Shown here one piece after another: positions 1-64,000 of a stretch of DNA of 64,000 nt. Source of the DNA: Polyangiaceae bacterium (GTDB lineage: Bacteria > Myxococcota_A > Polyangia > Polyangiales > Polyangiaceae); the NCBI GenBank assembly GCA_013214025.1, contig JABSRN010000041.1, positions 62,001 to 126,000 on the forward strand, read 5' to 3'. The notes beneath the pieces were generated by a model. That model made no database searches. It was not told the origin of the DNA and saw only the letters and a program-made list of their open reading frames with translations. The position numbers were made by a program, and so were the translations under genes. Position 1 is the stretch's first letter. Each line of letters begins with the position of its first letter.

Positions 1-873
1 TGCGCCATCCAGTGTCAGCATCAGATAGAGCGCCTGACCCGACTCTTTGACCCGGAAGCCACCGATGATGTCCTGCTGACCCACCTGGATTTCGGTGCGG
101 TCGTTTTCCAGTACGAGTTTGTCGCTACTGCGGATTTGGAAGGGACGAAATGGTAGCCGCCCCTTCGCGATGATGCCCATCCCGAAGTCCATCTCTCCTT
201 CGGAATTTTTGCGGATGACAGTGAACCCGCGCTGGAGCTGTCCGGTGAGAAGATCGTGACCGATTTGGTCTGAGCTGACTCCAGTTACAGCCATGCCCGC
301 CTGGGCCAACTTCGATTCGACCATCAGTGTGTGAAACGACGCTGCGTTGACGTTCCGCGGTCGGAAGTAGATGTACATCGCATCACCCTGGAGGTGAAAA
401 TCGGCTGCATATTCAACCAGCCCGCTGGCTTCAAACCCGATCCGGCCGCTGAGATTTGTCCAGGCGTGCCCGTTGCCGCTGAAACGCACGATGAAGGACT
501 GCTGATCGCCGCCCTCGATTATTTGAGACTGACATGATTGGGTAAAAAACCTACCCATGACCGGATCGTTGTCCCGCATTTTCAGTGGCGCGCCGCGTCG
601 TCCCATTTCTGTGCAGAACTGTTCGAGGCCGAACTTCAAAATATCAAAACGCAGGCTCTTATTCTTGGGGTCGTTAATGACGCCTTCGCCGAGCAGACCG
701 ATGGCCCGTAACCCGACGGAATCGCGACTGGGGCATCCGGTCAACAGTAGGCCCATGGCGAGGAATAGACCGCCGAGTCGGACGGAGAGGAGCGTGCGGG
801 GCGCGAAGCTATGCTGGGCGAGACGGTGTCGTCCTACACGGCGATTCAAGATTGTTGGATGAGCCATGGCCAT
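1..873 (-). CDS. Lipoprotein of unknown function, cut by left edge
   Basis: An open frame runs without a stop from an ATG at 873 to the left edge, so the C-terminus is missing; at least 291 residues are present. The N-terminus is basic (HPTILNRRVGRHRLAQ), followed by a hydrophobic stretch and a lipobox LLTGC near residue 43, which predicts export and lipid anchoring. The mature part begins PSRDSVGLRAIGLLGEGVIN and is soluble, without a domain I recognise; phrases such as IQVGQQDIIGGFRVKES suggest beta structure. In-frame ATGs also lie at 867 and 885; I chose 873 because a GGAG sits about 8 bases upstream. It is divergent from gpsA. Function is unknown; it could be part of an envelope lipoprotein family restricted to this lineage. 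Confidence 0.8.
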   Translation of the reverse strand, partial: MAMAHPTILNRRVGRHRLAQHSFAPRTLLSVRLGGLFLAMGLLLTGCPSRDSVGLRAIGLLGEGVINDPKNKSLRFDILKFGLEQFCTEMGRRGAPLKMRDNDPVMGRFFTQSCQSQIIEGGDQQSFIVRFSGNGHAWTNLSGRIGFEASGLVEYAADFHLQGDAMYIYFRPRNVNAASFHTLMVESKLAQAGMAVTGVSSDQIGHDLLTGQLQRGFTVIRKNSEGEMDFGMGIIAKGRLPFRPFQIRSSDKLVLENDRTEIQVGQQDIIGGFRVKESGQALYLMLTLDGA

Positions 874-990
874 GGCTCCAAGCATAGCGAATCCAGAGCG
901 AAGGCCTAGTGCTTCCTTGGTGGCTTTTGGGAGCCGCACCGGGAGCAGAAAAGGCCCGCTGGGCGGCGAGGCTATGGCAAGCTAGCGCAG

Positions 991-2001
991 GTGGCGGGAA
1001 CTCGGCGTGCGGCGGTAGTTGGAGCGGGGGCGTGGGGAACGGCGCTGGCCAAGGTGCTGGCGTCTGATGACCGCCCGGTTTCTCTTTGGACGCGGTCTGA
1101 GCAGGCCGCCTCTTGGATGAGCCAGAGCCGGGAAAGCAACAAACTCCCCGGGGTGCGTCTCCCCGAGTGCGTGGAGGTCACGCATGATATTGCGGCGGCC
1201 GTTGAGGACGCCGAGCTAGTCCTTTGGGCTGTGCCTTCGCAGACTTTGCGGGCGACCGTAGAAAGTGCCCGACCCTATTTGGCTGCCGACGCTGCGATGG
1301 TGAGCGCAACGAAGGGCATCGAAAACGATAGCTTGATGCTGATGACGGATGTCATTGCCGATGTGTTGGAGGGCAGCGCCCGGGATCGCTGTGTGGCATT
1401 GTCCGGACCGAGTTTTGCTTCCGAGGTAGCGCGAGGCACGCCCACTTACGTCGTGGCGGCATCGAGCTGTGCCAGCATGAGTGAGACCATGCAGGATCGC
1501 TTCACCACCGATCGATTCCGAGTTTACGCCGGCGAGGATGCCGTGGGAGTACAGATCGGGGGAGCTCTGAAGAACGTCATCGCGATCGCGGTCGGAGCAT
1601 CGGACGGTCTGCGATTTGGCGCCAATACCCGAGCCGCGCTGATCACACGCGGCTTGGCGGAGGTCGCGCGCATGGCCCACGCCTTGGGCGGTGACCCGCT
1701 CACCTTGGCGGGACTCGCCGGCATGGGAGACATGGTGCTCACTTGTACCGGGGAATTGTCGCGCAATCGCACCGTGGGCTACGAGCTCGGCCGCGGCAAG
1801 GACTTGCAGATGGCACTCGACGAGATCGGACACGTCGCTGAGGGCGTGCGGACGGCGAAAAGTGCCTTCGACCTCGGAAGGAAATACGGGGTGGATCTGC
1901 CCATCTGCAACGCGGTCTATGGCGTGCTGTACGAGGATGCATCTCCACACGAAGCGGTGAGCGAACTGCTCGGCCGACGCTTGCGCAAGGAGTGGGGCTG
2001 A
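991..2001 (+). CDS. gpsA: Glycerol-3-phosphate dehydrogenase [NAD(P)+]
   Basis: Reduces dihydroxyacetone phosphate to sn-glycerol 3-phosphate for phospholipid synthesis in the cytoplasm. The 336-residue length is normal for the family. A Rossmann GAGAWG motif is at residues 11-16, followed by SATKGIE near 108, LSGPSFASEVARG near 137, the catalytic-lysine segment GGALKNVIAIAVG near 190, and GLAGMGDMVLTCTG in the C-terminal helical domain. Translation starts at a GTG (991); the only ATG just upstream, at 973, meets a stop after three codons. The stop overlaps the ATG of the next gene (TGATG), so the two are probably translationally coupled. Identification is secure from motifs. Confidence 0.96.
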   Translation: MAGTRRAAVVGAGAWGTALAKVLASDDRPVSLWTRSEQAASWMSQSRESNKLPGVRLPECVEVTHDIAAAVEDAELVLWAVPSQTLRATVESARPYLAADAAMVSATKGIENDSLMLMTDVIADVLEGSARDRCVALSGPSFASEVARGTPTYVVAASSCASMSETMQDRFTTDRFRVYAGEDAVGVQIGGALKNVIAIAVGASDGLRFGANTRAALITRGLAEVARMAHALGGDPLTLAGLAGMGDMVLTCTGELSRNRTVGYELGRGKDLQMALDEIGHVAEGVRTAKSAFDLGRKYGVDLPICNAVYGVLYEDASPHEAVSELLGRRLRKEWG

Positions 2002-3197
2002 TGATGGGCGCGGGCAGTCGACTCGCCACGGTGACGGCGTCCCTCTTGTCGCTGGCCGCGTTTTGTCAAAGCGCGCGTGCTCAAGCTCAGCCGTCCTATC
2101 CTCCGCCCCAAGGATCGCATCCCGGCACAACGTCCCCCGGGGGGCAGTACGCGCCTGCTCCCTATGCGCCGCCAGGGGCCGGTCAGTCCCCTCCGGCTGG
2201 TACGCCTCCGGCGCAGTATCCGCCCGCTGAACCGGCTCAGCATCGCCAGTCGCCCCAGGGCTCGGGTCAGGGGACATGGAACGTGCCGCAATATGCGCCA
2301 CGCGTGGATTCTCAGCGCTACGCCGGAGACTTAGAACTGGGGAGTCTGTATGGCATGAGTGCGGCCTACGGCGTAGCGCTTGGCGTTTGGTTCGATGTGG
2401 AGTTGGACCTGAGCGATCCGGGCCTGGCGTTGATCGCACCGGCCGTGTTGGGAGTTGGCGCGCCGGTGGGCGTGTACTTCTGGAATGAGAGTTCACGACT
2501 GAAGCGCGGTGTGCCCGCTGCGGTAGCAGCGGGCCTGACACTGGGCGCTGGCGAAGGCCTCGCGATCGCCGGTTATCAATACGTCACCAACGACGAAGAC
2601 TCGTCGATCGGATTCCGAGGGCTCAGTCGAATCGTTGTGATGAGCAGTACCTTGGGGGGGGCCGCGGGATTTGTCGCGGGCAGCCTCCAAGAACCGTCGC
2701 CGTATCTGAGTGCGCTGGTCTCGAGTGGTGCGATCTGGGGGGCGGCCATTGGATCGGCCATCGGTTACGGCCGCTCAGAGGAAGGAGTGGGCTACGGCCG
2801 CTCGAACGATACCGGGGCGCTGGGTGGCCTGATAGGTTACAATGTCGGAATCGCTGGCGCCGCGGCCATGGCGACAGCCTTCGTCCCGACCGAAGACCAA
2901 TTGATTTGGATGTGGTCTGGAGCCGGCATCGGCGCGGCCGTGTCTCTGCCGGTGTTCTTGTTCTACGCCGGAGACGACACTCCACCGGCCAAACGTGGTT
3001 TTGTGTTTACCGGCGTGGCGATGAGCCTCGGAATCGTCGCGGGCGGGGTATTCGCGCCCCGACGCGGGTCGGGAGCCGCGAGTTCTGAAGCAAATCGACT
3101 TTCCGACAGCCCTTTTGGGGTCCGGCTTTCTCATTTTGGCCTGGCGCCGGTGGGCCCCCGGGGGCTCGGTTTCGGAGTTTCGGGGACCCTGAACTAG
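2001..3197 (+). CDS. Exported Pro/Gln-rich protein with a glycine-rich membrane domain
   Basis: 398 residues starting at the ATG that overlaps the gpsA stop; AAGGAG at 1987-1992 gives an 8-base spacing. A signal peptide (ATVTASLLSLAAFCQSARAQA) is followed by a low-complexity Pro/Gln/Tyr-rich segment (about 30-110) and then a Gly/Ala-rich region with several hydrophobic stretches, including two similar GYGRSEEGVGYGRSND-type turns near residue 255. The alternation of small residues resembles glycine-zipper or beta-barrel membrane proteins, but I cannot assign a family. An upstream GTG at 1992 would only add three residues. It is probably an envelope protein; the link to gpsA may be only transcriptional. 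Confidence 0.85.
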   Translation: MMGAGSRLATVTASLLSLAAFCQSARAQAQPSYPPPQGSHPGTTSPGGQYAPAPYAPPGAGQSPPAGTPPAQYPPAEPAQHRQSPQGSGQGTWNVPQYAPRVDSQRYAGDLELGSLYGMSAAYGVALGVWFDVELDLSDPGLALIAPAVLGVGAPVGVYFWNESSRLKRGVPAAVAAGLTLGAGEGLAIAGYQYVTNDEDSSIGFRGLSRIVVMSSTLGGAAGFVAGSLQEPSPYLSALVSSGAIWGAAIGSAIGYGRSEEGVGYGRSNDTGALGGLIGYNVGIAGAAAMATAFVPTEDQLIWMWSGAGIGAAVSLPVFLFYAGDDTPPAKRGFVFTGVAMSLGIVAGGVFAPRRGSGAASSEANRLSDSPFGVRLSHFGLAPVGPRGLGFGVSGTLN

Positions 3198-3249
3198 TTC
3201 CCGCAGGCGTCGGCCCCAGCTAAGGGGGCATCTGCTAGGCTGCGCGCCT

Positions 3250-5082
3250 ATGGCATTGCTTCGATATTTTCCGGCTGGCGATGGGCAGCCGAAAATCTAT
3301 GCGCTTCATAAGGCGTTGATCACCATCGGGCGCGCTCCAGGCAATGACGTATGTCTCCCTGACGCGAGCGTAGCCGATCAGCATGCGCAAATTGTCTACA
3401 ACGGTCGGGACTTTCAACTCGAAGAACTGGACCGGGGTGCACCCATTCTCATTAACGAGAAGAAGAAACGCCGAGTTCGTTTAGTCGACGGGGATCGGAT
3501 TCGATTGGGCGATGTCCAACTCGGATTCTCGATGTTCAGCGAGCTTCAAACGAGCGCTAGCGACTCTACCGGCTCGCGAGCGGCGAGCGAGATCGCCGGG
3601 CTGCGGAAGCTCTTTCAGTTCAGCGAACGGCTCATGACCAGCCGGTCTGTCGACGAATTGCTCGAAGCTTTACTTGACGGAGTGATCGAAATTACTGGCG
3701 CGGCGCGCGGTGCGGTGCTGTTGGTCGACCCGGCCGACGATGAACGAGACACACCCAGGGTGCGGGCTGCGCGAGACGTGCGGCGTGACGCCATTGAGGA
3801 CGAAGCCGGCGGCATCAGCGATAGCATTGTTCGTCATGTGGTCGAATCCAAGAAGCCGATCATTGTCAGCGACGCGCTGACGGACACTACTTTCGCTAGC
3901 AGCGACAGCGTAGTCGCACTGAAGCTCTCCAGCGTGATGTGCGCACCCTTGCTCAGTCAGGGAGAGGTGATCGGCGCGCTCTATGTCGGTAATGATGCCA
4001 TCAAGCATTTGTTCACCCGGCAGCAGCTCGACATATTGATCATCTTTGCCAGTCAAGCGTCAATGATCCTGCAGAACGCCATGTTGCTGACTGCCCTGCG
4101 CGCGGACAAAGAGAAGTTGTCCGCGGAGCTGTCGGAAACCCGCTTCGGTGAAGTGATCGGTGCCTGCCCGTCCATGGTGGAGGTCTTCCGAAAGCTTCAA
4201 AAAGTCGCGGGCACGGACATCGGCGTGTTGATTCAGGGGGAGACCGGCACGGGCAAGGAGTTGATCGCCCACGAAGTGCATCGACGCAGCAATCGTGCGG
4301 ATGGGCCCTTCGTGATCGTGAACTGCGGGGCTATTCCGGAAAACCTGATCGAGAGTGAACTCTTTGGTCATGTGAAGGGGGCTTTCACTGGCGCTGTTGC
4401 CAGTCGACAGGGTAAGTTCCAGGCGGCGAACGGCGGCACGTTATTCTTGGACGAGGTCGGTGAGCTGACCGCGGCCCTCCAGGTCAAGCTGCTGCGGGCG
4501 TTGCAAGAGCACGTGGTGTATCGCGTCGGCGACAGCCGACCAGAAAAGTGTGACATTCGTGTCTTGGCGGCGACCAACCGCAACCTTGAGGAAATGATCA
4601 AGACCGGGGATTTTCGGGAGGATCTCTTCTATCGCCTCAACATCGTCACCCTCTGGCTGCCTCCCTTGCGTGAGCGAGGGGAAGACATTTTTATCATCGC
4701 GAAAGTGCTGCTGAGCAAGTTTGCAGATGAATACTCGAGTGACGTGCGGGGCTTCTCTCCAGCCGCGCTGACGGCCATCCGCAAATACGACTGGCCTGGC
4801 AATATTCGTCAGCTGCAAAATCGGATCAAAAAAGCACTAGTTCTGTGCGACGAGACGATCCTCACCCCTGAAGATCTGGATCTAGGCCCGGAGCAGCAGA
4901 CGGGTATTTTGCCCCTTGAGAAAGCCAAGGAAGATTTTCAGCGCAAGTATGTGTTGGAAGCGTTGGCACGCAACAACGGCAATCGCACACAGACCGCCAG
5001 AGATCTTGGCGTCGACCCGCGAACGATTTTTCGATATCTCGAAAAGGAGCCCGGAGCGGTACCGCCCGGCGGCCAAAGCTAG
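3250..5082 (+). CDS. FHA-GAF-sigma54-interacting transcriptional activator
   Basis: 610-residue enhancer-binding protein of the NtrC class, expected to activate sigma54-RNA polymerase. Domain order: FHA domain about 22-92 (TIGRAPGNDVCLPDASVADQHA), which in this family binds phosphothreonine; GAF domain about 120-280; AAA+ domain with Walker A GETGTGKE near 330, the sigma54-contacting GAFTGA loop at 377-382 and Walker B GGTLFLDEVGEL near 399; and a Fis-type helix-turn-helix at the end (NNGNRTQTARDLGVDPRTIF). The FHA-GAF-AAA+-HTH layout is common in myxobacteria, where it links Ser/Thr kinases to gene control. No partner kinase is adjacent and its target promoters cannot be read from the window. 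Confidence 0.95.
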   Translation: MALLRYFPAGDGQPKIYALHKALITIGRAPGNDVCLPDASVADQHAQIVYNGRDFQLEELDRGAPILINEKKKRRVRLVDGDRIRLGDVQLGFSMFSELQTSASDSTGSRAASEIAGLRKLFQFSERLMTSRSVDELLEALLDGVIEITGAARGAVLLVDPADDERDTPRVRAARDVRRDAIEDEAGGISDSIVRHVVESKKPIIVSDALTDTTFASSDSVVALKLSSVMCAPLLSQGEVIGALYVGNDAIKHLFTRQQLDILIIFASQASMILQNAMLLTALRADKEKLSAELSETRFGEVIGACPSMVEVFRKLQKVAGTDIGVLIQGETGTGKELIAHEVHRRSNRADGPFVIVNCGAIPENLIESELFGHVKGAFTGAVASRQGKFQAANGGTLFLDEVGELTAALQVKLLRALQEHVVYRVGDSRPEKCDIRVLAATNRNLEEMIKTGDFREDLFYRLNIVTLWLPPLRERGEDIFIIAKVLLSKFADEYSSDVRGFSPAALTAIRKYDWPGNIRQLQNRIKKALVLCDETILTPEDLDLGPEQQTGILPLEKAKEDFQRKYVLEALARNNGNRTQTARDLGVDPRTIFRYLEKEPGAVPPGGQS

Positions 5083-5099
5083 CCGGTAGCGGGCGCCGC

Positions 5100-5732
5100 T
5101 CAGACGCTGACAGCGCCTTGCGAATTTGGCTGGCGCCGATCTTCACGTTCACGCAACAAGGTGCCTCCCAGAACGTGCGGATCGAGATCCACATGCACGA
5201 CCTGGGCCTCTCGGTTCCAAGCAGGCTCTCGTCCGTAGCCCATTCGGAAATCGAGTTGTGAGCCCACCAGAAAACACGGTTTCTTCGCGTCCTTAAGTCG
5301 CTTGATGGCGCGGTCGAGAGCGAGGCCGTCCGCTGAGGGGCGGGGCGTCGTCAGTGGCGCCATTGGAGGAAGGCCTCACCGTGTCCATGTCCTGAAGAGA
5401 GCCCCTATCGCTGAGCACGGTCGGTCCCGCTCCGTCGCTGCACACCAGTGGGACCCCGCTCGCAACGTGTTGGCCAGAGCGGTGACAACGCTCGTGGCAC
5501 CGGGGCCGGCTGTGACGAGTGCCACCCCCGGGCGCCCGGTGATTCGTGCATAAACATCTGCCGCGTGCCCAGCAGTCTGCGCGTGACGGACGTCGATAAC
5601 ACGAATGTTTTCGTCCACGCAGCCGTCGTAGATGGCCTGGATGTGCCCTCCGCAGAGGGTGAATCCGTGGGTAATGGAATGTCGGCGGAGAGCTTGCGCT
5701 ACCAATCGGCCGCCATGAAACGACTCCATCAT
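5100..5732 (-). pseudogene. Decayed thiamine-diphosphate enzyme (acetolactate synthase-like)
   Basis: Three minus-strand frames must be joined to read one protein. 5732 to about 5470 gives ITHGFTLCGGHIQAIYDGC, DVRHAQTAGHAADVYARI and GVALVTAGPGATSVVTALAN, the N-terminal TPP-binding region. The next part (GVPLVCSDGAGPTVLSDRG, then SLQDMDTV) is in a second frame, and the central-domain end (DAKKPCFLVGSQLDFRMGYG, then VVHVDLDP) in a third (5363-5100). That implies at least two frameshifts, a large internal deletion and loss of the C-terminal half. The conserved catalytic Glu of RHEQ is Ala (RHAQ). The intact gene probably resembled large-subunit acetolactate synthase or a relative; it is not functional. 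Confidence 0.85.
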
Positions 5733-5777
5733 TTAGAATACGACCCAAACGGCACACCGCGCTAGGGCAGCGGCCTG

Positions 5778-5809
5778 GGTTTTGCGCGGCCAAGGTTTTG
5801 CGCGGCCAA
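5778..5809. repeat. Tandem duplication of a 16-base unit
   Basis: Two perfect copies of GGTTTTGCGCGGCCAA lie end to end at 5778-5793 and 5794-5809, in the short gap between the TPP pseudogene and the end of the phosphatase-fold gene. It looks like a recent slippage product in non-coding DNA. Confidence 0.8.
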
Positions 5810-5823
5810 GGGTTGGGGCTATC

Positions 5824-7902
5824 TCAGTGCACGCTGTCGATAAGCCACGCACTGGCGGGCACCAGTACTTCGTCGGGGCTGGCGCCTCCCTGTCGGATGG
5901 CACTGGTACTATCGGCGCTTTCGTCCATCTCGAAGCCATGATCTCCGAAGATCATGACTAGCGTGCGCGGGGGCAGGGTCTCCACATGGCATCGGATCGA
6001 CTCGGCGATCTCCGCCGCCAAGCTCTTGACGCGTGGGCCCCAGGCGCCGCCAGGATTGCGCAGCGTGGTTTCGACGAGGTCGAGCTTGAAGACCTCCCGA
6101 GTCCCGGTGCGCAGGCGGCGGAAGCGTCCGGCATGTTTGGCATGGCTGAGCAGAGCGTCTTCGTCTACTTCACCGGTGTAGTCTCGGAGTCCCATGGGGC
6201 CGCGGCCGAGCAGCTCTACCTGGGTCGCGGTTCGACTCGGGAGTGCTGACCAGAGCAGGGTGCGTTCGGCGCAGGCTGCCTTAGCGCCGAGTGTGTCTCG
6301 AAGAGCGGTGTGCAGGGCGTTGCCAAGATCGTAGCGCATGCCGTCGATCATCAGCAGCTGTACCCCCCGGGCATCATGAAGACGTCCAATGCGCATGGCG
6401 ATGTCGGGTGCGTCGAGCACCATGGTGGGGCGTTTGCTACGCATGCGAAGAGCATCGAAGCCATCGGAGTAGCTGCGTTTGAAACTCTGGCGCCAGTCCT
6501 CGAGAACTTCCAGGGCGCGGGGGCTGGCGGCTCCGCGGCGCACGGCCTCGCACAGTGGAATATAGGCCGTAACGAACAGGCGCTCGATGACACTCAGCGG
6601 TTTGGGACCGTTGGCAGATTCGAGTTCGCGCGTCCAGCTCTCGGCTTGACGGCGGAGTGGCTCGAGCTCGTCGCTGTCGTCGCTGTTGATGGAGAACGTT
6701 GGCTGCGAGCTCTCGAGGAGGTCGCTTTCGGGATCTTCCGGCGTCGGCGAGGCTTCCATCGGGACAGAATCCATCGCCGACAATTCTCGCGGATCGCTCA
6801 CGACGGGTTCTTCGGTCGATTGTTCCGGGTCAGATTCCGGCAAGGGTCCTTCGATTTCTGCGTTGCACAGCGCGTCCAGCACTGACTGGAAGCTCGGTGA
6901 GGGAGTCCATTCACCGGGCGCGTCGGTCGCGCTTTCGGTGGGAGCGAGGCCACGGCTCGGCTCGGCTGACGGGGTGTCCGCCTCAAGGGTGGCGGTGTCC
7001 CGGACGTCTGCATCGACGGCAAGCTCGGTGCCTGCGTCGGCTCCGGTATCGTCATTGGCAAGCTCGGTGCCTGCGTCGGCTCCGGTATCGTCGACAAGTT
7101 CGGAAGTCGTGTCCACGTGTGCTGCCAAGAGCGATAGAGGCTTCTCGGTGTCGGTATCCTGAAGCGCTGGCGGCGGAGTGGACTCGGCGGCTTCTCGCAG
7201 CGGGCTGGGCTCGTAATCGCTCTCGAATAGCTCGGCCATCACTCGGTCCGTCTGGCGAAGAACCCGCTCGGGTTCGTCGGACTGGGTATTCGTCGCGGCT
7301 TGGGCCTTGGGAAATTCCAGCTGTAACTGTCGCGTGTTCTTCTTCTTGGGAGGAGTCGATAGCTCGACGTCCGGGAACGGAGTCTGCGCATCAACCGGAG
7401 CGGCGATGGCTTCGAAGCCACTCTCTGCGATCCCGAAAGAAGCAAAGAAGCTGTCTGTGGGGTCGAGCCGAAGCATCAAGCCCTCTGGTGGCGAAAGAGT
7501 GCTTGCCATGTCGAAGAGCCAGCGAATGGAGACGCGGTCACGCGGATCGAGGCGACCGGAGAAGTCTACGATGGGGTCTAGAGATGAGAACGAGATGGCC
7601 ACGCCAGTCGCACCTCGAAGCCGAGCTCGGTATAGTTGGTCCCGCAACAAGTCGACGCCACCCTGGGCCGCGTAACGTGTGGGGGCAGGCGAGCCGCGGA
7701 GCAGCAGAGCTTGTTCGATGCCATCTTCAATGAACAGACTGAGGCACCCGCTCACGGCTGGGCTCGGAATTTCCAGGTCGACGATGAGCAGTCCGCGCTC
7801 TCGGGCGACGGAGAAGAAGTGCATCTTGCTATGGCTAGAACTCAGCTCGTCCTGGGGGCTGAGGTCTCCGGGAACTTGCTCGCTGGCGATCACGTGTGGC
7901 AT
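5824..7902 (-). CDS. Large alkaline-phosphatase-fold (PglZ-like) protein with acidic linker
   Basis: 692 residues from the ATG at 7902. An N-terminal domain (about 25-190) is followed by a long disordered Ser/Glu/Asp/Pro linker (about 190-450) and a C-terminal alkaline-phosphatase-superfamily domain: metal-site strand VQLLMIDGMRYDLGN near 505, candidate nucleophile region LPSRTATQVELLGRG near 548, and MIFGDHGFEMD near 649. That is the spacing of an arylsulfatase/PglZ-type metal site, so a phosphohydrolase or sulfohydrolase role is plausible, but the substrate is unknown. No signal peptide is seen, so it is probably cytoplasmic. The open frame extends to a GTG at 8163, but that part has non-coding-like codons; another ATG is at 7824, and none has a clear ribosome site. 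The linker contains a recent 36-base duplication. Confidence 0.8.
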   Translation of the reverse strand: MPHVIASEQVPGDLSPQDELSSSHSKMHFFSVARERGLLIVDLEIPSPAVSGCLSLFIEDGIEQALLLRGSPAPTRYAAQGGVDLLRDQLYRARLRGATGVAISFSSLDPIVDFSGRLDPRDRVSIRWLFDMASTLSPPEGLMLRLDPTDSFFASFGIAESGFEAIAAPVDAQTPFPDVELSTPPKKKNTRQLQLEFPKAQAATNTQSDEPERVLRQTDRVMAELFESDYEPSPLREAAESTPPPALQDTDTEKPLSLLAAHVDTTSELVDDTGADAGTELANDDTGADAGTELAVDADVRDTATLEADTPSAEPSRGLAPTESATDAPGEWTPSPSFQSVLDALCNAEIEGPLPESDPEQSTEEPVVSDPRELSAMDSVPMEASPTPEDPESDLLESSQPTFSINSDDSDELEPLRRQAESWTRELESANGPKPLSVIERLFVTAYIPLCEAVRRGAASPRALEVLEDWRQSFKRSYSDGFDALRMRSKRPTMVLDAPDIAMRIGRLHDARGVQLLMIDGMRYDLGNALHTALRDTLGAKAACAERTLLWSALPSRTATQVELLGRGPMGLRDYTGEVDEDALLSHAKHAGRFRRLRTGTREVFKLDLVETTLRNPGGAWGPRVKSLAAEIAESIRCHVETLPPRTLVMIFGDHGFEMDESADSTSAIRQGGASPDEVLVPASAWLIDSVH
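7018..7092. repeat. Two perfect 36-base direct repeats inside a coding linker
   Basis: Copies at 7018-7053 and 7057-7092, separated by three bases, so the period is 39 bases and the reading frame is kept. Each encodes one DDTGADAGTELA-type segment of the acidic linker of the phosphatase-fold protein. The exact identity suggests a recent duplication and a length-tolerant linker. Confidence 0.9.
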
Positions 7903-9190
7903 GGGCTGAAAATCGCTTATCCCGCGGTCCTGGCCCAGTTTTCGACGGCTCTGCGAACCGCGAAGCGGCAGATGCGCAGGACGAGCCGGGGAAGACCAAA
8001 GATTGCCGTTTTCTTGCCCGGCGGATGGCCGCCGCCGCCAAAGTTCCAGGCCGATTGGCGGCGCTATCGCTGCAGCTTCTGCAGAATCGACGGATGGATG
8101 GGCGAATTCAAAAAAAGATGGGCGTTGTCTAGCCCATCGAGGGTTAGTGGTTTTGGCGCCCACAACGTTGCCGACTAGGTGCGCAATTTGTTGGCATGCG
8201 GGGATTGGCCCCCATCACAGCGGCGATTGGGTCTTCGTCGACCCCGACGCTGGTGATCGCGGAAGAGCGGACACAGCGAAACGTGTAGGTTCGCCTCGAC
8301 CTTCGCGGAATGATACCGCATCCGTCAGACGCGGTACCAGCGGCAGGGATTTCTCGGTGCGGTGCGTCAAGGGCGGGGGTAGCTACAACGCGAAAGTTCC
8401 GAGTCAATCTTGACTGCAAAAATTGGCCGTGCATCGTTTTGGTGTCGACGCGATGCTGTACTGCGCATTGCGTCGAAGGTGGGCTCCAGTCGAATTCGTT
8501 CCCGCGCCCGACGATATTTCTCGCGCCGGTCCGTTGACGCCGCGTCGTCTCGGAAATACCTTATTACTGAGCTCGTGGTGGCGAGTGATGCCGTTAGATG
8601 AACTCCTTATGAACGAACCAGGGAGACGAATTTCGAAGTGGAGCGCTAGGCCCGGATACAGTTCACCGGGAAGCCAGAAGCGGCGAAGAGTCACCCACCT
8701 AGCGTTAGCTAGGGGTTCATGATCAACAGCATCTCGACACCACAATAAGAGCCCAAAAAACAGAACGGGTCGACCTAGGTCGGCCCGTTCGTCTTTTGTG
8801 GGCCTTCAACCCAGCGCTGCATGCGGCCCTGGTTACGCCGCGCCTGGCCCGCACGGGTGACAGCGCCAAGGGCAGATGTTGACTGCAGGGGCGCGCCTAT
8901 TTAAGTGCCCCTCCGTTGAGTTCTTGCGGTGATCCTTGGACGACAAGGAGAGACGCTCGGCAACTCGCCCGAGCTAGCCCTGGGGGGCTGGCCGGATTCG
9001 AGGCGGTAGGCGCCTGATCAATTGGTTGAGCGCTTCGCCGAATGCGAGCGGCTCGGGCACGCCTTCGGGGTGGAAACAGGCTGAGCTCGGCGTTCAGTCT
9101 CTGAAGTCGAGTCCTGATGGAAAGTTGCCCTAACCCCCTAAAACTCATGACTTTCACTCGGCCGGGCAGTGCATTAGCCTGTGTGTTGTG
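7903..9190. other. 1.3 kb region with no recognised gene
   Basis: No frame here has convincing coding character. The first part, up to 8163, is an Arg-rich upstream extension of the phosphatase-fold frame. Several short hairpins occur: 8213-8256 (arms ATCAC/GTGAT enclosing GGGTC-GACCC), 8314-8336 (TACCGCAT / ACGCGGTA with a 7-base loop) and 8402-8415 (AGTCA/TGACT). A strong two-way terminator is at 8751-8797 although no gene ends at it. I could not match the region to tmRNA, RNase P RNA, SRP RNA or a tRNA. From 8800 to 9190 I see nothing beyond the leader of the next gene. Confidence 0.5.
8751..8797. terminator. Bidirectional rho-independent terminator
   Basis: Arms GAACGGGTCGACC (8763-8775) and GGTCGGCCCGTTC (8778-8790) pair with one G-T wobble and a 2-base loop. 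The hairpin is followed by GTCTTTT on the plus strand and preceded by AAAAAA (a T tract on the minus strand), so it should stop transcription from both sides. The outer GCCC/GGGC bases extend the symmetry. No recognised gene ends at it on either strand. Confidence 0.8.
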
Positions 9191-9946
9191 ATGGGATTTC
9201 AACGATCTACGGTCCGGCGCGCAGGGGTTTCCTTGCCACTGAAAATGAGTCTCCTGCTGGCGGTGGTGGCCTTCGCGCCCAGCGCCCACGCGATGAAAAT
9301 TAAGGGTCGCATCAAGGGCTACATGCACTTGCTCAATCCAGTCTGGACTGAAGCAAAAGACCCCGGCAAACACGGCTACTCGTTTCGCGAACCGGTCACC
9401 ACGGTCCCCGCACGTTTTCGCAAGCTCTACCCGGATATCTCTAAAGAGATCTGCATCATCGCCACCGGCGTCGAAGCTGCGAAGAAGGACAAGATTCTCA
9501 TTCGTGTTGGCGGCGGACGGACGACTCCGGTCAGCATCGTTGTGGCCCCGGGTACGGAGCTGCAGTTCAAGAACACGGATGCTTTCACCCATCGTCTGTT
9601 TGGGGTCGACGTCAACACGTTCAGTGAATCAGAAACGGTGAAGGGCGGACTGCGAACCTGGGCGGTTCCGGCTGGCGTTGGTTCCTATGAGATTCGCGAT
9701 GGAGCGGCCCCGAGTCTTCGGATGTGGGTCGTCTCAGAGCCAAACGTGGCTGCCATCTCTTATCCGTCAAAGAAGGGCCTGTTCGTTCTCAGCGTGGCCC
9801 AGCCTGGCGATTACAACGTTCAGGCGTACTTCGCCGGAAAGAAGGTCGGCGAAAGCATGGACGTGACAGTCCGACGTCGCGACATCGACATTTCTCGCAA
9901 ACCCTTCATTGTCGCCACCAAGGCGAAGAAGAAGGCGAAGAAATAA
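9191..9946 (+). CDS. Exported cupredoxin-like protein
   Basis: 251 residues from the ATG at 9191 (a GTG lies one codon upstream). A signal peptide ends in VVAFAPSAHA, near residue 34. The mature protein has a cupredoxin-like core: APGTELQFKNTDAFTHRLFG followed by WAVPAGVGSYEIRDGAAPS and VLSVAQPGDYNVQAYFAGKK. That is the fold signature of plastocyanin relatives and of carboxypeptidase-regulatory-like proteins, but the usual Cys-His-Met copper triad is not complete, so metal binding is uncertain. The C-terminus is Lys-rich (TKAKKKAKK). Its TAA stop is immediately followed by the ATG of the next gene, which suggests that the two envelope proteins are made together. The protein at 39041 is similar in style. 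Confidence 0.85.
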   Translation: MGFQRSTVRRAGVSLPLKMSLLLAVVAFAPSAHAMKIKGRIKGYMHLLNPVWTEAKDPGKHGYSFREPVTTVPARFRKLYPDISKEICIIATGVEAAKKDKILIRVGGGRTTPVSIVVAPGTELQFKNTDAFTHRLFGVDVNTFSESETVKGGLRTWAVPAGVGSYEIRDGAAPSLRMWVVSEPNVAAISYPSKKGLFVLSVAQPGDYNVQAYFAGKKVGESMDVTVRRRDIDISRKPFIVATKAKKKAKK

Positions 9947-11638
9947 ATGCTGCTTTCGCGTTTTTGGTACGTTGTTCTTTCGCTCGCCATCGGCGTGCTT
10001 TTGTTCGTGTTGTCGCTAGCCCACGGAATCCACAATCGTTTCGGCACTCGGGTGCTAAACGAACGGCTGAGTTCCGATAGCCAGGTCGTGTCCTGGTACA
10101 TGAAAAACGACGCGAGGGAGCGCTCAGCTCAGCTCGTGAAATTTGCCTTGAACCCGGACGTGGCGCGCTACCTCGCTAAATCAAGCGCGAATGAGAGCAA
10201 GATCCCACGCGAAGCTCGCAGCAAAGTGCGCGCCGCGCTCAATCGAGTAGCGAGCACCATCCCAAAGAACCAAGGTTTCGATGCGGTCTTTGCGGTCGAC
10301 CAACAGGGGCGCGTGGTGGCTCACCTGGGTTACGAGCAAGCCAGTGGCATGGACGATTTTGAGCTCGGCGGTTATCCCGTTGTGGCCGACGCTCTGCACG
10401 GATACATCCGTGACGATACGCTTATGCTCGATCGATTGTATCGAGTGGTTTCTCGCCCGGTCGAACTAGAGGTCGGTCGAATGCCCGCAGGTGCCGTCGT
10501 GGGCGCTCGCATCATCGATGACCGTTTCGCCCGGGAGCTTTCGCTCCGGACCGGAGCTGCGGTCGCATTCTACGCTAATGGTCGTCGCCAATCGTCGGGC
10601 GCGCCGGCGGGCTTCGATCGCAGTCAGCTGGATCGTGTGATCACAGACCTGGCAGCCGTAGAAAGCGACGTGGATTACAATAAGAAGGGTCGTAGTGCGG
10701 TCCGCATCGTCGGAGGGAACTTGGGTTTGGTCTACGCTCGACTCCCCGGAGAGGCGTGGGCGCTCGGTGGTGGCTATGTGGTCGGCCGCGTCACGAACGA
10801 GCTGGCGTCCCCCTTCGCGTTCTTGACCGCGGCGGACGACACCGACAAGGGCAAGGTGAATATGCCTTTGGTCGTGTTGTCGACTCTGGCCGCGCTCTTT
10901 CTCGGCATGCTCTTTTCCTTCGTGGAACACACCCGCCCATTGAAGGTGTTCGCCTCCCAAGTGAAGCTTTTTGGCAAAGGCGAGGTGGAGCTCCAACCGT
11001 CCAACTTCCGGGGGACTTACCGGACTATCACGAGCGATCTCAACGACGGCATCGACAACGCTGTATCCAAGGGCGGCGGGAGCCGTCGAGCGGCCGATCT
11101 CAGTCAAGTTTTGGGCGATATGCCTGACCAGCCGCAAATGAGCGCGTTCAGTTTTCCTGGCGAAGAAGAGACGCCGCCTCCCTCGGGACCTTTCGACGCA
11201 CCGCCGTCGTCGGTGTCGGCGCCATTGCCGTCGGTTCCGGGCGGCGGGCCGCCAGTAAGTTCCAGAGGGCTTCCCGAGCCATCAGCCGGACCCAGCTCTC
11301 CCTCCGCTAAGAAAGCGCCCTTACCGATACCGACTCCGACGCCCTCTCCCGCTGCTGTTGCCCCGGCAGCGGCGGCCCCGGCAGCGGCGGCCCCGGCAGC
11401 GGCGGCTCCGGCCGACGAGGATCCAGACGAGGAGTGGCAGGTCATTTACAAGGATTTCGTCGCCGCCAAGGAGAAGTGTGGCGAGAAAACGGACGGATTC
11501 ACCTACGAGAAGTTCAAGCAGACACTACGCAAGAATCGGGACGCCATCGTCAGGCGTCACAAGGTGAAACGAGTCAAGTTCAGCGTTTACGAGAAGCAGG
11601 GCAAGGCCGCGTTGAAGGCGAGTCCGATCAAGTCCTGA
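9947..11638 (+). CDS. Membrane sensor-like protein with MXAN_5187-type C-terminal domain
   Basis: 563 residues. Transmembrane helix near 5-27, then a periplasmic sensor-like region of about 275 residues (segment FDAVFAVDQQGRVVAHLGYE resembles dCache/sCache folds), a second helix about 305-328 (PLVVLSTLAALFLGMLF) and a short HAMP-like stretch. A Pro/Ser/Ala-rich linker (about 390-480) follows, and then a compact domain of about 80 residues beginning EEWQVIYKDFVAAKEKCGE. That last domain recalls, from memory, the C-terminal domain named after M. xanthus MXAN_5187. No kinase or methyl-accepting domain is present, so it may signal through partner binding. It starts directly after the stop of the cupredoxin-like gene. 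Confidence 0.85.
   Translation: MLLSRFWYVVLSLAIGVLLFVLSLAHGIHNRFGTRVLNERLSSDSQVVSWYMKNDARERSAQLVKFALNPDVARYLAKSSANESKIPREARSKVRAALNRVASTIPKNQGFDAVFAVDQQGRVVAHLGYEQASGMDDFELGGYPVVADALHGYIRDDTLMLDRLYRVVSRPVELEVGRMPAGAVVGARIIDDRFARELSLRTGAAVAFYANGRRQSSGAPAGFDRSQLDRVITDLAAVESDVDYNKKGRSAVRIVGGNLGLVYARLPGEAWALGGGYVVGRVTNELASPFAFLTAADDTDKGKVNMPLVVLSTLAALFLGMLFSFVEHTRPLKVFASQVKLFGKGEVELQPSNFRGTYRTITSDLNDGIDNAVSKGGGSRRAADLSQVLGDMPDQPQMSAFSFPGEEETPPPSGPFDAPPSSVSAPLPSVPGGGPPVSSRGLPEPSAGPSSPSAKKAPLPIPTPTPSPAAVAPAAAAPAAAAPAAAAPADEDPDEEWQVIYKDFVAAKEKCGEKTDGFTYEKFKQTLRKNRDAIVRRHKVKRVKFSVYEKQGKAALKASPIKS
11360..11404. repeat. Three 15-base tandem repeats encoding Ala/Pro linker
   Basis: Three perfect copies of GCCCCGGCAGCGGCG, each encoding an AAPAA-type unit in the linker of the MXAN_5187-like protein. 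This is a slippage-prone coding repeat. Confidence 0.9.
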
Positions 11639-11691
11639 ACTGGGTCGAGCTGGCGTCTGAGGGACAGCTCTCGAGAATTTTAGGAACGAGG

Positions 11692-11717
11692 CCCGGAGGG
11701 CTTTGCAGCCCTCCGGG
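11692..11717. terminator. Perfect GC-rich hairpin upstream of trxB
   Basis: Arms CCCGGAGGGCT (11692-11702) and AGCCCTCCGGG (11707-11717) are perfect complements with a TTGC loop. There is no T tract after it, so it is either a weak or rho-assisted terminator for the upstream pair or a leader structure of trxB, whose ATG is 20 bases further on. Confidence 0.55.
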
Positions 11718-11736
11718 ACTGCACTAGATCCGGGGC

Positions 11737-12702
11737 ATGAGTGAACCCCGACTCCACAACGTTCTGATCATCGGCTCCGGCCCCGCCGGGCATACGGCGG
11801 CGATTTACGCGGCCCGCGCGAACCTGAAGCCCTTGTGCGTTGAGGGCTTCAACGCTGGCGGTTTGATCCCTGGCGGACAGCTCATGTTCACCACAGAGGT
11901 AGAGAACTACCCGGGCTTTCCCAAAGGCGTGTCCGGTCAGGGCTTGATGAAGGCCTTTCGGGATCAGTCGATCGAACAGGGTGTCGAGATCATCACCGCC
12001 GACGTTCAGAAGGTCGATTTCTCTTCTCGTCCCTTCAAGGTGTGGGTCGGCGAGGATGAGGACATTCTGCATCTAGCGAAATCCGTCATCATCGCGACGG
12101 GCGCCCGAGCCAACTATCTCGGCGTTACGGGGGAAGAGGATCTCAAGAACAAGGGCGTCAGCGCCTGCGCTGTGTGTGACGGTGCGTTGTTCCGGAACGA
12201 AGACGTTATCGTGGTCGGTGGCGGCGACACGGCCATGGAAGAAGCTCAGTACCTGACGGGCCTCTGCAAGAGCGTCACGCTGATTCACCGGCGTGATGAG
12301 TTCCGGGCATCTCAGGCCATGCAAAAGCGCGTACAGAACAACGAGAAGATCACCATCCTGTACAGTCACGTCGTCGAAGAGGTGCTCGATCCAACTGCCG
12401 ACAAAGTGACGGCGGTGCGCATCAAGGATCTGAAGAGCGGCGACACCCGGGAGATCGCTTGTGGTGCTCTGTTCGTGGCTATCGGGCACACTCCGATGAC
12501 GGATCTGTTTGCCGGCCAGTTAGATGTGCACGATAACGGCTACCTCAAGATCGAGCCCGGTACCGCTCGAACCAGCACGGAGGGTGTATTCGCCAGTGGC
12601 GATGTCGCCGACTGGGTATACCGACAGGCGGTTACGGCGGCAGGCACAGGTTGTATGGCCGCGCTTGAGGCCGAGCGCTGGTTGTCCCAGCAAGACGACT
12701 GA
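11737..12702 (+). CDS. trxB: Thioredoxin reductase (NADPH)
   Basis: 321-residue FAD flavoprotein that passes electrons from NADPH to thioredoxin in the cytoplasm. FAD-binding GSGPAGHTAAIYAARA is near residue 12, the redox-active disulfide is CAVC in VSACAVCDGALF near residue 146, the NADPH-binding GGGDTAMEEA lies near 164, and the C-terminal FAD motif is TSTEGVFASGDVAD near 280. Length and motif order match bacterial low-molecular-weight TrxB. It stands 98 bases after the sensor-like gene, separated by a hairpin. Confidence 0.97.
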   Translation: MSEPRLHNVLIIGSGPAGHTAAIYAARANLKPLCVEGFNAGGLIPGGQLMFTTEVENYPGFPKGVSGQGLMKAFRDQSIEQGVEIITADVQKVDFSSRPFKVWVGEDEDILHLAKSVIIATGARANYLGVTGEEDLKNKGVSACAVCDGALFRNEDVIVVGGGDTAMEEAQYLTGLCKSVTLIHRRDEFRASQAMQKRVQNNEKITILYSHVVEEVLDPTADKVTAVRIKDLKSGDTREIACGALFVAIGHTPMTDLFAGQLDVHDNGYLKIEPGTARTSTEGVFASGDVADWVYRQAVTAAGTGCMAALEAERWLSQQDD

Positions 12703-12726
12703 GTCCAAGAGTCTGAGTGTTGTGGC

Positions 12727-13239
12727 TCAGTGTCGCGTCTGAGTGTCGCGCTGTTTTCGGTCCGCGCCGGACTCGCCGGTGAGCGGCCGCGAGCGTTCAA
12801 CAGGGCGTGAGCGCATTTGTGCGCGCTCTTGTGTCGACCGAACGAGTAGCAGCGTGGCGGTGGCGGACACCCAGACACCGGTGAGCAGTCGCAGACTCGC
12901 GGACGGCGGGCGCATGGCGAGCGCCTCCGTGGCTACATCGAGCGCCATCACCGCCAGTACCAGGCCAAAGGCGACCGCGGCGATGCGAGCTGGAGGACGG
13001 AACACGGCGGCTAGAGCGCCCACTCCAAGTCCGAGATGTATCCCCAGGCAGCGTGCACAAAGAGGGAAAGCCGTGCCCCACGCTGTGAGCGTCCGATCGT
13101 CGGAGCGCGGGCACTGCCACGCGTAAAGCTGATCTAGCCAGTGCACACTGCTGGCCCCAAACGACAGGCTCAAGCCCCAATTGGCTATGGGCAGCAGAGA
13201 AACCCATAGCAGAGCGAGTTGGATGCGGCGCGAGGTCAC
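12727..13239 (-). CDS. DUF2085-type small membrane protein
   Basis: 170 residues with about four hydrophobic helices (LLWVSLLPIANWGLSL, GIHLGLGVGALAAV, AAVAFGLVLAVMALDV, LLTGVWVSATATLLLV). The motif PLCARCLGIHLGLGVG is the diagnostic C-x2-C-x-G of DUF2085 proteins, whose function is not known. The C-terminal tail is basic and hydrophilic (SRPVERSRPLTGESG). The start is a GTG without an obvious ribosome site. It converges on trxB and lies upstream of no other gene on its strand. Confidence 0.85.
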   Translation of the reverse strand: MTSRRIQLALLWVSLLPIANWGLSLSFGASSVHWLDQLYAWQCPRSDDRTLTAWGTAFPLCARCLGIHLGLGVGALAAVFRPPARIAAVAFGLVLAVMALDVATEALAMRPPSASLRLLTGVWVSATATLLLVRSTQERAQMRSRPVERSRPLTGESGADRKQRDTQTRH

Positions 13240-13327
13240 AGGAAATGTCGGCGGACTAGCAGGCGCGCCATTGGCACAATGTTCGGGGGCTCAATGTGCG
13301 GGAATGGCGCAACGCCAGACATGATGG

Positions 13328-14320
13328 CTACTGACGGGGCTTCTTGGCCGGCACCGTTCGACCGATATGCTCCAACACCGCTTGCAGATCCTGCCAGACC
13401 GCCGCTTTGGCGCTGGGTTGGCGCAAGAGATACGCTGGGTGGAACGTCGGCATGACCGGGATCCTGCCCTGGTAAAGCTTCCAGGTACCGCGCAAACGCG
13501 TGATACCGAGCTTGGTATCGAGCAGTCCTTGAACGGCAGTCCCGCCGAGGGCCACGATAACTTGCGGTCGAATCAGCTCGAGTTGTTCATTGAGATAGGG
13601 AATGCACGCGGCCATCTCTTCCGGTAGCGGCTTGCGATTCTCTGGCGGGCGGCATTTTACGACGTTGCACACGTAGACGTCGTCCCGGTCGATGCCCATG
13701 GCATCGATCATCTTGTCGAGCAGCTGCCCTGCCTTGCCGACAAAGGGAGAGCCTTGAGCATCTTCATCGGCGCCCGGCCCTTCGCCGATAAAACAAATAC
13801 CGGATTTTCCCGTGCCCCGGGCGAACACGGTCTGCTGACGGTGCTCGTGCAATGCGCAGCGTGTACAGCCCGTGACCTCTTCGGCGAGCACTGGGAGGCG
13901 CAGCGCCGCGTCTTCGCTGATGGCTTGCCGCGCGGGGGCGGAGGGGGCCGTGGGCGGGGCCACTGGGTCGTTCTTCTTGGAGCTCTTCGTGTTGTCGTTC
14001 TCGTCCCGGGCCGGTGGGGCTGCGTGCGCCGGCCCGCTCGGGCCCTCTGGGTCATGGAGCGCCGAAGCTGCAGAGGCGGCGGGGAGCTCCGCCGCGGGGG
14101 CCTGTTTCGCCACCGATGGAGATTCCGACACGACGTCGATAGCGACCCCCACTTCCTGGGGACGCTTGGGAAGTGGACCGTCCCCCAGATTTGGGAGGTA
14201 TCGTTCGGGATCGGCCGGTAGCTCTTGAACCCCGGTCGCCTGAAGAATGTCCGCGTGCGCAGCGAGTGCCAGACTCAGCGCTTTCAGTTCTGCGCGTACG
14301 TCGGGCTCGCTATCGGGCAT
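13328..14320 (-). CDS. Family 4 uracil-DNA glycosylase
   Basis: 330 residues. The C-terminal 200 residues form the catalytic domain, which removes uracil from DNA and carries a 4Fe-4S cluster: CTRCALHE gives the first Cys pair, IGEGPGADEDAQGSPFVG is the family 4 active-site loop, VYVCNVVKCRPPENRKP and AACIPYLNEQ supply further Cys, and MPTFHPAYLLRQP is the second uracil/DNA-binding motif. The N-terminal part, about 130 residues, is helical then Pro/Ala-rich and probably disordered; such extensions are common in this family. Bacterial proteins annotated as phage polymerase-related belong here. The assignment to family 4 is secure. Confidence 0.95.
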   Translation of the reverse strand: MPDSEPDVRAELKALSLALAAHADILQATGVQELPADPERYLPNLGDGPLPKRPQEVGVAIDVVSESPSVAKQAPAAELPAASAASALHDPEGPSGPAHAAPPARDENDNTKSSKKNDPVAPPTAPSAPARQAISEDAALRLPVLAEEVTGCTRCALHEHRQQTVFARGTGKSGICFIGEGPGADEDAQGSPFVGKAGQLLDKMIDAMGIDRDDVYVCNVVKCRPPENRKPLPEEMAACIPYLNEQLELIRPQVIVALGGTAVQGLLDTKLGITRLRGTWKLYQGRIPVMPTFHPAYLLRQPSAKAAVWQDLQAVLEHIGRTVPAKKPRQ

Positions 14321-14361
14321 GTCGCTCGCTTGGCTTTTCCAGGGGTCACGAGACGCGCTGA

Positions 14362-16074
14362 TCAGAACCCGACGCGATAACCGACACTCGGCTGAAGCAC
14401 CATGCCGGCCGCGGGTAACATGTACTTGCCCTGTACAGTCACCACCGGACCGTGACTGGGAGTGATAGCATACATCAGTCCGGCACCAGCAGTAGCGAAG
14501 GCGACTCCCAGCTGTCGGTACGCCACGTACTCGGCGCCTTCGCCCGGCGTGCCTGCGGGAGCGGTGGGGGGCACGGATTTGATGACCGCCACCGTGTAGG
14601 CGCCGTCCACCTGTCCTAGGCCTCCGCCGCCCATGACGAAGCCGCGAATGCCTTTGCCGCCGACGGCACCAAACCAGTAGCTAGCGCGCCCTTCGACGTG
14701 GATCGGATTGAAGTTACCGGGAGCCCCCCCGAAGGCGAAACCGCCTAGGGCGCCCAACTGAATATTAGGTGTGAGAGCAAAGTCGTAGGACAGCATGGCC
14801 CGCATGGTCGCCGCTTGCGCGAAGCCACTAGACTTGATCGTTCCGCCGGATCCGTTGGCTAGCCCAGTTTCATCCACATCAGTGATCAGTACGTTGTCGA
14901 CGTTGTAGCAGCCAAAATCTGCATTGCTGGAGTGGCAAACGTCGTTTGCCTGGGGCAGAAACACGAGGTCGAATCCGAAGTGCGCGCCGATCCAATGCTG
15001 TTTGATCTCACGGCTCTCGCCGCCGTCGTCCATGGAGCAGACGCCGTCTACACAGGCTCCCGACGAACAGTCGGCGCTAGAATCGCAATTGGGGGCGGAT
15101 TCGCAACTACCGTCGATGCAGTAAAGCTCTGATTCGCACTCTGCATCCTCGTCGCAGGAGGCTCCCCAGGGTTTGTCACCGCGTTCTTCGCCAGGTTTTG
15201 AGGTGCCGGGACACGCCGGTGTGCCGAGCATCTCTTCGGGGCAGTCGCTGGCGTCCGCGCAGCGCTGGGGCGGATCTTGATCGGGCAAGTGGGGGGGATC
15301 CTCGTCCGTCTCCCCAACGATTTCGACCTCCACCGGTTTTCGGCGTGAGCCGTAGCTGTCGATGGTGTCGCCGGAGTCGTCCTTGGCGCGCACGTACCAA
15401 CGCAGGGTCCCTTGAAAGCTCGTGGCCTTGCAGGGGATCTCGCCGACCCAGTGGTCTCCCTTTTGACGCATCTTGACGCCCACCCAGAGTTCTCCGCCGA
15501 ACTCCTTGTACTTGAGCTCCACGAGATCCGCGGGGTCGTCGGCGTCGCAAGCGACGGGAATCGCGCGTCGGCTTTCGATTTCGCTGAGGTCCGGAGAGCA
15601 GGACATGTCGCCCGGAAGTTCACCTGTGTCGGCACCACCGGATGGCTGTTGCTTCGGAGCAGGCCCGGTCGGAGGCGGTGCCGAGCCGCCGATGGCCTTC
15701 CGTTGGGCATCGAAGGCCGCGCTCACTTGCGGAGTGGCCAGAGACGTATCGAGCTTGATCGAAGGATCGGCACTCAGCGCGGCCCCGAAGGCTTCTTTGG
15801 CACCCGCTAAATCCTGGTGTCCACTCCCTCGGATAATGCCGACGTACATCCACGCACGAGCGATGACCGAGGGACTGCATTGATCACCGCAAGCGTTGAT
15901 CGTTCCCGTTAGTAGCGCTTCGGCTTTGTCGAAGGCGGTCACCAAATAGTGAACGTTGATGGCCTCGTCGATTTTTTCGCTCGCGGCCCGATCCTTCGGT
16001 GCCGCCGAGGCGGTGCTTGTGAAGGCTAAGAAAAATACGACTGTAAAATATTGGAAGATGCGTTTGGTGGGCAC
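14362..16074 (-). CDS. Exported Cys-rich outer-membrane-like protein, copy A
   Basis: 570 residues from a GTG at 16074. A signal peptide ends in AFTSTASAA. Residues about 30-125 form a helical TPR-like region (AWMYVGIIRGSGHQDLAGAK, LSADPSIKLDTSLATPQV). Then comes an Ig-like or beta region with paired Cys, a Cys-rich stretch about 240-345 (ASCDEDAECESELYCIDGSC, NCDSSADCSSGACVDGVC), and a C-terminal domain of alternating Gly/aromatic strands ending VGYRVGF, as in outer-membrane beta-barrels. It is a clear paralog of the next gene (same order, same helical phrases, barrel end), so the pair arose by tandem duplication. A surface or transport role is inferred; no substrate can be given. Confidence 0.88.
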   Translation of the reverse strand: MPTKRIFQYFTVVFFLAFTSTASAAPKDRAASEKIDEAINVHYLVTAFDKAEALLTGTINACGDQCSPSVIARAWMYVGIIRGSGHQDLAGAKEAFGAALSADPSIKLDTSLATPQVSAAFDAQRKAIGGSAPPPTGPAPKQQPSGGADTGELPGDMSCSPDLSEIESRRAIPVACDADDPADLVELKYKEFGGELWVGVKMRQKGDHWVGEIPCKATSFQGTLRWYVRAKDDSGDTIDSYGSRRKPVEVEIVGETDEDPPHLPDQDPPQRCADASDCPEEMLGTPACPGTSKPGEERGDKPWGASCDEDAECESELYCIDGSCESAPNCDSSADCSSGACVDGVCSMDDGGESREIKQHWIGAHFGFDLVFLPQANDVCHSSNADFGCYNVDNVLITDVDETGLANGSGGTIKSSGFAQAATMRAMLSYDFALTPNIQLGALGGFAFGGAPGNFNPIHVEGRASYWFGAVGGKGIRGFVMGGGGLGQVDGAYTVAVIKSVPPTAPAGTPGEGAEYVAYRQLGVAFATAGAGLMYAITPSHGPVVTVQGKYMLPAAGMVLQPSVGYRVGF

Positions 16075-16135
16075 AGCTCTACTCGTGGGGGTTTTCGGCG
16101 CCGTTCCCCGGAGTGGGGAGGATTCTGTGGCCGCA

Positions 16136-17797
16136 TTAAAGGCCCATTGTTAGCCCAAGTGAAGGCTGAATCACGATTCCTGTGGATGGCAGCATAATCA
16201 TCAGATCCAAGTTGAAAACCACGCCCATTGAGTCCGAGAATAGGTAGATACCGCCGGCCCCTCCGCTCAAGAACCCCCGGCCCATGCGTTTGTAGGCATC
16301 GAAGGTGTACAGCGCGGTCGGGTTGTCCCGAGGGTCATCGCCATTTTGGGTCCCGAAGTCGTCTCCAACGAACCTGCCGGAGGCGGGGGAAGTCTTACAT
16401 TTTTGGACGAGATCCCCGAAATCGTCGTTTGCGTGCCGGGGAATGCCTTCTGAGACGTAGTCGCACTCGATGACCTCAAGTTCAACGGCCATGTCCACCT
16501 GGGCAAGCCCAAGGCTGCCAACGACGTAGGGATAGAATCCACGTCCGTTGCCGCCGGCGCTCTTCAGCCAGTATTTAGCGCGGGCGTCCAAGTGTAGCGG
16601 CATGAACGGCGAGCCACCTTGTCCGCCTGTGGGCCCGCCCAAGAAGGCCAGCCCCACTCGTCCACCGACGCTGACTTTGTCTGTCAATGGGTGGTCATAG
16701 GTCGCCAGGAGTCGTTGGGTCGCCAGCTTGATGCCCGCTTCCACGTTGCCTGCAAAATCGGGATGGGGGTCGCCGCCGTAGGGGACTTCCGAGATGAAGG
16801 GGTCTCTTCGGGCTGCTTGGATGAAGCAGTCGTAGCCGGTCGTGGAATCCAGGGAGCAAACGCCCTTTTCGCCAAGCCCCAGGGCGATATCGAATGCGTA
16901 GGTCAACGCGACCCACGGCCTGGATGTGCCAGTGCCGGCGTCCTCGAGGAACTCGCACGTGCCGCTGACGCAGACGCCTGCATCGCAGTCCGCGTCTACC
17001 TCGCAAGCCGTGCCCGCTTCACTGCCGTCGCACAGCTCAGGGGCCGCTTCGCCGGGAAAGTGCGGGGGCTCTTGTTCGGTTTTTTCTACTGTGAAAATCG
17101 AGATGGGCTCTCTCTTGGAGCCGAACTTATCGAGGGGCTCACCGTCTTCGTCGAGGGCGCGTACGAGCCAGTACAGCACCCCTTCGGAGACTGTGGCGCC
17201 ACAGGGAACCCTGCCCTGCCAACTACCGCCCACCGAATCCATGGCAATGGTTTCCCAGGGACCGGATTCCTCAGCGCGATAGCGGAGCTCTACCGTCGCG
17301 GGAGATTCGCCGGTGACACACGAGATTGGGACGGGGCTGTTCAGCTGAACCTCTGTGACCGACGGTGAGCACTCCATACCGTCGGACGGAGCTGGGTTGC
17401 GGTTTCGCGCAGCCGGGTTTGCGGCGCCCTTCGCCTCTTGGAAGGCGGCAATGACCTCCGGCGTCGAGAAGGGTTGGTCCAGCTGGACACGAGGGTCCAC
17501 GGCGAGTGCGTTCACGAACGCTTCGCGAGCGCCTAACAAATCGCCGCGGCCGCTGCCTCGAGCGATGCCCGTGTACATCCACGCCTTCGCGACGACGCTG
17601 GCGCTGCATTCGGATCCGCAGTCGGCAATGATCGCTAAAAAGCGTTTTTCCGCCCCGTCGATTTTCGCGGCTAAATAGTACTCGTTGAGCGTTCGTGTAA
17701 TCGCCGCTTCCGCCGTCTTGTCGAGGGCCCCAGCGTGGGCATGGCTCGCCAGGAGCGACGCGCCAAGCGATATTGTCAGGCTTAGTTTTCGATACAC
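16136..17797 (-). CDS. Exported outer-membrane-like protein, copy B
   Basis: 553 residues from a GTG at 17797, chosen because it starts a standard signal peptide (YRKLSLTISLGASLLASHAHA); the frame stays open to a TTG at 17893. After the helical TPR-like region (AKAWMYTGIARGSGRGDLLG, LAVDPRVQLDQPFSTPEV) come a beta-rich middle, a shorter Cys-rich stretch (GTACEVDADCDAGVCVSGTC) and a barrel-like C-terminus (PSTGIVIQPSLGLTMGL). It parallels copy A throughout, but the Cys-rich part is much shorter and the loops differ. It lies 61 bases upstream of copy A on the same strand, so the two are probably co-transcribed. Confidence 0.86.
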   Translation of the reverse strand: MYRKLSLTISLGASLLASHAHAGALDKTAEAAITRTLNEYYLAAKIDGAEKRFLAIIADCGSECSASVVAKAWMYTGIARGSGRGDLLGAREAFVNALAVDPRVQLDQPFSTPEVIAAFQEAKGAANPAARNRNPAPSDGMECSPSVTEVQLNSPVPISCVTGESPATVELRYRAEESGPWETIAMDSVGGSWQGRVPCGATVSEGVLYWLVRALDEDGEPLDKFGSKREPISIFTVEKTEQEPPHFPGEAAPELCDGSEAGTACEVDADCDAGVCVSGTCEFLEDAGTGTSRPWVALTYAFDIALGLGEKGVCSLDSTTGYDCFIQAARRDPFISEVPYGGDPHPDFAGNVEAGIKLATQRLLATYDHPLTDKVSVGGRVGLAFLGGPTGGQGGSPFMPLHLDARAKYWLKSAGGNGRGFYPYVVGSLGLAQVDMAVELEVIECDYVSEGIPRHANDDFGDLVQKCKTSPASGRFVGDDFGTQNGDDPRDNPTALYTFDAYKRMGRGFLSGGAGGIYLFSDSMGVVFNLDLMIMLPSTGIVIQPSLGLTMGL

Positions 17798-17967
17798 GGG
17801 TTGGAAAATCGGCGGGTAGAACGGAGGAATCAGTGCGACGAAGGAAACTCTGGGGGCGGCGTGAACACTCGGGTTCAGCAGCGTAGGAGTCAACTACTGG
17901 TGTAGCGCACCGACCTCCTCAGCGCAGCGATCGATTACGCCTCGTACGTCCGACGAGGTAGAATCGT

Positions 17968-19110
17968 TCACTTCTTGCATCCGGGCTTGGCGCCCTCGGT
18001 GCGGAGGAACTGAACGCGACGGTTCAGTGCTCGATTCTGGTCGGAATCGTTCGCTACTAGCGGACGCTCGAAGCCGTAGCCGTTGGATGCCAAGCGGCTC
18101 GGCGCGATGCCATGAGACACTAGGTAAATCTTCACCGCGTTGGCGCGACGACCACTGAGCTTCTTGTTGTAGCTCGCCGAGCCACGGTCATCCGTGTGGC
18201 CCTGCACCTCGATCTTGATCTCGGGCAGTTGCTCCATGACTTCGACCACAGCGTCGAGCACCGCGAAGCTCTCGGAGCGAATTTTCGCCTTGTTGTACTC
18301 GAAGTGGATCTGTTGCTTGATCTTCACTTCGCAGTCGGTGACTTCAACTAGCGCCGGCTTCTTCACAGGGCAGCCGAGGGGCTCGTTGGTGGAGGACCCC
18401 ACGGTGTTCGGGCACTGATCCTTCAAGTCGGGGACCTGGTCTCTGTCGTTGTCCAGATCGGGACAGCCGTCCTCATCCTCAAAGCCGTCTGGGTCTTCGG
18501 GGTCGAGGGGGCACTTGTCGACGGCGTCCAGCACCGTGTCCAGATCGTTGTCCACTTCGGGGCAACCATCCGAGTCGAGATACTGGTCGATGTCCTCGGG
18601 CTCAAGAATGCAGGAGTCGACGGAGTCAGTTAGGCCATCGCCGTCTGTATCGGGGTCGTCGGGACAACCGTCCTCGTCTTTGAAGCCGTTGAAGTTCTCT
18701 GGCTCGTCGGCACAGGTATCGTTGGGATCGAGATAACCGTCGCCGTCGCGATCGCCGGGTTTGGGCTTGGGCTTGGCCTTCGGTGCTTCGATGAAGGTTC
18801 GGGCGGCGCAGTACTCGGGCGGAGACTGGAGTGCCGCGGCGTGTGCGTTGGGTTCCGCGATTGCGAGGTGGGCTTTTGCCTTGGAAACGAAGCCTTGCTC
18901 CAGCTCCACGCGGGCGAATTCAAGGTGACTTTTGGCGAGGGCGAGCTCTCGGGGGGCACAGCGAACCGCGCCATTTCGTTCCGCTTGTTTTGCGACTTCG
19001 CCGAGGCCGGCGATTTTCCCGCGGACCTTCGGGCCTTCCGCGCAGCCCATTGTCGTCGCCAAGCCGACCATCAGAGAGATCAGGAGGTGCGTTTTTGGCG
19101 TGTGCTGCAT
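17968..19110 (-). CDS. TSP3-repeat OmpA-family lipoprotein
   Basis: 380 residues. A lipoprotein signal ends at TTMGC (Cys about 23). Residues 30-105 form a DUF4398-like helical hairpin (ALAKSHLEFARVELEQGFVS). Then follow thrombospondin type 3 calcium-binding repeats: DRDGDGYLDPNDTC, DTDGDGLTDSVDSC, DNDLDTVLDAVDKC and DNDRDQVPDLKDQC. The C-terminal OmpA domain binds peptidoglycan (VQGHTDDRGSASYNKKLSGR, SNGYGFERPLVANDSDQNRA). In such proteins the acidic repeats are held to form a rigid calcium-filled rod between the membrane anchor and the cell wall. It is followed upstream on the same strand by a solo DUF4398 lipoprotein that resembles its own N-terminal module. Confidence 0.95.
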   Translation of the reverse strand: MQHTPKTHLLISLMVGLATTMGCAEGPKVRGKIAGLGEVAKQAERNGAVRCAPRELALAKSHLEFARVELEQGFVSKAKAHLAIAEPNAHAAALQSPPEYCAARTFIEAPKAKPKPKPGDRDGDGYLDPNDTCADEPENFNGFKDEDGCPDDPDTDGDGLTDSVDSCILEPEDIDQYLDSDGCPEVDNDLDTVLDAVDKCPLDPEDPDGFEDEDGCPDLDNDRDQVPDLKDQCPNTVGSSTNEPLGCPVKKPALVEVTDCEVKIKQQIHFEYNKAKIRSESFAVLDAVVEVMEQLPEIKIEVQGHTDDRGSASYNKKLSGRRANAVKIYLVSHGIAPSRLASNGYGFERPLVANDSDQNRALNRRVQFLRTEGAKPGCKK

Positions 19111-19211
19111 CGTTTTACTCGGGGATCCTGGCGGCTGGGGTGGGCTCAGCTTCTATCGGGGGGGGAATCGTCTGGGGAAAGGCGTCAACGCGGGGGGGAA
19201 GCCTGATGGCG

Positions 19212-19553
19212 TTATCGACCAGCGCTGCGGTGCGCCTGGCGAGCCAAGCGAGTCGCCTTCTCAGCAAATTCTTCGGAGATTTCGGCGAACTCAATGGCGT
19301 CGCTGTAGTCAGCTTCCGCAGCTTCGGAGCGGGCCTTCCGGAGATGAGCTTCGGCGAAGTAAAACTCGTAAGGCGCGAGTTTCTCGGCGCCGATCTCCCG
19401 GGCCTCCTCTAGCTTGCTGGAGGCTGAGCCAACTTGGATTGCGAACACCGTGTGCCCGCAACCTGACGAGAAAACACCTAGAGAGATGGCGAGCAGCATC
19501 GCGAAGGGAACGCGATGCGATTGCCGACGGGCGTGGGGGTTGTTGAAGCTCAT
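19212..19553 (-). CDS. Small DUF4398 lipoprotein
   Basis: 113 residues. A basic N-terminus (NPHARRQSHR) and hydrophobic helix end in the lipobox FSSGC, near residue 32. The mature part is a helical hairpin rich in Ala/Glu (SSKLEEAREIGAEKLAPYEF, AHLRKARSEAAEADYSDAIE), the pattern of DUF4398, a small periplasmic or outer-membrane-anchored helical domain often found before OmpA domains. It lies 101 bases upstream of the TSP3-OmpA gene on the same strand and probably shares its transcript, which suggests that both act in one cell-wall-linked complex. Confidence 0.88.
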   Translation of the reverse strand: MSFNNPHARRQSHRVPFAMLLAISLGVFSSGCGHTVFAIQVGSASSKLEEAREIGAEKLAPYEFYFAEAHLRKARSEAAEADYSDAIEFAEISEEFAEKATRLARQAHRSAGR

Positions 19554-19859
19554 TTCGCTGGTACCTGTCCGACGCTACCAATGCCTACAACATTGCGTCA
19601 ATAGGGGGAATTTAGCTGACTTGGGGTGCCGGCCGACGATACTGGGGCGGGCTCCGGTTGCCGTCGGAGTCTGGAGAGTCTCAGCGGCGGTTCGAGGGCC
19701 TGTGACCCAGCTACAAGTGCACCCGGAGGAATATGGACCCCGCCAAAAGGACCCCGACAAAATGACCACCGCCATCCCAGCAAAGAGATGGCGATGATGA
19801 CTCGGCCTCGGCTGAGCCGGTGATCTGGGCGCCTCGCGATGAAAGCGCCGGCATGCGAA
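19554..19859. other. Intergenic region with a possible tiny membrane ORF
   Basis: About 300 bases between lexA and the DUF4398 gene. A 47-codon minus-strand frame (19711-19854) begins 6 bases after the lexA stop (MPALSSRGAQITGSAEAE) and ends in a hydrophobic stretch, HFVGVLLAGSIFLRVHL. Neighbouring frames also read hydrophobic segments (VIIAISLLG, MAVVILSG), so this may be a frameshifted remnant of a small membrane protein or chance. I do not call it as a gene. Confidence 0.3.
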
Positions 19860-20501
19860 CTAGAGCCGGCGATACACGCCGACCACGACGCCTAGCAGCA
19901 TGGTCGAGCGGAAGTCCGTCGCACGCACCAGAATCGGCGCCATCTGGGCGTTGGCGGGCTGAAATCGCACGTAGTCTTTCTCCGGGAAGTAGTACTTCAC
20001 CGTCGCCTCATCACCGATCAGAGCGACAACAATATCCCCGCGATCTGCTGTGGATTGCTTACGGACGAAGATGTAGTCGCCGTTCAGAATGCCGGCTTCG
20101 ATCATCGAATCGCCGGTTACCTTGAGACCGAATGTCTCCTGGCCGCCTCGGATGAGCATCCGGTCGACCCGAACCGTATCGATGATGTTTTCTTCAGCGA
20201 GCAGGGGCAGGCCAGCGGCCACTCGGCCTAGAATCTTGACCTCGGCGATGTGCTCGTCGTCGTTGGTGCCCTCGGTGCCGTCCGGATTGCGGTTCACGAG
20301 GCGCAACGCGCGGCTCTTCATGTCTTCACGACGGAGGTAGCCTTTACGCTCGAGGGCGCGGAGGTGGTCGTTCACTCCGTTTGTGGAGCGAATGCCCATA
20401 GATTCCCCGATTTCTCGCAGAGTCGGGGGATAACCACGCTCGTTGATAGAGTGGCGGATGAAATCCAGAGTTTGTGCCTGTCGTTTTGTTAGACCTTGCA
20501 T
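19860..20501 (-). CDS. lexA: LexA repressor
   Basis: 213 residues. N-terminal winged-helix DNA-binding domain 1-70 ([40 protein letters not shown]), then the autocleavage site Ala-Gly in [14 protein letters not shown] near residue 99. The catalytic Ser is in [11 protein letters not shown] near 131, and the Lys in [11 protein letters not shown] near 168. It represses SOS genes and cleaves itself when RecA is activated. Its own upstream region carries GAAC-N4-GTTC, so it is probably autoregulated. All catalytic residues are present. Confidence 0.97.
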
Positions 20502-20520
20502 ATATTCACCGTATCCTACT

Positions 20521-20532
20521 GAACGGGTGTTC
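20521..20532. promoter_or_regulatory. Candidate LexA operator
   Basis: GAACGGGTGTTC is a perfect GAAC-N4-GTTC palindrome, 19 bases upstream of the lexA start codon. This is the form of the LexA (Cheo) box best known from Gram-positive bacteria and close to the sites described for some Deltaproteobacteria; the Escherichia coli CTGT-N8-ACAG form is not present here. Position and symmetry support autoregulation. Confidence 0.75.
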
Positions 20533-21151
20533 GGACGTCAAATTTGTGGGGTTGACCCCGGCCATGTTCGGGAGACTGGAGTGAAAACCGCTGGTTTGTA
20601 CCAAACACGAACGCGCTGCTTGGCTAAACGTGGGGAGCTGTATCGCTGAAATCGACCAGATACCCTGAACGGAGAAACCTGGCCCATATTCTGCTCGCCG
20701 CCGGAACCCCGCCTTGGCCTGCTCGGAAACGCAGCGGGTCGCGCTAGCAGCGCTGTGCAAGGTTGGGCGTAGAGGCGACATCAGAGATGGAGACGAAAGC
20801 GTGTCGCTGTCCGCTGGGCGGACTGCGATACGCGGCGGCAGAGGTGAGCGTGCCTCCGGACTGCGAGCGTCGGCAGTGTAGCCCCAGGTCCTTGGTGTTG
20901 AACAGCGCCATCCACGAGTTATCCACAGAAAGATCAGGGGTGATCCACAGCAACGGGCGGGTCAGCAATGACCTTGCCCGATGCTTGCGGACATACCGGG
21001 GGCGCGGGTGCAGTGCTGATCATGGCTTCCGTGTGCATCGCAGCTGCGCTGCACACATCGTCATGGCTGCGCATCGTAAAGGTCGTACGAGCAATCTGTG
21101 ACCGCATCTTTGGCGGCCTCCGCAGCTGGCGTTGGGGCGCCAAGTTGCTGG
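20533..21151. other. Gene-free region with one DnaA-box-like site
   Basis: About 620 bases without a credible gene. TTATCCACA at 20919-20927 matches the strict DnaA-box consensus; looser ATCCAC copies stand at 20910-20915 and 20943-20948, so three ATCCAC motifs fall within 40 bases. A 26-base near-palindrome lies at 21031-21056. No dnaA, dnaN or gyr gene is near, and no AT-rich unwinding stretch is seen, so an origin is unlikely; a DnaA-titrating or regulatory role is possible. Confidence 0.4.
21031..21056. repeat. 26-base near-perfect inverted repeat
   Basis: Centred on CAGCTG, with arms GTGTGCATCGCAG and CTGCGCTGCACAC that differ at only one base pair. It lies 96 bases beyond the stop codon of the cyclic-nucleotide-binding gene, so it may serve as its terminator hairpin (no T tract) or as a protein-binding site. 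Confidence 0.6.
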
Positions 21152-21616
21152 CTAAAAGCGGCCGCTCGCTGACAAGAAGGTCAGCTTGTCGTTGGTCTGC
21201 CGGAGTCGCCCGACCAGCATGCGCACAGTGCTCCACAGCACCTCGTATGCTAAGTCCTTATCCATGAAGAGTAGGTCTTCGAAGCCGTCGCGCGGGATTG
21301 CCAAAAGTCGACAACGCTCGTGAACCTTGGCGTCGGCGGAGCGCGTCGATTCGTCTAGCAGAGCCATTTCCCCGAAGATCTGTCCGGGCCCCAACACTGC
21401 CAACGCTTCTTCGCCAAGTCCCGGGACCTCGCGGCTGATACGAATTTTCCCTTCGAGGATCAGGTAGAGCTTGTCGCCGGCGTCGCCGTGTTCGAACACC
21501 TTGCCGCCGACCCGGTGCTCTTCCTCGGTCGCCACTTTGGCGATCTGCTCAAGCGCGCGGGGCTTGAGCCCCTCAAATAGCTTGATGCGCTTGAGTTCTG
21601 TAATGATCTCCGACAT
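21152..21616 (-). CDS. Stand-alone cyclic-nucleotide-binding domain protein
   Basis: 154 residues, cytoplasmic, made almost entirely of one CRP-type sensor domain: FEHGDAGDKLYLILEGKIRI, then the phosphate-binding cassette FGEMALLDESTRSADA near residue 87 and a C-terminal helix. There is no helix-turn-helix, kinase or channel domain, so it cannot act as a CRP-like activator by itself; it probably relays cAMP or cGMP binding to a partner protein. The Glu and the Arg of the cassette that usually contact the nucleotide are both present. It is monocistronic, upstream of no same-strand gene within 600 bases. Confidence 0.92.
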   Translation of the reverse strand: MSEIITELKRIKLFEGLKPRALEQIAKVATEEEHRVGGKVFEHGDAGDKLYLILEGKIRISREVPGLGEEALAVLGPGQIFGEMALLDESTRSADAKVHERCRLLAIPRDGFEDLLFMDKDLAYEVLWSTVRMLVGRLRQTNDKLTFLSASGRF

Positions 21617-21710
21617 GCGCCCGGGGCGAGTCTATCCCCTTCCGGGGATTATGGCGAACAACCTGCTGCCAGGGACGAAGGGTGCGCTGGCGATCGCCAA
21701 CTAGCGGCCC

Positions 21711-22553
21711 CTATCGGCGCTTGAAAGTTACGAGAAAAGGCGCGGTGCTGGCTGTGATCACTGCGCCGCTGCGGCTTTTCGCTGGGGTGAAGCGTTTCCG
21801 CATCGCGCACCGCCGTGCCATCGCTCCGAAGCCATATCCCGGGTCCTTGAGTATGGCCACCGAGCTGGCCGAGCCGCTGGGTGCGACAGTGACCATGATG
21901 CGGACACGGGCGAAATCGATTTGCTCGGTCTCAGCAGCTTCAGGAAAACCGCAGTCGTTCCAACTGCGCGAGATGGTCTTCGCTGGCCGGGAGTGATCTA
22001 CGGACTGGGCCCGGTCGACGGTCGGCGCGTCGGCGACTCCGTCTACGTCGACTTTACGGGAATGCACGGCCTTTTTTGACTTGCCCTGCCGATGGGTGAC
22101 GCCGCCTGCGTAGTACTCGGCGTCACCCGTAACAAATCCGTCGCCGGTGAGATCGTAGGGCTCGCTGGGATCGGGTTCGGCTGTCAGTACCTTGCTGGCC
22201 TGGGCTGGGCTCGGGGGTTGCTGGGGCCGTTCCTGGGGTGCAGGCGCATCCAGGGGTTTCGGCTCGGGCTCGGGTTCTGGCGCGGGCTCGGGCTCGGGCG
22301 CGGACATTTCGATGTCGAGCCGAAGGCGTAAATCGTCCCGGACCGAATCTCTCACAGCTCGGGAAAAGTCTGACAGGTGCACCAGCGTGGACGCGCCGCG
22401 CGCGGCGGCGGATCCGTGCAGCAGCAGTGCGAGCAGGGCGCCGCCTACGGTTCCGCGCATCAACTGATCTCGTCCGAGGGCGAGAACGGCTGCGAAGGGC
22501 GCCGGCTCCCTCGCCGAGGGCGCGGTGTCTGAGGAAGCAGTGGGCGGGTTCAC
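21711..22553 (-). CDS. TonB-family energy transducer
   Basis: 280 residues from a GTG at 22553. An N-terminal membrane helix (MRGTVGGALLALLLHG) is followed by a Pro/Glu-rich periplasmic spacer (PEPEPAPEPEPEPKP), a hydrophilic region, and a TonB_C-like domain at the end (VRIMVTVAPSGSASSVAILK, RKRFTPAKSRSGAV). It would transmit proton-motive energy from ExbB/ExbD to outer-membrane receptors or another envelope machine. It is the third gene of an exbB-exbD-tonB operon, starting two bases after the exbD stop. The C-terminal domain is divergent, so it might be a TolA-like or AglR-system partner; the TonB family remains the best fit. Confidence 0.85.
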   Translation of the reverse strand: MNPPTASSDTAPSAREPAPFAAVLALGRDQLMRGTVGGALLALLLHGSAAARGASTLVHLSDFSRAVRDSVRDDLRLRLDIEMSAPEPEPAPEPEPEPKPLDAPAPQERPQQPPSPAQASKVLTAEPDPSEPYDLTGDGFVTGDAEYYAGGVTHRQGKSKKAVHSRKVDVDGVADAPTVDRAQSVDHSRPAKTISRSWNDCGFPEAAETEQIDFARVRIMVTVAPSGSASSVAILKDPGYGFGAMARRCAMRKRFTPAKSRSGAVITASTAPFLVTFKRR

Positions 22554-22555
22554 CC

Positions 22556-23029
22556 TCAGGGCTCCTTCTCGGAGTTCCCCTTTATGGTGGACGATTTAGT
22601 CGCGGACGCTTTGGCGCCAGCGGTCCCGGTCGGAGCGACCGCAAACGCGATCTTGGCGATCCCGGCGCGCTTGAGCACATCCAATGTGTGAATCACTCTG
22701 CCGTGCTCCACCTTGTTATCCGCGCGAATCACAGCGCGAAGATCGGGATGGTCAGCTATCGCTTTTTTCGCCAGCGCGGCAATCTGCTCGTCGCCGTCGA
22801 TGAGTTTGGAGTCGACGTGCACGCTCCCGTCCACACTGAGTTCGACGCTGAATACAGTCTGGATCTCCTCACCCGAGGCGGCTTTAGGCAGGTCCATTGC
22901 CATGCCCTGGTTGTCGATCATCTTCGAGGTCACCATGAAGATCACCAGCAACACTAGGGTCACGTCCACGAAAGGCGTGACGTTGATCCCACTGATCAGA
23001 TCGTCGTCGTTGTTGCTAGCGGCGCCCAC
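22556..23029 (-). CDS. exbD: ExbD/TolR-family biopolymer transport protein
   Basis: 157 residues. One N-terminal membrane helix with the conserved Asp that takes part in proton use (INVTPFVDVTLVLLVIFMVT), then a periplasmic domain (AIADHPDLRAVIRADNKVEH) of normal ExbD/TolR length. The tail is rich in Ala/Ser/Lys. It lies 10 bases after the ExbB stop and just before the TonB-like gene, so the three form a proton-driven motor unit in the inner membrane. TolR and ExbD cannot be told apart from the sequence; the following TonB-like protein favours ExbD. Confidence 0.93.
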   Translation of the reverse strand: MGAASNNDDDLISGINVTPFVDVTLVLLVIFMVTSKMIDNQGMAMDLPKAASGEEIQTVFSVELSVDGSVHVDSKLIDGDEQIAALAKKAIADHPDLRAVIRADNKVEHGRVIHTLDVLKRAGIAKIAFAVAPTGTAGAKASATKSSTIKGNSEKEP

Positions 23030-23039
23030 AGCGTGATTC

Positions 23040-23720
23040 CTAGGCGTTGTCCGTGCGGGCTTTGGCGCTGGGGACCGCGGTCAAATGCGCCAGCAATACG
23101 CGAGAGAGAGCTTCGGTGTTTGCCAGAATCGTCCGGCTTTGGCGCTGGAACACGTTGTACATGGCGACGGCGGGGATCGCGACGACCAGGCCTACTGCGG
23201 TAGCGACGAGGGCCTCGGCCAGTGCTGCCATCACCTCTTGGGGGGCAGCGGAGCCTCCGGCGGCGGCGGCGGCGGCGGTCTGCCGACCCAGTGCTTCGAA
23301 GGCTTGCACGATGCCGATGACCGTACCGAACAGCCCAATGAACGGGGCGTTGTTTCCCAGGGTGCCGAGGAAGGCCAGACGGCGTTCCAACTTCAGTCTC
23401 TGCAGGGCAGCGGCCCCTTGCATCGCCTCGTCGGCGGACTTGGCGCCGTTCTCCGCTTCGAGCAGGCCGGCGACGACGACGGCGGCCTCTGCGCTGGGAG
23501 AGTCCTCCATGCGTTTGCGGGCAGCGGCAAGGTCAGATTTCCTGAGCAGCTGACGCAACTCGTTCGCCAAGCTGGCGATGTCGTCCCGGAGGGACCAGAA
23601 GAACCATGTACGTTCGAGCATGATCGCGACTGAGACGACGCTCAGCCCGACGAGGAGCCACATGACCCATTCCGCACCGAAGTTCGTCATCAGTCGTTGA
23701 AGCCATTCAACCAGTTTCAT
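23040..23720 (-). CDS. exbB: ExbB/TolQ/MotA-family proton channel
   Basis: 226 residues with three predicted membrane helices: WVMWLLVGLSVVSVAIMLER near the N-terminus, NNAPFIGLFGTVIGIVQAFE near 130-150, and EALVATAVGLVVAIPAVAMY near 170-190. The GLFGTVIGIVQAF motif is diagnostic of the family, whose members form the channel part of TonB, Tol or related motors. An Ala run (TAAAAAAGGSAAP) sits in the short periplasmic loop. It starts the operon exbB-exbD-tonB. Confidence 0.94.
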   Translation of the reverse strand: MKLVEWLQRLMTNFGAEWVMWLLVGLSVVSVAIMLERTWFFWSLRDDIASLANELRQLLRKSDLAAARKRMEDSPSAEAAVVVAGLLEAENGAKSADEAMQGAAALQRLKLERRLAFLGTLGNNAPFIGLFGTVIGIVQAFEALGRQTAAAAAAGGSAAPQEVMAALAEALVATAVGLVVAIPAVAMYNVFQRQSRTILANTEALSRVLLAHLTAVPSAKARTDNA

Positions 23721-23916
23721 CTATCGTCCTTCGCCCGCCAGCTGGTGGCTTGGGCCGTGCAATCGCTACCACACTTTGGCGTGGTGCCCCACGACGAGTC
23801 CGACTTCTTAGGTGTTTTGCTCGCAAATCTGCGCATTGTCGTCGGCTCAGCACGCGGATGTGCCGATTTGCCCGCATTACTGGAACGTTTGTCACTCCGA
23901 AATTCTTCCCGAGAAG

Positions 23917-25371
23917 TTACAGCTCGTGGGGCATAAAGTCGTAGGGGCAGCGAAAAAATTGCTCCGGGGAGTAGCGCCGCAGGCAGGACACTCGCCGCAT
24001 GTATATGTCGGCGTAGGTTTCGACCTGATGCCCGAAACTGCTGGTACCCCCCTGATCTTTTAGGAGGGAACCCCAATAGGGATGGAAACTTTTACGGATC
24101 CCGTCCTCCAACAGCGCCTGTTCCTCATTGATGCTCCGCAGTTCGGATCGGACTCTGCCGATCGCTAATTTAAACCGATTTTGATCCGCGGTGGGGCGTC
24201 GTGATTTAGGCAAGGACTTGAGCCGGCCTTGGTAGAAGCGCAGCTCATCCTCCAGCTTTTCACGGACATCTTGCAGCGCGCGTTGGCGATTGAGATCGCC
24301 GGCGGCTCGTTCGTAGGCCGCTACTTCCCCGTCCAGCTCTTGGATGATCATGGCTGTCCGCCAACTGCTTTCCTTCTTGGACTTAAGAATGTCGCCGTAG
24401 ATGTGGTCTCCCACATACAGCACCTTGGAGCCCACCATGCCCATGCGGGTTTCAAAGTCTTGCAGCCCACCTCCTTCGTAGATCTTGCCACGTTCGAGTG
24501 CGCCACTGACCTCGATGCGTCGGGACCCGGAGCATTCTCGAAGGGGCGTACCTTCATTGAACCACAGGGGTTTTTTCGCGCCGACGATGACCGCGTCGAA
24601 GTAGTTTTGCCACTTCGAGTATTCCGGCATGGCGCCGTCCAGTAGGTAACTCATCACGCTCTCGGTGTAGTGCGCCGGAGAGTTGGTTAGTACGAACAGC
24701 CGCTTCCCAGCTGAGCGGAACTTGTGCAAGGTTCGCGCGAGAGAATCATCGCGGTCGAGAAATCGGTCCATGTCGGCAGTGACGTGTTTGTAGACCACCC
24801 CTTCGCGGTGGGCCTTGTCGATAGAGTCGCGAATGTCGTCGAATAACTTGGAAAAGTCGACGTCGACGCCGCGTTTTTCGAGGGCGCTGATGATGGCCGC
24901 ATAACTCGTTACCTCACTGAGGCCGAAGAGCGTATCGATCCAATGGTAGCGCTCCGTCTGGGGTTGAATTCGGTCCTCCCAATACAGCGTCTCCAACTCG
25001 GTTTGGCTGAGGCGACGTAAGCCGTGGTAGCCCTGATAGACAGCTTTGAATCTGTTCATCTTCAGGACGTGGCCGTGCTGCTTGTCAATCAAGAGGCCGC
25101 GAATCGGGAAACGGATATCGTACTCAAGGTCCGCGAGCTCGGCTGGGTAACCCCGGCGAATGAGGCGTTCCACCGTTAGCTCCACGCTGAGGGAGTCCAT
25201 GGCGGGCTGGCGATAGATCGCCAGCGTGTAGTCCATGTCGAAACCCACCCAATCGATCCCCGAGAGGCGCAGGTTGCGATTCACGAACACTCGGCCCGGA
25301 CGGGGGATTTGCGCGTCGATCACCTGTTCCGTTCCCAAACCTGGAATGGGCAACGCCAACTGAGTCGACAT
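23917..25371 (-). CDS. HAD-IG family 5'-nucleotidase
   Basis: 484 residues from the ATG at 25371; a GTG at 25395 would add eight. HAD motif I is VGFDMDYTLAIYRQP near residue 44, motif II is in LFVLTNSPAHYTESVM near 230, the Lys motif follows in IVGAKKPLWFN, and motif IV is LYVGDHIYGDILKSKK near 340. A helical tail extends beyond. This is the architecture of eukaryote-like cytosolic purine 5'-nucleotidases (HAD-IG family), which dephosphorylate IMP/GMP-type nucleotides. It is alone on its strand and divergent from the amidotransferase gene. Confidence 0.93.
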   Translation of the reverse strand: MSTQLALPIPGLGTEQVIDAQIPRPGRVFVNRNLRLSGIDWVGFDMDYTLAIYRQPAMDSLSVELTVERLIRRGYPAELADLEYDIRFPIRGLLIDKQHGHVLKMNRFKAVYQGYHGLRRLSQTELETLYWEDRIQPQTERYHWIDTLFGLSEVTSYAAIISALEKRGVDVDFSKLFDDIRDSIDKAHREGVVYKHVTADMDRFLDRDDSLARTLHKFRSAGKRLFVLTNSPAHYTESVMSYLLDGAMPEYSKWQNYFDAVIVGAKKPLWFNEGTPLRECSGSRRIEVSGALERGKIYEGGGLQDFETRMGMVGSKVLYVGDHIYGDILKSKKESSWRTAMIIQELDGEVAAYERAAGDLNRQRALQDVREKLEDELRFYQGRLKSLPKSRRPTADQNRFKLAIGRVRSELRSINEEQALLEDGIRKSFHPYWGSLLKDQGGTSSFGHQVETYADIYMRRVSCLRRYSPEQFFRCPYDFMPHEL

Positions 25372-25735
25372 GGGCGGGACGCTATCTAAGGACACAACCA
25401 GTTAATTTAGCAGAGCTTGGGCGTTGCGCGAACATACCCGCCGGCCGCATCGGTTTGCAGAATTCCGCGGGCGATGGCAGATTCTGCTGGATCTCCTGAA
25501 GGGACGTCGTGGCGTTCGCTGGTGGCGCGGAGGACCGTGCTGACGCCGGGCCAAAAACAAATTTGCGCCCGCCAATGACGCGACGTTTACAGAAGGGCTG
25601 ATTTGGGTCACACCTATTGTGTGGGATCGGGTGCCACCACACCGCCCAGCAAGGAAGCCCGCGAGGGCTTGCGCTTTTTTACCGGCCGACTACACGCGTC
25701 ATCGACAGCTTGGACCGCGGGAACTCGAACACATC
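25372..25735. other. Divergent intergenic region
   Basis: About 360 bases between the nucleotidase and amidotransferase genes. I see no convincing small gene; the upstream part of the amidotransferase frame (25619-25735) is Arg/Pro-rich and looks non-coding. The promoters of both genes should lie here, but no strong -35/-10 pair stands out. Confidence 0.4.
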
Positions 25736-26437
25736 ATGAAGCAGGTAGCAGTGTTGGTAACGGGTTCCCCGGTGGCGCCGGCGGAAGCTGTGCGTGGCGA
25801 CTTCGTCCGAATGATCGGTGAGAAGGCGGCTCCCAGTTGGCAGGATTGGCTTGCGATAGATCTGGCTGGCGGGGCTGAGCTGCCTGCAGCGGCCGGGCTG
25901 TCGGCGCTCATCATCACGGGGTCGCCGGCGAATTTGCCGCAGCGGGAGCCGTGGATGGATCGAGGGTTGGATTATCTCGAACTCGTCACGCGCGCGGACG
26001 TGCCGACACTGGGCATCTGTTTTGGGCACCAGATGTTGGGGGAAGCGTTGGGCGGCCGGGTGGGGCACAACCCGAAGGGACGGGAGATCGGTACAGTGGA
26101 GTATCGAGCCGCCGAATCGGATCCGGTTGTGGGGGCGTCGGGAACGGTGAACATGAGCCACGTGGATTCCGTCCTCGAGATACCGAGCTCGGCGAGGAGC
26201 CTGGGCTCGACGGACACGGAGCCTCACGCAGCTGTTCGTTTCGGGGAACGTTGCTGGGGCGTGCAATTTCACCCGGAATTCGACCGGGAGATCCTGCTCC
26301 ACTATCTCCGCGAGCGGCGTACCATTTTGCAATCTGAAGGGCTGGATACGGACGCTTTGGAAGCGTCTAGCGCGGACACGCCGTTTGGAGCGGAAGTGCT
26401 ACCCGCGTTTCTGCGGGCGGCAGGGCTCATTGACTGA
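25736..26437 (+). CDS. Class I glutamine amidotransferase-like protein
   Basis: 233 residues from the ATG at 25736 (MKQVAVLVTGSPVAP). The catalytic Cys is in TLGICFGHQMLGEALGG near 91 and the His in WGVQFHPEFDRE near 184, so the glutaminase triad is present. No synthetase partner domain is attached, as in GMP synthase-like amidotransferases of the GuaA_N group that act alone or cleave gamma-glutamyl bonds (for example YfeJ/PuuD-like). The substrate cannot be named. It is followed after 68 bases by ychF on the same strand. Confidence 0.9.
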   Translation: MKQVAVLVTGSPVAPAEAVRGDFVRMIGEKAAPSWQDWLAIDLAGGAELPAAAGLSALIITGSPANLPQREPWMDRGLDYLELVTRADVPTLGICFGHQMLGEALGGRVGHNPKGREIGTVEYRAAESDPVVGASGTVNMSHVDSVLEIPSSARSLGSTDTEPHAAVRFGERCWGVQFHPEFDREILLHYLRERRTILQSEGLDTDALEASSADTPFGAEVLPAFLRAAGLID

Positions 26438-26505
26438 CAGCGGGAAAAATACCGCTGCAGTGAGGCTCGACGGCGCCGCCGAAGCGCGCTAACTGCGCCC
26501 TCGAT

Positions 26506-27609
26506 ATGGGATTTTCTTGTGGAATCGTAGGCCTCCCCAACGTGGGCAAGAGCACGCTTTTTAACTCGCTGTCCACCGCCAAGGCGGAAGCGGCGAACTT
26601 CCCGTTCTGTACGGTGGAACCCAACGTGGGGATCGTGCCCGTGCCGGATCCCCGGCTCGATGCCATGGCCGCCATCTACTCGCCGCAAAACCTCGTACCG
26701 GCAAGCATTCGATTTGTGGACATCGCCGGGCTGGTTCGCGGAGCTTCCAAAGGCGAAGGTCTCGGTAATAAATTCCTGGCGAACATCCGCGAGGTGGACG
26801 CCATCGTTCACGTCGTCCGATGTTTCGAAGACGACAACGTCACCCACGTGGACGGCAGGGTCGATCCTCAGAGCGACGTGGATACGATTCAGACCGAACT
26901 TTGTTTGCGGGATTTGGATTCCGTCACCAAGCGGTTGGAGCGCGCACGAAAACAAAGCAAGGGCGGCGACGCCGTCGAGAAGGTCGCCCTCGTCGTATGT
27001 GAGCGATTGGTCGCGCATCTTGATGGCGGAGCTCCGGCGCGGAGTTTTGAGTACATCGACGAAAAAGAGGAGTCGGTCGCGGCCGATTTGCAGCTGCTCA
27101 CTGGCAAGCCTTGTTTCTACGTCGCCAACGTTGACGAGGAGTCGTTGGCGAACGTGGACGGCAACGAACATTATTTGACGCTAAAGAAGCTGGCGGAGGC
27201 AGAGGGCGTGAAGGTCGTCGCGATCTGTGCCTCGCTGGAGGAGCAAATCTCTGAGTTGGATGCAGAAGATCAGCCAGAGTTCCTCGAGAGTGCCGGCCTC
27301 AGTGAACCCGGGCTGAACCACGTGATTCGCTCCGGCTATGAGCTGCTTGGCTTGATCACCTACCTGACTGCCGGCGAAAAAGAATGCCGGGCGTGGACGG
27401 TTCAGCGAGGGGCGACCGCGCCTCAGGCTGCTGGTGTGATCCACACAGATTTTGAGCGCGGCTTCATCAAGGCGGAAGTCATTTGGTGGGAAGATCTCGT
27501 GGAGCTCGGCAGCGAAGCGAAATGTCGCGACGCCGGTAAGCTGGCTATTGAAGGCAAGACCTACGTGGTGAAGGACGGCGACGTCATTCACTTTCGTTTC
27601 AACGTGTAG
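26506..27609 (+). CDS. ychF: Redox-regulated ATPase/GTPase YchF
   Basis: 367 residues, a universally conserved OBG-family P-loop ATPase linked to the ribosome and oxidative stress. Walker A is [15 protein letters not shown] near residues 8-22; [19 protein letters not shown] is the switch II/G3 region near 67, and the C-terminal TGS domain ends [18 protein letters not shown]. The Asn-x-x-Asp motif of true GTPases is replaced by a YchF-type sequence ([10 protein letters not shown]). Length and motifs match the family exactly. It is convergent with the DUF2752 gene. Confidence 0.97.
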
Positions 27610-27657
27610 AGCTGGGTTTGCCGAGAGCACTGGGCTGACTGCGAGCGCTAGCGTCGC

Positions 27658-28101
27658 TCACCAATAACGTGTGACGGGGACTGGACCACCGAAGGCGCCC
27701 GTAAAACGCAGGAGCCAAACGCTCAACAGCATGAGCACGAGCACCGTGCTCAATGTCGCGGTGATCCCAGCGGACGAGCGTGCGCTGGGATTTGTCGGGG
27801 GGCCCCGTACATAGTCGTAGGCGCCGCTGCCTAGAAAATAGAAGAGCACTGGAGCGAAGAGTCCGGCCAGGGGGTGTAGCGCGAAGGAGCCGGACCAATC
27901 TCGTTGGAGTAGCGCCAGGGTGGCGCGCGTCAGGCCGCACCCGGGGCAGGGCACTCCGATCAAGCCAGCGCTCGGGCAGATCGGAAGTTCAGCGACGAGC
28001 ACTAGCGCGCCGATGGCACCGAGCACGGCCAGACGCGACGCGCGCATCCGGCGTGAATCCCGACGAGTGGTGGTTCCGCCTTTCAGTGCGGGCGTGGTCA
28101 T
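27658..28101 (-). CDS. DUF2752 membrane protein
   Basis: 147 residues with three predicted helices (RLAVLGAIGALVLVAELP, PLAGLFAPVLFYFLGSG, TATLSTVLVLMLLSVWLLRF). GVPCPGCGLTRATLALLQ is the diagnostic CPGCGxTR motif of DUF2752, a family without a known role. The N-terminus is basic (GGTTTRRDSRRMRAS). It follows the zinc-ribbon gene on the same strand with a gap of 37 bases, so the two are probably co-transcribed. Confidence 0.88.
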   Translation of the reverse strand: MTTPALKGGTTTRRDSRRMRASRLAVLGAIGALVLVAELPICPSAGLIGVPCPGCGLTRATLALLQRDWSGSFALHPLAGLFAPVLFYFLGSGAYDYVRGPPTNPSARSSAGITATLSTVLVLMLLSVWLLRFTGAFGGPVPVTRYW

Positions 28102-28138
28102 TTGGCGAGGCCCGTGCCCTAGCGTGCCGTGAGGGTGG

Positions 28139-29002
28139 CTAGCGATCCTTGTTCTTCATCAACAGCACGATGCCGTAGATGCCGCAGGTAGCCAGGATGA
28201 GCAGAACCGTTTTCACGTTGCTCTCCTGGACTGGAATGCCCGGAAGTGACTCTGGCGCCATGCCGCCAGGGGGACCCCCCATGGGAGCTACCGGAGCTAC
28301 CGGAGCTACCGGAGCTACCGCCATGGGCATCGCGGCTTGAGGCATCGCGGCGGTACCCGCAGGCGGTGCCGGAGGCGTAAACGATCCGGCGTCTGCTACC
28401 ATCGTGCCTCCGAGGGCGTTGACTGGGGAAGCAGCGGCAGCGGGCTGGGTTGCCGGAGGCTGACTGGCGCCAGGTGCGACGGCGCCAGGAACAACAGCAG
28501 CAGGAGCAATGGCGCCAGGCTGAATGGCGCCAGGCTGAATGGCGCCAGGCTGAATGGCACCAGGCTGAATGGCACCAGGCTGAACGGCGCCTGGCGGCGG
28601 CTGAACGGCGGGAGCGGGTTGCGCCGCTGCGGCAGCGACGGCGGGTTGAACAGCACCAACGGACGGCGGAGCGACTCCGATCATGGTGCCCTTCATGGCC
28701 AGTCGCTTCTTGGCGGCGCTAGTATCTACTGGGGGTTGGGCTCCGAAAGCAGGGGCCGCTGCGGGAGGGGTTCCGAAAGCAGGCTGGGCGGCTGCCGGTA
28801 TCGGAGCGGCAGGGGCTGCAGGGGCGGGCGCAGACTTGCCGGCTTCGGCAGCCTTAGCCGCCTCGGCAAGCCCTGGCGGCGCGTTCATCATGAGCATAGT
28901 GCCCTTGAACTTGGGCGCAGCCGTGCTCTTTAATCCGAACCCACATTTTACGCAGCTTTTCGATACGTCAGGGTTCTGTGCACCGCAGTTAGGGCAAAAC
29001 AC
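28139..29002 (-). CDS. Zinc-ribbon protein with repeated GTM motifs and a C-terminal membrane helix
   Basis: 287 residues from a GTG at 29002 with GGAGGG seven to eight bases upstream. A zinc ribbon opens the protein (CPNCGAQN and CVKCGFGL). Most of the rest is Pro/Ala-rich low complexity, including five QPGAI units and a PVAPVAPVAP run, and a single membrane helix closes it (VKTVLLILATCGIYGIVLLM). Three motifs, KGTMLMM, KGTMIGV and GGTMVAD, are spaced along the chain and look like candidate phosphothreonine sites. It resembles adaptor or signalling scaffolds of myxobacteria in which zinc ribbons and GTM-type motifs occur with FHA proteins; that is inference. Function unknown. Confidence 0.85.
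   Translation of the reverse strand: MFCPNCGAQNPDVSKSCVKCGFGLKSTAAPKFKGTMLMMNAPPGLAEAAKAAEAGKSAPAPAAPAAPIPAAAQPAFGTPPAAAPAFGAQPPVDTSAAKKRLAMKGTMIGVAPPSVGAVQPAVAAAAAQPAPAVQPPPGAVQPGAIQPGAIQPGAIQPGAIQPGAIAPAAVVPGAVAPGASQPPATQPAAAASPVNALGGTMVADAGSFTPPAPPAGTAAMPQAAMPMAVAPVAPVAPVAPMGGPPGGMAPESLPGIPVQESNVKTVLLILATCGIYGIVLLMKNKDR
28284..28319. repeat. Four 9-base tandem repeats in coding sequence
   Basis: Four perfect GGAGCTACC units encode the PVA repeats of the zinc-ribbon protein on the minus strand. Confidence 0.9.
28509..28583. repeat. Five 15-base tandem repeats in coding sequence
   Basis: Five copies of ATGGCGCCAGGCTGA, the last two with one change (GCACC for GCGCC), encoding QPGAI units on the minus strand. 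Copy number is likely to vary between strains. Confidence 0.9.
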
Positions 29003-29576
29003 TTGATGTCCCTCCAGACCTCAACGGTCGGCTCGAGCCGACCCCCTTTGTCGCCCGCGTAAATCGCGAACAGGCAAATTTAAAACTCGCCTGAAGCCTA
29101 CCGCGTACTACGCGGATTGCTCAAGCAAAGTCGCTGAACTAGCTGCGTCAACTAAGTGCTTACGCAAACAGCACTGGCTGGGCTGGCCTGGTGGCCGCAC
29201 AGGGGCGGGGGCTGGGCCTCGATGTGTTCGGGTTCAGTGAGTGAAAATCTCCCTCGTCGCTATCGGACAAATGTCCGGAATCCGAAATAGCCGCAGGATC
29301 AGGCGTTCTTGATGGTTGTGAATCCGGCGCTAGCCCGCACTCATTGGATTAGCGCCCGCTCCACGGGCACTGGTCAGTTGGCCGGCTTGGCTCGTCGGTT
29401 CGGCTGGCGGGACATGACGCCTAACCTAAGCCACCTCCGAGGGGACTGGACTGCTTGACACCCTGCTTTCAGGGTCACTACCTTGCGCTCGCCCGGAGCA
29501 GGTTCACGCCTGTTTCCACCCATTGATGCAGTGCTGCGTACTCCCGGGCCGGCACCGCCCCGAGGTCACAAATCGA
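29003..29576. other. Divergent intergenic region upstream of nuoE
   Basis: About 570 bases between the zinc-ribbon gene and nuoE. GGTCGGCTCGAGCCGACC at 29026-29043 is a perfect 18-base palindrome in the leader of the zinc-ribbon gene, perhaps an operator or leader hairpin. A sigma70-type promoter for the nuo operon is proposed at 29455-29484. I see no gene; the frame from 29523 to 29576 is the upstream extension of nuoE. Confidence 0.5.
29455..29484 (+). promoter_or_regulatory. Candidate sigma70 promoter of the nuo operon
   Basis: A perfect -35 TTGACA (29455-29460), 18-base spacer and -10-like TACCTT (29479-29484), about 90 bases before the nuoE start. The -10 is a poor match, so confidence is moderate. 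Confidence 0.45.
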
Positions 29577-30059
29577 ATGGCTTTTGCCCTGAGCGATGAG
29601 CGCATTAAAGAATTCGCAGAAATTCTATCGCGCTATCCGAACAAGATGGCTGCCTGCATCCCAGTGCTGCACCTTTGCCAAGAAGCGAACGACAACTGGG
29701 TCTCCGATGAGGTGACCGAATACGTCGCCGAAAAGCTGGAGCTGAGCGCCGCTCATGTGAAAGGTGTCGCCACCTTTTACTCGCTGTTTAACCGCGAGAA
29801 GCCTGGCAAGCATCAGGTCTGGGTGTGTCGGACTCTGTCCTGCGCCCTGCGCGGTAGCGAAGGAATCATTTCCCATTGCGAGAAGCGCTTGGGGATCAAG
29901 ATGGGGGACACCACCCCGGACGGAAAGATCACGCTGCGCACCGCGGAGTGTTTGGCAGCCTGTGGCACGGCTCCCGCGATGCAGGTCAACAAAGAGTACC
30001 ACGAGAACCTTACCCCCGAATCGGTGGACGCCGTGCTCGACAAGCTCCTGGCTGACTGA
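29577..30059 (+). CDS. nuoE: NADH-quinone oxidoreductase subunit E (NuoE)
   Basis: 160 residues from ATG 29577 (GAGGT ten bases upstream); an in-frame ATG at 29523 would add 18 residues that look non-coding. It holds the N1a 2Fe-2S cluster of the NADH-input arm of complex I: CRTLSCALRG gives the first Cys pair and AECLAACGTAPAMQVN the second. The helical N-terminus (IKEFAEILSRYPNKMAAC) is typical. First gene of the nuoEFJKLMN operon; NuoF follows after 31 bases. Confidence 0.96.
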   Translation: MAFALSDERIKEFAEILSRYPNKMAACIPVLHLCQEANDNWVSDEVTEYVAEKLELSAAHVKGVATFYSLFNREKPGKHQVWVCRTLSCALRGSEGIISHCEKRLGIKMGDTTPDGKITLRTAECLAACGTAPAMQVNKEYHENLTPESVDAVLDKLLAD

Positions 30060-30090
30060 GCCGTCATTGAGACTTGGCGGATAGACTACG

Positions 30091-31434
30091 ATGCTGAAGA
30101 GAACAGACTACCTTACGAAGAATTACGGCAAGCCTGACGGCTGGACCCTAGCTGCTTACGAAGCAGGCGGTGGATATCGAGGCGTTCGCAAGGCGCTGAT
30201 GATGTCGCCGGGCGCTGTGGTCGAAGAGACCAAGAAGGCCCACATCCGCGGACGTGGCGGTGCCGGTTTTGACTGCGGAATGAAGTGGAGCTTCATGCCG
30301 AAGCCCAGCGACAAACCACATTATCTCGTGGTGAACGCTGACGAAGGCGAGCCCGGTACCTTCAAGGACCGGACGATCATGGAGCAGAACCCCCATGCTC
30401 TGATCGAGGGCTGCATCATCGGCTGCTACGCCATGGGTGCCCACACTTGTTACATTTACGTACGCGACGAGCTTCACCTTTCCAAAGAGCGACTTTGGGC
30501 AGCCATTGAAGAGGCAAAGGCCAAGGGCTACCTAGGGCAGCGCCCCTTCGGCAAGACCTACGAAGTGAATATTTTCGTTCACACGGGCGCCGGGGCGTAC
30601 ATCTGCGGAGAAGAAACGGCGCTGCTGAACTCGTTGGAAGGCAAGCGAGGCCAGCCCCGCCTCAAGCCGCCATTTCCCGCCCAGTCCGGCGCGTTTGGCA
30701 TGCCCACCACCGTTAACAATGTCGAGACATTGGCGATTGTGCCGACGGTGTTTCAACTCGGAGGCGATGCCTTCAGTAAGCTGAGTGCTTTGCATCACCT
30801 CAATGACGGCGGCACGCGACTGTTTGGTGTCTCGGGTCATGTGAAAAAGCCTGGCGTCTACGAGTGCGCGGTGGGGCTCACCCTGCGGGAACTCATCTTC
30901 GATCTCGGCGGCGGAGTGCTCGATGACCGACCGCTATTGGGCGTCGTACCCGGCGGCTCGTCGTGTCCGGTGCATCTGCCGGACGAGATCGTGAACATCC
31001 CCGGAGAACGCTTCGAAGCCTACAACGGCAAGTGCATTCTCGACATTCCTCTGGGTGTGGATACCTTTCGCGGCGCGGGCAGCATGCTCGGGACTTGCTG
31101 CGCCATTGTCATGAGCGACGCCGTCGACCCGGTGTTGGCGCTGCAAAACCTCATGCACTTCTACCGGGACGAATCCTGCGGTCAGTGCACGCCCTGTCGA
31201 GAGGGTTGCGGCTGGCTCGAGCGGGTCGTCAATAAGATCGTCGCCGGCGAAGGCACCATGGCCGAGCTGGACCAGTTTCACGAAATCGCCACCAACATCA
31301 CCGGCAGCACGATCTGCGCCTTCGGTGACGGCGCGGCCCAGCCCGCCCTGGCGTTCATCCGGCGCTACCGGAAGAACTTCGAGGATTACATCAACAATGG
31401 TGCTGCTACGCAGACCAGGAGCCTCAGCCTATGA
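30091..31434 (+). CDS. nuoF: NADH-quinone oxidoreductase subunit F (NuoF)
   Basis: 447 residues: the NADH- and FMN-binding subunit with the N3 4Fe-4S cluster. RGRGGAGFDCGMKWSFMPK and the following NADEGEPGTFKDR form the FMN/NADH site, GAGAYICGEETALLNSLEG follows, and CGQCTPCREGC near 372 plus a Cys near 416 (STICAFGDGAA) ligate N3. Length is standard. The stop overlaps the nuoJ start (ATGA), so translation is coupled; nuoG, which normally follows, is absent. Confidence 0.97.
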   Translation: MLKRTDYLTKNYGKPDGWTLAAYEAGGGYRGVRKALMMSPGAVVEETKKAHIRGRGGAGFDCGMKWSFMPKPSDKPHYLVVNADEGEPGTFKDRTIMEQNPHALIEGCIIGCYAMGAHTCYIYVRDELHLSKERLWAAIEEAKAKGYLGQRPFGKTYEVNIFVHTGAGAYICGEETALLNSLEGKRGQPRLKPPFPAQSGAFGMPTTVNNVETLAIVPTVFQLGGDAFSKLSALHHLNDGGTRLFGVSGHVKKPGVYECAVGLTLRELIFDLGGGVLDDRPLLGVVPGGSSCPVHLPDEIVNIPGERFEAYNGKCILDIPLGVDTFRGAGSMLGTCCAIVMSDAVDPVLALQNLMHFYRDESCGQCTPCREGCGWLERVVNKIVAGEGTMAELDQFHEIATNITGSTICAFGDGAAQPALAFIRRYRKNFEDYINNGAATQTRSLSL

Positions 31435-32048
31435 CCCCCGGGTCCGCACTCTTTATCGTGTCAGCCGTCCTCTGTTTGGCGGGCGCTGTCACCACGGTGG
31501 TCTCCCGTAGCCCCGTGCGCGCGGCCATGGGCCTGCTCGGTACCATTCTTGGAATTGCTCTGCTGTTCCTCAAGCTTCGCGCTGAGTTCCTCTCCGCGAT
31601 TCAGCTGATTGTCTACGCAGGCGCGGTAGTGGTGTTGTTCGTATTCGTCATCATGCTGCTGGGCACAGACGCGGGCAGCGAGCCCGAGTCCGAGGCCCGT
31701 TCGAAAATTGCTCCTCCGCTCGCGGGCGGAATGTTCCTCGCCTTTGCTACGGCGCTGTTCGGCTTGCTGGGCGGGGCCATCAAGACCCCGACGGCGTTTA
31801 CCGTGCCCAGCCCGGACCACGGCACGATTGAAGCCGTCGGCACGGAGATGTTTCAGAACACTCTGGTTCCCTTCGAGCTGACCACGGCGCTGCTTATCGT
31901 TGCTGTCGTCGGCGCCATCGCCGTCGGTCGAGGCCGTCAGGGGCAAAAGCCCAATCAGCGAGTCATCAAGAACCCTCAGGACTTCTACGTCGGACCCGTC
32001 ATGGAGCGCGACAACGTGAGCCAGCCCGAGCCCAAGGAGAGTGTCTGA
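31431..32048 (+). CDS. nuoJ: NADH-quinone oxidoreductase subunit J (NuoJ)
   Basis: 205 residues with five predicted membrane helices (ALFIVSAVLCLAGAVTTVVS, AAMGLLGTILGIALLFLKL, QLIVYAGAVVVLFVFVIMLL, GGMFLAFATALFGLLGGA, ELTTALLIVAVVGAIAVGR). The third helix, with IVYAGAVVVLFVFVIMLLG, holds the conserved pi-bulge region of the family. It is part of the membrane arm of complex I. A hydrophilic tail carries NPQDFYVGPVMERDN. The ATG overlaps the nuoF stop by four bases. Confidence 0.95.
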   Translation: MTPGSALFIVSAVLCLAGAVTTVVSRSPVRAAMGLLGTILGIALLFLKLRAEFLSAIQLIVYAGAVVVLFVFVIMLLGTDAGSEPESEARSKIAPPLAGGMFLAFATALFGLLGGAIKTPTAFTVPSPDHGTIEAVGTEMFQNTLVPFELTTALLIVAVVGAIAVGRGRQGQKPNQRVIKNPQDFYVGPVMERDNVSQPEPKESV

Positions 32049-32362
32049 TGCTCCCCGGATCAGTAGTCGAACACTACCTCGCGCTCTCGGGCGCCATCTT
32101 TACGCTGGGGGCCATGGGGTTCCTCATGCGTCGCAACGTATTGATTCAGTTGATGAGCATCGAGCTGATGCTCAATGCGGTCAATCTGCTGCTCGTTTCG
32201 TACAACCGAGTCCACGCCGGCAACATGACCGGTCAGGTATTTGCCTTCTTTGTTATCGCCGTCGCCGCAGCTGAAGCGGCTGTCGGTTTGGCCATTGTGC
32301 TTTCTTACTTCCGCATCCGCGGCACTGTTCAGTCCGATGAGGCGGACTCGCTGCGCCACTGA
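32048..32362 (+). CDS. nuoK: NADH-quinone oxidoreductase subunit K (NuoK)
   Basis: 104 residues, three membrane helices, normal NuoK length. The two buried glutamates used in proton translocation are in IQLMSIELMLNAVNLLLVSY (first) and VIAVAAAEAAVGLAIVLSY (second). The ATG shares one base with the nuoJ stop (TGATG). Confidence 0.97.
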   Translation: MLPGSVVEHYLALSGAIFTLGAMGFLMRRNVLIQLMSIELMLNAVNLLLVSYNRVHAGNMTGQVFAFFVIAVAAAEAAVGLAIVLSYFRIRGTVQSDEADSLRH

Positions 32363-32384
32363 GCGGCAGTCCTGAATAATCGAT

Positions 32385-34901
32385 ATGGATATCTTTCCGA
32401 CTAACGACTTTACGCTTCTGGCGGTCATCCTGAGCTTCCCGCTCATCGGTGCCTTCGTCAACGGCGTCTTCGGCAAGCGATTAGGCAAAGAAGCCGTCAC
32501 CTTGATGGCCTTGAGTGCTATCGGCGTGCCGTTTTTGGCATCCGTCGCGACCTTCTCCAAACTGCTCGACATCCGCGCGGTACAGCACGCAGCGGGCGCC
32601 GGCAGCGCCGACCATGTTGAACAGGGCGCACGCCTCTATTGGCACGCCTGGGACTGGCTGGACTTGGCCTGGACCGGAGGGGAGACCACCCTGAGTGTCG
32701 CTTTTTCTGTGGATGGTTTGAGCGGCATCATGGCCCTCGTGGTGACCGGCGTCGGTTTCTTGATCCACGTCTACTCGACCTCCTACATGGCGGACGACCC
32801 CGGCTATCACCGTTTCTTTTCGTACCTGAACCTGTTCATCTTCTCGATGCTCGTACTGATCCTCGGCGACAGCCTGCCGGTCTTGTTTGTCGGTTGGGAA
32901 GGCGTGGGCCTCTGCAGCTACTTGCTCATCGGTTTCTGGTTTCAGGACGACGCCAACGCTGCCGCCGGCAAGAAGGCCTTCTTGGTCAACCGCATCGGCG
33001 ACTTCGGTCTGCTGGTCGCCATGGCGCTGCTGCTCCGTTACACCGGCTCCCTGAGCTGGGAGGGCATCGAAGCCAACAGCGGCAACCTGCCCAACCAGAT
33101 CCTCAAGGTCTGGCAGATGCCGGAAGTTCTCGCCTTTAGCTTTTTGCCTGATTGGTTGCTGCTCAACGAGCCCACCATCGCTACCCTGATCGGCCTGTGT
33201 CTCTTTTTGGGCTGCGCCGGTAAGAGCGCCCAGCTGCCGCTCTACGTTTGGTTGCCAGACGCCATGGCCGGCCCGACTCCGGTTTCCGCCCTCATCCACG
33301 CGGCCACCATGGTCACCGCCGGCGTGTACTTGGTCTGTCGCCTCAGCTTCCTGTTCGTGCTCAGCCCGGCCACGATGTTCACCATCGCAATGACCGGAGC
33401 GCTTACCGCGGTATTCGCGGCGACCATCGCCTTCGTGCAGAACGACATCAAGAAGGTGCTCGCTTACTCCACCGTGAGTCAGCTGGGTTACATGTTCTTG
33501 GGTGTCGGCGTAGGCGCTTTCACTGCCGGCTTCTTCCACGTGCTGACTCATGCCTTCTTCAAGGCCTGCCTCTTCCTCGGCGCCGGTTCGGTGATTCACA
33601 CGATGCACTCGCGAATTCACGATACGGATTCGTCTCAGGACGGGCGGAATATGGGCGGGCTGCGGGCGTACATGCCGGTGACCTGCGTGACATTCTTTGT
33701 GTCGTGCCTGGCCATCGCAGGCGTCTTCCCCCTCAGCGGGTTTTTCTCCAAGGACGCCATTCTCATCGGCGCGCTAACGAACACCGTTAGTTCGTCGGGA
33801 GGCGTTCACGACGCCTTCGTATGGCCTGAATGGGCGGGATCCGTGCTGTTTGGCATGGGTCTCATCGGCGCTGTGATGACGGCGTTCTACATGGCCCGTC
33901 TGTACATCATGATCTTCGAAGGCGACTTCAAGGGTTGGAGTATCGTCGCCGGTTGGAAAGAGCCTGAGGGGCACGACCACCACGACGATCATGGTGACGG
34001 CGACGAGCCTATCGACGGTCCGGCTCCTCACGAGTCACCCAACGCTATGACGGCGCCGTTGCTCGTCCTGGCAGCGTTGGCTGCGGTTAGCGGCTTGCTC
34101 AGCGCGCATGATTTGGGCACCCATTGGCTCGATCATTGGTTGGACCCGGTATTCGCCAATGCGCTCGGAAACGTTGTTACGGACGCAGAGGCCGGCAGCA
34201 TGGTGCCGTATATCGCGAGTGCGGCGACATTCGCCGGGCTTGGCGGCGCTTACTTCGTCTACGTAATGAGGGGTGGCGATCCCGCCCGCGAGCTGGCCGA
34301 AAAGGTCCCCGCCCTGCACGAACTCATTTACGACAAGTGGCGTATTGACGAGCTGTACGACGAACTCTTCGTCGCGACCCTCGAAACTCTCGCCGAAGTC
34401 AGCATCTTCCTCGACAAATGGGTCGTGGACGGCATCATCGCCCGCGCCAGCGCGGGAGTAGTAGCCGGAGCCGGCTCGGTACTTCGCCTATTCCAGGTCG
34501 GCCGGGTCCAAGCCTACGCCGCTGCCATGGTCATCGGCTCCGTGGCATTCGCCGGCTTCTTCCTGCTGCCCCACGCTCGGGTTCAGTTAAATGGCGACCT
34601 CTCCAACGGCCAGTACGAATTGGTCGCGTCTCCTGGGCTCGGCTACCAGTACAGCTGGGACCTCGATGGAGACGGCGAATTCGCCGAAGACGACTTCGCC
34701 GACAAGAACACCGCGAACATCCGACTGAACACGGGCAAAACCGTCGAGGTCGGGCTCAAGGTGCGAAACGCGTTCGGCTTGATCCGAACAGTGACCATTC
34801 CGCTCACGCGGCCAGATCCGTCAGCTGACGAAACCGAGACGGCAGGGGTACAAGGCCGCGCCACCGGACAATTGGCTGACATCGAAGGGAGGCAGCGATG
34901 A
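32385..34901 (+). CDS. nuoL: NADH-quinone oxidoreductase subunit L (NuoL) with PKD-like C-terminal extension
   Basis: 838 residues, about 220 more than the Escherichia coli protein. The antiporter-like core is intact: SVDGLSGIMALVVTGVGFLI, LFVGWEGVGLCSYLLIGFWF (Glu of the proton path), KSAQLPLYVWLPDAMAGPTP and AATMVTAGVYLVCR, and SQLGYMFLGVGVGAF. A His/Asp-rich cytosol- or periplasm-facing loop (PEGHDHHDDHGDGDEPIDG) is near 527-550. After the last helix (AAAMVIGSVAFAGFFLLPHA) comes a 110-residue tail, about 729-838, with a PKD-like core YSWDLDGDGEFAEDDFADKN, then RLNTGKTVEVGLKVRN. The tail should face the periplasm. The stop overlaps nuoM (ATGA). Confidence 0.95.
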   Translation: MDIFPTNDFTLLAVILSFPLIGAFVNGVFGKRLGKEAVTLMALSAIGVPFLASVATFSKLLDIRAVQHAAGAGSADHVEQGARLYWHAWDWLDLAWTGGETTLSVAFSVDGLSGIMALVVTGVGFLIHVYSTSYMADDPGYHRFFSYLNLFIFSMLVLILGDSLPVLFVGWEGVGLCSYLLIGFWFQDDANAAAGKKAFLVNRIGDFGLLVAMALLLRYTGSLSWEGIEANSGNLPNQILKVWQMPEVLAFSFLPDWLLLNEPTIATLIGLCLFLGCAGKSAQLPLYVWLPDAMAGPTPVSALIHAATMVTAGVYLVCRLSFLFVLSPATMFTIAMTGALTAVFAATIAFVQNDIKKVLAYSTVSQLGYMFLGVGVGAFTAGFFHVLTHAFFKACLFLGAGSVIHTMHSRIHDTDSSQDGRNMGGLRAYMPVTCVTFFVSCLAIAGVFPLSGFFSKDAILIGALTNTVSSSGGVHDAFVWPEWAGSVLFGMGLIGAVMTAFYMARLYIMIFEGDFKGWSIVAGWKEPEGHDHHDDHGDGDEPIDGPAPHESPNAMTAPLLVLAALAAVSGLLSAHDLGTHWLDHWLDPVFANALGNVVTDAEAGSMVPYIASAATFAGLGGAYFVYVMRGGDPARELAEKVPALHELIYDKWRIDELYDELFVATLETLAEVSIFLDKWVVDGIIARASAGVVAGAGSVLRLFQVGRVQAYAAAMVIGSVAFAGFFLLPHARVQLNGDLSNGQYELVASPGLGYQYSWDLDGDGEFAEDDFADKNTANIRLNTGKTVEVGLKVRNAFGLIRTVTIPLTRPDPSADETETAGVQGRATGQLADIEGRQR

Positions 34902-36727
34902 ACGCGCTCCGGGACGCAGGAATCGAAATGATTCCTTACTTGATCGCATTCGTCGTGGGCTACCTAATGCCCTGGCGCAAAGAGTGGTTCGAGCGCTTTG
35001 CAGTGGGTTCGGTTGCGGCTTTGAGTGTCGCCTTCGTGCTCGGTCTTTGGCCCGACAAAGCTGTTGAGGTCGCCGAGACACGACCGGAAGAGTGGGGCCA
35101 CCTGCTTAATCTCATCGTGTTCTTGCCGCTGATTGCGGCCATCGCGGTGGTTTTCCTGCCTCGCCAAAGCCCGAAGCTGCTCAAGCAATTCACGATGGTG
35201 GTGCTGGGCGTAGACTTCCTGGCGAGCCTGGCTCTGTTGGGCGTGCCCATGAGCGAAGGCTGGCATTTCCAGTACGTGACCGAGTGGGTCCCGAGCCTGG
35301 GCATTCGCTACCACGTCGCCATTGACGGCATCTCGGTCTGGCTCGTTCTGCTCTCGACGTTGAGCACGCCCATCGCGCTGCATGTCAGTTTCGGCTCCAT
35401 CAAGAAACGCACCAAGGAGCTGTGCTTCGCGTTTTTGATGCTGCACGGAGCTATGATGGGGGCTTTCGTCTCCCTCGATCTGTTCCTCTTCTTCGTCTTC
35501 TGGGAGCTGATGCTCGTTCCGATGATCTTGATCATCGGAATCTGGGGCGGCGTCGAGAAGATCAAGGCGTCCTACAAGTTCTTCCTCTACACAATGGCCG
35601 GCAGCATGATGATGCTCGCGGCTATCCTGTACATGGCGTGGGTCTTCCACTCTATCGAGGGCTACTGGACCTTCGACTACCTCGCGCTCAAACGCCTAGT
35701 CCTGCCCGAGGACGCTGCCTTCTGGTGCTTCGCTGGATTCGCCTTGGCGTTCCTGATCAAAGTGCCCATGTTCCCCTTCCACACGTGGCTGCCGGACGCG
35801 CATGTTCAGGCCCCGACGGGAGGCTCCATCATTCTGGCCGCTGTGCTGCTTAAATTGGGCACCTACGGTTACATCCGCTTTTGCATGGGCATGTTCGAGG
35901 GCCCGGCCTGGGAAGCGAGCGCCACTTTGGCGGGCGTTGCAGTGGCGGGCGGTATTTTCTACGGCGCGCTGTGTGCGTGGAAACAGAGCGATATTAAACG
36001 TCTCGTGGCGTACTCATCGGTCGCCCACCTGGGCTTTGTGATGCTCGGCTTGTTCTCTGGAACCCACGCGGGAGTTTCCGGCGCGATCGTGCAGATGATC
36101 AACCACGGCATCTCGACCGGAGCGCTGTTCCTTCTAGTCGGCGTTATCTACGACCGGCGCCACACCCGTCAGATTGCTGACTTCGGTGGTCTCGCCAAGG
36201 TGATGCCTGTCTACACGGCATTGTTCGTTCTGGTCACGATGGCCAGCGTCGGCGTGCCCGGTACCAACGGCTTCGTCGGTGAGTTCATGGTCATCATGGG
36301 CACGATGGTTTCCGATAGCCTAGGCCGCCACGCGACCCCCGCGGCGGTCGGCGCCTCCTTTGGCGTCATCTTGGCCGCGCTCTACATGCTGTCGATGGTT
36401 CAGCGAGTCTTCTTCGGACCGCTGAACAATCCCAAGAACGAGAAGCTCACGGATATCAACAGCCGCGAACTGGTGGCTGTGGCCCCTCTCGTCGCGCTAA
36501 TCTTCGTCTTCGGTTTATTCCCGAACATCCTGCTCAGCCGGATGAACGATTCGGTCGGCGCCACCGTGCGTCACCTCGCTGAAGGACGTATCGCTTACGA
36601 GGCGCACGCCGGCGCGACCACCGCCAAGTTGCGACCCAAGCGGGGCGGACCCTGGGAGGCGGGGCATCCGAGCCCACCACAGGTGGCTGACGTTGCCGTT
36701 GCCCTCAACGCAGGAGCCGACAAATGA
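34898..36727 (+). CDS. nuoM: NADH-quinone oxidoreductase subunit M (NuoM)
   Basis: 609 residues, antiporter-like proton-pumping subunit. HVAIDGISVWLVLLSTLSTP, FVFWELMLVPMILIIGIWGG (conserved Glu), KVPMFPFHTWLPDAHVQAPT and SSVAHLGFVMLGLFSGTHAG are family landmarks. It is about 100 residues longer than the Escherichia coli protein, mainly through an N-terminal extension with an extra helix (MIPYLIAFVVGYLMPW) and a hydrophilic C-terminal tail (AKLRPKRGGPWEAGHPSPP). Overlaps nuoL and nuoN by four bases each. Confidence 0.96.
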   Translation: MNALRDAGIEMIPYLIAFVVGYLMPWRKEWFERFAVGSVAALSVAFVLGLWPDKAVEVAETRPEEWGHLLNLIVFLPLIAAIAVVFLPRQSPKLLKQFTMVVLGVDFLASLALLGVPMSEGWHFQYVTEWVPSLGIRYHVAIDGISVWLVLLSTLSTPIALHVSFGSIKKRTKELCFAFLMLHGAMMGAFVSLDLFLFFVFWELMLVPMILIIGIWGGVEKIKASYKFFLYTMAGSMMMLAAILYMAWVFHSIEGYWTFDYLALKRLVLPEDAAFWCFAGFALAFLIKVPMFPFHTWLPDAHVQAPTGGSIILAAVLLKLGTYGYIRFCMGMFEGPAWEASATLAGVAVAGGIFYGALCAWKQSDIKRLVAYSSVAHLGFVMLGLFSGTHAGVSGAIVQMINHGISTGALFLLVGVIYDRRHTRQIADFGGLAKVMPVYTALFVLVTMASVGVPGTNGFVGEFMVIMGTMVSDSLGRHATPAAVGASFGVILAALYMLSMVQRVFFGPLNNPKNEKLTDINSRELVAVAPLVALIFVFGLFPNILLSRMNDSVGATVRHLAEGRIAYEAHAGATTAKLRPKRGGPWEAGHPSPPQVADVAVALNAGADK

Positions 36728-38271
36728 TTGATCTCTTCATCGCTCTGTCCCCGCTGCTGACCGTTGGATTCGGTGGCCTACTTTTGATGTTGGCTGAAGC
36801 CCTCGGCAAGCCGGCAAACAACACTGGCATGAGCCCCGACGGCGCAGTTGTCGTTGATGCTGGGGCGGGCCGCTCGGAAGAGCTGGGCCTTTTGGCGACG
36901 GTGATCCTGTTTTCAGGTGCCGCATCATCCATGGGCGTTTGGCTCGCGGATCCGGCGACTCTCGGCGTAGAGCTCGTGTCGCCCTGGCTGCAGGTTGACC
37001 GCTACTCGCTCTTTTTTAGCTTCATCCTGTGTATTTCGGGCGGCCTCTGCACCCTGTTGGGCGGCGGCTACCTGGAAGAGCACAAGATCGACCGCGGTGA
37101 GTTCTTCACGCTGGTGGTGTTTTCGACTGTGGGCGCTATCGCCCTTGGCTTCGCCGGTGACTTGCTCACCGTGTTCGTTGCCCTGGAGACGATGTCTCTC
37201 GGCGTCTACTGCATGATCGGCCTTCGACGCTCGAGCCCCCGCGCTGGAGAAGCCGCGCTCAAGTACTTCCTGCTTGGCAGCTTTGCGGCAGCCATCATGA
37301 TGTTTGGAGCCGCTCTGCTCTACGCCGCCACCGGTCACACGGATTTGGCGGGCATCGGAGCCTTCGTCGGTGGGCTCGGTGGGGAAGCCAGCGGAGAAAC
37401 TGCCATGGTCATCGTGGGCATGCTGCTCATGCTCATCGGTATGGCCTTCAAAATCAGCGCCGTACCTTTCCACATGTGGGCACCTGACGCCTACGAAGGC
37501 GCGCCGACTCCGACCACTAGCTTCATGGCAGCGGCCGTGAAGACTGCGGCCTTCGCGGTGCTGCTTCGGATCCTACTCATCGCCTTCGGCGACCCACGTC
37601 TCATGAGCTGGGGCGCTGGTTGGCCGCCGGTGATGGCGTGTTTGTCCGTCCTCTCGATGACCATCGCTAATGTGATCGCCGGCCGTCAGTCGTCGGTGAA
37701 GCGCATGCTTGCCTACTCCTCGATCTCTCACGCCGGCTACCTGCTCATGGGTGTCTGCGCGGCCATGCGACTCCCGGAAGAAGCCTCCGCCAGCGTGATG
37801 TTCTATCTAGCCGGTTACTGCATCTCGACCATCGGCGCTTTTGGCGCGCTGATCCTCTGCGGCAGTCGCGGCAAAGAAGCCGTCAGCTATGCCGATCTCG
37901 CGGGCATCGGACGCCGCCACCCGGCAGCGGCAGCGGCCTTCGCGCTTTTCGTTATCTCGCTGGCGGGCATGCCGCCCACGGCTGGCTTCTTCGGCAAGCT
38001 CTATGTCTTCCGAGCGACCATCGACGCGGAGCTCTATTCCTTGGCCATCATCGGTCTGCTCAACAGCATCGTTGGCGCCTACTACTACATGAAAGTATTG
38101 GTGTTCATGTACATGCGCGAGCCGATTCCGGGAGCGCCGATCGCGATTCCCATGCGCTCTTCGATGGTGGTCTCCGCGCTGATCATCGCCGCAGCCCTAG
38201 TGGTCGCCATCGGCGTACTGCCGGGGGCACTGCTCGAGATGGCGGCGGTAGCGGCCGCAGCGCTGTCTTAG
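36724..38271 (+). CDS. nuoN: NADH-quinone oxidoreductase subunit N (NuoN)
   Basis: 515 residues, the third antiporter-like subunit. TVFVALETMSLGVYCMIGLR has the key Glu, FKISAVPFHMWAPDAYEGAP the Lys and the DAYEGAP loop, and SSISHAGYLLMGVCAAM the third motif. Normal length for the family. It ends the operon; the 144 bases after it show no strong terminator. Confidence 0.96.
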   Translation: MIDLFIALSPLLTVGFGGLLLMLAEALGKPANNTGMSPDGAVVVDAGAGRSEELGLLATVILFSGAASSMGVWLADPATLGVELVSPWLQVDRYSLFFSFILCISGGLCTLLGGGYLEEHKIDRGEFFTLVVFSTVGAIALGFAGDLLTVFVALETMSLGVYCMIGLRRSSPRAGEAALKYFLLGSFAAAIMMFGAALLYAATGHTDLAGIGAFVGGLGGEASGETAMVIVGMLLMLIGMAFKISAVPFHMWAPDAYEGAPTPTTSFMAAAVKTAAFAVLLRILLIAFGDPRLMSWGAGWPPVMACLSVLSMTIANVIAGRQSSVKRMLAYSSISHAGYLLMGVCAAMRLPEEASASVMFYLAGYCISTIGAFGALILCGSRGKEAVSYADLAGIGRRHPAAAAAFALFVISLAGMPPTAGFFGKLYVFRATIDAELYSLAIIGLLNSIVGAYYYMKVLVFMYMREPIPGAPIAIPMRSSMVVSALIIAAALVVAIGVLPGALLEMAAVAAAALS

Positions 38272-38415
38272 CTGAGGCCCTCCTTGCTCGGGCGCCCCTC
38301 CTTCCTAGGTCGAGCGTCACTCCCTGGAGCCGTGAGTCAGGGGCGAGCCGTGCCCCGAGTGGGCCGTCGCGTGTCTTCAGACGAAGCCTGTTTGTTCGTC
38401 AGCCGTCTGCTGTGT

Positions 38416-38952
38416 CTATCGCTTGAGAGCGAACCGCAGGGTTTCGGTTTTTGCTTTTAGGATTGGGGGGCTAAATTTTAGCTGGAGTCGATGCGTGCTC
38501 AAGGGCACTTGAAAGCTGAACCACCCTCGAGTTTTTCCGCCCGGTGGCACAAGCTCGCCCTGCAACGCGGGCTGACACCCGGTGAGGAAAGCGGAATAGG
38601 AGCGCCCGCCCTCGGCCGTCAACTTGGCGTAGTAAGGGTTGGCGGGAAGTGCTGCGGAGCCCAGATTGCTCAGTTCCACCAGCACCCCGGTGATCACTCG
38701 GCCTTTAGGCGGAGCGTGCACTCCGGTGAGGGGACAGTCCTTCACCTCCCGGACACTCATCGAAAAATGGGCGGTACGCGCCAGCTGCCCTAGCTCATGG
38801 GGTTGCCCTGTGCCGGAAGTGCCAGACACAGGCTCCGGGCGGCCAGAAAGCGAGGTACCACTAGCGGATAAATCCCCGCCGGGGTCGCGCTTCTCTCGGA
38901 ACTGGTCGCAACCGAGAAGGGGAAGCACGAGCAGCATTCTCCACCAGGACAT
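38416..38952 (-). CDS. DUF4352-like lipoprotein
   Basis: 178 residues. A short signal with the lipobox LPLLGC (Cys 15) predicts a lipoprotein. After a Ser/Gly-rich spacer, a beta-sandwich-like domain reads HFSMSVREVKDCPLTG, VITGVLVELSNLGSAALPAN and VPPGGKTRGWFSFQVPL, the layout of DUF4352-type Ig-like domains, which are secreted and often of unknown role. A Cys pair (DCPL and TGCQP) may form a disulfide. It is convergent with the nuo operon and divergent from the next gene. Confidence 0.8.
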   Translation of the reverse strand: MSWWRMLLVLPLLGCDQFREKRDPGGDLSASGTSLSGRPEPVSGTSGTGQPHELGQLARTAHFSMSVREVKDCPLTGVHAPPKGRVITGVLVELSNLGSAALPANPYYAKLTAEGGRSYSAFLTGCQPALQGELVPPGGKTRGWFSFQVPLSTHRLQLKFSPPILKAKTETLRFALKR

Positions 38953-39040
38953 GTGTCATCTGTAGCAGGCGCCTCTCGGGCGGGCGAACATTGGGAGGTG
39001 GTGGCTGCCCGCGCGGGCGTAGGTTTGCTAAAGCGGTGAG

Positions 39041-40042
39041 ATGAGCTTATCCAGGCCGGACGCGAAAAGTGCCCAGTTGGTGAATACCCGCACCCAGCGA
39101 GCGCTGGCAGTGGGCCTGATGGCGGGCAAGCCCTGGCGTTGCATCGCCGCTATAGCCTGGTTGAGCGCCTGTGATAGCGGAGCCCCGGTGGGCGCCGATA
39201 AGTTCCCGACACCTGTCGCCTCGGTACAAGCCGTCGCTCCGAAAGAGTCGACGGCGACGGCAACCGCAGCGGCGGCTTTGGCAAAGGCCAAAGCGGCGAC
39301 CCAAGAACAGGCCCTCAAGGTTTTGAATCCCAAGGGAACGGCGTCCTACTCGGGCCCGACCGGTACTGTATCTGGCGTGGTGACCATGTCCGGGGATGCG
39401 CCGCCCACGTTGGATAAGGTATTGGCCAAGATCCCTAAGGGACGCTGCGAAGGCGCGCGCTCGATGTACGGTCGGCTGTTTCGGGAAGGCGAAGGCCGAA
39501 CGCTGGGTGACGTCCTCGTCGCTGTCACCAAGTTCAAAGGCTACATCCCGGTCAAGAGCGACACTGTTCACCTGCGGCCCGCCGACTGTGCCTATCAGAG
39601 TCGAACTATTGGCATGACCTTCGGTCAAGTGTTGTCGGTGCAAAGTGCAGGCAAGGACTCTTATATTCCTCAATTGATCGGCGTCTCCTCGCCAGCACTT
39701 CTGGTGGCGCTTCCTCGAGGTAAAGCTATCGAATTGCTCTTGCCCCGCCCGGGTAGCTTCGGCCTAATCGACAACACCCACAGTTACATCTACGCCGACG
39801 TTGTGGTGCTTCGTTATGCTACCTTTGACGTGACGGGGCTCGATGGGCGCTTTGACATTGGGGAGCTGCCGCCGGGCGAGCTGACGGTGTCGGCGTATTT
39901 GCCGGTGACCGGACAAAGTGTTCAGCAGACCGTGACGGTGAAGGCGGGAGCCAACTCGGAGATCAGTTTCAGTCTTGCCTTCGAAGAATCGAAGTGGAGG
40001 GAGCACCAAGACACCGAGGGACGGCGCTTTCGACAGCGCTGA
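39041..40042 (+). CDS. Lipoprotein with cupredoxin-like and carboxypeptidase-regulatory-like domains
   Basis: 333 residues. A long basic N-terminus precedes a hydrophobic stretch and the lipobox IAWLSAC (Cys about 45). An Ala/Lys-rich helix (ATATAAAALAKAKAATQEQ) follows, then a beta domain resembling cupredoxin-like proteins (GTVSGVVTMSGDAPPTLD, DCAYQSRTIGMTFGQVLSVQ) without a clear copper triad. The C-terminus is a carboxypeptidase regulatory-like sandwich (VTGLDGRFDIGELPPGELTV). It resembles the exported protein at 9191 in plan, suggesting a shared envelope role, but I cannot name it. The true start may be a little downstream of the first ATG. Confidence 0.8.
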   Translation: MSLSRPDAKSAQLVNTRTQRALAVGLMAGKPWRCIAAIAWLSACDSGAPVGADKFPTPVASVQAVAPKESTATATAAAALAKAKAATQEQALKVLNPKGTASYSGPTGTVSGVVTMSGDAPPTLDKVLAKIPKGRCEGARSMYGRLFREGEGRTLGDVLVAVTKFKGYIPVKSDTVHLRPADCAYQSRTIGMTFGQVLSVQSAGKDSYIPQLIGVSSPALLVALPRGKAIELLLPRPGSFGLIDNTHSYIYADVVVLRYATFDVTGLDGRFDIGELPPGELTVSAYLPVTGQSVQQTVTVKAGANSEISFSLAFEESKWREHQDTEGRRFRQR

Positions 40043-40077
40043 GTTTGACGGCGCTGAGTTTTTTACAGAGCGAAGCC

Positions 40078-41106
40078 CTAGGGCGCGGCTTCTACCGATG
40101 TGGGAGCGGCGTCGAGCCAAGTGTTGGCAGCTGCCGCTGAGTGACGCCGTTCGAGAAGCTCACTCATGAGCTGGCGCGCCAATGGGCTGAGTTCCCCCGA
40201 TGACTTGGGGAAACTGTTGAGGGCCTGGCGGAAGGCTATGGGATCCATCGTCAAGTCCTGGACGATCAACAACGCGATCCGCGCATCGAGGTCCATGGGT
40301 TTTGCGAGCAGTACCCATTGGGCTTGTTCGCGTGCGAGGGCTGTCTTCCCGAGGTCGAGTGCATACAGCGCGAGCTTCCCCGGGGAGAGCTGTTTTTGAG
40401 TGGCGAGTTTTCTTGCTCCGGCTAAATCATCGATGAGCAAGAGGGCGTTGAGAGCCCGGGGTTGGGCTCCCGGCGGGACTGAAAAGCTGGGGTTGAGTAG
40501 CGATAGATGCCGATAGGCCTCGTCCCGCCAATCAGCATCGTCCTGTTGTTGCGCGAATTCGTAGAGACTGCGCCAGGCGAGCGCGGACAGAGGTTGGCGC
40601 AGCGTCAGTGCGCGAAGCCAGCGCCCCGCGGAACATTTTCGCCCTTGTTTCGTCAATATTTTCGCGACTAACACGGTGTAACTCGCGGGGTCCGGATCGA
40701 GCCGAACGGCTTGTCTCGCAGCGCGGGATGCCGCGGTGAGGTGGTCGTGATTCAGTTCGCATTTGGCGACCTCGTACCAAAGCGGCGCGTAGCCGCGGTT
40801 GACCGCGGCAGCTGCCCGAAAGTTGGTGGTGGCCAAGTCGCGGTCGCTCTGGCAGGTCAGAGCGCCGAGGCGGCTCCACAGCTCGGGACTGCTGGAGTCG
40901 TACTGAAGGGCTGCCCGGTATTGGTCGATCGCCCCGGGAACATCCCCAATTGCTTCCAAGTAGGCGCCGCGGGAGTAAGCGCCGTAGGCTCGCGTGTCCA
41001 CGTAGCGCCCCACCTGGGTGCGCCCCTTGGCCACCCGCGTGACGGGTCCACTGCATGCCCCTGTCCCGAGCAAGAGCAATAGGGGAATCGCGTGGACCGC
41101 TCGCAT
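40078..41106 (-). CDS. TPR-repeat lipoprotein
   Basis: 342 residues from ATG 41106 (GGAG just upstream; the frame extends 15 codons further). The lipobox LLLLGTGACSG predicts outer-membrane or periplasmic anchoring. Tetratricopeptide repeats follow: YLEAIGDVPGAIDQYRAALQ, ELWSRLGALTCQSDRDLATT, YAPLWYEVAKCELNHDHLTA and more to about residue 230, the usual setting for protein-protein scaffolding. A less regular helical region completes it. Neighbours (lipoproteins and an unknown gene) give no clue to the partner. Confidence 0.85.
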   Translation of the reverse strand: MRAVHAIPLLLLLGTGACSGPVTRVAKGRTQVGRYVDTRAYGAYSRGAYLEAIGDVPGAIDQYRAALQYDSSSPELWSRLGALTCQSDRDLATTNFRAAAAVNRGYAPLWYEVAKCELNHDHLTAASRAARQAVRLDPDPASYTVLVAKILTKQGRKCSAGRWLRALTLRQPLSALAWRSLYEFAQQQDDADWRDEAYRHLSLLNPSFSVPPGAQPRALNALLLIDDLAGARKLATQKQLSPGKLALYALDLGKTALAREQAQWVLLAKPMDLDARIALLIVQDLTMDPIAFRQALNSFPKSSGELSPLARQLMSELLERRHSAAAANTWLDAAPTSVEAAP

Positions 41107-41189
41107 GATCTCCAGCTTAGCTCGACTTCGGGGGCGCACGCGAAAATCCAAAGGGAAGAGATGTGGCCGGGTGCCCGTAGAAAAAGCTG

Positions 41190-41771
41190 ATGCTCCCTAT
41201 TCGGCCGCCGTTTCTTCAGATGATGGACGATTTTGTCTCGTGCGAAAGCCGGAGGCTCTCCGCACGGGTCCGCCGGGCCGAGCGCCGCGAAGAATCTGCA
41301 CGCTTCGATAGTTGGGCGGCGGCGGCGGCAACGGATTTGGTGCTCGGACTCCGGCAGACGGCACTGGCCCGTGCCTGTGAGTTTGAAGTAGGCACGGGCC
41401 AGTGCGTGTTGGTGGGGGATCAATTACCCAACGCCATGTCGCTGACCGGCCCTTGGATTTCAAGCGTCTGCTTGAGTTTGCGCGCCTCCCGAGTGTTTCT
41501 GTACTCCTCGCGTGTGTCCGGCTGTGCGCCCTACGTGCACTTGCTGAGCCTGGTGCCGGGGCCTCCGGGGCGACACGAGCGCCTGCTCAGTTTGCCCGGC
41601 GCTCGTATTTTCCGGGGCCCGGACGATGGCCTGCGGCTCGAATTCTTGGACGCTGATCCCGACGGACGGGCGGGGGATGTCATGCCGACGGATCTGCTCG
41701 TAGTTCGTGCCTTCGCACGGCTCGTCGCAGACGACGAGAGATCCCAAAACGAGTGTCTGAGGCTGTCCTAG
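41190..41771 (+). CDS. Hypothetical protein
   Basis: 193 residues, soluble, no signal peptide. A basic N-terminal helix (RRLSARVRRAERREESARF) is followed by Ala-rich helix, two beta-rich stretches (FEVGTGQCVLVGDQLPNAMS, VSGCAPYVHLLSLVPGPP) and a tail with DGLRLEFLDADPDGRAGD. I do not recognise the family. The start could instead be the ATG at 41217 or 41220. It is divergent from the TPR lipoprotein and converges, with a 20-base gap, on the HMG-CoA reductase gene. Confidence 0.65.
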   Translation: MLPIRPPFLQMMDDFVSCESRRLSARVRRAERREESARFDSWAAAAATDLVLGLRQTALARACEFEVGTGQCVLVGDQLPNAMSLTGPWISSVCLSLRASRVFLYSSRVSGCAPYVHLLSLVPGPPGRHERLLSLPGARIFRGPDDGLRLEFLDADPDGRAGDVMPTDLLVVRAFARLVADDERSQNECLRLS

Positions 41772-41791
41772 GTTTCAGCCAACCTCGAGGT

Positions 41792-43093
<1,302 letters not shown>

Positions 43094-43166
43094 GGCGTCT
43101 TCTACCGCCTCGGCCGAGCTCGCGCTTAGCTTTCTCCCCCGAATCGGTGAAGGCGGCCTAAGTACG

Positions 43167-44066
43167 CTACTCCTCAGCGCTTTCTGTGATGCTGAGGCCA
43201 GGGGCGCCGAGCCTAAGCGCGACAGGGGTTTGTCCCAGAGTTCTCGCTGTGTCGAAGAATTCTTGGCTTGGGGCGACTCGGTCGGCGTGCAACCAGATGT
43301 CTCCGCCTCCTGCCCCGGCCGGATATATTGCGCCATGGCTGGTAAACGCCTCCCGCAAGCGTTCTAGTTCTGGCGTGACGATGGGCGCGTTCGCATCTTT
43401 TCCGAGGGCCGCGAGCTGGTCGCCCTGTTCTCGAAGAGCTGCAATCAGGGCATCCGCATCCGACTCACGAGTGGCCGTGGCGGCACGCTCGGCTGCGTGC
43501 CGTAGCGTACCGATGTGGTTTTCGTATCGATTCGGGTCAGATTGTTTCAGAGCCCTGACGGAAGCCAGCAACTTGGCGGTGGAGGCGCTGAGTCCGGCGC
43601 TGAAAAATTGAAAATAAATTTCCCCCGGCAATTGGGTGGCTTCAGGAATGCGCTGCTGGTCGCGATGCCAAGCGATAATGGTTCCGCCGATGGCGCTGCA
43701 CATGACATCAATGCCACTGCCGCCACCTTGAGCCCTGGCGTGGCCGACGAGGGCGGTACGAATAATTTCTGAGCGCTGTGCCTCGCTGATGGCAATGCCG
43801 GGCAGACGAGCCGCCAAGGATGCGACGAGGATCGCCGCGCTCGATCCGAGCCCTAGCTTTTGCGTCCCTCCCCGTAGTTCGTCCGCGTCGAACCAGGGAG
43901 CCTCATGGCCATTTAGGGAAGCGGCGACTTCAGGGGTGAGGAAGTCGGCCGGACGTGAACCATCGGCGATGACCCCGCGATCTACGGCACTCACAATGGC
44001 GGGCGCGCCTTCTAGTACAGAGTACGCGCCCGAAAGCACGACCTTGCCCGGCGCGCGTACGATCAT
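43167..44066 (-). CDS. Phosphomevalonate kinase (GHMP family)
   Basis: 299 residues. The N-terminal APGKVVLSGAYSVLEGAPAI and the P-loop-like GHMP motif KLGLGSSAAILVASLAA near residue 70 are typical of the family, and QGGGSGIDVMCSAIGGTIIA supplies the acidic substrate-site residue. The C-terminal GHMP loop is short (YPAGAGGGDIWL). Its place between diphosphomevalonate decarboxylase and HMG-CoA reductase, and the presence of a separate mevalonate kinase, argue for phosphomevalonate kinase; the GHMP motif alone would fit either step. It overlaps the decarboxylase gene by four bases. Confidence 0.85.
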   Translation of the reverse strand: MIVRAPGKVVLSGAYSVLEGAPAIVSAVDRGVIADGSRPADFLTPEVAASLNGHEAPWFDADELRGGTQKLGLGSSAAILVASLAARLPGIAISEAQRSEIIRTALVGHARAQGGGSGIDVMCSAIGGTIIAWHRDQQRIPEATQLPGEIYFQFFSAGLSASTAKLLASVRALKQSDPNRYENHIGTLRHAAERAATATRESDADALIAALREQGDQLAALGKDANAPIVTPELERLREAFTSHGAIYPAGAGGGDIWLHADRVAPSQEFFDTARTLGQTPVALRLGAPGLSITESAEE

Positions 44067-45049
44067 TTTGCCTCGCTGACTTTTGCGTCGCCAATGAGGT
44101 ACGCCGCGGGACCCGGCCGGCAGGAAATGACGTCTTGGATCTGGGCTACGCTCCGCAGCTCCCGTTCCACCACTTCTGCGTGTTCCGGCAGAGTGAGCAC
44201 CTTGACGTGGGGGCCGGCATCCATCGTGTAGTAGGCGGGGATGCCTTGATCTCTCAGGTCCTCGACCCTTTGCATGGCGGCGATGGTGACGTCTCGAAAG
44301 TATCGGATCGCCGGCTTGGCAGCGAGCATGCTGGCGTGCATCATCATGGCGCTTTCTTCCACCGCTTCGCCGAGCGCTTCGAATTGTTTTTCGAGCAGAG
44401 CCACTCGGATGCGATCGTAGACAGCCGGAGCACGGTCGAGCCAGGCTTGGTAATATGGGCTGGTCTGCGCAGTGCGGGTCATGCCCTCGGTAGAACCGAC
44501 CTTTTTTGGACCTTTTGCCGTGACTGCCACCAGCATGGCAAGCGGAAATTCATCAGGATTGAGAACCGGTTCGGCGCTGAGGGCCCGCGCATTGAGGGCG
44601 ACATAGGCGCCGAAGACAGAGCGCGCGGCTGATGCGCTGGATGCCCTCGACAGTGAGCTGATTTCTGCGCTGCTCAGGCGCAGGCCGGCAGCACTGCTGG
44701 CGGCCATTGCTAGCGCAGCGAAGCCGGATGCGCTGGAGGCGAGACCGGCTGCGGTGGGGAAGTTATTGCTGGATATCACCCGGGCGCGGCAGACCGTGTC
44801 TGCCTTGGCTCGGATGCGGTCGAGAAGCTGAGAGACTCGCAGCTTGGTCCTTCCGCTCTGCTGTTTGCCGTCGAGCTGCAATTCGTCTTCCGAGAGGGCT
44901 GGATCGAAATACACTTCGGTACGCGTGGACAGCGCGTCCAGCGTCATCGAGAGGCTGGGAACCGCCGTGAGGTTTTGCTCAACATTCGCCTTGCCCCAGT
45001 ATTTGGCGAGAGCGATATTGGAGTGGGCGATGGCAATGGCTTGACTCAT
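44063..45049 (-). CDS. mvaD: Diphosphomevalonate decarboxylase
   Basis: 328 residues from ATG 45049; the frame runs further upstream but that part is the antisense of another gene and unlike the family. It converts mevalonate 5-diphosphate to isopentenyl diphosphate with ATP. AHSNIALAKYWGKAN opens the domain, SSNNFPTAAGLASSASGFAA is the ATP-binding GHMP motif near 95, and YYTMDAGPHVKVLTL holds the catalytic Asp. The start overlaps the mevalonate kinase stop (ATGA), and its stop overlaps the phosphomevalonate kinase start, so all three are coupled. Confidence 0.95.
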   Translation of the reverse strand: MSQAIAIAHSNIALAKYWGKANVEQNLTAVPSLSMTLDALSTRTEVYFDPALSEDELQLDGKQQSGRTKLRVSQLLDRIRAKADTVCRARVISSNNFPTAAGLASSASGFAALAMAASSAAGLRLSSAEISSLSRASSASAARSVFGAYVALNARALSAEPVLNPDEFPLAMLVAVTAKGPKKVGSTEGMTRTAQTSPYYQAWLDRAPAVYDRIRVALLEKQFEALGEAVEESAMMMHASMLAAKPAIRYFRDVTIAAMQRVEDLRDQGIPAYYTMDAGPHVKVLTLPEHAEVVERELRSVAQIQDVISCRPGPAAYLIGDAKVSEAK

Positions 45050-45987
45050 GCTGAGATCCCTCCGGGGGTGGTGGCGCCGATGGAGGCTGGGACCTTGCTG
45101 AGGAAACACTCCAAGCCTTCGTTTTTCCAGCTGTTCATGATGGCGTCGGCTCGGTCCCCGGCTAGAGCTAACACACAGCCGCCACCGCCGGCCCCCGTAA
45201 GTTTTGCGCCGAGGGCCCCGGCGTCTCGAGCGAGGGCAACGGCGTGTTCGATTTCCGGAGTCGACAGTAGCCACCCGGCGAGCAACATCTGATTGTAATT
45301 CAACAATTGCCCCAGTCCGGACAGATCGCCAGCCTGGAGCGCGAGTTGAGCGTTGTCCACCAGCGCGTGGATCGCTTCGAGGGTTTTCTGGAACTTGTCG
45401 GGGGATTGGCTCTTCAACTTGGCGACCTGCTCCACCATGGTTTTGGTTTCTGCTGCCGGCCCCGCCACGGCGACAGCGATCACCAGGGGGACGGCGTTTT
45501 TTACCGATTCGGGAGATTCTCCGCGCACATATCGCAGGCAACCGCCGAAGGTCGCGGCGGCGCTGTCCACCCCGGAGGGATCGCCGTGGAATATGCGTTC
45601 CCACGCCATGGAAGCTTCGAACACTTGCTGGGAGTCCTGGGCGGTGCGTGGCTCCTCGGGCGGCGAGGCGTCGAGTTCGAGCAAGGCCCGGGCGATGGCG
45701 ACTGAGATGGCAGCCGAGCCGCCCAGTCCGACACCGAGGGGGAGCTCGGGACTGACTTCGACGGAGATACCTGAACGGCCCATGGAGGTGAGCAGCGAAT
45801 CGTAGGCTTGTCCGAGATCGGAGCCGTCGCCGCGGTGACAGCTCCGGTCACCGAGTTGTAGGCGTTGTCCCTCGTCGGCGGTGGCAGAGGCTGTGGCCCC
45901 ACGTTGGAGTCCCGCCACCAGGGCGGGACAGCCGTGCACAACGGCGTGTTCGCCGAGTAGGATCAACTTGCCGAATGCTGAAGCCAC
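45046..45987 (-). CDS. mvk: Mevalonate kinase
   Basis: 313 residues. FGKLILLGEHAVVHGCPALV is the N-terminal signature of mevalonate kinases; LPLGVGLGGSAAISVAIARA is the ATP-binding motif (GGSAA here, where GSSAA is usual), FHGDPSGVDSAAATFGG carries the catalytic Asp, and LTGAGGGGCVLALAGD is the C-terminal GHMP loop. It phosphorylates mevalonate and is the second gene of the operon, 12 bases after the prenyl synthetase. The changed Ser to Gly in the ATP motif is unusual but probably tolerated. Confidence 0.93.
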   Translation of the reverse strand: MASAFGKLILLGEHAVVHGCPALVAGLQRGATASATADEGQRLQLGDRSCHRGDGSDLGQAYDSLLTSMGRSGISVEVSPELPLGVGLGGSAAISVAIARALLELDASPPEEPRTAQDSQQVFEASMAWERIFHGDPSGVDSAAATFGGCLRYVRGESPESVKNAVPLVIAVAVAGPAAETKTMVEQVAKLKSQSPDKFQKTLEAIHALVDNAQLALQAGDLSGLGQLLNYNQMLLAGWLLSTPEIEHAVALARDAGALGAKLTGAGGGGCVLALAGDRADAIMNSWKNEGLECFLSKVPASIGATTPGGISA

Positions 45988-45999
45988 CGGTGTCCCGAT

Positions 46000-47214
46000 T
46001 TATCGTCGGCGCTCGGTCAACAAGTGAGCTGCGCCGGTGAGCATTTGGCGCGTCGCGGGGGGGAGCTTGGATTGAGAGATTTCCGCGAGAGTCTCGTTGA
46101 CCAGCGTTTGAATTCGTCGCTCTACCGCGGCGCGTGCGCCGGAACTCTCGAGGATATGCACGGCTCGAACGAGCTGCTTCTTCGTCGCCTTTGCGTTACC
46201 GAAGGCGGCACTGAAGGCCTTTTTGTCCGAGGCTTTGGCGCGTCGTAGCGTGTGGGCCACCAGGGCGGTGCGTTTGCCGCTTCGGATGTCATTGGCGAAT
46301 GGTTTACCGGTATCTTTCGGGTCGCCAAAAGCGCTCAATAGATCGTCCCGCATCTGGAAGGCGACTCCGACGGGCAATGAGTATCGTTCTAGCGCCTCGA
46401 TGACCGACGGCTTCGCTCCGGCCAACAATGCGCCCAGCACGAGGGGACCTCGTACGGTGTAGCTACCGGTTTTTAGTCGATAGGTCCGTTCTGCGTCGCT
46501 GGTACCCAACAGATCTAGTTGTTGCCCGGCGACGGCGTCGGCCTGCATCCGAGCGAAACACGTAAATACCCTGGGCATTCGCGCGGCCGCGATGTCCACG
46601 CGGGAGAGCGCTTCCGTCGCGAGGGCGGCGATATAGTCACCCGCCAGAATCGCCGACGAACTGCCGATGTGGACCGACCGGTAGCGCGCGCTCAACGACG
46701 TGTGAACAGAGGGTGCCCCTCGCCGGGTGGCGTCTTGATCCATCCAATCGTCGTGGATGAGAAAATAGGCGTGCAGAAGTTCGATGGCGACGCCCGCGTC
46801 GAGCGCCGCGTCCCAGTCCGCTCGGGGCTGGGCGGATTGGAACCCGGCGATGACCAGAGCGGGTCTCAGGCGCTTGCCACCTCGAAGGCAAAGGTCACGG
46901 GCCTCCCGGAGCATCTCTTGAACGCGGGGGCCATGGGGACGGATCTCGTCCATCTTGGCGTCGAGGAAGCCGGCGAGACGCGCATCGATATCCGGTTTGA
47001 CACTGGTGAGCAGTGCCGCGAAGGGATCGAGCGCCAGGGCTTTGGCGGCGACTCGTTGAGGCGCTTTGGATCGCTTCTTCGTGAGCTTGGAGCGCGGCTT
47101 TCGAGCAGGGGCTTTCGCGCTGAGCTGGCTCGAGCGTGAACTGGATGTGGTGGGGCTGACTTTCCGTTTCTTGGGCCGGCGGGCGGCCTTGGAAGTGCCT
47201 ATCTTCGTTGGCAT
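46000..47214 (-). CDS. Polyprenyl diphosphate synthase (trans, short chain)
   Basis: 404 residues: a Lys/Ser/Arg-rich N-terminal extension of about 60 residues, probably disordered, then the all-helical prenyltransferase domain. First Asp-rich motif: LIHDDWMDQDATRRG; second: FQMRDDLLSAFGDPKDTGKP, of the DDLLxxFGD form common in actinobacterial IdsA-type enzymes. It condenses isopentenyl and allylic diphosphates to farnesyl or geranylgeranyl diphosphate; chain length cannot be read with confidence. It leads the mevalonate operon and is divergent from the isomerase, so substrate and product enzymes are co-ordinated. Confidence 0.93.
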   Translation of the reverse strand: MPTKIGTSKAARRPKKRKVSPTTSSSRSSQLSAKAPARKPRSKLTKKRSKAPQRVAAKALALDPFAALLTSVKPDIDARLAGFLDAKMDEIRPHGPRVQEMLREARDLCLRGGKRLRPALVIAGFQSAQPRADWDAALDAGVAIELLHAYFLIHDDWMDQDATRRGAPSVHTSLSARYRSVHIGSSSAILAGDYIAALATEALSRVDIAAARMPRVFTCFARMQADAVAGQQLDLLGTSDAERTYRLKTGSYTVRGPLVLGALLAGAKPSVIEALERYSLPVGVAFQMRDDLLSAFGDPKDTGKPFANDIRSGKRTALVAHTLRRAKASDKKAFSAAFGNAKATKKQLVRAVHILESSGARAAVERRIQTLVNETLAEISQSKLPPATRQMLTGAAHLLTERRR

Positions 47215-47371
47215 TTTCAGCCACGTTAGGGTCCTCGATTGGAACTGTCAAACGACTCTCACGCGGTGTCACCCACCCCGTGGGGCAAAATCTGCTGGAA
47301 TTTGTGAGAAATCGGCGATTCATCCCTCCAGGCTTGCAATCGGAGGAGAATCAAGGCGGATTGCGGTGGTT

Positions 47372-48433
47372 ATGGGTGATATCCGCTCGAGAAAAGCCGA
47401 CCACTTGGAGCTGGCGGCTACCGCTGACGTCGGCTTTCGTCGCAAGACGAACCTTTTCGAATGTGTCGAACTCATTCACAACGCGCTGCCGGAACTCGAT
47501 TTCGATAGCTTGGATACGTCGGTCACGGTGTTGGGAAAGCGGCTGCGAGCGCCGCTTTGCATCGCGGGCATGACTGGGGGCACGGAGCGAGCGGCGAACA
47601 TCAACGCAGAGCTGTCCGCCTTGGCCGAGGAGTGCGGCTATGCCTTTGGCCTCGGCAGCCAACGGGCGATGATGAAAAAAACCGAACTGGCGAAGACTTT
47701 TCAGGTGCGAGCCGGCGCTCCCAACACTCTCATTCTGGGCAATATCGGAGCCGTTCAGGCACGGGACTGCGGAACCCCCGAGCTCGAGGAGCTAGTCGGG
47801 CAGATCGGTGCCGATGCTCTTTGCGTTCACCTCAACCCCGCGATGGAGCTGGTGCAGAGCGATGGAGATCGGGATTTTCGAGGTATCGAAGAGACCTTTC
47901 GTCGGCTGACGAACGAACTGAGCGTACCGGTGGTGGCGAAGGAGACGGGTTGCGGACTGTCTCGTTCAGTGGCTCAGCGATTGGTGGCAAGCGGCGTGCG
48001 CCATGTGGATGTATCCGGGGCGGGCGGCACCTCGTGGGTGGCGGTGGAGACCCATCGCGCGGAGCCGGGACGTCGCCCCTTGGGTGAGCGCTTCTGGGAT
48101 TGGGGTGTACCGACGGCCGCCAGTGTCGCGGTGACCGCAAAACATTTTCGCACGGTGTTTGCTACCGGCGGCATGAGCGATGGTTTGGAAGCGGCGAAGG
48201 CCATCGCCTTGGGCGCGACAGTGGTGGGCATGGCACGCCCCGTTCTCATTGCCTTCGAAGAAGGTGGGCGAAGCGGCGCAAGAACCTTTTTCCAACAAGT
48301 GGAGCTGGAGCTGAAGATGGCGATGCTGCTTGTGGGCGCCGCGAATCTTAGCCAGCTCATGAGCGCGCCCCGGGTCATGAGTGATCCACTGAGGCAATGG
48401 CTCAGTGCTCAAGGCATCCGCGGCGACGCCTAG
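47372..48433 (+). CDS. fni: Type 2 isopentenyl-diphosphate delta-isomerase
   Basis: 353 residues from ATG 47372 (a GTG two codons upstream is possible). This FMN- and NADPH-dependent TIM-barrel enzyme interconverts IPP and DMAPP, as is usual in bacteria that use the mevalonate route. RKADHLELA is the N-terminal family motif, CIAGMTGGTERAANINAELS binds FMN, followed by FGLGSQRAM, VVAKETGCGLSRSVA, VDVSGAGGTSW and ATGGMSDGLEAAKAIALGAT. It is divergent from the polyprenyl synthase, sharing one promoter region. The end overlaps no gene, and the next lipoprotein begins after a 4-base gap. Confidence 0.95.
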   Translation: MGDIRSRKADHLELAATADVGFRRKTNLFECVELIHNALPELDFDSLDTSVTVLGKRLRAPLCIAGMTGGTERAANINAELSALAEECGYAFGLGSQRAMMKKTELAKTFQVRAGAPNTLILGNIGAVQARDCGTPELEELVGQIGADALCVHLNPAMELVQSDGDRDFRGIEETFRRLTNELSVPVVAKETGCGLSRSVAQRLVASGVRHVDVSGAGGTSWVAVETHRAEPGRRPLGERFWDWGVPTAASVAVTAKHFRTVFATGGMSDGLEAAKAIALGATVVGMARPVLIAFEEGGRSGARTFFQQVELELKMAMLLVGAANLSQLMSAPRVMSDPLRQWLSAQGIRGDA

Positions 48434-48437
48434 GAAC

Positions 48438-49562
48438 GTGGTGGCTTCGTACTGCAGCCAGGGACCGTCGAAACGCTACGGCTTCGCTCTCGGACTGTCG
48501 CTGAGCCTTCTGTTCGGCGGCGGCTGTCACTCGAGCTGCGGGCGCACAGAGCCCAACACCGAGGGCGAGAAGGCGGGGCCGGAGGTGAAGAGCGTGCGAG
48601 TCGTCGATCGGGGACTCGAGCCCCGGATCAGCCTGCGGGTGGGGCGTTGGGCAGGGCTCAAGTACCGAATTCGCATTGAGGCGAATGGCTCTTTCGGTTT
48701 GGCGGGCCAACAGGCCATCCACACGCCCACGACGCACATGACCTTCTTCTACGAGGTGTTACATGGCTTGGCGGATCCTGTCGTCAAGACGCGGCAGCTG
48801 GGTCGCGAACAGCTGATCTCTGAGCGAGCCGTATTAGAGGATATGCACGCCGAGAGCGATGTATTGCCGCCGGAGATGCTCAAACGATGGAATGAGGGGC
48901 TCCGATTGTTTGAGGGCAGCTCGGTGCAACAACTGGTGGCGGAGGACGGAGAGATCGTTGAGGTGACGACCGAAAGAGTCGCCGGAGTCGATCCGGGGCC
49001 TGCGATTAAGAAATTGTTCGACGTGGGTCTTGAGATTCAGCGTCGTTTCCCCCTGCGGCTGCCGCACGGGGAAGTCGGTGTGGGCGCCAAATGGCGATTC
49101 TCCGAAAAGGTTGAGGTGGGCGGCGTGCACGCGATGCAGATCGCCGATATGTCTTTGCTACGAATTGACGACGAAGAGGTCGCCATCCGTTTTCGTATCC
49201 GCCAGGAGGCTCCTCGTCAGGCGATGGCGTTTCCGCAGTTGCCGCACGAAGACACGATGGTGGAGTCTTTTCATGGCGGGGGTCACGGGGAAATTGTGAT
49301 GGACCGCTTGACCGGCGTGTTGCTCAGCGCGCAGTTTTCGAGCAACGCTCGCATGACGGCGAGTGGGATCTTGGACGGCAAACGTGAATCGGCGAGCTAT
49401 TTTATGGGCACCGCTGCAAAAATGACCGGAGTGATCTTGGCGTCGGACAGCGGTGCACAGGCGACCGCGCCGTCGGATGCCGCCGCGGTGTTGGCCGCTC
49501 TGCGGACTCGATTGGCGGAAGCGGGGCACGATGTTGCCGCGCGCACGGAGTTGAGCGAGTGA
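48438..49562 (+). CDS. Hypothetical lipoprotein
   Basis: 374 residues from the GTG at 48438, where AGGA lies just upstream; a GTG at 48405 would overlap fni by 29 bases. The lipobox LLFGGGCHSS is near residue 30. The mature protein is a single soluble beta-rich domain without recognised motifs (YRIRIEANGSFGLAGQQAIH, EKVEVGGVHAMQIADMSLLR, HGEIVMDRLTGVLLSAQFSS); its plan of an early two-sheet region and late repeat of a similar phrase hints at a duplicated fold. It is coupled to the next gene by a one-base overlap. Confidence 0.8.
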   Translation: MVASYCSQGPSKRYGFALGLSLSLLFGGGCHSSCGRTEPNTEGEKAGPEVKSVRVVDRGLEPRISLRVGRWAGLKYRIRIEANGSFGLAGQQAIHTPTTHMTFFYEVLHGLADPVVKTRQLGREQLISERAVLEDMHAESDVLPPEMLKRWNEGLRLFEGSSVQQLVAEDGEIVEVTTERVAGVDPGPAIKKLFDVGLEIQRRFPLRLPHGEVGVGAKWRFSEKVEVGGVHAMQIADMSLLRIDDEEVAIRFRIRQEAPRQAMAFPQLPHEDTMVESFHGGGHGEIVMDRLTGVLLSAQFSSNARMTASGILDGKRESASYFMGTAAKMTGVILASDSGAQATAPSDAAAVLAALRTRLAEAGHDVAARTELSE

Positions 49563-51982
49563 TGCCCTCTCGCGCGACGGGCCTGGGGGTGTTTCTCCTC
49601 AGCGCCTCGTTGATGAGCACGGAGGTGATCCTGACGAGGGTCTTCTCCGTCGTGGTCTGGTATCACTTCGCATTTTTCGCCATATCCGTCGCTCTGTTTG
49701 GCACGGGTGCGGCCGCCTTGTTTGTCCATCTGCGCCAGGACAAGTTGCCGCGCGAAGACACCGGACAGCTACTCGCCCAGAGCAGCGTCGGTCTGTGTTT
49801 CAGCATTATCGGAGTGGGCTTGTTACTCATTCATGTAACGCCCAATTGGTTCGGGGACGTCGAGCCCAGCGTGTTTACCCGCCTGACCGTGAAATTGGTG
49901 CTGCTGTTTGTCACCACAGCGGCTCCATTTTTTGTGGGTGGCTTCGCGCTAGCCCTGGTGATGACCCGTTATTCGGCTGCGGTTCACCGGCTCTACTCAT
50001 GGGATTTGTTCGGGGCCGGCTTGGGGTGTCTGGTTGTCGTTCCGGTGATCTCTTGGCTGGGCGGACCCCGGTCGCTTTTATTCTCCGCAGCGTTGGGAGC
50101 CACGGCAGCCCTGGCTTTCGCGTCGGGTCCGAAGCGGGCACGCTGGCGACTATTTGCAGGCCTAGCTTTCGCATTTTCGGTGACGTTGGCTGCGGTCGAT
50201 CCGATGACCCATTGGTTCCGGGTGACGGTGGCCAAGGGTTGGGATCTTCGCAAGATTAAGCCGGAGCTCAACCGTTGGAATTCCTTCTCCATGGTGACTG
50301 TCCTGCCGGAGGTCGGCTTTCGGGGCTGGGGGCTCAGTCCTGCCTATGACGGCCGTTTCCCCAAGCAAAAAACAGTGGTCATCGATATGAATGCGATGAC
50401 ACCGCTCACGCAGTTCGACGGGAACTTGGATACTGTGGGTTATGCGCTCTACGACTTGAGTGCCCTGGTTTACCGGCTTCGGCCCGATCCTCCTGAGGTC
50501 TGCGTCATTGGTGCAGGAGGAGGGAAGGATGTTCTGGCGGCCTTGGTGGCGGGCGCCGGGCGGGTGACTGCAGTAGAAATCAATCCGCTGATAGTGAACG
50601 ATGTGGTGCGCGGCGCGTACCGGGAGTTCACGGCCGGCTTGTACGACCGGGATGACGTGGTTGTAGTGGTGGAAGACGGGCGAAGCTTCGCCCGTCGCAG
50701 CACGGATCACTACGACGTGCTGATGCTGAGTATGGTCGATACGTCGGCAGCGACGGCAGCTGGCGCCTACGCTCTTACGGAAAACAGCCTTTACACTACG
50801 GACGCTTTTGTCGATTTTTTCCGTCGGCTGAAGCCGGGCGGAATTTTGAATGTGTCGACGGCGAGTCTGGAAGGACTGGCGGTCGGTGCGCGACTCACGG
50901 CGGTGGCGCGCACAGCTCTGCTGCGTGAAGAACGCGACCCGAGCCGTTCGGTCATGGTGGCTCAGACGGGCTGGATCGATAGCAACGGAGCCGTGCTGCA
51001 CGACTTGCTGATCAAGCCAGACGGCTTCACTGACGCCGAAGTGAGTTTGTTCGCGGGGGCTGTCGCCGATCTTCGTTTCGTTCCCGCCTATCTGCCGGCA
51101 CGAAGTCTGGCGCCTCGGGATGTTGAGCAGTCTTGGATGCAGCAGATCTTGACCGCGAGCGATACCGCGGCACTGCGGGTCAAGATGGACAGCTGGCCTA
51201 TCGACGTGTCCGCGGTGGACGATAACCGTCCGTTCTTCTTTTACCAAAATCGCTTCGCCGACCTAGGCGATATGATGCTGAGTTCGGACGGCGGGCATCT
51301 GTTCGGCAATGGCGGCGGGATCCTCGCGAAAGTCGTGGTGGTCTCAACGGGGCTGGTGCTCGTGTTCTTGCTGTTACCGCTGATTGTGGGGCGAGCTCAG
51401 ATTCGAGCAGGAGCCGGACACCCGGGCTGGGATATGGCCTACGTGGCGTGCCTAGGATTTGGTTTCATGTTTTTGGAGATCCCATGGATACAGAAGTTCA
51501 GTCTGTTTCTGGGTAACCCGACTTATACGCTGGCCGTGGTCCTGGCCGTGCTCCTGGTGTTCGGGGGCTTGGGTAGCCGTCTTTTGGCGGGGCGCAATGC
51601 CACGGGTTCGCGGCACCTGCTCCCGTTGCAACTCATCGCTCTTGTTACTTACAGCCTGGGGCTCTCCTGGGGGCTCACGCCGCTATTCGAATTGGGGGCC
51701 GCCTGGACGCCCGAGACTCGTGCGGTAGTTGTGGCTGTGCTCTTGATGCCGCTGGGGCTTCTGTTGGGTGTGCCGTACCCGTCCGGGCTGGGGCGCGTCG
51801 CCACCCGGGCGGAGGCGCGAATCCCGTGGTTGTGGAGCATCAATAGCGCGACGTCGGTTCTGGGTTCTGTGTTGGCTACTGTGTGTTCGCTTCACGCAGG
51901 CATCAACGCTAGTTTGGTCGTCGGGGCGCTGCTTTACGCAACCGCGCTGCTGATATGGATCCCCATGAGCCAGCCCTCTTGA
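49562..51982 (+). CDS. Membrane protein with spermidine-synthase-like domain, copy A
   Basis: 806 residues from the ATG that overlaps the previous stop (TGATG). About seven N-terminal helices (GVFLLSASLMSTEVILTRVF onwards), then a cytosolic or periplasmic Rossmann domain: VCVIGAGGGKDVLAALVAGA near 315, AVEINPLIVNDVV, VVVVEDGRSFARRSTDHYDV and YALTENSLYTTDAFVDFFRR, the SAM-binding plan of spermidine synthases and methyltransferases. A further helix bundle closes the protein (FLLLPLIVGRAQIRAGAG onwards). Membrane-fused SpeE-like proteins are known, but their substrates are not. The DDNRPFFF motif recurs in the paralog at 53547. Confidence 0.88.
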   Translation: MPSRATGLGVFLLSASLMSTEVILTRVFSVVVWYHFAFFAISVALFGTGAAALFVHLRQDKLPREDTGQLLAQSSVGLCFSIIGVGLLLIHVTPNWFGDVEPSVFTRLTVKLVLLFVTTAAPFFVGGFALALVMTRYSAAVHRLYSWDLFGAGLGCLVVVPVISWLGGPRSLLFSAALGATAALAFASGPKRARWRLFAGLAFAFSVTLAAVDPMTHWFRVTVAKGWDLRKIKPELNRWNSFSMVTVLPEVGFRGWGLSPAYDGRFPKQKTVVIDMNAMTPLTQFDGNLDTVGYALYDLSALVYRLRPDPPEVCVIGAGGGKDVLAALVAGAGRVTAVEINPLIVNDVVRGAYREFTAGLYDRDDVVVVVEDGRSFARRSTDHYDVLMLSMVDTSAATAAGAYALTENSLYTTDAFVDFFRRLKPGGILNVSTASLEGLAVGARLTAVARTALLREERDPSRSVMVAQTGWIDSNGAVLHDLLIKPDGFTDAEVSLFAGAVADLRFVPAYLPARSLAPRDVEQSWMQQILTASDTAALRVKMDSWPIDVSAVDDNRPFFFYQNRFADLGDMMLSSDGGHLFGNGGGILAKVVVVSTGLVLVFLLLPLIVGRAQIRAGAGHPGWDMAYVACLGFGFMFLEIPWIQKFSLFLGNPTYTLAVVLAVLLVFGGLGSRLLAGRNATGSRHLLPLQLIALVTYSLGLSWGLTPLFELGAAWTPETRAVVVAVLLMPLGLLLGVPYPSGLGRVATRAEARIPWLWSINSATSVLGSVLATVCSLHAGINASLVVGALLYATALLIWIPMSQPS

Positions 51983-53484
51983 GCCGACGAGCCGTCATCG
52001 TGTTCGCGGCGATTGTCGGGCTGCACAGCGCGCTGTGCTGGGTGTTTGTACCCGGATATTTTTCGCCGACACCGGTATTGGAGGCGGCCTTCGGCGAGTT
52101 CGCTCTGTCGCTGCGAGGCGGTTTGGGGCAATGGCTGCAAGAGGTGTCGGGCGCGCCAATCGGGGCCACAGCTCGCGGGGGGGCCGACTGGCTCGGCGCC
52201 TTGGCGTACTTTTGTGGCGATGCGTGGGGAGTCGGCGGCTGGCGGGCCCTGAACGGGCTATCGGCGGCCACGCACCTGGCTGTGCCATGTGTGGGGTTTG
52301 TCGCCGCTCGGGGGTTTGGTTTGGGACTCCGAGCGGCGCTCGGGACAGCCGCGGTTTGGAGTCACCTGTGGTTCTTCGACTCCTTGATTCACCATCTGTG
52401 GTTCGTCGGTCGCGAGGGGTTTCTACGTGCCTCTCTCGCCGTTGTTCTGTTCATCGGGATGGCGGCCGCGTACTCCCGAAGGCCTCGGCGGTACCTGTTG
52501 GTTGCGTTTTCATTGGCAGCGCTGGTGGCCTTGCTGTCTAGCCCGCTCAGTTGTGTGCCCGCGATTCTCGTGTTGGTGCCGCTTCACAACAAAAGCGGAG
52601 TCACTCTGAGGCCCGTAGCTAAGGGACTGATGTTGGCTTTCGCGGTTGTAACGGCGATGATGTTGGGGACGGGAGCCGGCGGCCGGGCGGATCTGTGGAG
52701 TGTGCGTCTCGCGCCGGTAGATTTCGCGTGGGACAGCTTGGACTTGCTGGGCGCTGATAGAAGCCAAGAGGGTCCCACTCGCGCTTGGCTGAGGACACTG
52801 TGTTTCGCGGGGATGCTCGCGAGGAGTTGGGCGCCCGCGACAGTTCCAAAGATATCGGGTTTGGCGTTGCCGGTGTGTGGCTTGCTGCTGTTGGCCTACG
52901 GAGGCGAGTTTCTTTGGAGCCCGTCCCCGGGAGTGGGGGCGCTGCTGTTCCCGGCGGTGTTGCTGGCGAGCGTTCCTGCGTGTGAACTGATGGCGAGCGT
53001 GTTCAAGCCGGAGCTGTGGACTCGCGGTAGCCCCATGATTCGTGGGCTGCTGCTGGCGGGTGTGTTGGTGATCGTCCCTCGAGTCGTGCGAACGGTCATG
53101 ACCTTTCTGCCCGGTCTACAGGCGGATCGTGTGATTCGAGCACCGGGGGATGAAAAAATATCGGCGATGGTGGGACTCAACGAGCCGCAGCTTCGGCGGC
53201 GCTCTCACGAGTTAGTCTCGCCAACTCTATTGCAAGTACGAGACTGGTTGCGCCGTCACGCTACGGGGCGAGTGGCGCTGGCGAAGGGTCGCCTCGCCCA
53301 ACTGATCCGGTTGACGACTAATCTGGAAGTGCAGACTGCCGAGCGAGAGCCATCGAGTCGGAGTCTGCCTGACTTTGCGGTCTACCGAGAAGTTTACGGA
53401 GCGGCAGCAAAGCTCCCCTCGGAGGTCGCTCGTTTTGGCGAGTACCGAATATTGCGACGAGCTGTTGGGAGCAGCGGAAAGTAG
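51955..53484 (+). CDS. Polytopic membrane protein of unknown function
   Basis: 509 residues with about 9-10 hydrophobic helices, for example AVIVFAAIVGLHSALCWVFV, FLRASLAVVLFIGMAAAYS, LLVAFSLAALVALLSSPLSC, GLMLAFAVVTAMMLG and GLLLAGVLVIVPRVVRTVM. The C-terminal 110 residues are soluble and charged (RRRSHELVSPTLLQVRDWLR). It overlaps the previous gene by 28 bases. No motif of a known transporter or glycosyltransferase was found, although the layout of many helices plus a soluble tail is like some GT-C glycosyltransferases. A TTG near 51979 could be the true start. Confidence 0.78.
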   Translation: MDPHEPALLSRRAVIVFAAIVGLHSALCWVFVPGYFSPTPVLEAAFGEFALSLRGGLGQWLQEVSGAPIGATARGGADWLGALAYFCGDAWGVGGWRALNGLSAATHLAVPCVGFVAARGFGLGLRAALGTAAVWSHLWFFDSLIHHLWFVGREGFLRASLAVVLFIGMAAAYSRRPRRYLLVAFSLAALVALLSSPLSCVPAILVLVPLHNKSGVTLRPVAKGLMLAFAVVTAMMLGTGAGGRADLWSVRLAPVDFAWDSLDLLGADRSQEGPTRAWLRTLCFAGMLARSWAPATVPKISGLALPVCGLLLLAYGGEFLWSPSPGVGALLFPAVLLASVPACELMASVFKPELWTRGSPMIRGLLLAGVLVIVPRVVRTVMTFLPGLQADRVIRAPGDEKISAMVGLNEPQLRRRSHELVSPTLLQVRDWLRRHATGRVALAKGRLAQLIRLTTNLEVQTAEREPSSRSLPDFAVYREVYGAAAKLPSEVARFGEYRILRRAVGSSGK

Positions 53485-53546
53485 CGACCATTGTGGGCTC
53501 CGTGCGTTGAGGGGGGGCGCCATGCTCTATTTACGCGGTGCGGAGT

Positions 53547-55937
53547 TTAGGCGGAATCGGGGCGGGAGAGCCGGGCGATAGGCAGCAGTAGACCGAGGTA
53601 ACACCCAGCGGCACAGAGCAGAACGAAGGTGAGCCCGAATTCCAGCGCCAGCAGGATTGCGACGCTACTCGCGAGCACGCTGCCCACGCCATTCATCCCC
53701 CAGAGCCAGGGGCGCTCGTCCGGGTGTCGATGGCTGACGAGTCGCATGCCCGTGGGGAAGGCCATACCCATCAGCAGGCCCAACATAGAAATGATACCGG
53801 CAGCAAAGGCGATGCGAACCGCAATGGGCAGGCTTGCGATCTGCGGGGCCCAGCTCGGCCATGCTAGGGCCACAACAGCGAGGGCCGCGGCGATTAGCAG
53901 AGGATAGACGTAGCACCAGGGTCGTTGGTCGAGGGGCAGCCGATCGCTCAACAGTGAACCGAGACCGGCTGAGGCAACCAGGCTTGAGAGCACGACGATC
54001 AGGCTATAGCTCGGGTGCCCGAGGATCAGACTGAGGCGTTGCAGTAGCGCGATTTCGGCGAGCATGAATCCCACGCCGATCATAGAGAAATAGAGCAGGC
54101 TCGCCCACAGCCCCGTACGGCTCGCAGATTGGGGCCTTGATCGTCGGTACAAGGGAATCAAGATCGCTCCGACGACGAGTAGGCAGGAGGCCAGGAAGGC
54201 CATGCCGAGGGTGCGAGTCGCGAGCAGATTGCCTTCCAGGCTGCCCACAGTTTGCGGTGGGCGCTCGTAGAAAAACGAACGCAAGCGCAGCACGTTGAAG
54301 AAGAATGGTCGGTCGTCGGTGCTGGCGCGGAAATCCAGCAAGGGAAGCAGGCTCGCGGCGTTCACTTCCGCCAAAGAGCGGGCGTTGAGGATTCGTTCGA
54401 TGCGCTCGGACGGGGAGCGCATGCTGGGTAGCGTCGCCACCACAAACCCCTTGTCGGCCGCGATCTGCTGAATTCGGCGTTCGTCGGCGGAACCCAAAGC
54501 GGACTTGGAGATCAGCAGCGTAGTGACGGAGCCGGCTGTCACGATGGCGATGTGATCTCTCGGTTGAGCCACGCCGCTTTCCAGCAAGGTGCCTACCGCC
54601 AGCACGATGAGTCGCGCGGTTTCCACGGTGGACCAGCGGGAGACGGTGAACACTCCGTTGGGGGTGAGACGATCAAGAAACAGCTGCCAGGCTTCTAGGG
54701 TGTAGAGGCCGTTTTCACCGAGCGCATGAGCGCCGGCTCCGGTGGCGGCCCAGGTATCGATCAATGAAGCTTGAAGTAGTGCGAAGCGCTGCTCGCTCTG
54801 AGCCAAATAACTCCGGGCTTCGTCGTGTACCAATCGCACGTCGGGATGTTGGGGGACTCCCGTGGGCTGGCCAATGTCGCTCGCCAGGATCTCTAGTAGG
54901 CGTCCATTGAACTCGAGCCCGTAGACGGGCGCGCGCTGCGCCAACAGCGCGGCTTGGATATCCCGTGATCCACCGACACCGATGATGGCGGCCGCCCCAC
55001 CCGGGCGCAGCAAGTTGGCCATATTGGTGACATCACATTCGAGGAAGCGGAGGTTCTGCAGGTCGGCGCTCGCGTGATAAAGCGGTGTGGCGGCGTGACC
55101 GTCGATCACCAGAGTGCGTTGCATGATTACCGGAGCTACGCACCGGCTCCCTTTGCCCCAGAACATAGCGGGTAGCGCCGCGGGTTTTGAAACCTGAACT
55201 CGAGAGTGGCTATTCCAGAGTTCTAGCTCGACGTGCTCGCGCTGCTCTGCCTGTCCTTTGACCCAGATGGTGACGAGTCCGCGATCGGCGCCGAGGTTCC
55301 CGGCGAATAGGGCAGCGCTGAGTGCGAAAGCTATCCAGGGCTTTCGTGTGGGGGCGCGGGCACTTCGGGCAAAGGCGATGGCGGCCAAAGCGGCAACCGT
55401 CCCCATCAACAGGATGGCGGAGCCACCGTCGGTGGTTCGGAGTAGCCATGGAATCATGGGGGCGCCCATCGCGGCACCGATGAGATCCACTGCGTAGACC
55501 TGACCTACTGGGAGGCGAGTCCGCGTGAGCGCCGCGGCGACGATCACGCCGGCGGGGTAAAACGGCAACGCGAGGGCAAGCGAGAAAATTATGAATAAGG
55601 GGAGGGTCGTCGCTACGGCGGCGACCTGAAGAGGAATGACCAGCAGCAATACGTAGCTGATGGGAACGGCCGCCGAAAAATAGATCGCGTGGCGCGACAG
55701 CTGGCGACCTAAATTGTGTTCTTCAAAATCTTCCAGTCGGAGGTAAACACTGACGGCTCCTGCAGTGAGCCCGAACAAGCCCATCGCGATCACCAGGAAC
55801 GCGAGGGAGTACCAGGTGAGTACGGAAAGAAGCCGAGTGTCGAGAACCTCCAGACCGAGCGTGGCTCCCGCAATCAGCGCGAGCGCAAATAGGAACGGGC
55901 GGGGGCTCAGCGCGGGTGCGGCGGGAGAAGGGCTCAC
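53547..55937 (-). CDS. Membrane protein with spermidine-synthase-like domain, copy B
   Basis: 796 residues, paralog of the protein at 49562 with the same layout: N-terminal helices (FLFALALIAGATLGLEVLDT), a Rossmann-type domain (AAIIGVGGSRDIQAALLAQ, ASLIDTWAATGAGAHALGEN) and a C-terminal helix bundle (VLASSVAILLALEFGLTFVL). The shared DDRPFFF motif lies before the last bundle. The nucleotide motif is VGGSRD where copy A has AGGGKD, so the copies have diverged and may act on different substrates. It is convergent with the polytopic gene. Catalytic function is not established. Confidence 0.87.
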   Translation of the reverse strand: MSPSPAAPALSPRPFLFALALIAGATLGLEVLDTRLLSVLTWYSLAFLVIAMGLFGLTAGAVSVYLRLEDFEEHNLGRQLSRHAIYFSAAVPISYVLLLVIPLQVAAVATTLPLFIIFSLALALPFYPAGVIVAAALTRTRLPVGQVYAVDLIGAAMGAPMIPWLLRTTDGGSAILLMGTVAALAAIAFARSARAPTRKPWIAFALSAALFAGNLGADRGLVTIWVKGQAEQREHVELELWNSHSRVQVSKPAALPAMFWGKGSRCVAPVIMQRTLVIDGHAATPLYHASADLQNLRFLECDVTNMANLLRPGGAAAIIGVGGSRDIQAALLAQRAPVYGLEFNGRLLEILASDIGQPTGVPQHPDVRLVHDEARSYLAQSEQRFALLQASLIDTWAATGAGAHALGENGLYTLEAWQLFLDRLTPNGVFTVSRWSTVETARLIVLAVGTLLESGVAQPRDHIAIVTAGSVTTLLISKSALGSADERRIQQIAADKGFVVATLPSMRSPSERIERILNARSLAEVNAASLLPLLDFRASTDDRPFFFNVLRLRSFFYERPPQTVGSLEGNLLATRTLGMAFLASCLLVVGAILIPLYRRSRPQSASRTGLWASLLYFSMIGVGFMLAEIALLQRLSLILGHPSYSLIVVLSSLVASAGLGSLLSDRLPLDQRPWCYVYPLLIAAALAVVALAWPSWAPQIASLPIAVRIAFAAGIISMLGLLMGMAFPTGMRLVSHRHPDERPWLWGMNGVGSVLASSVAILLALEFGLTFVLLCAAGCYLGLLLPIARLSRPDSA

Positions 55938-55997
55938 GGCGCACCTCTTCTAACGGGATGGCGGACACTTGTCACCGGTGTCCCGGCCGTCGAACGC

Positions 55998-56315
55998 TTA
56001 TCGTTCTTTGACGCTGGGCGGCGGGTGCGAATGGGAGAGCGAAGAGCTTCCACCGTTATAGGCGTTCGCCGACATCTCTTTGTACAGCTGATTGGCTCCG
56101 GGCATGTCCGGGCGCTTGCGCATGAGTTCCACGAGTCGTTGCAGGGCCTGTGCGGGGGGCATGGCGCCGTAGAGCACGGCGAGCTTCACCTGAAGCATCG
56201 CGTAGATTTCATCGTCGTCGGCTGCGCTGAGGGCGGCTTTCGCGGCGTCGAGATCGCCGGCATCGAGTTGGCTGTCGATTGCAGCGTAGGGCTCGGGAAG
56301 GCCAAGAGATGACAT
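55998..56315 (-). CDS. Small helical protein
   Basis: 105 residues from ATG 56315. The core is helical and resembles one or two TPR-like units (AIDSQLDAGDLDAAKAALSA, AQALQRLVELMRKRPDMPGA); the C-terminus is Ser/His/Pro-rich (GGSSSLSHSHPPPSV). The frame extends upstream to 56402 without clear coding character. No family is recognised; it could be a small adaptor. It is alone and divergent from the response regulator gene. Confidence 0.65.
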   Translation of the reverse strand: MSSLGLPEPYAAIDSQLDAGDLDAAKAALSAADDDEIYAMLQVKLAVLYGAMPPAQALQRLVELMRKRPDMPGANQLYKEMSANAYNGGSSSLSHSHPPPSVKER

Positions 56316-56594
56316 GCCTACAGAATAACAGGGATCTGGAGGCTCGTCCGCCCCAGGCCAGCATCGGTCGATGGGCCGGTCCTGGGCCCGCGCCAGGGAC
56401 ATCCGTATTCGCCGATTGAGACGGTGGGATTCTGCGGCAGTCGGAGGAAATCCGAACGCGCCGCGATGGCGCTGCGGGGTGCTAGCATTCAGCAGGGCTT
56501 CTTAGTGATGGTAGACTGCTTCCATTCAGCGCTTCGTGGAACGCGGCTCTGTCCCATGAATTTTAGTAGTCACTTCCGTGAAGTAAGCAAAAAG

Positions 56595-56972
56595 ATGAAG
56601 GAGCTATCGTGTTTAGTCGTCGAGGATTCGCCGATGATGAGGCAGCTATTGGTCTACGCATTGGCGCGGGTCAAAGGCCTGGCCGTTGTTGAGGCGGACG
56701 ATGGCGTGGACGCGTTGCGAAAGCTGGAGAGCAGCTCCTTCGATATCATTATCTCCGACATCAACATGCCGGTCATGGACGGCATGAAACTGATCACTCG
56801 GGTTCGCGCTGACGAGCGGCACTGCAAGACTCCGATCGTTGTGATCACGACTGCCGGCGCGGATGCCGATCGACAGCGCGCTTTGGCGCTGGGCGCAACG
56901 TCGTTCATTACCAAGCCCATCCAAACTGAAGATGTCGTGAAAACCGTGCGTTCGTTGCTGTCTCTGGACTGA
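56595..56972 (+). CDS. CheY-like single-domain response regulator
   Basis: 125 residues from ATG 56595, the size of a lone receiver domain. The acidic pair is in LVVEDSPMMRQLL, the phospho-accepting Asp in IIISDINMPVMDGMKL near 53, the Thr in VITTAGADADR and the Lys in SFITKPIQTEDV near 109. No output domain follows, so it acts by binding partners, as CheY or DivK do. It ends two bases before the GTG of trpF, an unusual partnership. Longer starts at 56556 or 56424 are possible. Confidence 0.93.
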   Translation: MKELSCLVVEDSPMMRQLLVYALARVKGLAVVEADDGVDALRKLESSSFDIIISDINMPVMDGMKLITRVRADERHCKTPIVVITTAGADADRQRALALGATSFITKPIQTEDVVKTVRSLLSLD

Positions 56973-56973
56973 C

Positions 56974-57606
56974 GTGACCGTCGGGATCAAGATCTGTGGA
57001 CTGTGCGAGGTCGGCGATGCGGTGGCGGCAGTGGAAGCCGGGGCCACCGCGGTCGGGCTCAATCTGATTGCTAGCTCGAAACGTTTCATCGAACTGCCGC
57101 TAGCTGCGGCGATCGTTGCCGAAGTGGGGGCGCAGGTCCGTACGGTGGTGGTGGTGGCAGATTTAACGGCGGCTGAAATCGAGTCGATCCGGCAGCGTGT
57201 GCGCCCGAACTACGTGCAACTTCACGGCTCGGAAAGCGCGGCGCTCTTAGCCGCGGTGCTGCCCGGTGCCTACAAGGCGATCCGAATCGCCGATCGGGGC
57301 GACGTGGCCGCAGCCAGCGAATTCGCCGGCGAAGAACTGCTGGTGGACGCAAAAGTTCCAGGAGCCCTCGGGGGGACCGGCACGTCCTTCGATTGGTCGT
57401 TGGTGTCGGAGCTCTCCCGGCAGCGGTCCATGTGGCTGGCTGGCGGCCTGACCCCGGACAATGTGGCAGAGGCCGTTCGGCAGGTGGCACCCTACGGAGT
57501 CGACACCGCCAGCGGTGTAGAAGTGTCGGGGCAAGCCCGGCGCAAGGATCCGTCGCGAATGAAGGATTTTGTGCAAGCGGTACGTGATTTGGAAGTTGCG
57601 TCCTAA
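56974..57606 (+). CDS. trpF: Phosphoribosylanthranilate isomerase
   Basis: 210 residues from a GTG directly after the receiver gene. It performs the Amadori rearrangement in tryptophan synthesis. TIM-barrel motifs are GIKICGLCEVGDAVAAVEAG (catalytic Cys), NYVQLHGSE, ELLVDAKVPGALGGTGTSFD (catalytic Asp) and WLAGGLTPDNVAEAV with VDTASGVEV at the phosphate site. Standard length and all key residues are present. No other trp gene is near; separation of trpF from the rest of the pathway is seen in several lineages. Confidence 0.95.
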   Translation: MTVGIKICGLCEVGDAVAAVEAGATAVGLNLIASSKRFIELPLAAAIVAEVGAQVRTVVVVADLTAAEIESIRQRVRPNYVQLHGSESAALLAAVLPGAYKAIRIADRGDVAAASEFAGEELLVDAKVPGALGGTGTSFDWSLVSELSRQRSMWLAGGLTPDNVAEAVRQVAPYGVDTASGVEVSGQARRKDPSRMKDFVQAVRDLEVAS

Positions 57607-57607
57607 G

Positions 57608-58246
57608 GTGGGGCGAGTGCGGAGCCTTTCGAGCCCGAAAACTCGATGGCGACAGGCGACTTCCGGCATGGCCGTCGCGTTGCTCTTGGGGGGATGCAGC
57701 GGCCCGAGCACCCAGGGCGCCGTGGTCTTGAGTACTTCAGTGAGTGAGAGCGGGGTCTTGCTGGCCCGTTATCGCTCGTCGCGTTGCCGCACGGGGACCG
57801 GGGCGGAGGCGCCGCCGCTGCGATCATCATTCGCTCTACGGCGCACCCTCCGGGGCGCTTGGACCTTGCGGGAGTCGCGTTTCGGGTTCAGCGACCTTAA
57901 ATTCTACCAATCGTTCTTTTCGGACGGCGTCCGGCGCTTTCAGGCGATCATCAAGACGAGTGCGGGCGAGCCGCGCCTTTGGCAATACGACGTGCCCGTG
58001 AAACCGACCATCGAGCTACCGGCGAAGCTGGTCGTCGCGTCGGGCTTTGCGTCGTCGGCCACCTCCCAGGATCAATTCGTCGCGGACTCCAAGACTGTCG
58101 TTCTTAGATGCGTGTTGATTCCCTCGGCCATCATCGACGGATGGCCTCGCGACCGAGTCAGCTGCCCGGATCGACGAGCGCGCTGCACCAAGCCACCAAG
58201 CGATTCCCGGCTCCGCTATCCAAGAGACGGATATTCGTCGCTTTGA
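57608..58246 (+). CDS. Hypothetical lipoprotein
   Basis: 212 residues from a GTG one base after the trpF stop codon; an ATG at 57668 is an alternative. The lipobox is ALLLGGCSGPS near residue 27. The mature part is basic and beta-rich (FALRRTLRGAWTLRESRFGF, YQSFFSDGVRRFQAIIKTSA, QYDVPVKPTIELPAKLVVAS) without a known domain. The last 30 codons overlap the thioesterase gene on the other strand by 88 bases and have a different, Arg/Pro-rich look, so the native stop may have been lost and the frame read on. Confidence 0.6.
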   Translation: MGRVRSLSSPKTRWRQATSGMAVALLLGGCSGPSTQGAVVLSTSVSESGVLLARYRSSRCRTGTGAEAPPLRSSFALRRTLRGAWTLRESRFGFSDLKFYQSFFSDGVRRFQAIIKTSAGEPRLWQYDVPVKPTIELPAKLVVASGFASSATSQDQFVADSKTVVLRCVLIPSAIIDGWPRDRVSCPDRRARCTKPPSDSRLRYPRDGYSSL

Positions 58247-58982
58247 GATTGCGGTCGCTAGCGGGTTGCGTGCTGTCGGTCACGAAGGGGCCGACTCGAG
58301 CTGGGGCGAGATATCGGAGCATCATGTCAGTGACGCAGGGGGCACTGGCTCCCTGCGCCCGGGCAGCCGACAGCGCGCCGGCTTCCGCGAGAATGGCGGT
58401 GCTACCACCCTGCAGTACCTTGGAACTGTTTCGAACGTACGTGCTCAGCTGTAGGCTAACGACCCCTGCCCCTTGGTCGACGAGCCCGATTTGATCGAAT
58501 AGCAGCTTCGAGTAACGGGAGGGGCCGCCTGTCAGCCACTTGGGCTGCTCCCCCGGACGGAGCTTGTAGGTGGGCGTTCCCCGCCGTCGTTTGAGCACGG
58601 CAAAACTCATGGTGGCGGTCGCGACCGGGTGTGTGCCCTCGGAGTCCGTTCCGCTGACTTCGACCGAAAGAATAATTCGCGAGGCTCCGTTCCGCAGCAC
58701 GGAAGTCCGCGCACTGAGCTCATCGACCGCTCGTCTGCCGAGTCGATGGATGTCGAGGTTTGAGGTGCTGACCCAGTCGGGTTCTGCGATGCCGATGGCG
58801 GCAAAGCCTCCCGCGATGTCGATGATGGTACCGAGGATCCCCATGCTCGGTGCCCCACTCGGATCGAGAAGGTAGGAATTGAGCGGATGAGTGACGACGG
58901 TGTGCCGCTCGTCCGTGGAGGCGACGGTGGCAGCTAGGTCGTGGAGAAAATGATCATCGGCCAGGGGGGTGTGCGTGGTCAT
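58158..58982 (-). CDS. Double-hotdog thioesterase (PaaI-like)
   Basis: 274 residues with two hotdog folds. First: MGILGTIIDIAGGFAAIGIA, STSNLDIHRLGRRAVDELSA, GASRIILSVEVSGTDSEG. Second: TYVRNSSKVLQGGSTAILAE, DMMLRYLAPARVGPFVTDST. The pattern of a helix beginning near Asp/Gly followed by an antiparallel sheet is that of acyl-CoA thioesterases of the PaaI/FcoT type. It should hydrolyse a small acyl-thioester, substrate unknown. It is co-directional with the metallophosphoesterase, with which it overlaps by four bases. Confidence 0.87.
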   Translation of the reverse strand: MTTHTPLADDHFLHDLAATVASTDERHTVVTHPLNSYLLDPSGAPSMGILGTIIDIAGGFAAIGIAEPDWVSTSNLDIHRLGRRAVDELSARTSVLRNGASRIILSVEVSGTDSEGTHPVATATMSFAVLKRRRGTPTYKLRPGEQPKWLTGGPSRYSKLLFDQIGLVDQGAGVVSLQLSTYVRNSSKVLQGGSTAILAEAGALSAARAQGASAPCVTDMMLRYLAPARVGPFVTDSTQPASDRNLKATNIRLLDSGAGNRLVAWCSALVDPGS

Positions 58983-59626
58983 AGAGCTTGGGGGGGGAGA
59001 GCGACATCATACTGATGCACGGTGAAACCAAGCGGCGTGCTATCGACAATAGTCGCGCTGGCAAAGCCTTCCGTTACGTGTTCCCCCACGGAGCCGACGC
59101 CAACGATGTGCACGCCTTCTAATTGTCTTTCGAACGGGGCGTGACTGCCACCGCAAATGATGATGTCGGCCGGATCACTCGCGACGAGTGCGCTCAGATC
59201 CTCGTCGCTCATTTCTGGGCTAAACGAAATCGTGGAGTCCATCGGCGAACCGTGAATGATCAACATCTCCGCTCCTGACTCAAGCGGCAGCCGCGCGGAC
59301 TCTGGCATTTTGCCCAAGTGCGCCATGATTAACTCGCCTAGATCTTCGACAGTTTGCTCGAGGCGATCGACCCGGAGTTGGTCTTCCGGAGTCTTGGGTT
59401 CCAAGGCCTCGGGGTGGAAAGTACGGATCGCGCGGTCCGTTAGCCCCTCCACACACAGTGCTCGATACTTGAGAAGGAGTTTCCATGTGGCGAGCGGCTC
59501 GGTCCCCGGAAAGAGGTGGTCTCCGCAAACGACGAGCTGATGGAAATCCCGTAGGGCTTCGTCGGCGAGAACTGCCTCCAAGGCGGAAGCGTTGCCGTGG
59601 ATGTCCGAAATACAGAGGAAACGCAT
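58979..59626 (-). CDS. Metallophosphoesterase-fold protein with altered motifs
   Basis: 215 residues, calcineurin-like fold: MRFLCISDIHGNASALEAVL holds the D-x-H-G-N pair, VVCGDHLFPGTEPL the second metal Asp, EMLIIHGSPMDSTIS a later His and IIICGGSHAPFERQLEG the last. Two usual residues are missing: the G-N-x-D motif reads EGLTD (Leu in place of Asn), and the final GHxH reads GGSH. It may therefore have altered or lost activity, or belong to a YfcE-like subgroup with another mechanism. Its stop overlaps the thioesterase start (ATGA), and it is divergent from glnE. Confidence 0.85.
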   Translation of the reverse strand: MRFLCISDIHGNASALEAVLADEALRDFHQLVVCGDHLFPGTEPLATWKLLLKYRALCVEGLTDRAIRTFHPEALEPKTPEDQLRVDRLEQTVEDLGELIMAHLGKMPESARLPLESGAEMLIIHGSPMDSTISFSPEMSDEDLSALVASDPADIIICGGSHAPFERQLEGVHIVGVGSVGEHVTEGFASATIVDSTPLGFTVHQYDVALPPQAL

Positions 59627-59652
59627 GAGTTTGGGCTAGACTAGGTGTCCGT

Positions 59653-62595
59653 ATGCCGAAGGACGACACGGTTTTCGCATTGGCGGATAGCATCGACCCG
59701 GATCGTGCGAAAGAGCTTCGTCAGGAAACTCCGGAGGGGGAAGCCAAGGCCCTAGCGGTTCTGCTGGGGGTGGCATTTCCGCCGCTCGCTCCCACCCGAG
59801 AGTGGCAGCATCAGGCGCTTGCAGAAGTGTCCCGATTGAGAATGCGTGCCCCCTTTGTCCCCGAAGAACTGGACGTTGACGTCCAGAGCTTACTGAGGGA
59901 TGGCGTCGAATTTGAAGCCGCACTGCGGCACGGAGTTTGGAAGCAGAAAGCCCGTATCGCCCTGCGGGAGCTGATGCCGCGAACAATCGGCGGTCCTGAC
60001 GTAGACCAAACCGCTAAAGACCTCAGCCTTCTGGCCGAAGTCGGGATTGAGCTCGCCCTGAGTGAAGCGGAGAAGCATGCCGTGAAGGAATTCGGCGAAC
60101 CCATGCGGACTGACGGCAAGCGTTCAACTTCCGTTGTCTTCGGCATGGGTAAATTGGGCGGACTCGAACTGAACGCCGGCTCCGATATCGATTTAATATT
60201 TTGTTACGACACTGACGATGGCGTGGGCGACTTTTCCCTCCATCGTTTTTGGACTGAAGTCGTCCGCAACACGGTGAACAGCCTCGACAATATTACGGAG
60301 GACGGCAACGTCTGGCGGGTAGATTTACGGCTCCGTCCGGAGGGTGAGAGCGGCCCTGTCACCAACTCCATGGCGGCCACTGAGCGCTACTACGAAACCT
60401 GGGGCCGGCAGTGGGAGCGTGCGGTGCTGTTGCGCTGCCGTGTGGTAGGTGGCGACCGGGAGTTGGGTAAGCTGTTCATGACGGAGGTGTTTCAGCCCTT
60501 CGTGTTTCGGCGGAATTCTAGCCGCTCCGTAGGCTCCACCATGATGGATATGGTGAAGCGATCCCGCGCCGAGCTATGCACGGATCCCGATCGAGATCTG
60601 AAACTCGGTTACGGCGGCATTCGCGAAGCGGAGTTTTTCGTTCAGGCTCTTCAGCTCGTTTGGGGGGGACGCGAGCCGAGCATTCGGGTGCCCGGCATGT
60701 TGGAAGCATTGGGGCATTTGCGCAGTCGCGGTTTTGCCACCGAGAAAGAGCACAAGGAAATTACCGAAGCCTATTTGATGCTGCGCCGGGTTGAGCACCG
60801 CATTCAGTGGATGACGGGGGTGCAGACTCATTTATTGCCCGAGGCGCCGGATATGCGCCTACGTCTTGCTCGGAGCCTGTGGTTCGAAGATGTAGAGGGC
60901 CTGATGTCGGCGTTAGAGGTGGCGCGTCGTCACGTCAGCGCCCACTTTGCCACTCTGGCCCCGGATAGGCCCGAGGTGGAATCCCCCTACGGCCGCCAAT
61001 TGGCCAAATTGGAGAACGAAGACCCCGAGGTGACGACCGAGTTGGGCGAGCTGTTTGGGGACGAGGACATTGGCGAGCATCTCCTGGCTCTCGCCCGTTC
61101 CATGGATGGCCCTCTGGGATCGCGGGTGCGGGAGCGATATGCCGGATTCGGGGCTTCTTTGCTGGATGCCATCAGTGGCTGTGCAGATCCCGGACAAGCC
61201 GCACGGTACCTGCGCTCCTTCTTCGCTCGTTTTGGCTCGAACTCGGGCTACGTCGACGCGCTGGCTCAGAACCCCGCCATTTTGCAACGCTTCGTGAACG
61301 TCTTGGGCGCGAGTTGCTTTGTCGGCGACGCGATAGTGAACCGCCCGGATCTTGCGGACGCTTTACTCTTCGGTGGACCGGAGGTGGGTTGGCCAGAGCC
61401 TGCGCGTATCGTGTCCGAGCGAATTGCGGCCTTCGAGCAGAAGCGGTCTCCGGATCCGGACGAAGCCCGAGATGAGTTCATCGCGGCGCTTCGCCGGGCG
61501 AAAGGCGAGGTGATGGTGGCGGTGGCGGTGGCGGATCTTGCGGGGGACGCCGACACCGCCAAAGTGACTCGCTGCCTGTCCGCCCTAGCAGACGATATTC
61601 TCAGGCGAACGGTGCGCTACGAGACTGGGGATGACGCGGAGGGCCTGTGCGTGATTGCAGTCGGCAAACTCGGCGGCGGCGAGCTCGGCTACGGCTCGGA
61701 TCTGGATGTATTGTTCGTGTACGAACCGTCCCTGGCGCCAGCCGGCAGCTACGCGGCGGAGCACTTCAGTCAGTGTGCCCAGCGCATCATACGTAGTATT
61801 TCAGCGATGCACTGGGCCGGGCCGGGCTACGAGCTCGACACACGCCTGCGCCCTTCGGGTTCCCAGGGCATGTTGGTTACCGCTTTAGAATCCTTCGCGC
61901 GTTATCACGGCGTACGGCTCCGCCGGAGTAGCGCGCCCGACATCGACGCCCCGCATCGAGTGTCCTCGGGCGCCGCGTGGGAACGGCAGGCCCTACTGAG
62001 GGCCCGATACTGCGCGGGGGATCGGGAAGTCGGAACCGAGGTCATACGAATCTGCCATGTGGCGGCGTACGAGCATGGCGCTCCGCCTGTGGAGGAAATG
62101 CACCACCTGCGTATGCGCATGGAGCGCGAGCTGGCCCGAGAAACCGCGGGGCGCTATGACTTAAAAATGGGACGGGGCGGACTGCTGGATGTTGAGTTCG
62201 CCGCCCAATGGCTTCAAATGAGCCATGGCTCGGACCCGAGAGTGCGAACCACGGACACGGCGGGGGCCCTGAAGAGACTGAGCCGCGTTGGCGCCATTTC
62301 TGAGCGGGACGTGCAGGAGCTGACGGAGCATTACGCCTTTCTTCGTGGCTTGGAGCAGCGCATCCGTGTTCTCAACGGCGATGGGGCGACCGTTTTGGAC
62401 GAGCGTCACTCGGATCTCGACAAGTTGGCGCGTCGAGTGCGGCTCAACCCAGTCGCCGGTGTCACACCGCGAGAATTGCTGCTCAGCACCTACCGCATGG
62501 TGACGGACGCTGTCCGGGCTACTTATTTGAGAGTCCTCCGATTGCCGCCTGAATCCCTGCCCCCTGGCGGCGTTAGCGTTCCTCCTCTAGGCTGA
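59653..62595 (+). CDS. glnE: Bifunctional glutamine synthetase adenylyltransferase/adenylyl-removing enzyme
   Basis: 980 residues. Two nucleotidyltransferase domains each carry a G-K-L-G-G-x-E-L motif: VFGMGKLGGLELNAGSDIDL near 165-184 (adenylyl-removing half) and VIAVGKLGGGELGYGSDLDV near 664-683 (adenylylating half). A helical region separates them (LRSRGFATEKEHKEITEAYL). It adjusts glutamine synthetase activity to nitrogen status, and the size is that of full-length GlnE. The stop lies five bases before hemB; both are probably on one transcript. Confidence 0.97.
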   Translation: MPKDDTVFALADSIDPDRAKELRQETPEGEAKALAVLLGVAFPPLAPTREWQHQALAEVSRLRMRAPFVPEELDVDVQSLLRDGVEFEAALRHGVWKQKARIALRELMPRTIGGPDVDQTAKDLSLLAEVGIELALSEAEKHAVKEFGEPMRTDGKRSTSVVFGMGKLGGLELNAGSDIDLIFCYDTDDGVGDFSLHRFWTEVVRNTVNSLDNITEDGNVWRVDLRLRPEGESGPVTNSMAATERYYETWGRQWERAVLLRCRVVGGDRELGKLFMTEVFQPFVFRRNSSRSVGSTMMDMVKRSRAELCTDPDRDLKLGYGGIREAEFFVQALQLVWGGREPSIRVPGMLEALGHLRSRGFATEKEHKEITEAYLMLRRVEHRIQWMTGVQTHLLPEAPDMRLRLARSLWFEDVEGLMSALEVARRHVSAHFATLAPDRPEVESPYGRQLAKLENEDPEVTTELGELFGDEDIGEHLLALARSMDGPLGSRVRERYAGFGASLLDAISGCADPGQAARYLRSFFARFGSNSGYVDALAQNPAILQRFVNVLGASCFVGDAIVNRPDLADALLFGGPEVGWPEPARIVSERIAAFEQKRSPDPDEARDEFIAALRRAKGEVMVAVAVADLAGDADTAKVTRCLSALADDILRRTVRYETGDDAEGLCVIAVGKLGGGELGYGSDLDVLFVYEPSLAPAGSYAAEHFSQCAQRIIRSISAMHWAGPGYELDTRLRPSGSQGMLVTALESFARYHGVRLRRSSAPDIDAPHRVSSGAAWERQALLRARYCAGDREVGTEVIRICHVAAYEHGAPPVEEMHHLRMRMERELARETAGRYDLKMGRGGLLDVEFAAQWLQMSHGSDPRVRTTDTAGALKRLSRVGAISERDVQELTEHYAFLRGLEQRIRVLNGDGATVLDERHSDLDKLARRVRLNPVAGVTPRELLLSTYRMVTDAVRATYLRVLRLPPESLPPGGVSVPPLG

Positions 62596-62600
62596 CCGAC

Positions 62601-63572
62601 ATGTTGTCGCGCCCCCGTCGGAATCGCCGCTCTCCCGCCATGCGGAATGCCATCAGAGAGACCCAGCTGAGCTCGGCCAATCTAGTGCTCCCGAGTTTCG
62701 TCCAGGAGGGCACCGGTCAGAGGCACCCCATCGACTCCATGCCCGGCTGTGCTCGGCTGAGTATCGATCTCTTGGTGGAACAGGCCAAAGAGGCTCGTGA
62801 ACTCGGAATTGCCGGCATCGCGATTTTCCCGGCGCTGTCGGACGAGCTCAAAGACGCTGTCGGAACCGAAAGCAAGAACCCGGAGGGGCTCTTTCAGCGA
62901 GCTATCCGCGCCCTGAAGAGCGCGGTACCGGAGCTGCTTGTGATTAGCGATGTCGCGCTGGATCCCTATTCTTCGGACGGCCACGACGGTGTGCTTGTGG
63001 ACGGCTTGGTCGACAACGAACAGACCGTGCCCTTGCTTGTGGACATGGCTCTGGCTCAAGCAGCAGCTGGCGCGGATGTGATCGCACCGTCTGACATGAT
63101 GGACGGCCGCATCGGTGCCATCCGGGAGGCGCTCGACGACGCCGGCTATTTTGATGTGGCTATCTGTAGCTACTGCGCCAAGTACTGCTCCGCCTTCTAC
63201 GGGCCGTTTCGCGACGCGCTCGATTCGGCCCCCCGCGGAGGCGACAAGAAGACCTACCAGATGGATCCCGCTAACGCTCGCGAAGCGCTGCGGGAAATGC
63301 GGCTGGACGAGGAGGAAGGCGCCGACTGGCTCATGGTCAAGCCGGGCTTGCCCTACGCCGATGTCATCCGAGACTTGCGAGACAGCAGCGAGCTGCCCAT
63401 TGCGACCTATCATGTGAGTGGTGAGTTCGCGATGTTGAAGGCGGCGGCGGAGCGGGGTTGGCTCGACTACGACGCGGCCTTGTTGGAAAGCCTGGTGTGC
63501 TTGCGTCGCGCGGGGGCTGACATCATCTTCACCTATGGCGCACTGGACGCAGCGAAGATTCTTCGACACTAG
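62601..63572 (+). CDS. hemB: Porphobilinogen synthase
   Basis: 323 residues. It joins two 5-aminolevulinate molecules for haem synthesis. RPRRNRRSPAMRNAIRET at the start and NLVLPSFVQEGTGQRHPI are typical. The metal region reads SDVALDPYSSDGHDGVLVDG, with Asp where zinc enzymes have Cys, indicating the magnesium or metal-independent class. The two Schiff-base lysines are expected near YDVAICSYCAKYCSAFYGPF-type and ADWLMVKPGLPYADVIRDL sites. Directly after glnE. Confidence 0.97.
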   Translation: MLSRPRRNRRSPAMRNAIRETQLSSANLVLPSFVQEGTGQRHPIDSMPGCARLSIDLLVEQAKEARELGIAGIAIFPALSDELKDAVGTESKNPEGLFQRAIRALKSAVPELLVISDVALDPYSSDGHDGVLVDGLVDNEQTVPLLVDMALAQAAAGADVIAPSDMMDGRIGAIREALDDAGYFDVAICSYCAKYCSAFYGPFRDALDSAPRGGDKKTYQMDPANAREALREMRLDEEEGADWLMVKPGLPYADVIRDLRDSSELPIATYHVSGEFAMLKAAAERGWLDYDAALLESLVCLRRAGADIIFTYGALDAAKILRH

Positions 63573-63921
63573 CTCGGAGTGATTCGGCTCTCACTGCTCC
63601 GCCAGATCCGCCTCCTTGTCCGCAGCCAACGCGACCGCGCGCTCCGGACGACGGAGGAAGGTCTCTTGAACCAACGCCGACGTGGACTAAGTGGACGTTG
63701 TGCCGGGGTAGGATACGAGACCGTCACAACGCTACGGAATTGACGCTCCGCTCCGAGGTGCGCATGGGGGGGGCCTGCTTGGCCGGACCTTTTGCGATGA
63801 ATCGCCCGTCCGCGCACTGCCGGCTTGTCGGCCGCCCTCCGGCCCGGAGACGAGATGGCAATCCCCCACTGCGCGCGCAGCTGGGATGTGCGAAAATGAA
63901 ACGTCGAGCACAAGGGGAATC
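63573..63921. other. Intergenic region before a DUF444 gene
   Basis: About 350 bases. Reading frames here are Arg/Pro-rich on both strands and look non-coding. The promoter of the right-edge gene is presumably here, but no clear box was found; AAGGGG at 63912-63917 is its ribosome site. Confidence 0.4.
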
Positions 63922-64000
63922 ATGTCGCTCAAGGTCGATCAAGATCATTCCAGGTTTAAAAATATTGTTCGCGGCAAGATTCGTCAGAATCTGAGGCGAT
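63922..64000 (+). CDS. DUF444 (YeaH/YhbH) family protein, cut by right edge
   Basis: Only the first 26 codons are present: MSLKVDQDHSRFKNIVRGK, then IRQNLRR. A start ATG at 63922 has AAGGGG five bases upstream. This N-terminus matches the start of DUF444 proteins as I recall it (a hydrophobic-charged DHSRF-x-x-IVRGKI pattern). These proteins usually stand with PrkA kinase and SpoVR, where they act in stress or sporulation. The rest of the gene and neighbours lie outside the window. Confidence 0.75.
   Translation, partial: MSLKVDQDHSRFKNIVRGKIRQNLRR

Follow-up and report, generated by a model that had tools for sequence, protein, structure and literature searches.

The core subunits of complex I are among the most conserved membrane proteins. 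In the DNA analysed here, a stretch of 64,000 nucleotides from a Polyangiaceae bacterium (the window), the gene for one of these subunits, NuoL, continues well past the point at which the protein ends in known complexes. What this additional piece is, how it became part of NuoL and what it does there is the question that this locus raises.

Reading frame, fold and conservation of the NuoL tail

In the window, nuoL is a single unbroken open reading frame (32385-34901, + strand), which encodes an antiporter-like complex I subunit of 838 aa with a C-terminal extension. The protein scores above the curated cut-offs of the NuoL equivalog models: NCBIfam PRK06590 matches with 654.7 bits (cut-off 556), but only over residues 11-727, and TIGR01974 with 635.6 (cut-off 407.5), likewise ending at 727; the Pfam families Proton_antipo_N and _M are also found. 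Since the family match stops at residue 727, residues 729-838 (34569-34898, 110 in-frame codons) are an in-frame extension, as the original prediction had it when it placed the end of the core near residue 728 with about 110 codons to follow. That the protein does not end after the last transmembrane helix (TM16), as it does in known complexes, is a variation and no bar to its being NuoL. The sequence YSWDLDGDGEF, which had first drawn attention to the tail, was located at residues 756-766. The next gene, nuoM, starts at 34898 and overlaps the nuoL stop codon (ATGA).

A loop rich in His and Asp had been named as a second oddity of this NuoL. The loop exists (residues 529-551 between TM13 and TM14; 33969-34037, +), but sequence comparison shows it to be ordinary: a length-variable stretch of this kind before the conserved HESP motif is also present in a tail-less NuoL (G195/L109, 14 His). 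As a common and variable element it was dropped as a special feature, and it is separate from the finding on the tail.

Two parts of the tail have to be distinguished. Residues 729-811 (34569-34817, +) form a predicted PKD-type beta-sandwich domain, and residues 813-838 (34821-34898, +) a variable, putatively disordered end. AlphaFold2 with 28 tails in the input gave six strands (pLDDT 86.8, pTM 0.72). In the model of the full-length protein the strands comprise residues 733-738, 743-748, 755-759, 776-780, 786-794 and 800-808 and follow directly after TM16, whereas the last ~26 residues (813-838) have a pLDDT below 50 and are predicted to be disordered. The beta-rich stretch expected at the end of the protein is thus predicted within the folded part (733-808) but not at the very end, and the opposing case, that the tail might be unstructured, disagrees with the sandwich that AlphaFold predicts there.

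The best matches of this predicted sandwich among solved structures are PKD domains, as originally proposed. A Foldseek search of the PDB gave PKD1 of Vibrio Epp as the top match (6aem, E 9.7e-4, TM 0.61/0.68) and PKD1 of PrtV as the second (4l9d, TM 0.61/0.70), followed by other PKD and Ig-like domains. Only the first match has an E-value below 0.001, so that the search makes the fold class clear, with combined evidence behind the PKD label. By sequence, the window tail alone matched no Pfam family up to E 10 and nothing in the PDB, and a 25-row tail profile gave only sub-threshold Ig-like and other beta matches in the PDB, so that on sequence alone the PKD call would stay open. Relatives and profiles add to this. 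The tail of one relative (G140) exceeds the Pfam cut-offs for PKD_4 (28.7 versus 27) and PKD (23.6 versus 23.5), and weak Pfam PKD matches occur in 4 of 25 close relatives' tails (best E 0.0036). When the tail profile was aligned by hhalign with five PKD domains of the same genome that had been chosen by Pfam, 85.9% was reached (E 5.3e-6, residues 2-82 of 96); the controls reached at most 2.5% (60 column-shuffled profiles) and 2.8% (reversed profile). With eight PKD domains the value was 95.4%, three of the eight having been chosen by the tail profile itself. Outside NuoL, the tail profile matched three proteins in 284 genomes of the phylum, all of them PKD proteins according to Pfam. Together, the relatives' tails, the profiles and the predicted fold support the assignment of the NuoL tail as a true PKD-family domain.

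The tails share the pattern P-H-A ... G-x-Y ... A-x-P-G-x-G-Y-x-Y-R-W-D-x-D-G-D-G ... V-x-L-x-V-x-N-A-F-G ... R-P. In the alignments the most conserved patch is AxPGxGYxYxW (residues 748-758; 34626-34658, +), which comprises the end of strand B, the BC loop and strand C; A748, P750, G751, G753, Y754, Y756 and W758 are invariant in all 27 full-length NuoLs aligned. The FG loop reads NAFGL in the window (residues 795-799; 34767-34781, +), and NAFGR is conserved in relatives. Next to the BC patch lies the DLDGDG loop (residues 759-764; 34659-34676, +), which is of the acidic DxDxDG type found in Ca-binding loops. The full DxDxDGxxD motif is present in 10 of 28 tails and the shorter D-x-[DN]-x-DG in about half; Sorangium and Minicystis lack it. 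An obligate Ca-binding domain was therefore rejected as a general rule. Averaged per loop, the frequency of the majority residue is 0.94 for BC, 0.76 for FG, 0.55 for EF, 0.45 for C-E and 0.40 for AB.

Mean sequence identity is 41% in the tail domain and 60% in the NuoL core. In close pairs, the domain has a dN/dS of 0.18-0.61 and the core one of 0.07-0.42; after residue 811 the ratio rises to ~1.1-1.5 among Sorangium strains and is lower in three other pairs. Judged by these substitution rates, the folded domain is kept by purifying selection, and the end segment drifts in Sorangium.

Distribution, origin and other additions to complex I

A search with the whole NuoL within the same family gave a match in 98 of 98 genomes, and the alignment runs through residue 799 or beyond in at least 80 of them, as counted from the match table. 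On closer reading, three intact NuoLs that seemed tail-less (L145, L146 and L147) proved to have divergent tails; almost all intact NuoLs of the family have the tail. It is also present in complete genomes, namely those of Sorangium cellulosum So ce26, So0157-2 and So ceGT47 and of Minicystis rosea. The tail profile matches 42 of 284 genomes of the phylum, 39 of them in the same order; the three matches elsewhere are not NuoL and belong to the PKD proteins by Pfam. Three members of the family or order that the profile missed (G025, G157, G220) have a tail that is visible by eye.

NuoL frames are ~850-1000 aa long in the order, intermediate in the other orders of the class and mostly 650-720 aa elsewhere in the phylum. 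When the sequences were read directly, a PKD-like NuoL tail was seen in three further families of the class (f8, f9, f10); family f11 has a short, different tail unrelated to PKD, and f12 has none. In the NuoLs read from elsewhere in the phylum the protein ends at TM16 and the PKD tail was not seen. Thus the range of the tail is the class that holds Sorangium, which we take to be Polyangia in GTDB terms, and not all Myxococcota; a trait of the whole phylum can be discarded. The proposal to look for the extension in Myxococcota NuoLs in general was borne out across most of the class but fails in the rest of the phylum.

In a maximum-likelihood tree of the NuoL core, built without the tail columns, the 30 tail-bearing rows make up one side of a single branch (support 87/82). 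Tail presence requires one change on this tree, compared with a mean of 16 after shuffling. Since the tail-bearing NuoLs form one clade, the simplest reading of the tree is a single gain, in an ancestor of most of the class, with inheritance from then on.

The extension has been elaborated in several ways. In families f2, f3 and f5, the PKD-like domain is enlarged by an insertion of ~60-150 aa that separates the YRWD strand from the final VEVRNAFG strand, and in a number of loci (L099, L100, L104-L108, L088 and L090) the insertion has a recurring stretch of the IRPNGA/RRNDA type; possibly it is a second small domain. The NuoLs of f11 (L095-L097) have no PKD domain; TM16 is followed there by a different tail of 50-90 residues (NPTVSSLEPSAVHRV...), which may be an extension that has degenerated or been replaced. 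In a further NuoL-like frame (L125, G250:C9:900-3700; 897 aa), the antiporter core is split after about residue 460 by a stretch of ~300 residues that look like beta-propeller repeats (GxxGGTLLQWDG).

Other subunits of this complex I carry additions as well. The window contains nuoE-F-J-K-L-M-N (29523-38271), and nuoD-G-H lie on another contig (L143). The genome has a single nuoD and a single nuoH, both on contig C163, and one complex I. NuoG is short (550 aa) and matches only the first part of its family model. TIGR01972 matches only residues 70-558 of NuoM (34898-36727, +). Judged by this start and by relatives, NuoM has an N-terminal extension of ~67 residues (34898-35098, +), an extra hydrophobic hairpin resembling two transmembrane helices. 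The hairpin is conserved in relatives of the Polyangiaceae type and absent in L088 and L090 despite their PKD tails; in Sorangium the loop of the NuoM extension is very rich in His and Asp. NuoH (L143:7684-9495; in its own genome contig C163, 73683-75494) has 603 aa where ~330-370 are usual, with a hydrophobic insertion of ~140 residues between RIGPDR and GLRLLGLLHPAADGLK, close to the region where quinone usually enters. Among 189 genomes of the phylum, the insertion was found in seven other genomes of the family, with one weak match elsewhere. Both the NuoM hairpin and the NuoH insertion are less widespread than the PKD tail. Such additions suggest that core subunits tend to gain mass in this lineage.

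Position in complex I and possible roles

In known complexes NuoL has 16 transmembrane helices and both its termini are periplasmic. In the window NuoL, the full-length model places TM16 at residues 709-727 (34509-34565, +), where the family model also ends, with R701 and R707 on its N-terminal side, which fits a course from the cytoplasm to the periplasm. The tail directly follows this helix and thus should be periplasmic, a prediction drawn from the direction of TM16 and the known topology of NuoL. A long helix (residues 642-703; 34308-34493, +; low confidence past ~670) precedes TM16 in place of the lateral or transverse helix (HL). From the tip, HL passes along ND5, ND4 and ND2, which it seems to hold together like a strap (PMC9802314), and it reaches into the proximal module (PMC7447434). 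Because TM16 follows HL at its far end, we infer that the domain hangs not under the body of NuoL but under NuoN, the subunits next to it and the proximal pump module, a long way down the membrane arm from the pump of NuoL itself.

The docking or protein-contact site of the original prediction is plausible. We lean, by a modest degree, towards the interpretation that the PKD domain, gained once and kept by selection, serves as an accessory (supernumerary) domain in fused form, which would dock on complex I and act as a brace. Fused right after TM16, it would stand in the periplasm below NuoN and the proximal pump module, and its membrane-proximal conserved loops BC (AxPGxGY) and FG (NAFG) would sit against the adjacent membrane subunits on their periplasmic side. 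Docked in this way, it could fix the TM16 end of the HL strap and stabilise the membrane arm or aid its assembly. In a sandwich of the Ig type, the N-terminus, the BC loop and the FG loop are found at one pole. As the N-terminus of the domain is anchored at the membrane, BC and FG should lie on the membrane side; this argument uses textbook Ig topology and not the coordinates of the model. Given that BC and FG are the most conserved loops and that the outward DGDG loop is dispensable, docking on complex I is favoured over docking of an outside partner. Yet the conservation of BC and FG may instead reflect maintenance of the fold, and a tightly docked brace must tolerate the insertions of ~60-150 aa inside the domain in f2, f3 and f5. 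We also count against a brace that complex I of E. coli and Thermus works without a PKD tail.

Less probable, though not far-fetched, is that the domain offers a periplasmic docking site at its outward pole for a separate partner, which might be another respiratory complex (giving a supercomplex), a lipoprotein, an assembly factor or cytochrome c. In favour are the general use of PKD domains as interaction modules, the occurrence of the acidic, outward DxDxDG loop in many members and the different elaboration of the domain between families. However, the outward loops are the least conserved ones and DGDG is lost in Sorangium and Minicystis; moreover, no co-inherited partner gene was found, and the genes beside the nuo genes in the window are unrelated. 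The more far-reaching version, in which the tail docks another respiratory complex or a cytochrome and a class-specific bacterial respirasome is built through a domain joined to a core pump subunit, is a speculation to which we give little weight.

A neutral ornament is unlikely, too; in this reading the fused PKD folds but serves no particular purpose, and it persists simply by doing no harm. This would agree with its absence from E. coli, Thermus and the remainder of the phylum and with its lower mean identity compared with the core. It does not fit the finding that, within a deep clade, almost every intact NuoL has retained the domain with its invariant residues, nor a dN/dS well below 1 in the domain while the adjoining end drifts.

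Very unlikely is a tether of complex I to peptidoglycan or periplasmic polysaccharide, after the manner of PKD or Ig-like domains on secreted glycan-acting proteins. Foldseek matches do include PKD and Ig domains of surface glycan-binding proteins, and PKD is common among the secreted proteins of this genome. In such glycan-acting proteins, however, the sandwich mostly acts as a spacer; the tail showed none of the known sugar-binding residues, and its conserved patch is predicted to face the membrane.

That a frameshift or misassembly joined a separate PKD gene to nuoL, the artefact envisaged at the outset, has no point in its favour and can practically be dismissed, because the same in-frame fusion with a conserved junction occurs in complete isolate genomes (Sorangium cellulosum, Minicystis rosea) and dozens of independent assemblies.

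Comparison with known systems

NuoL is a proton pump, and whether its lateral helix and TM16 act as a strap or as a coupling rod has long been disputed. A folded domain at the end of the strap, gained once and kept across most of the class, would be a natural experiment on this question, and in the culturable Sorangium strains it could serve as a handle for tagging or pulling the TM16 end. It would also be an example of a minimal bacterial complex I that gains accessory mass without new genes. A literature search, with most subscription papers outside its scope, returned no paper that mentions a PKD domain together with NuoL or NADH-quinone oxidoreductase; as far as we found, the parts are known and their combination is undescribed.

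Compared with PKD domains in general (PF00801 and PF18911; 6aem, 4l9d and Clostridium ColG), the tail is alike in its predicted beta-sandwich, in the Y-x-W that is followed by an acidic glycine loop and in the V-x-L-x-V-x-N/D-A-x-G strand and turn. It differs in that it is compact, has an AxPGxGY BC loop of its own and, in the window member, lies below the reach of Pfam. Whereas PKD domains usually occur in large secreted proteins, this one is fused to a respiratory membrane subunit.

With NuoL, Nqo12 and ND5 (E. coli 3rko, Thermus 4he8 and other solved chains) the window protein shares the antiporter core, the lateral helix and TM16. None of these chains has the tail domain, and their best alignments to the window NuoL end at residue 725 or before, in agreement with the original prediction that NuoL of well-studied complexes lacks such a domain.

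Lineage-specific additions to core subunits are also known from E. coli complex I, where C-terminal extensions take up positions that supernumerary subunits have in other species; they are suggested to replace such subunits and to stabilise the complex (PMC8357420). These additions, the C-terminal tails of NuoB, NuoI and NuoF and a loop of NuoG (PMC8357420), lie in the cytoplasmic arm, and the tails are extended peptides of 22-45 residues, whereas the NuoL tail is predicted to be globular and periplasmic. By analogy, the tail also resembles the intermembrane-space subunits of the mitochondrial complex such as NDUA8 (PMC7447434), in that both would bring extra mass to the P side near the proximal pump module. 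However, the subunits of the NDUA8 type are separate CHCH proteins of unrelated fold, whereas the PKD domain is part of NuoL itself.
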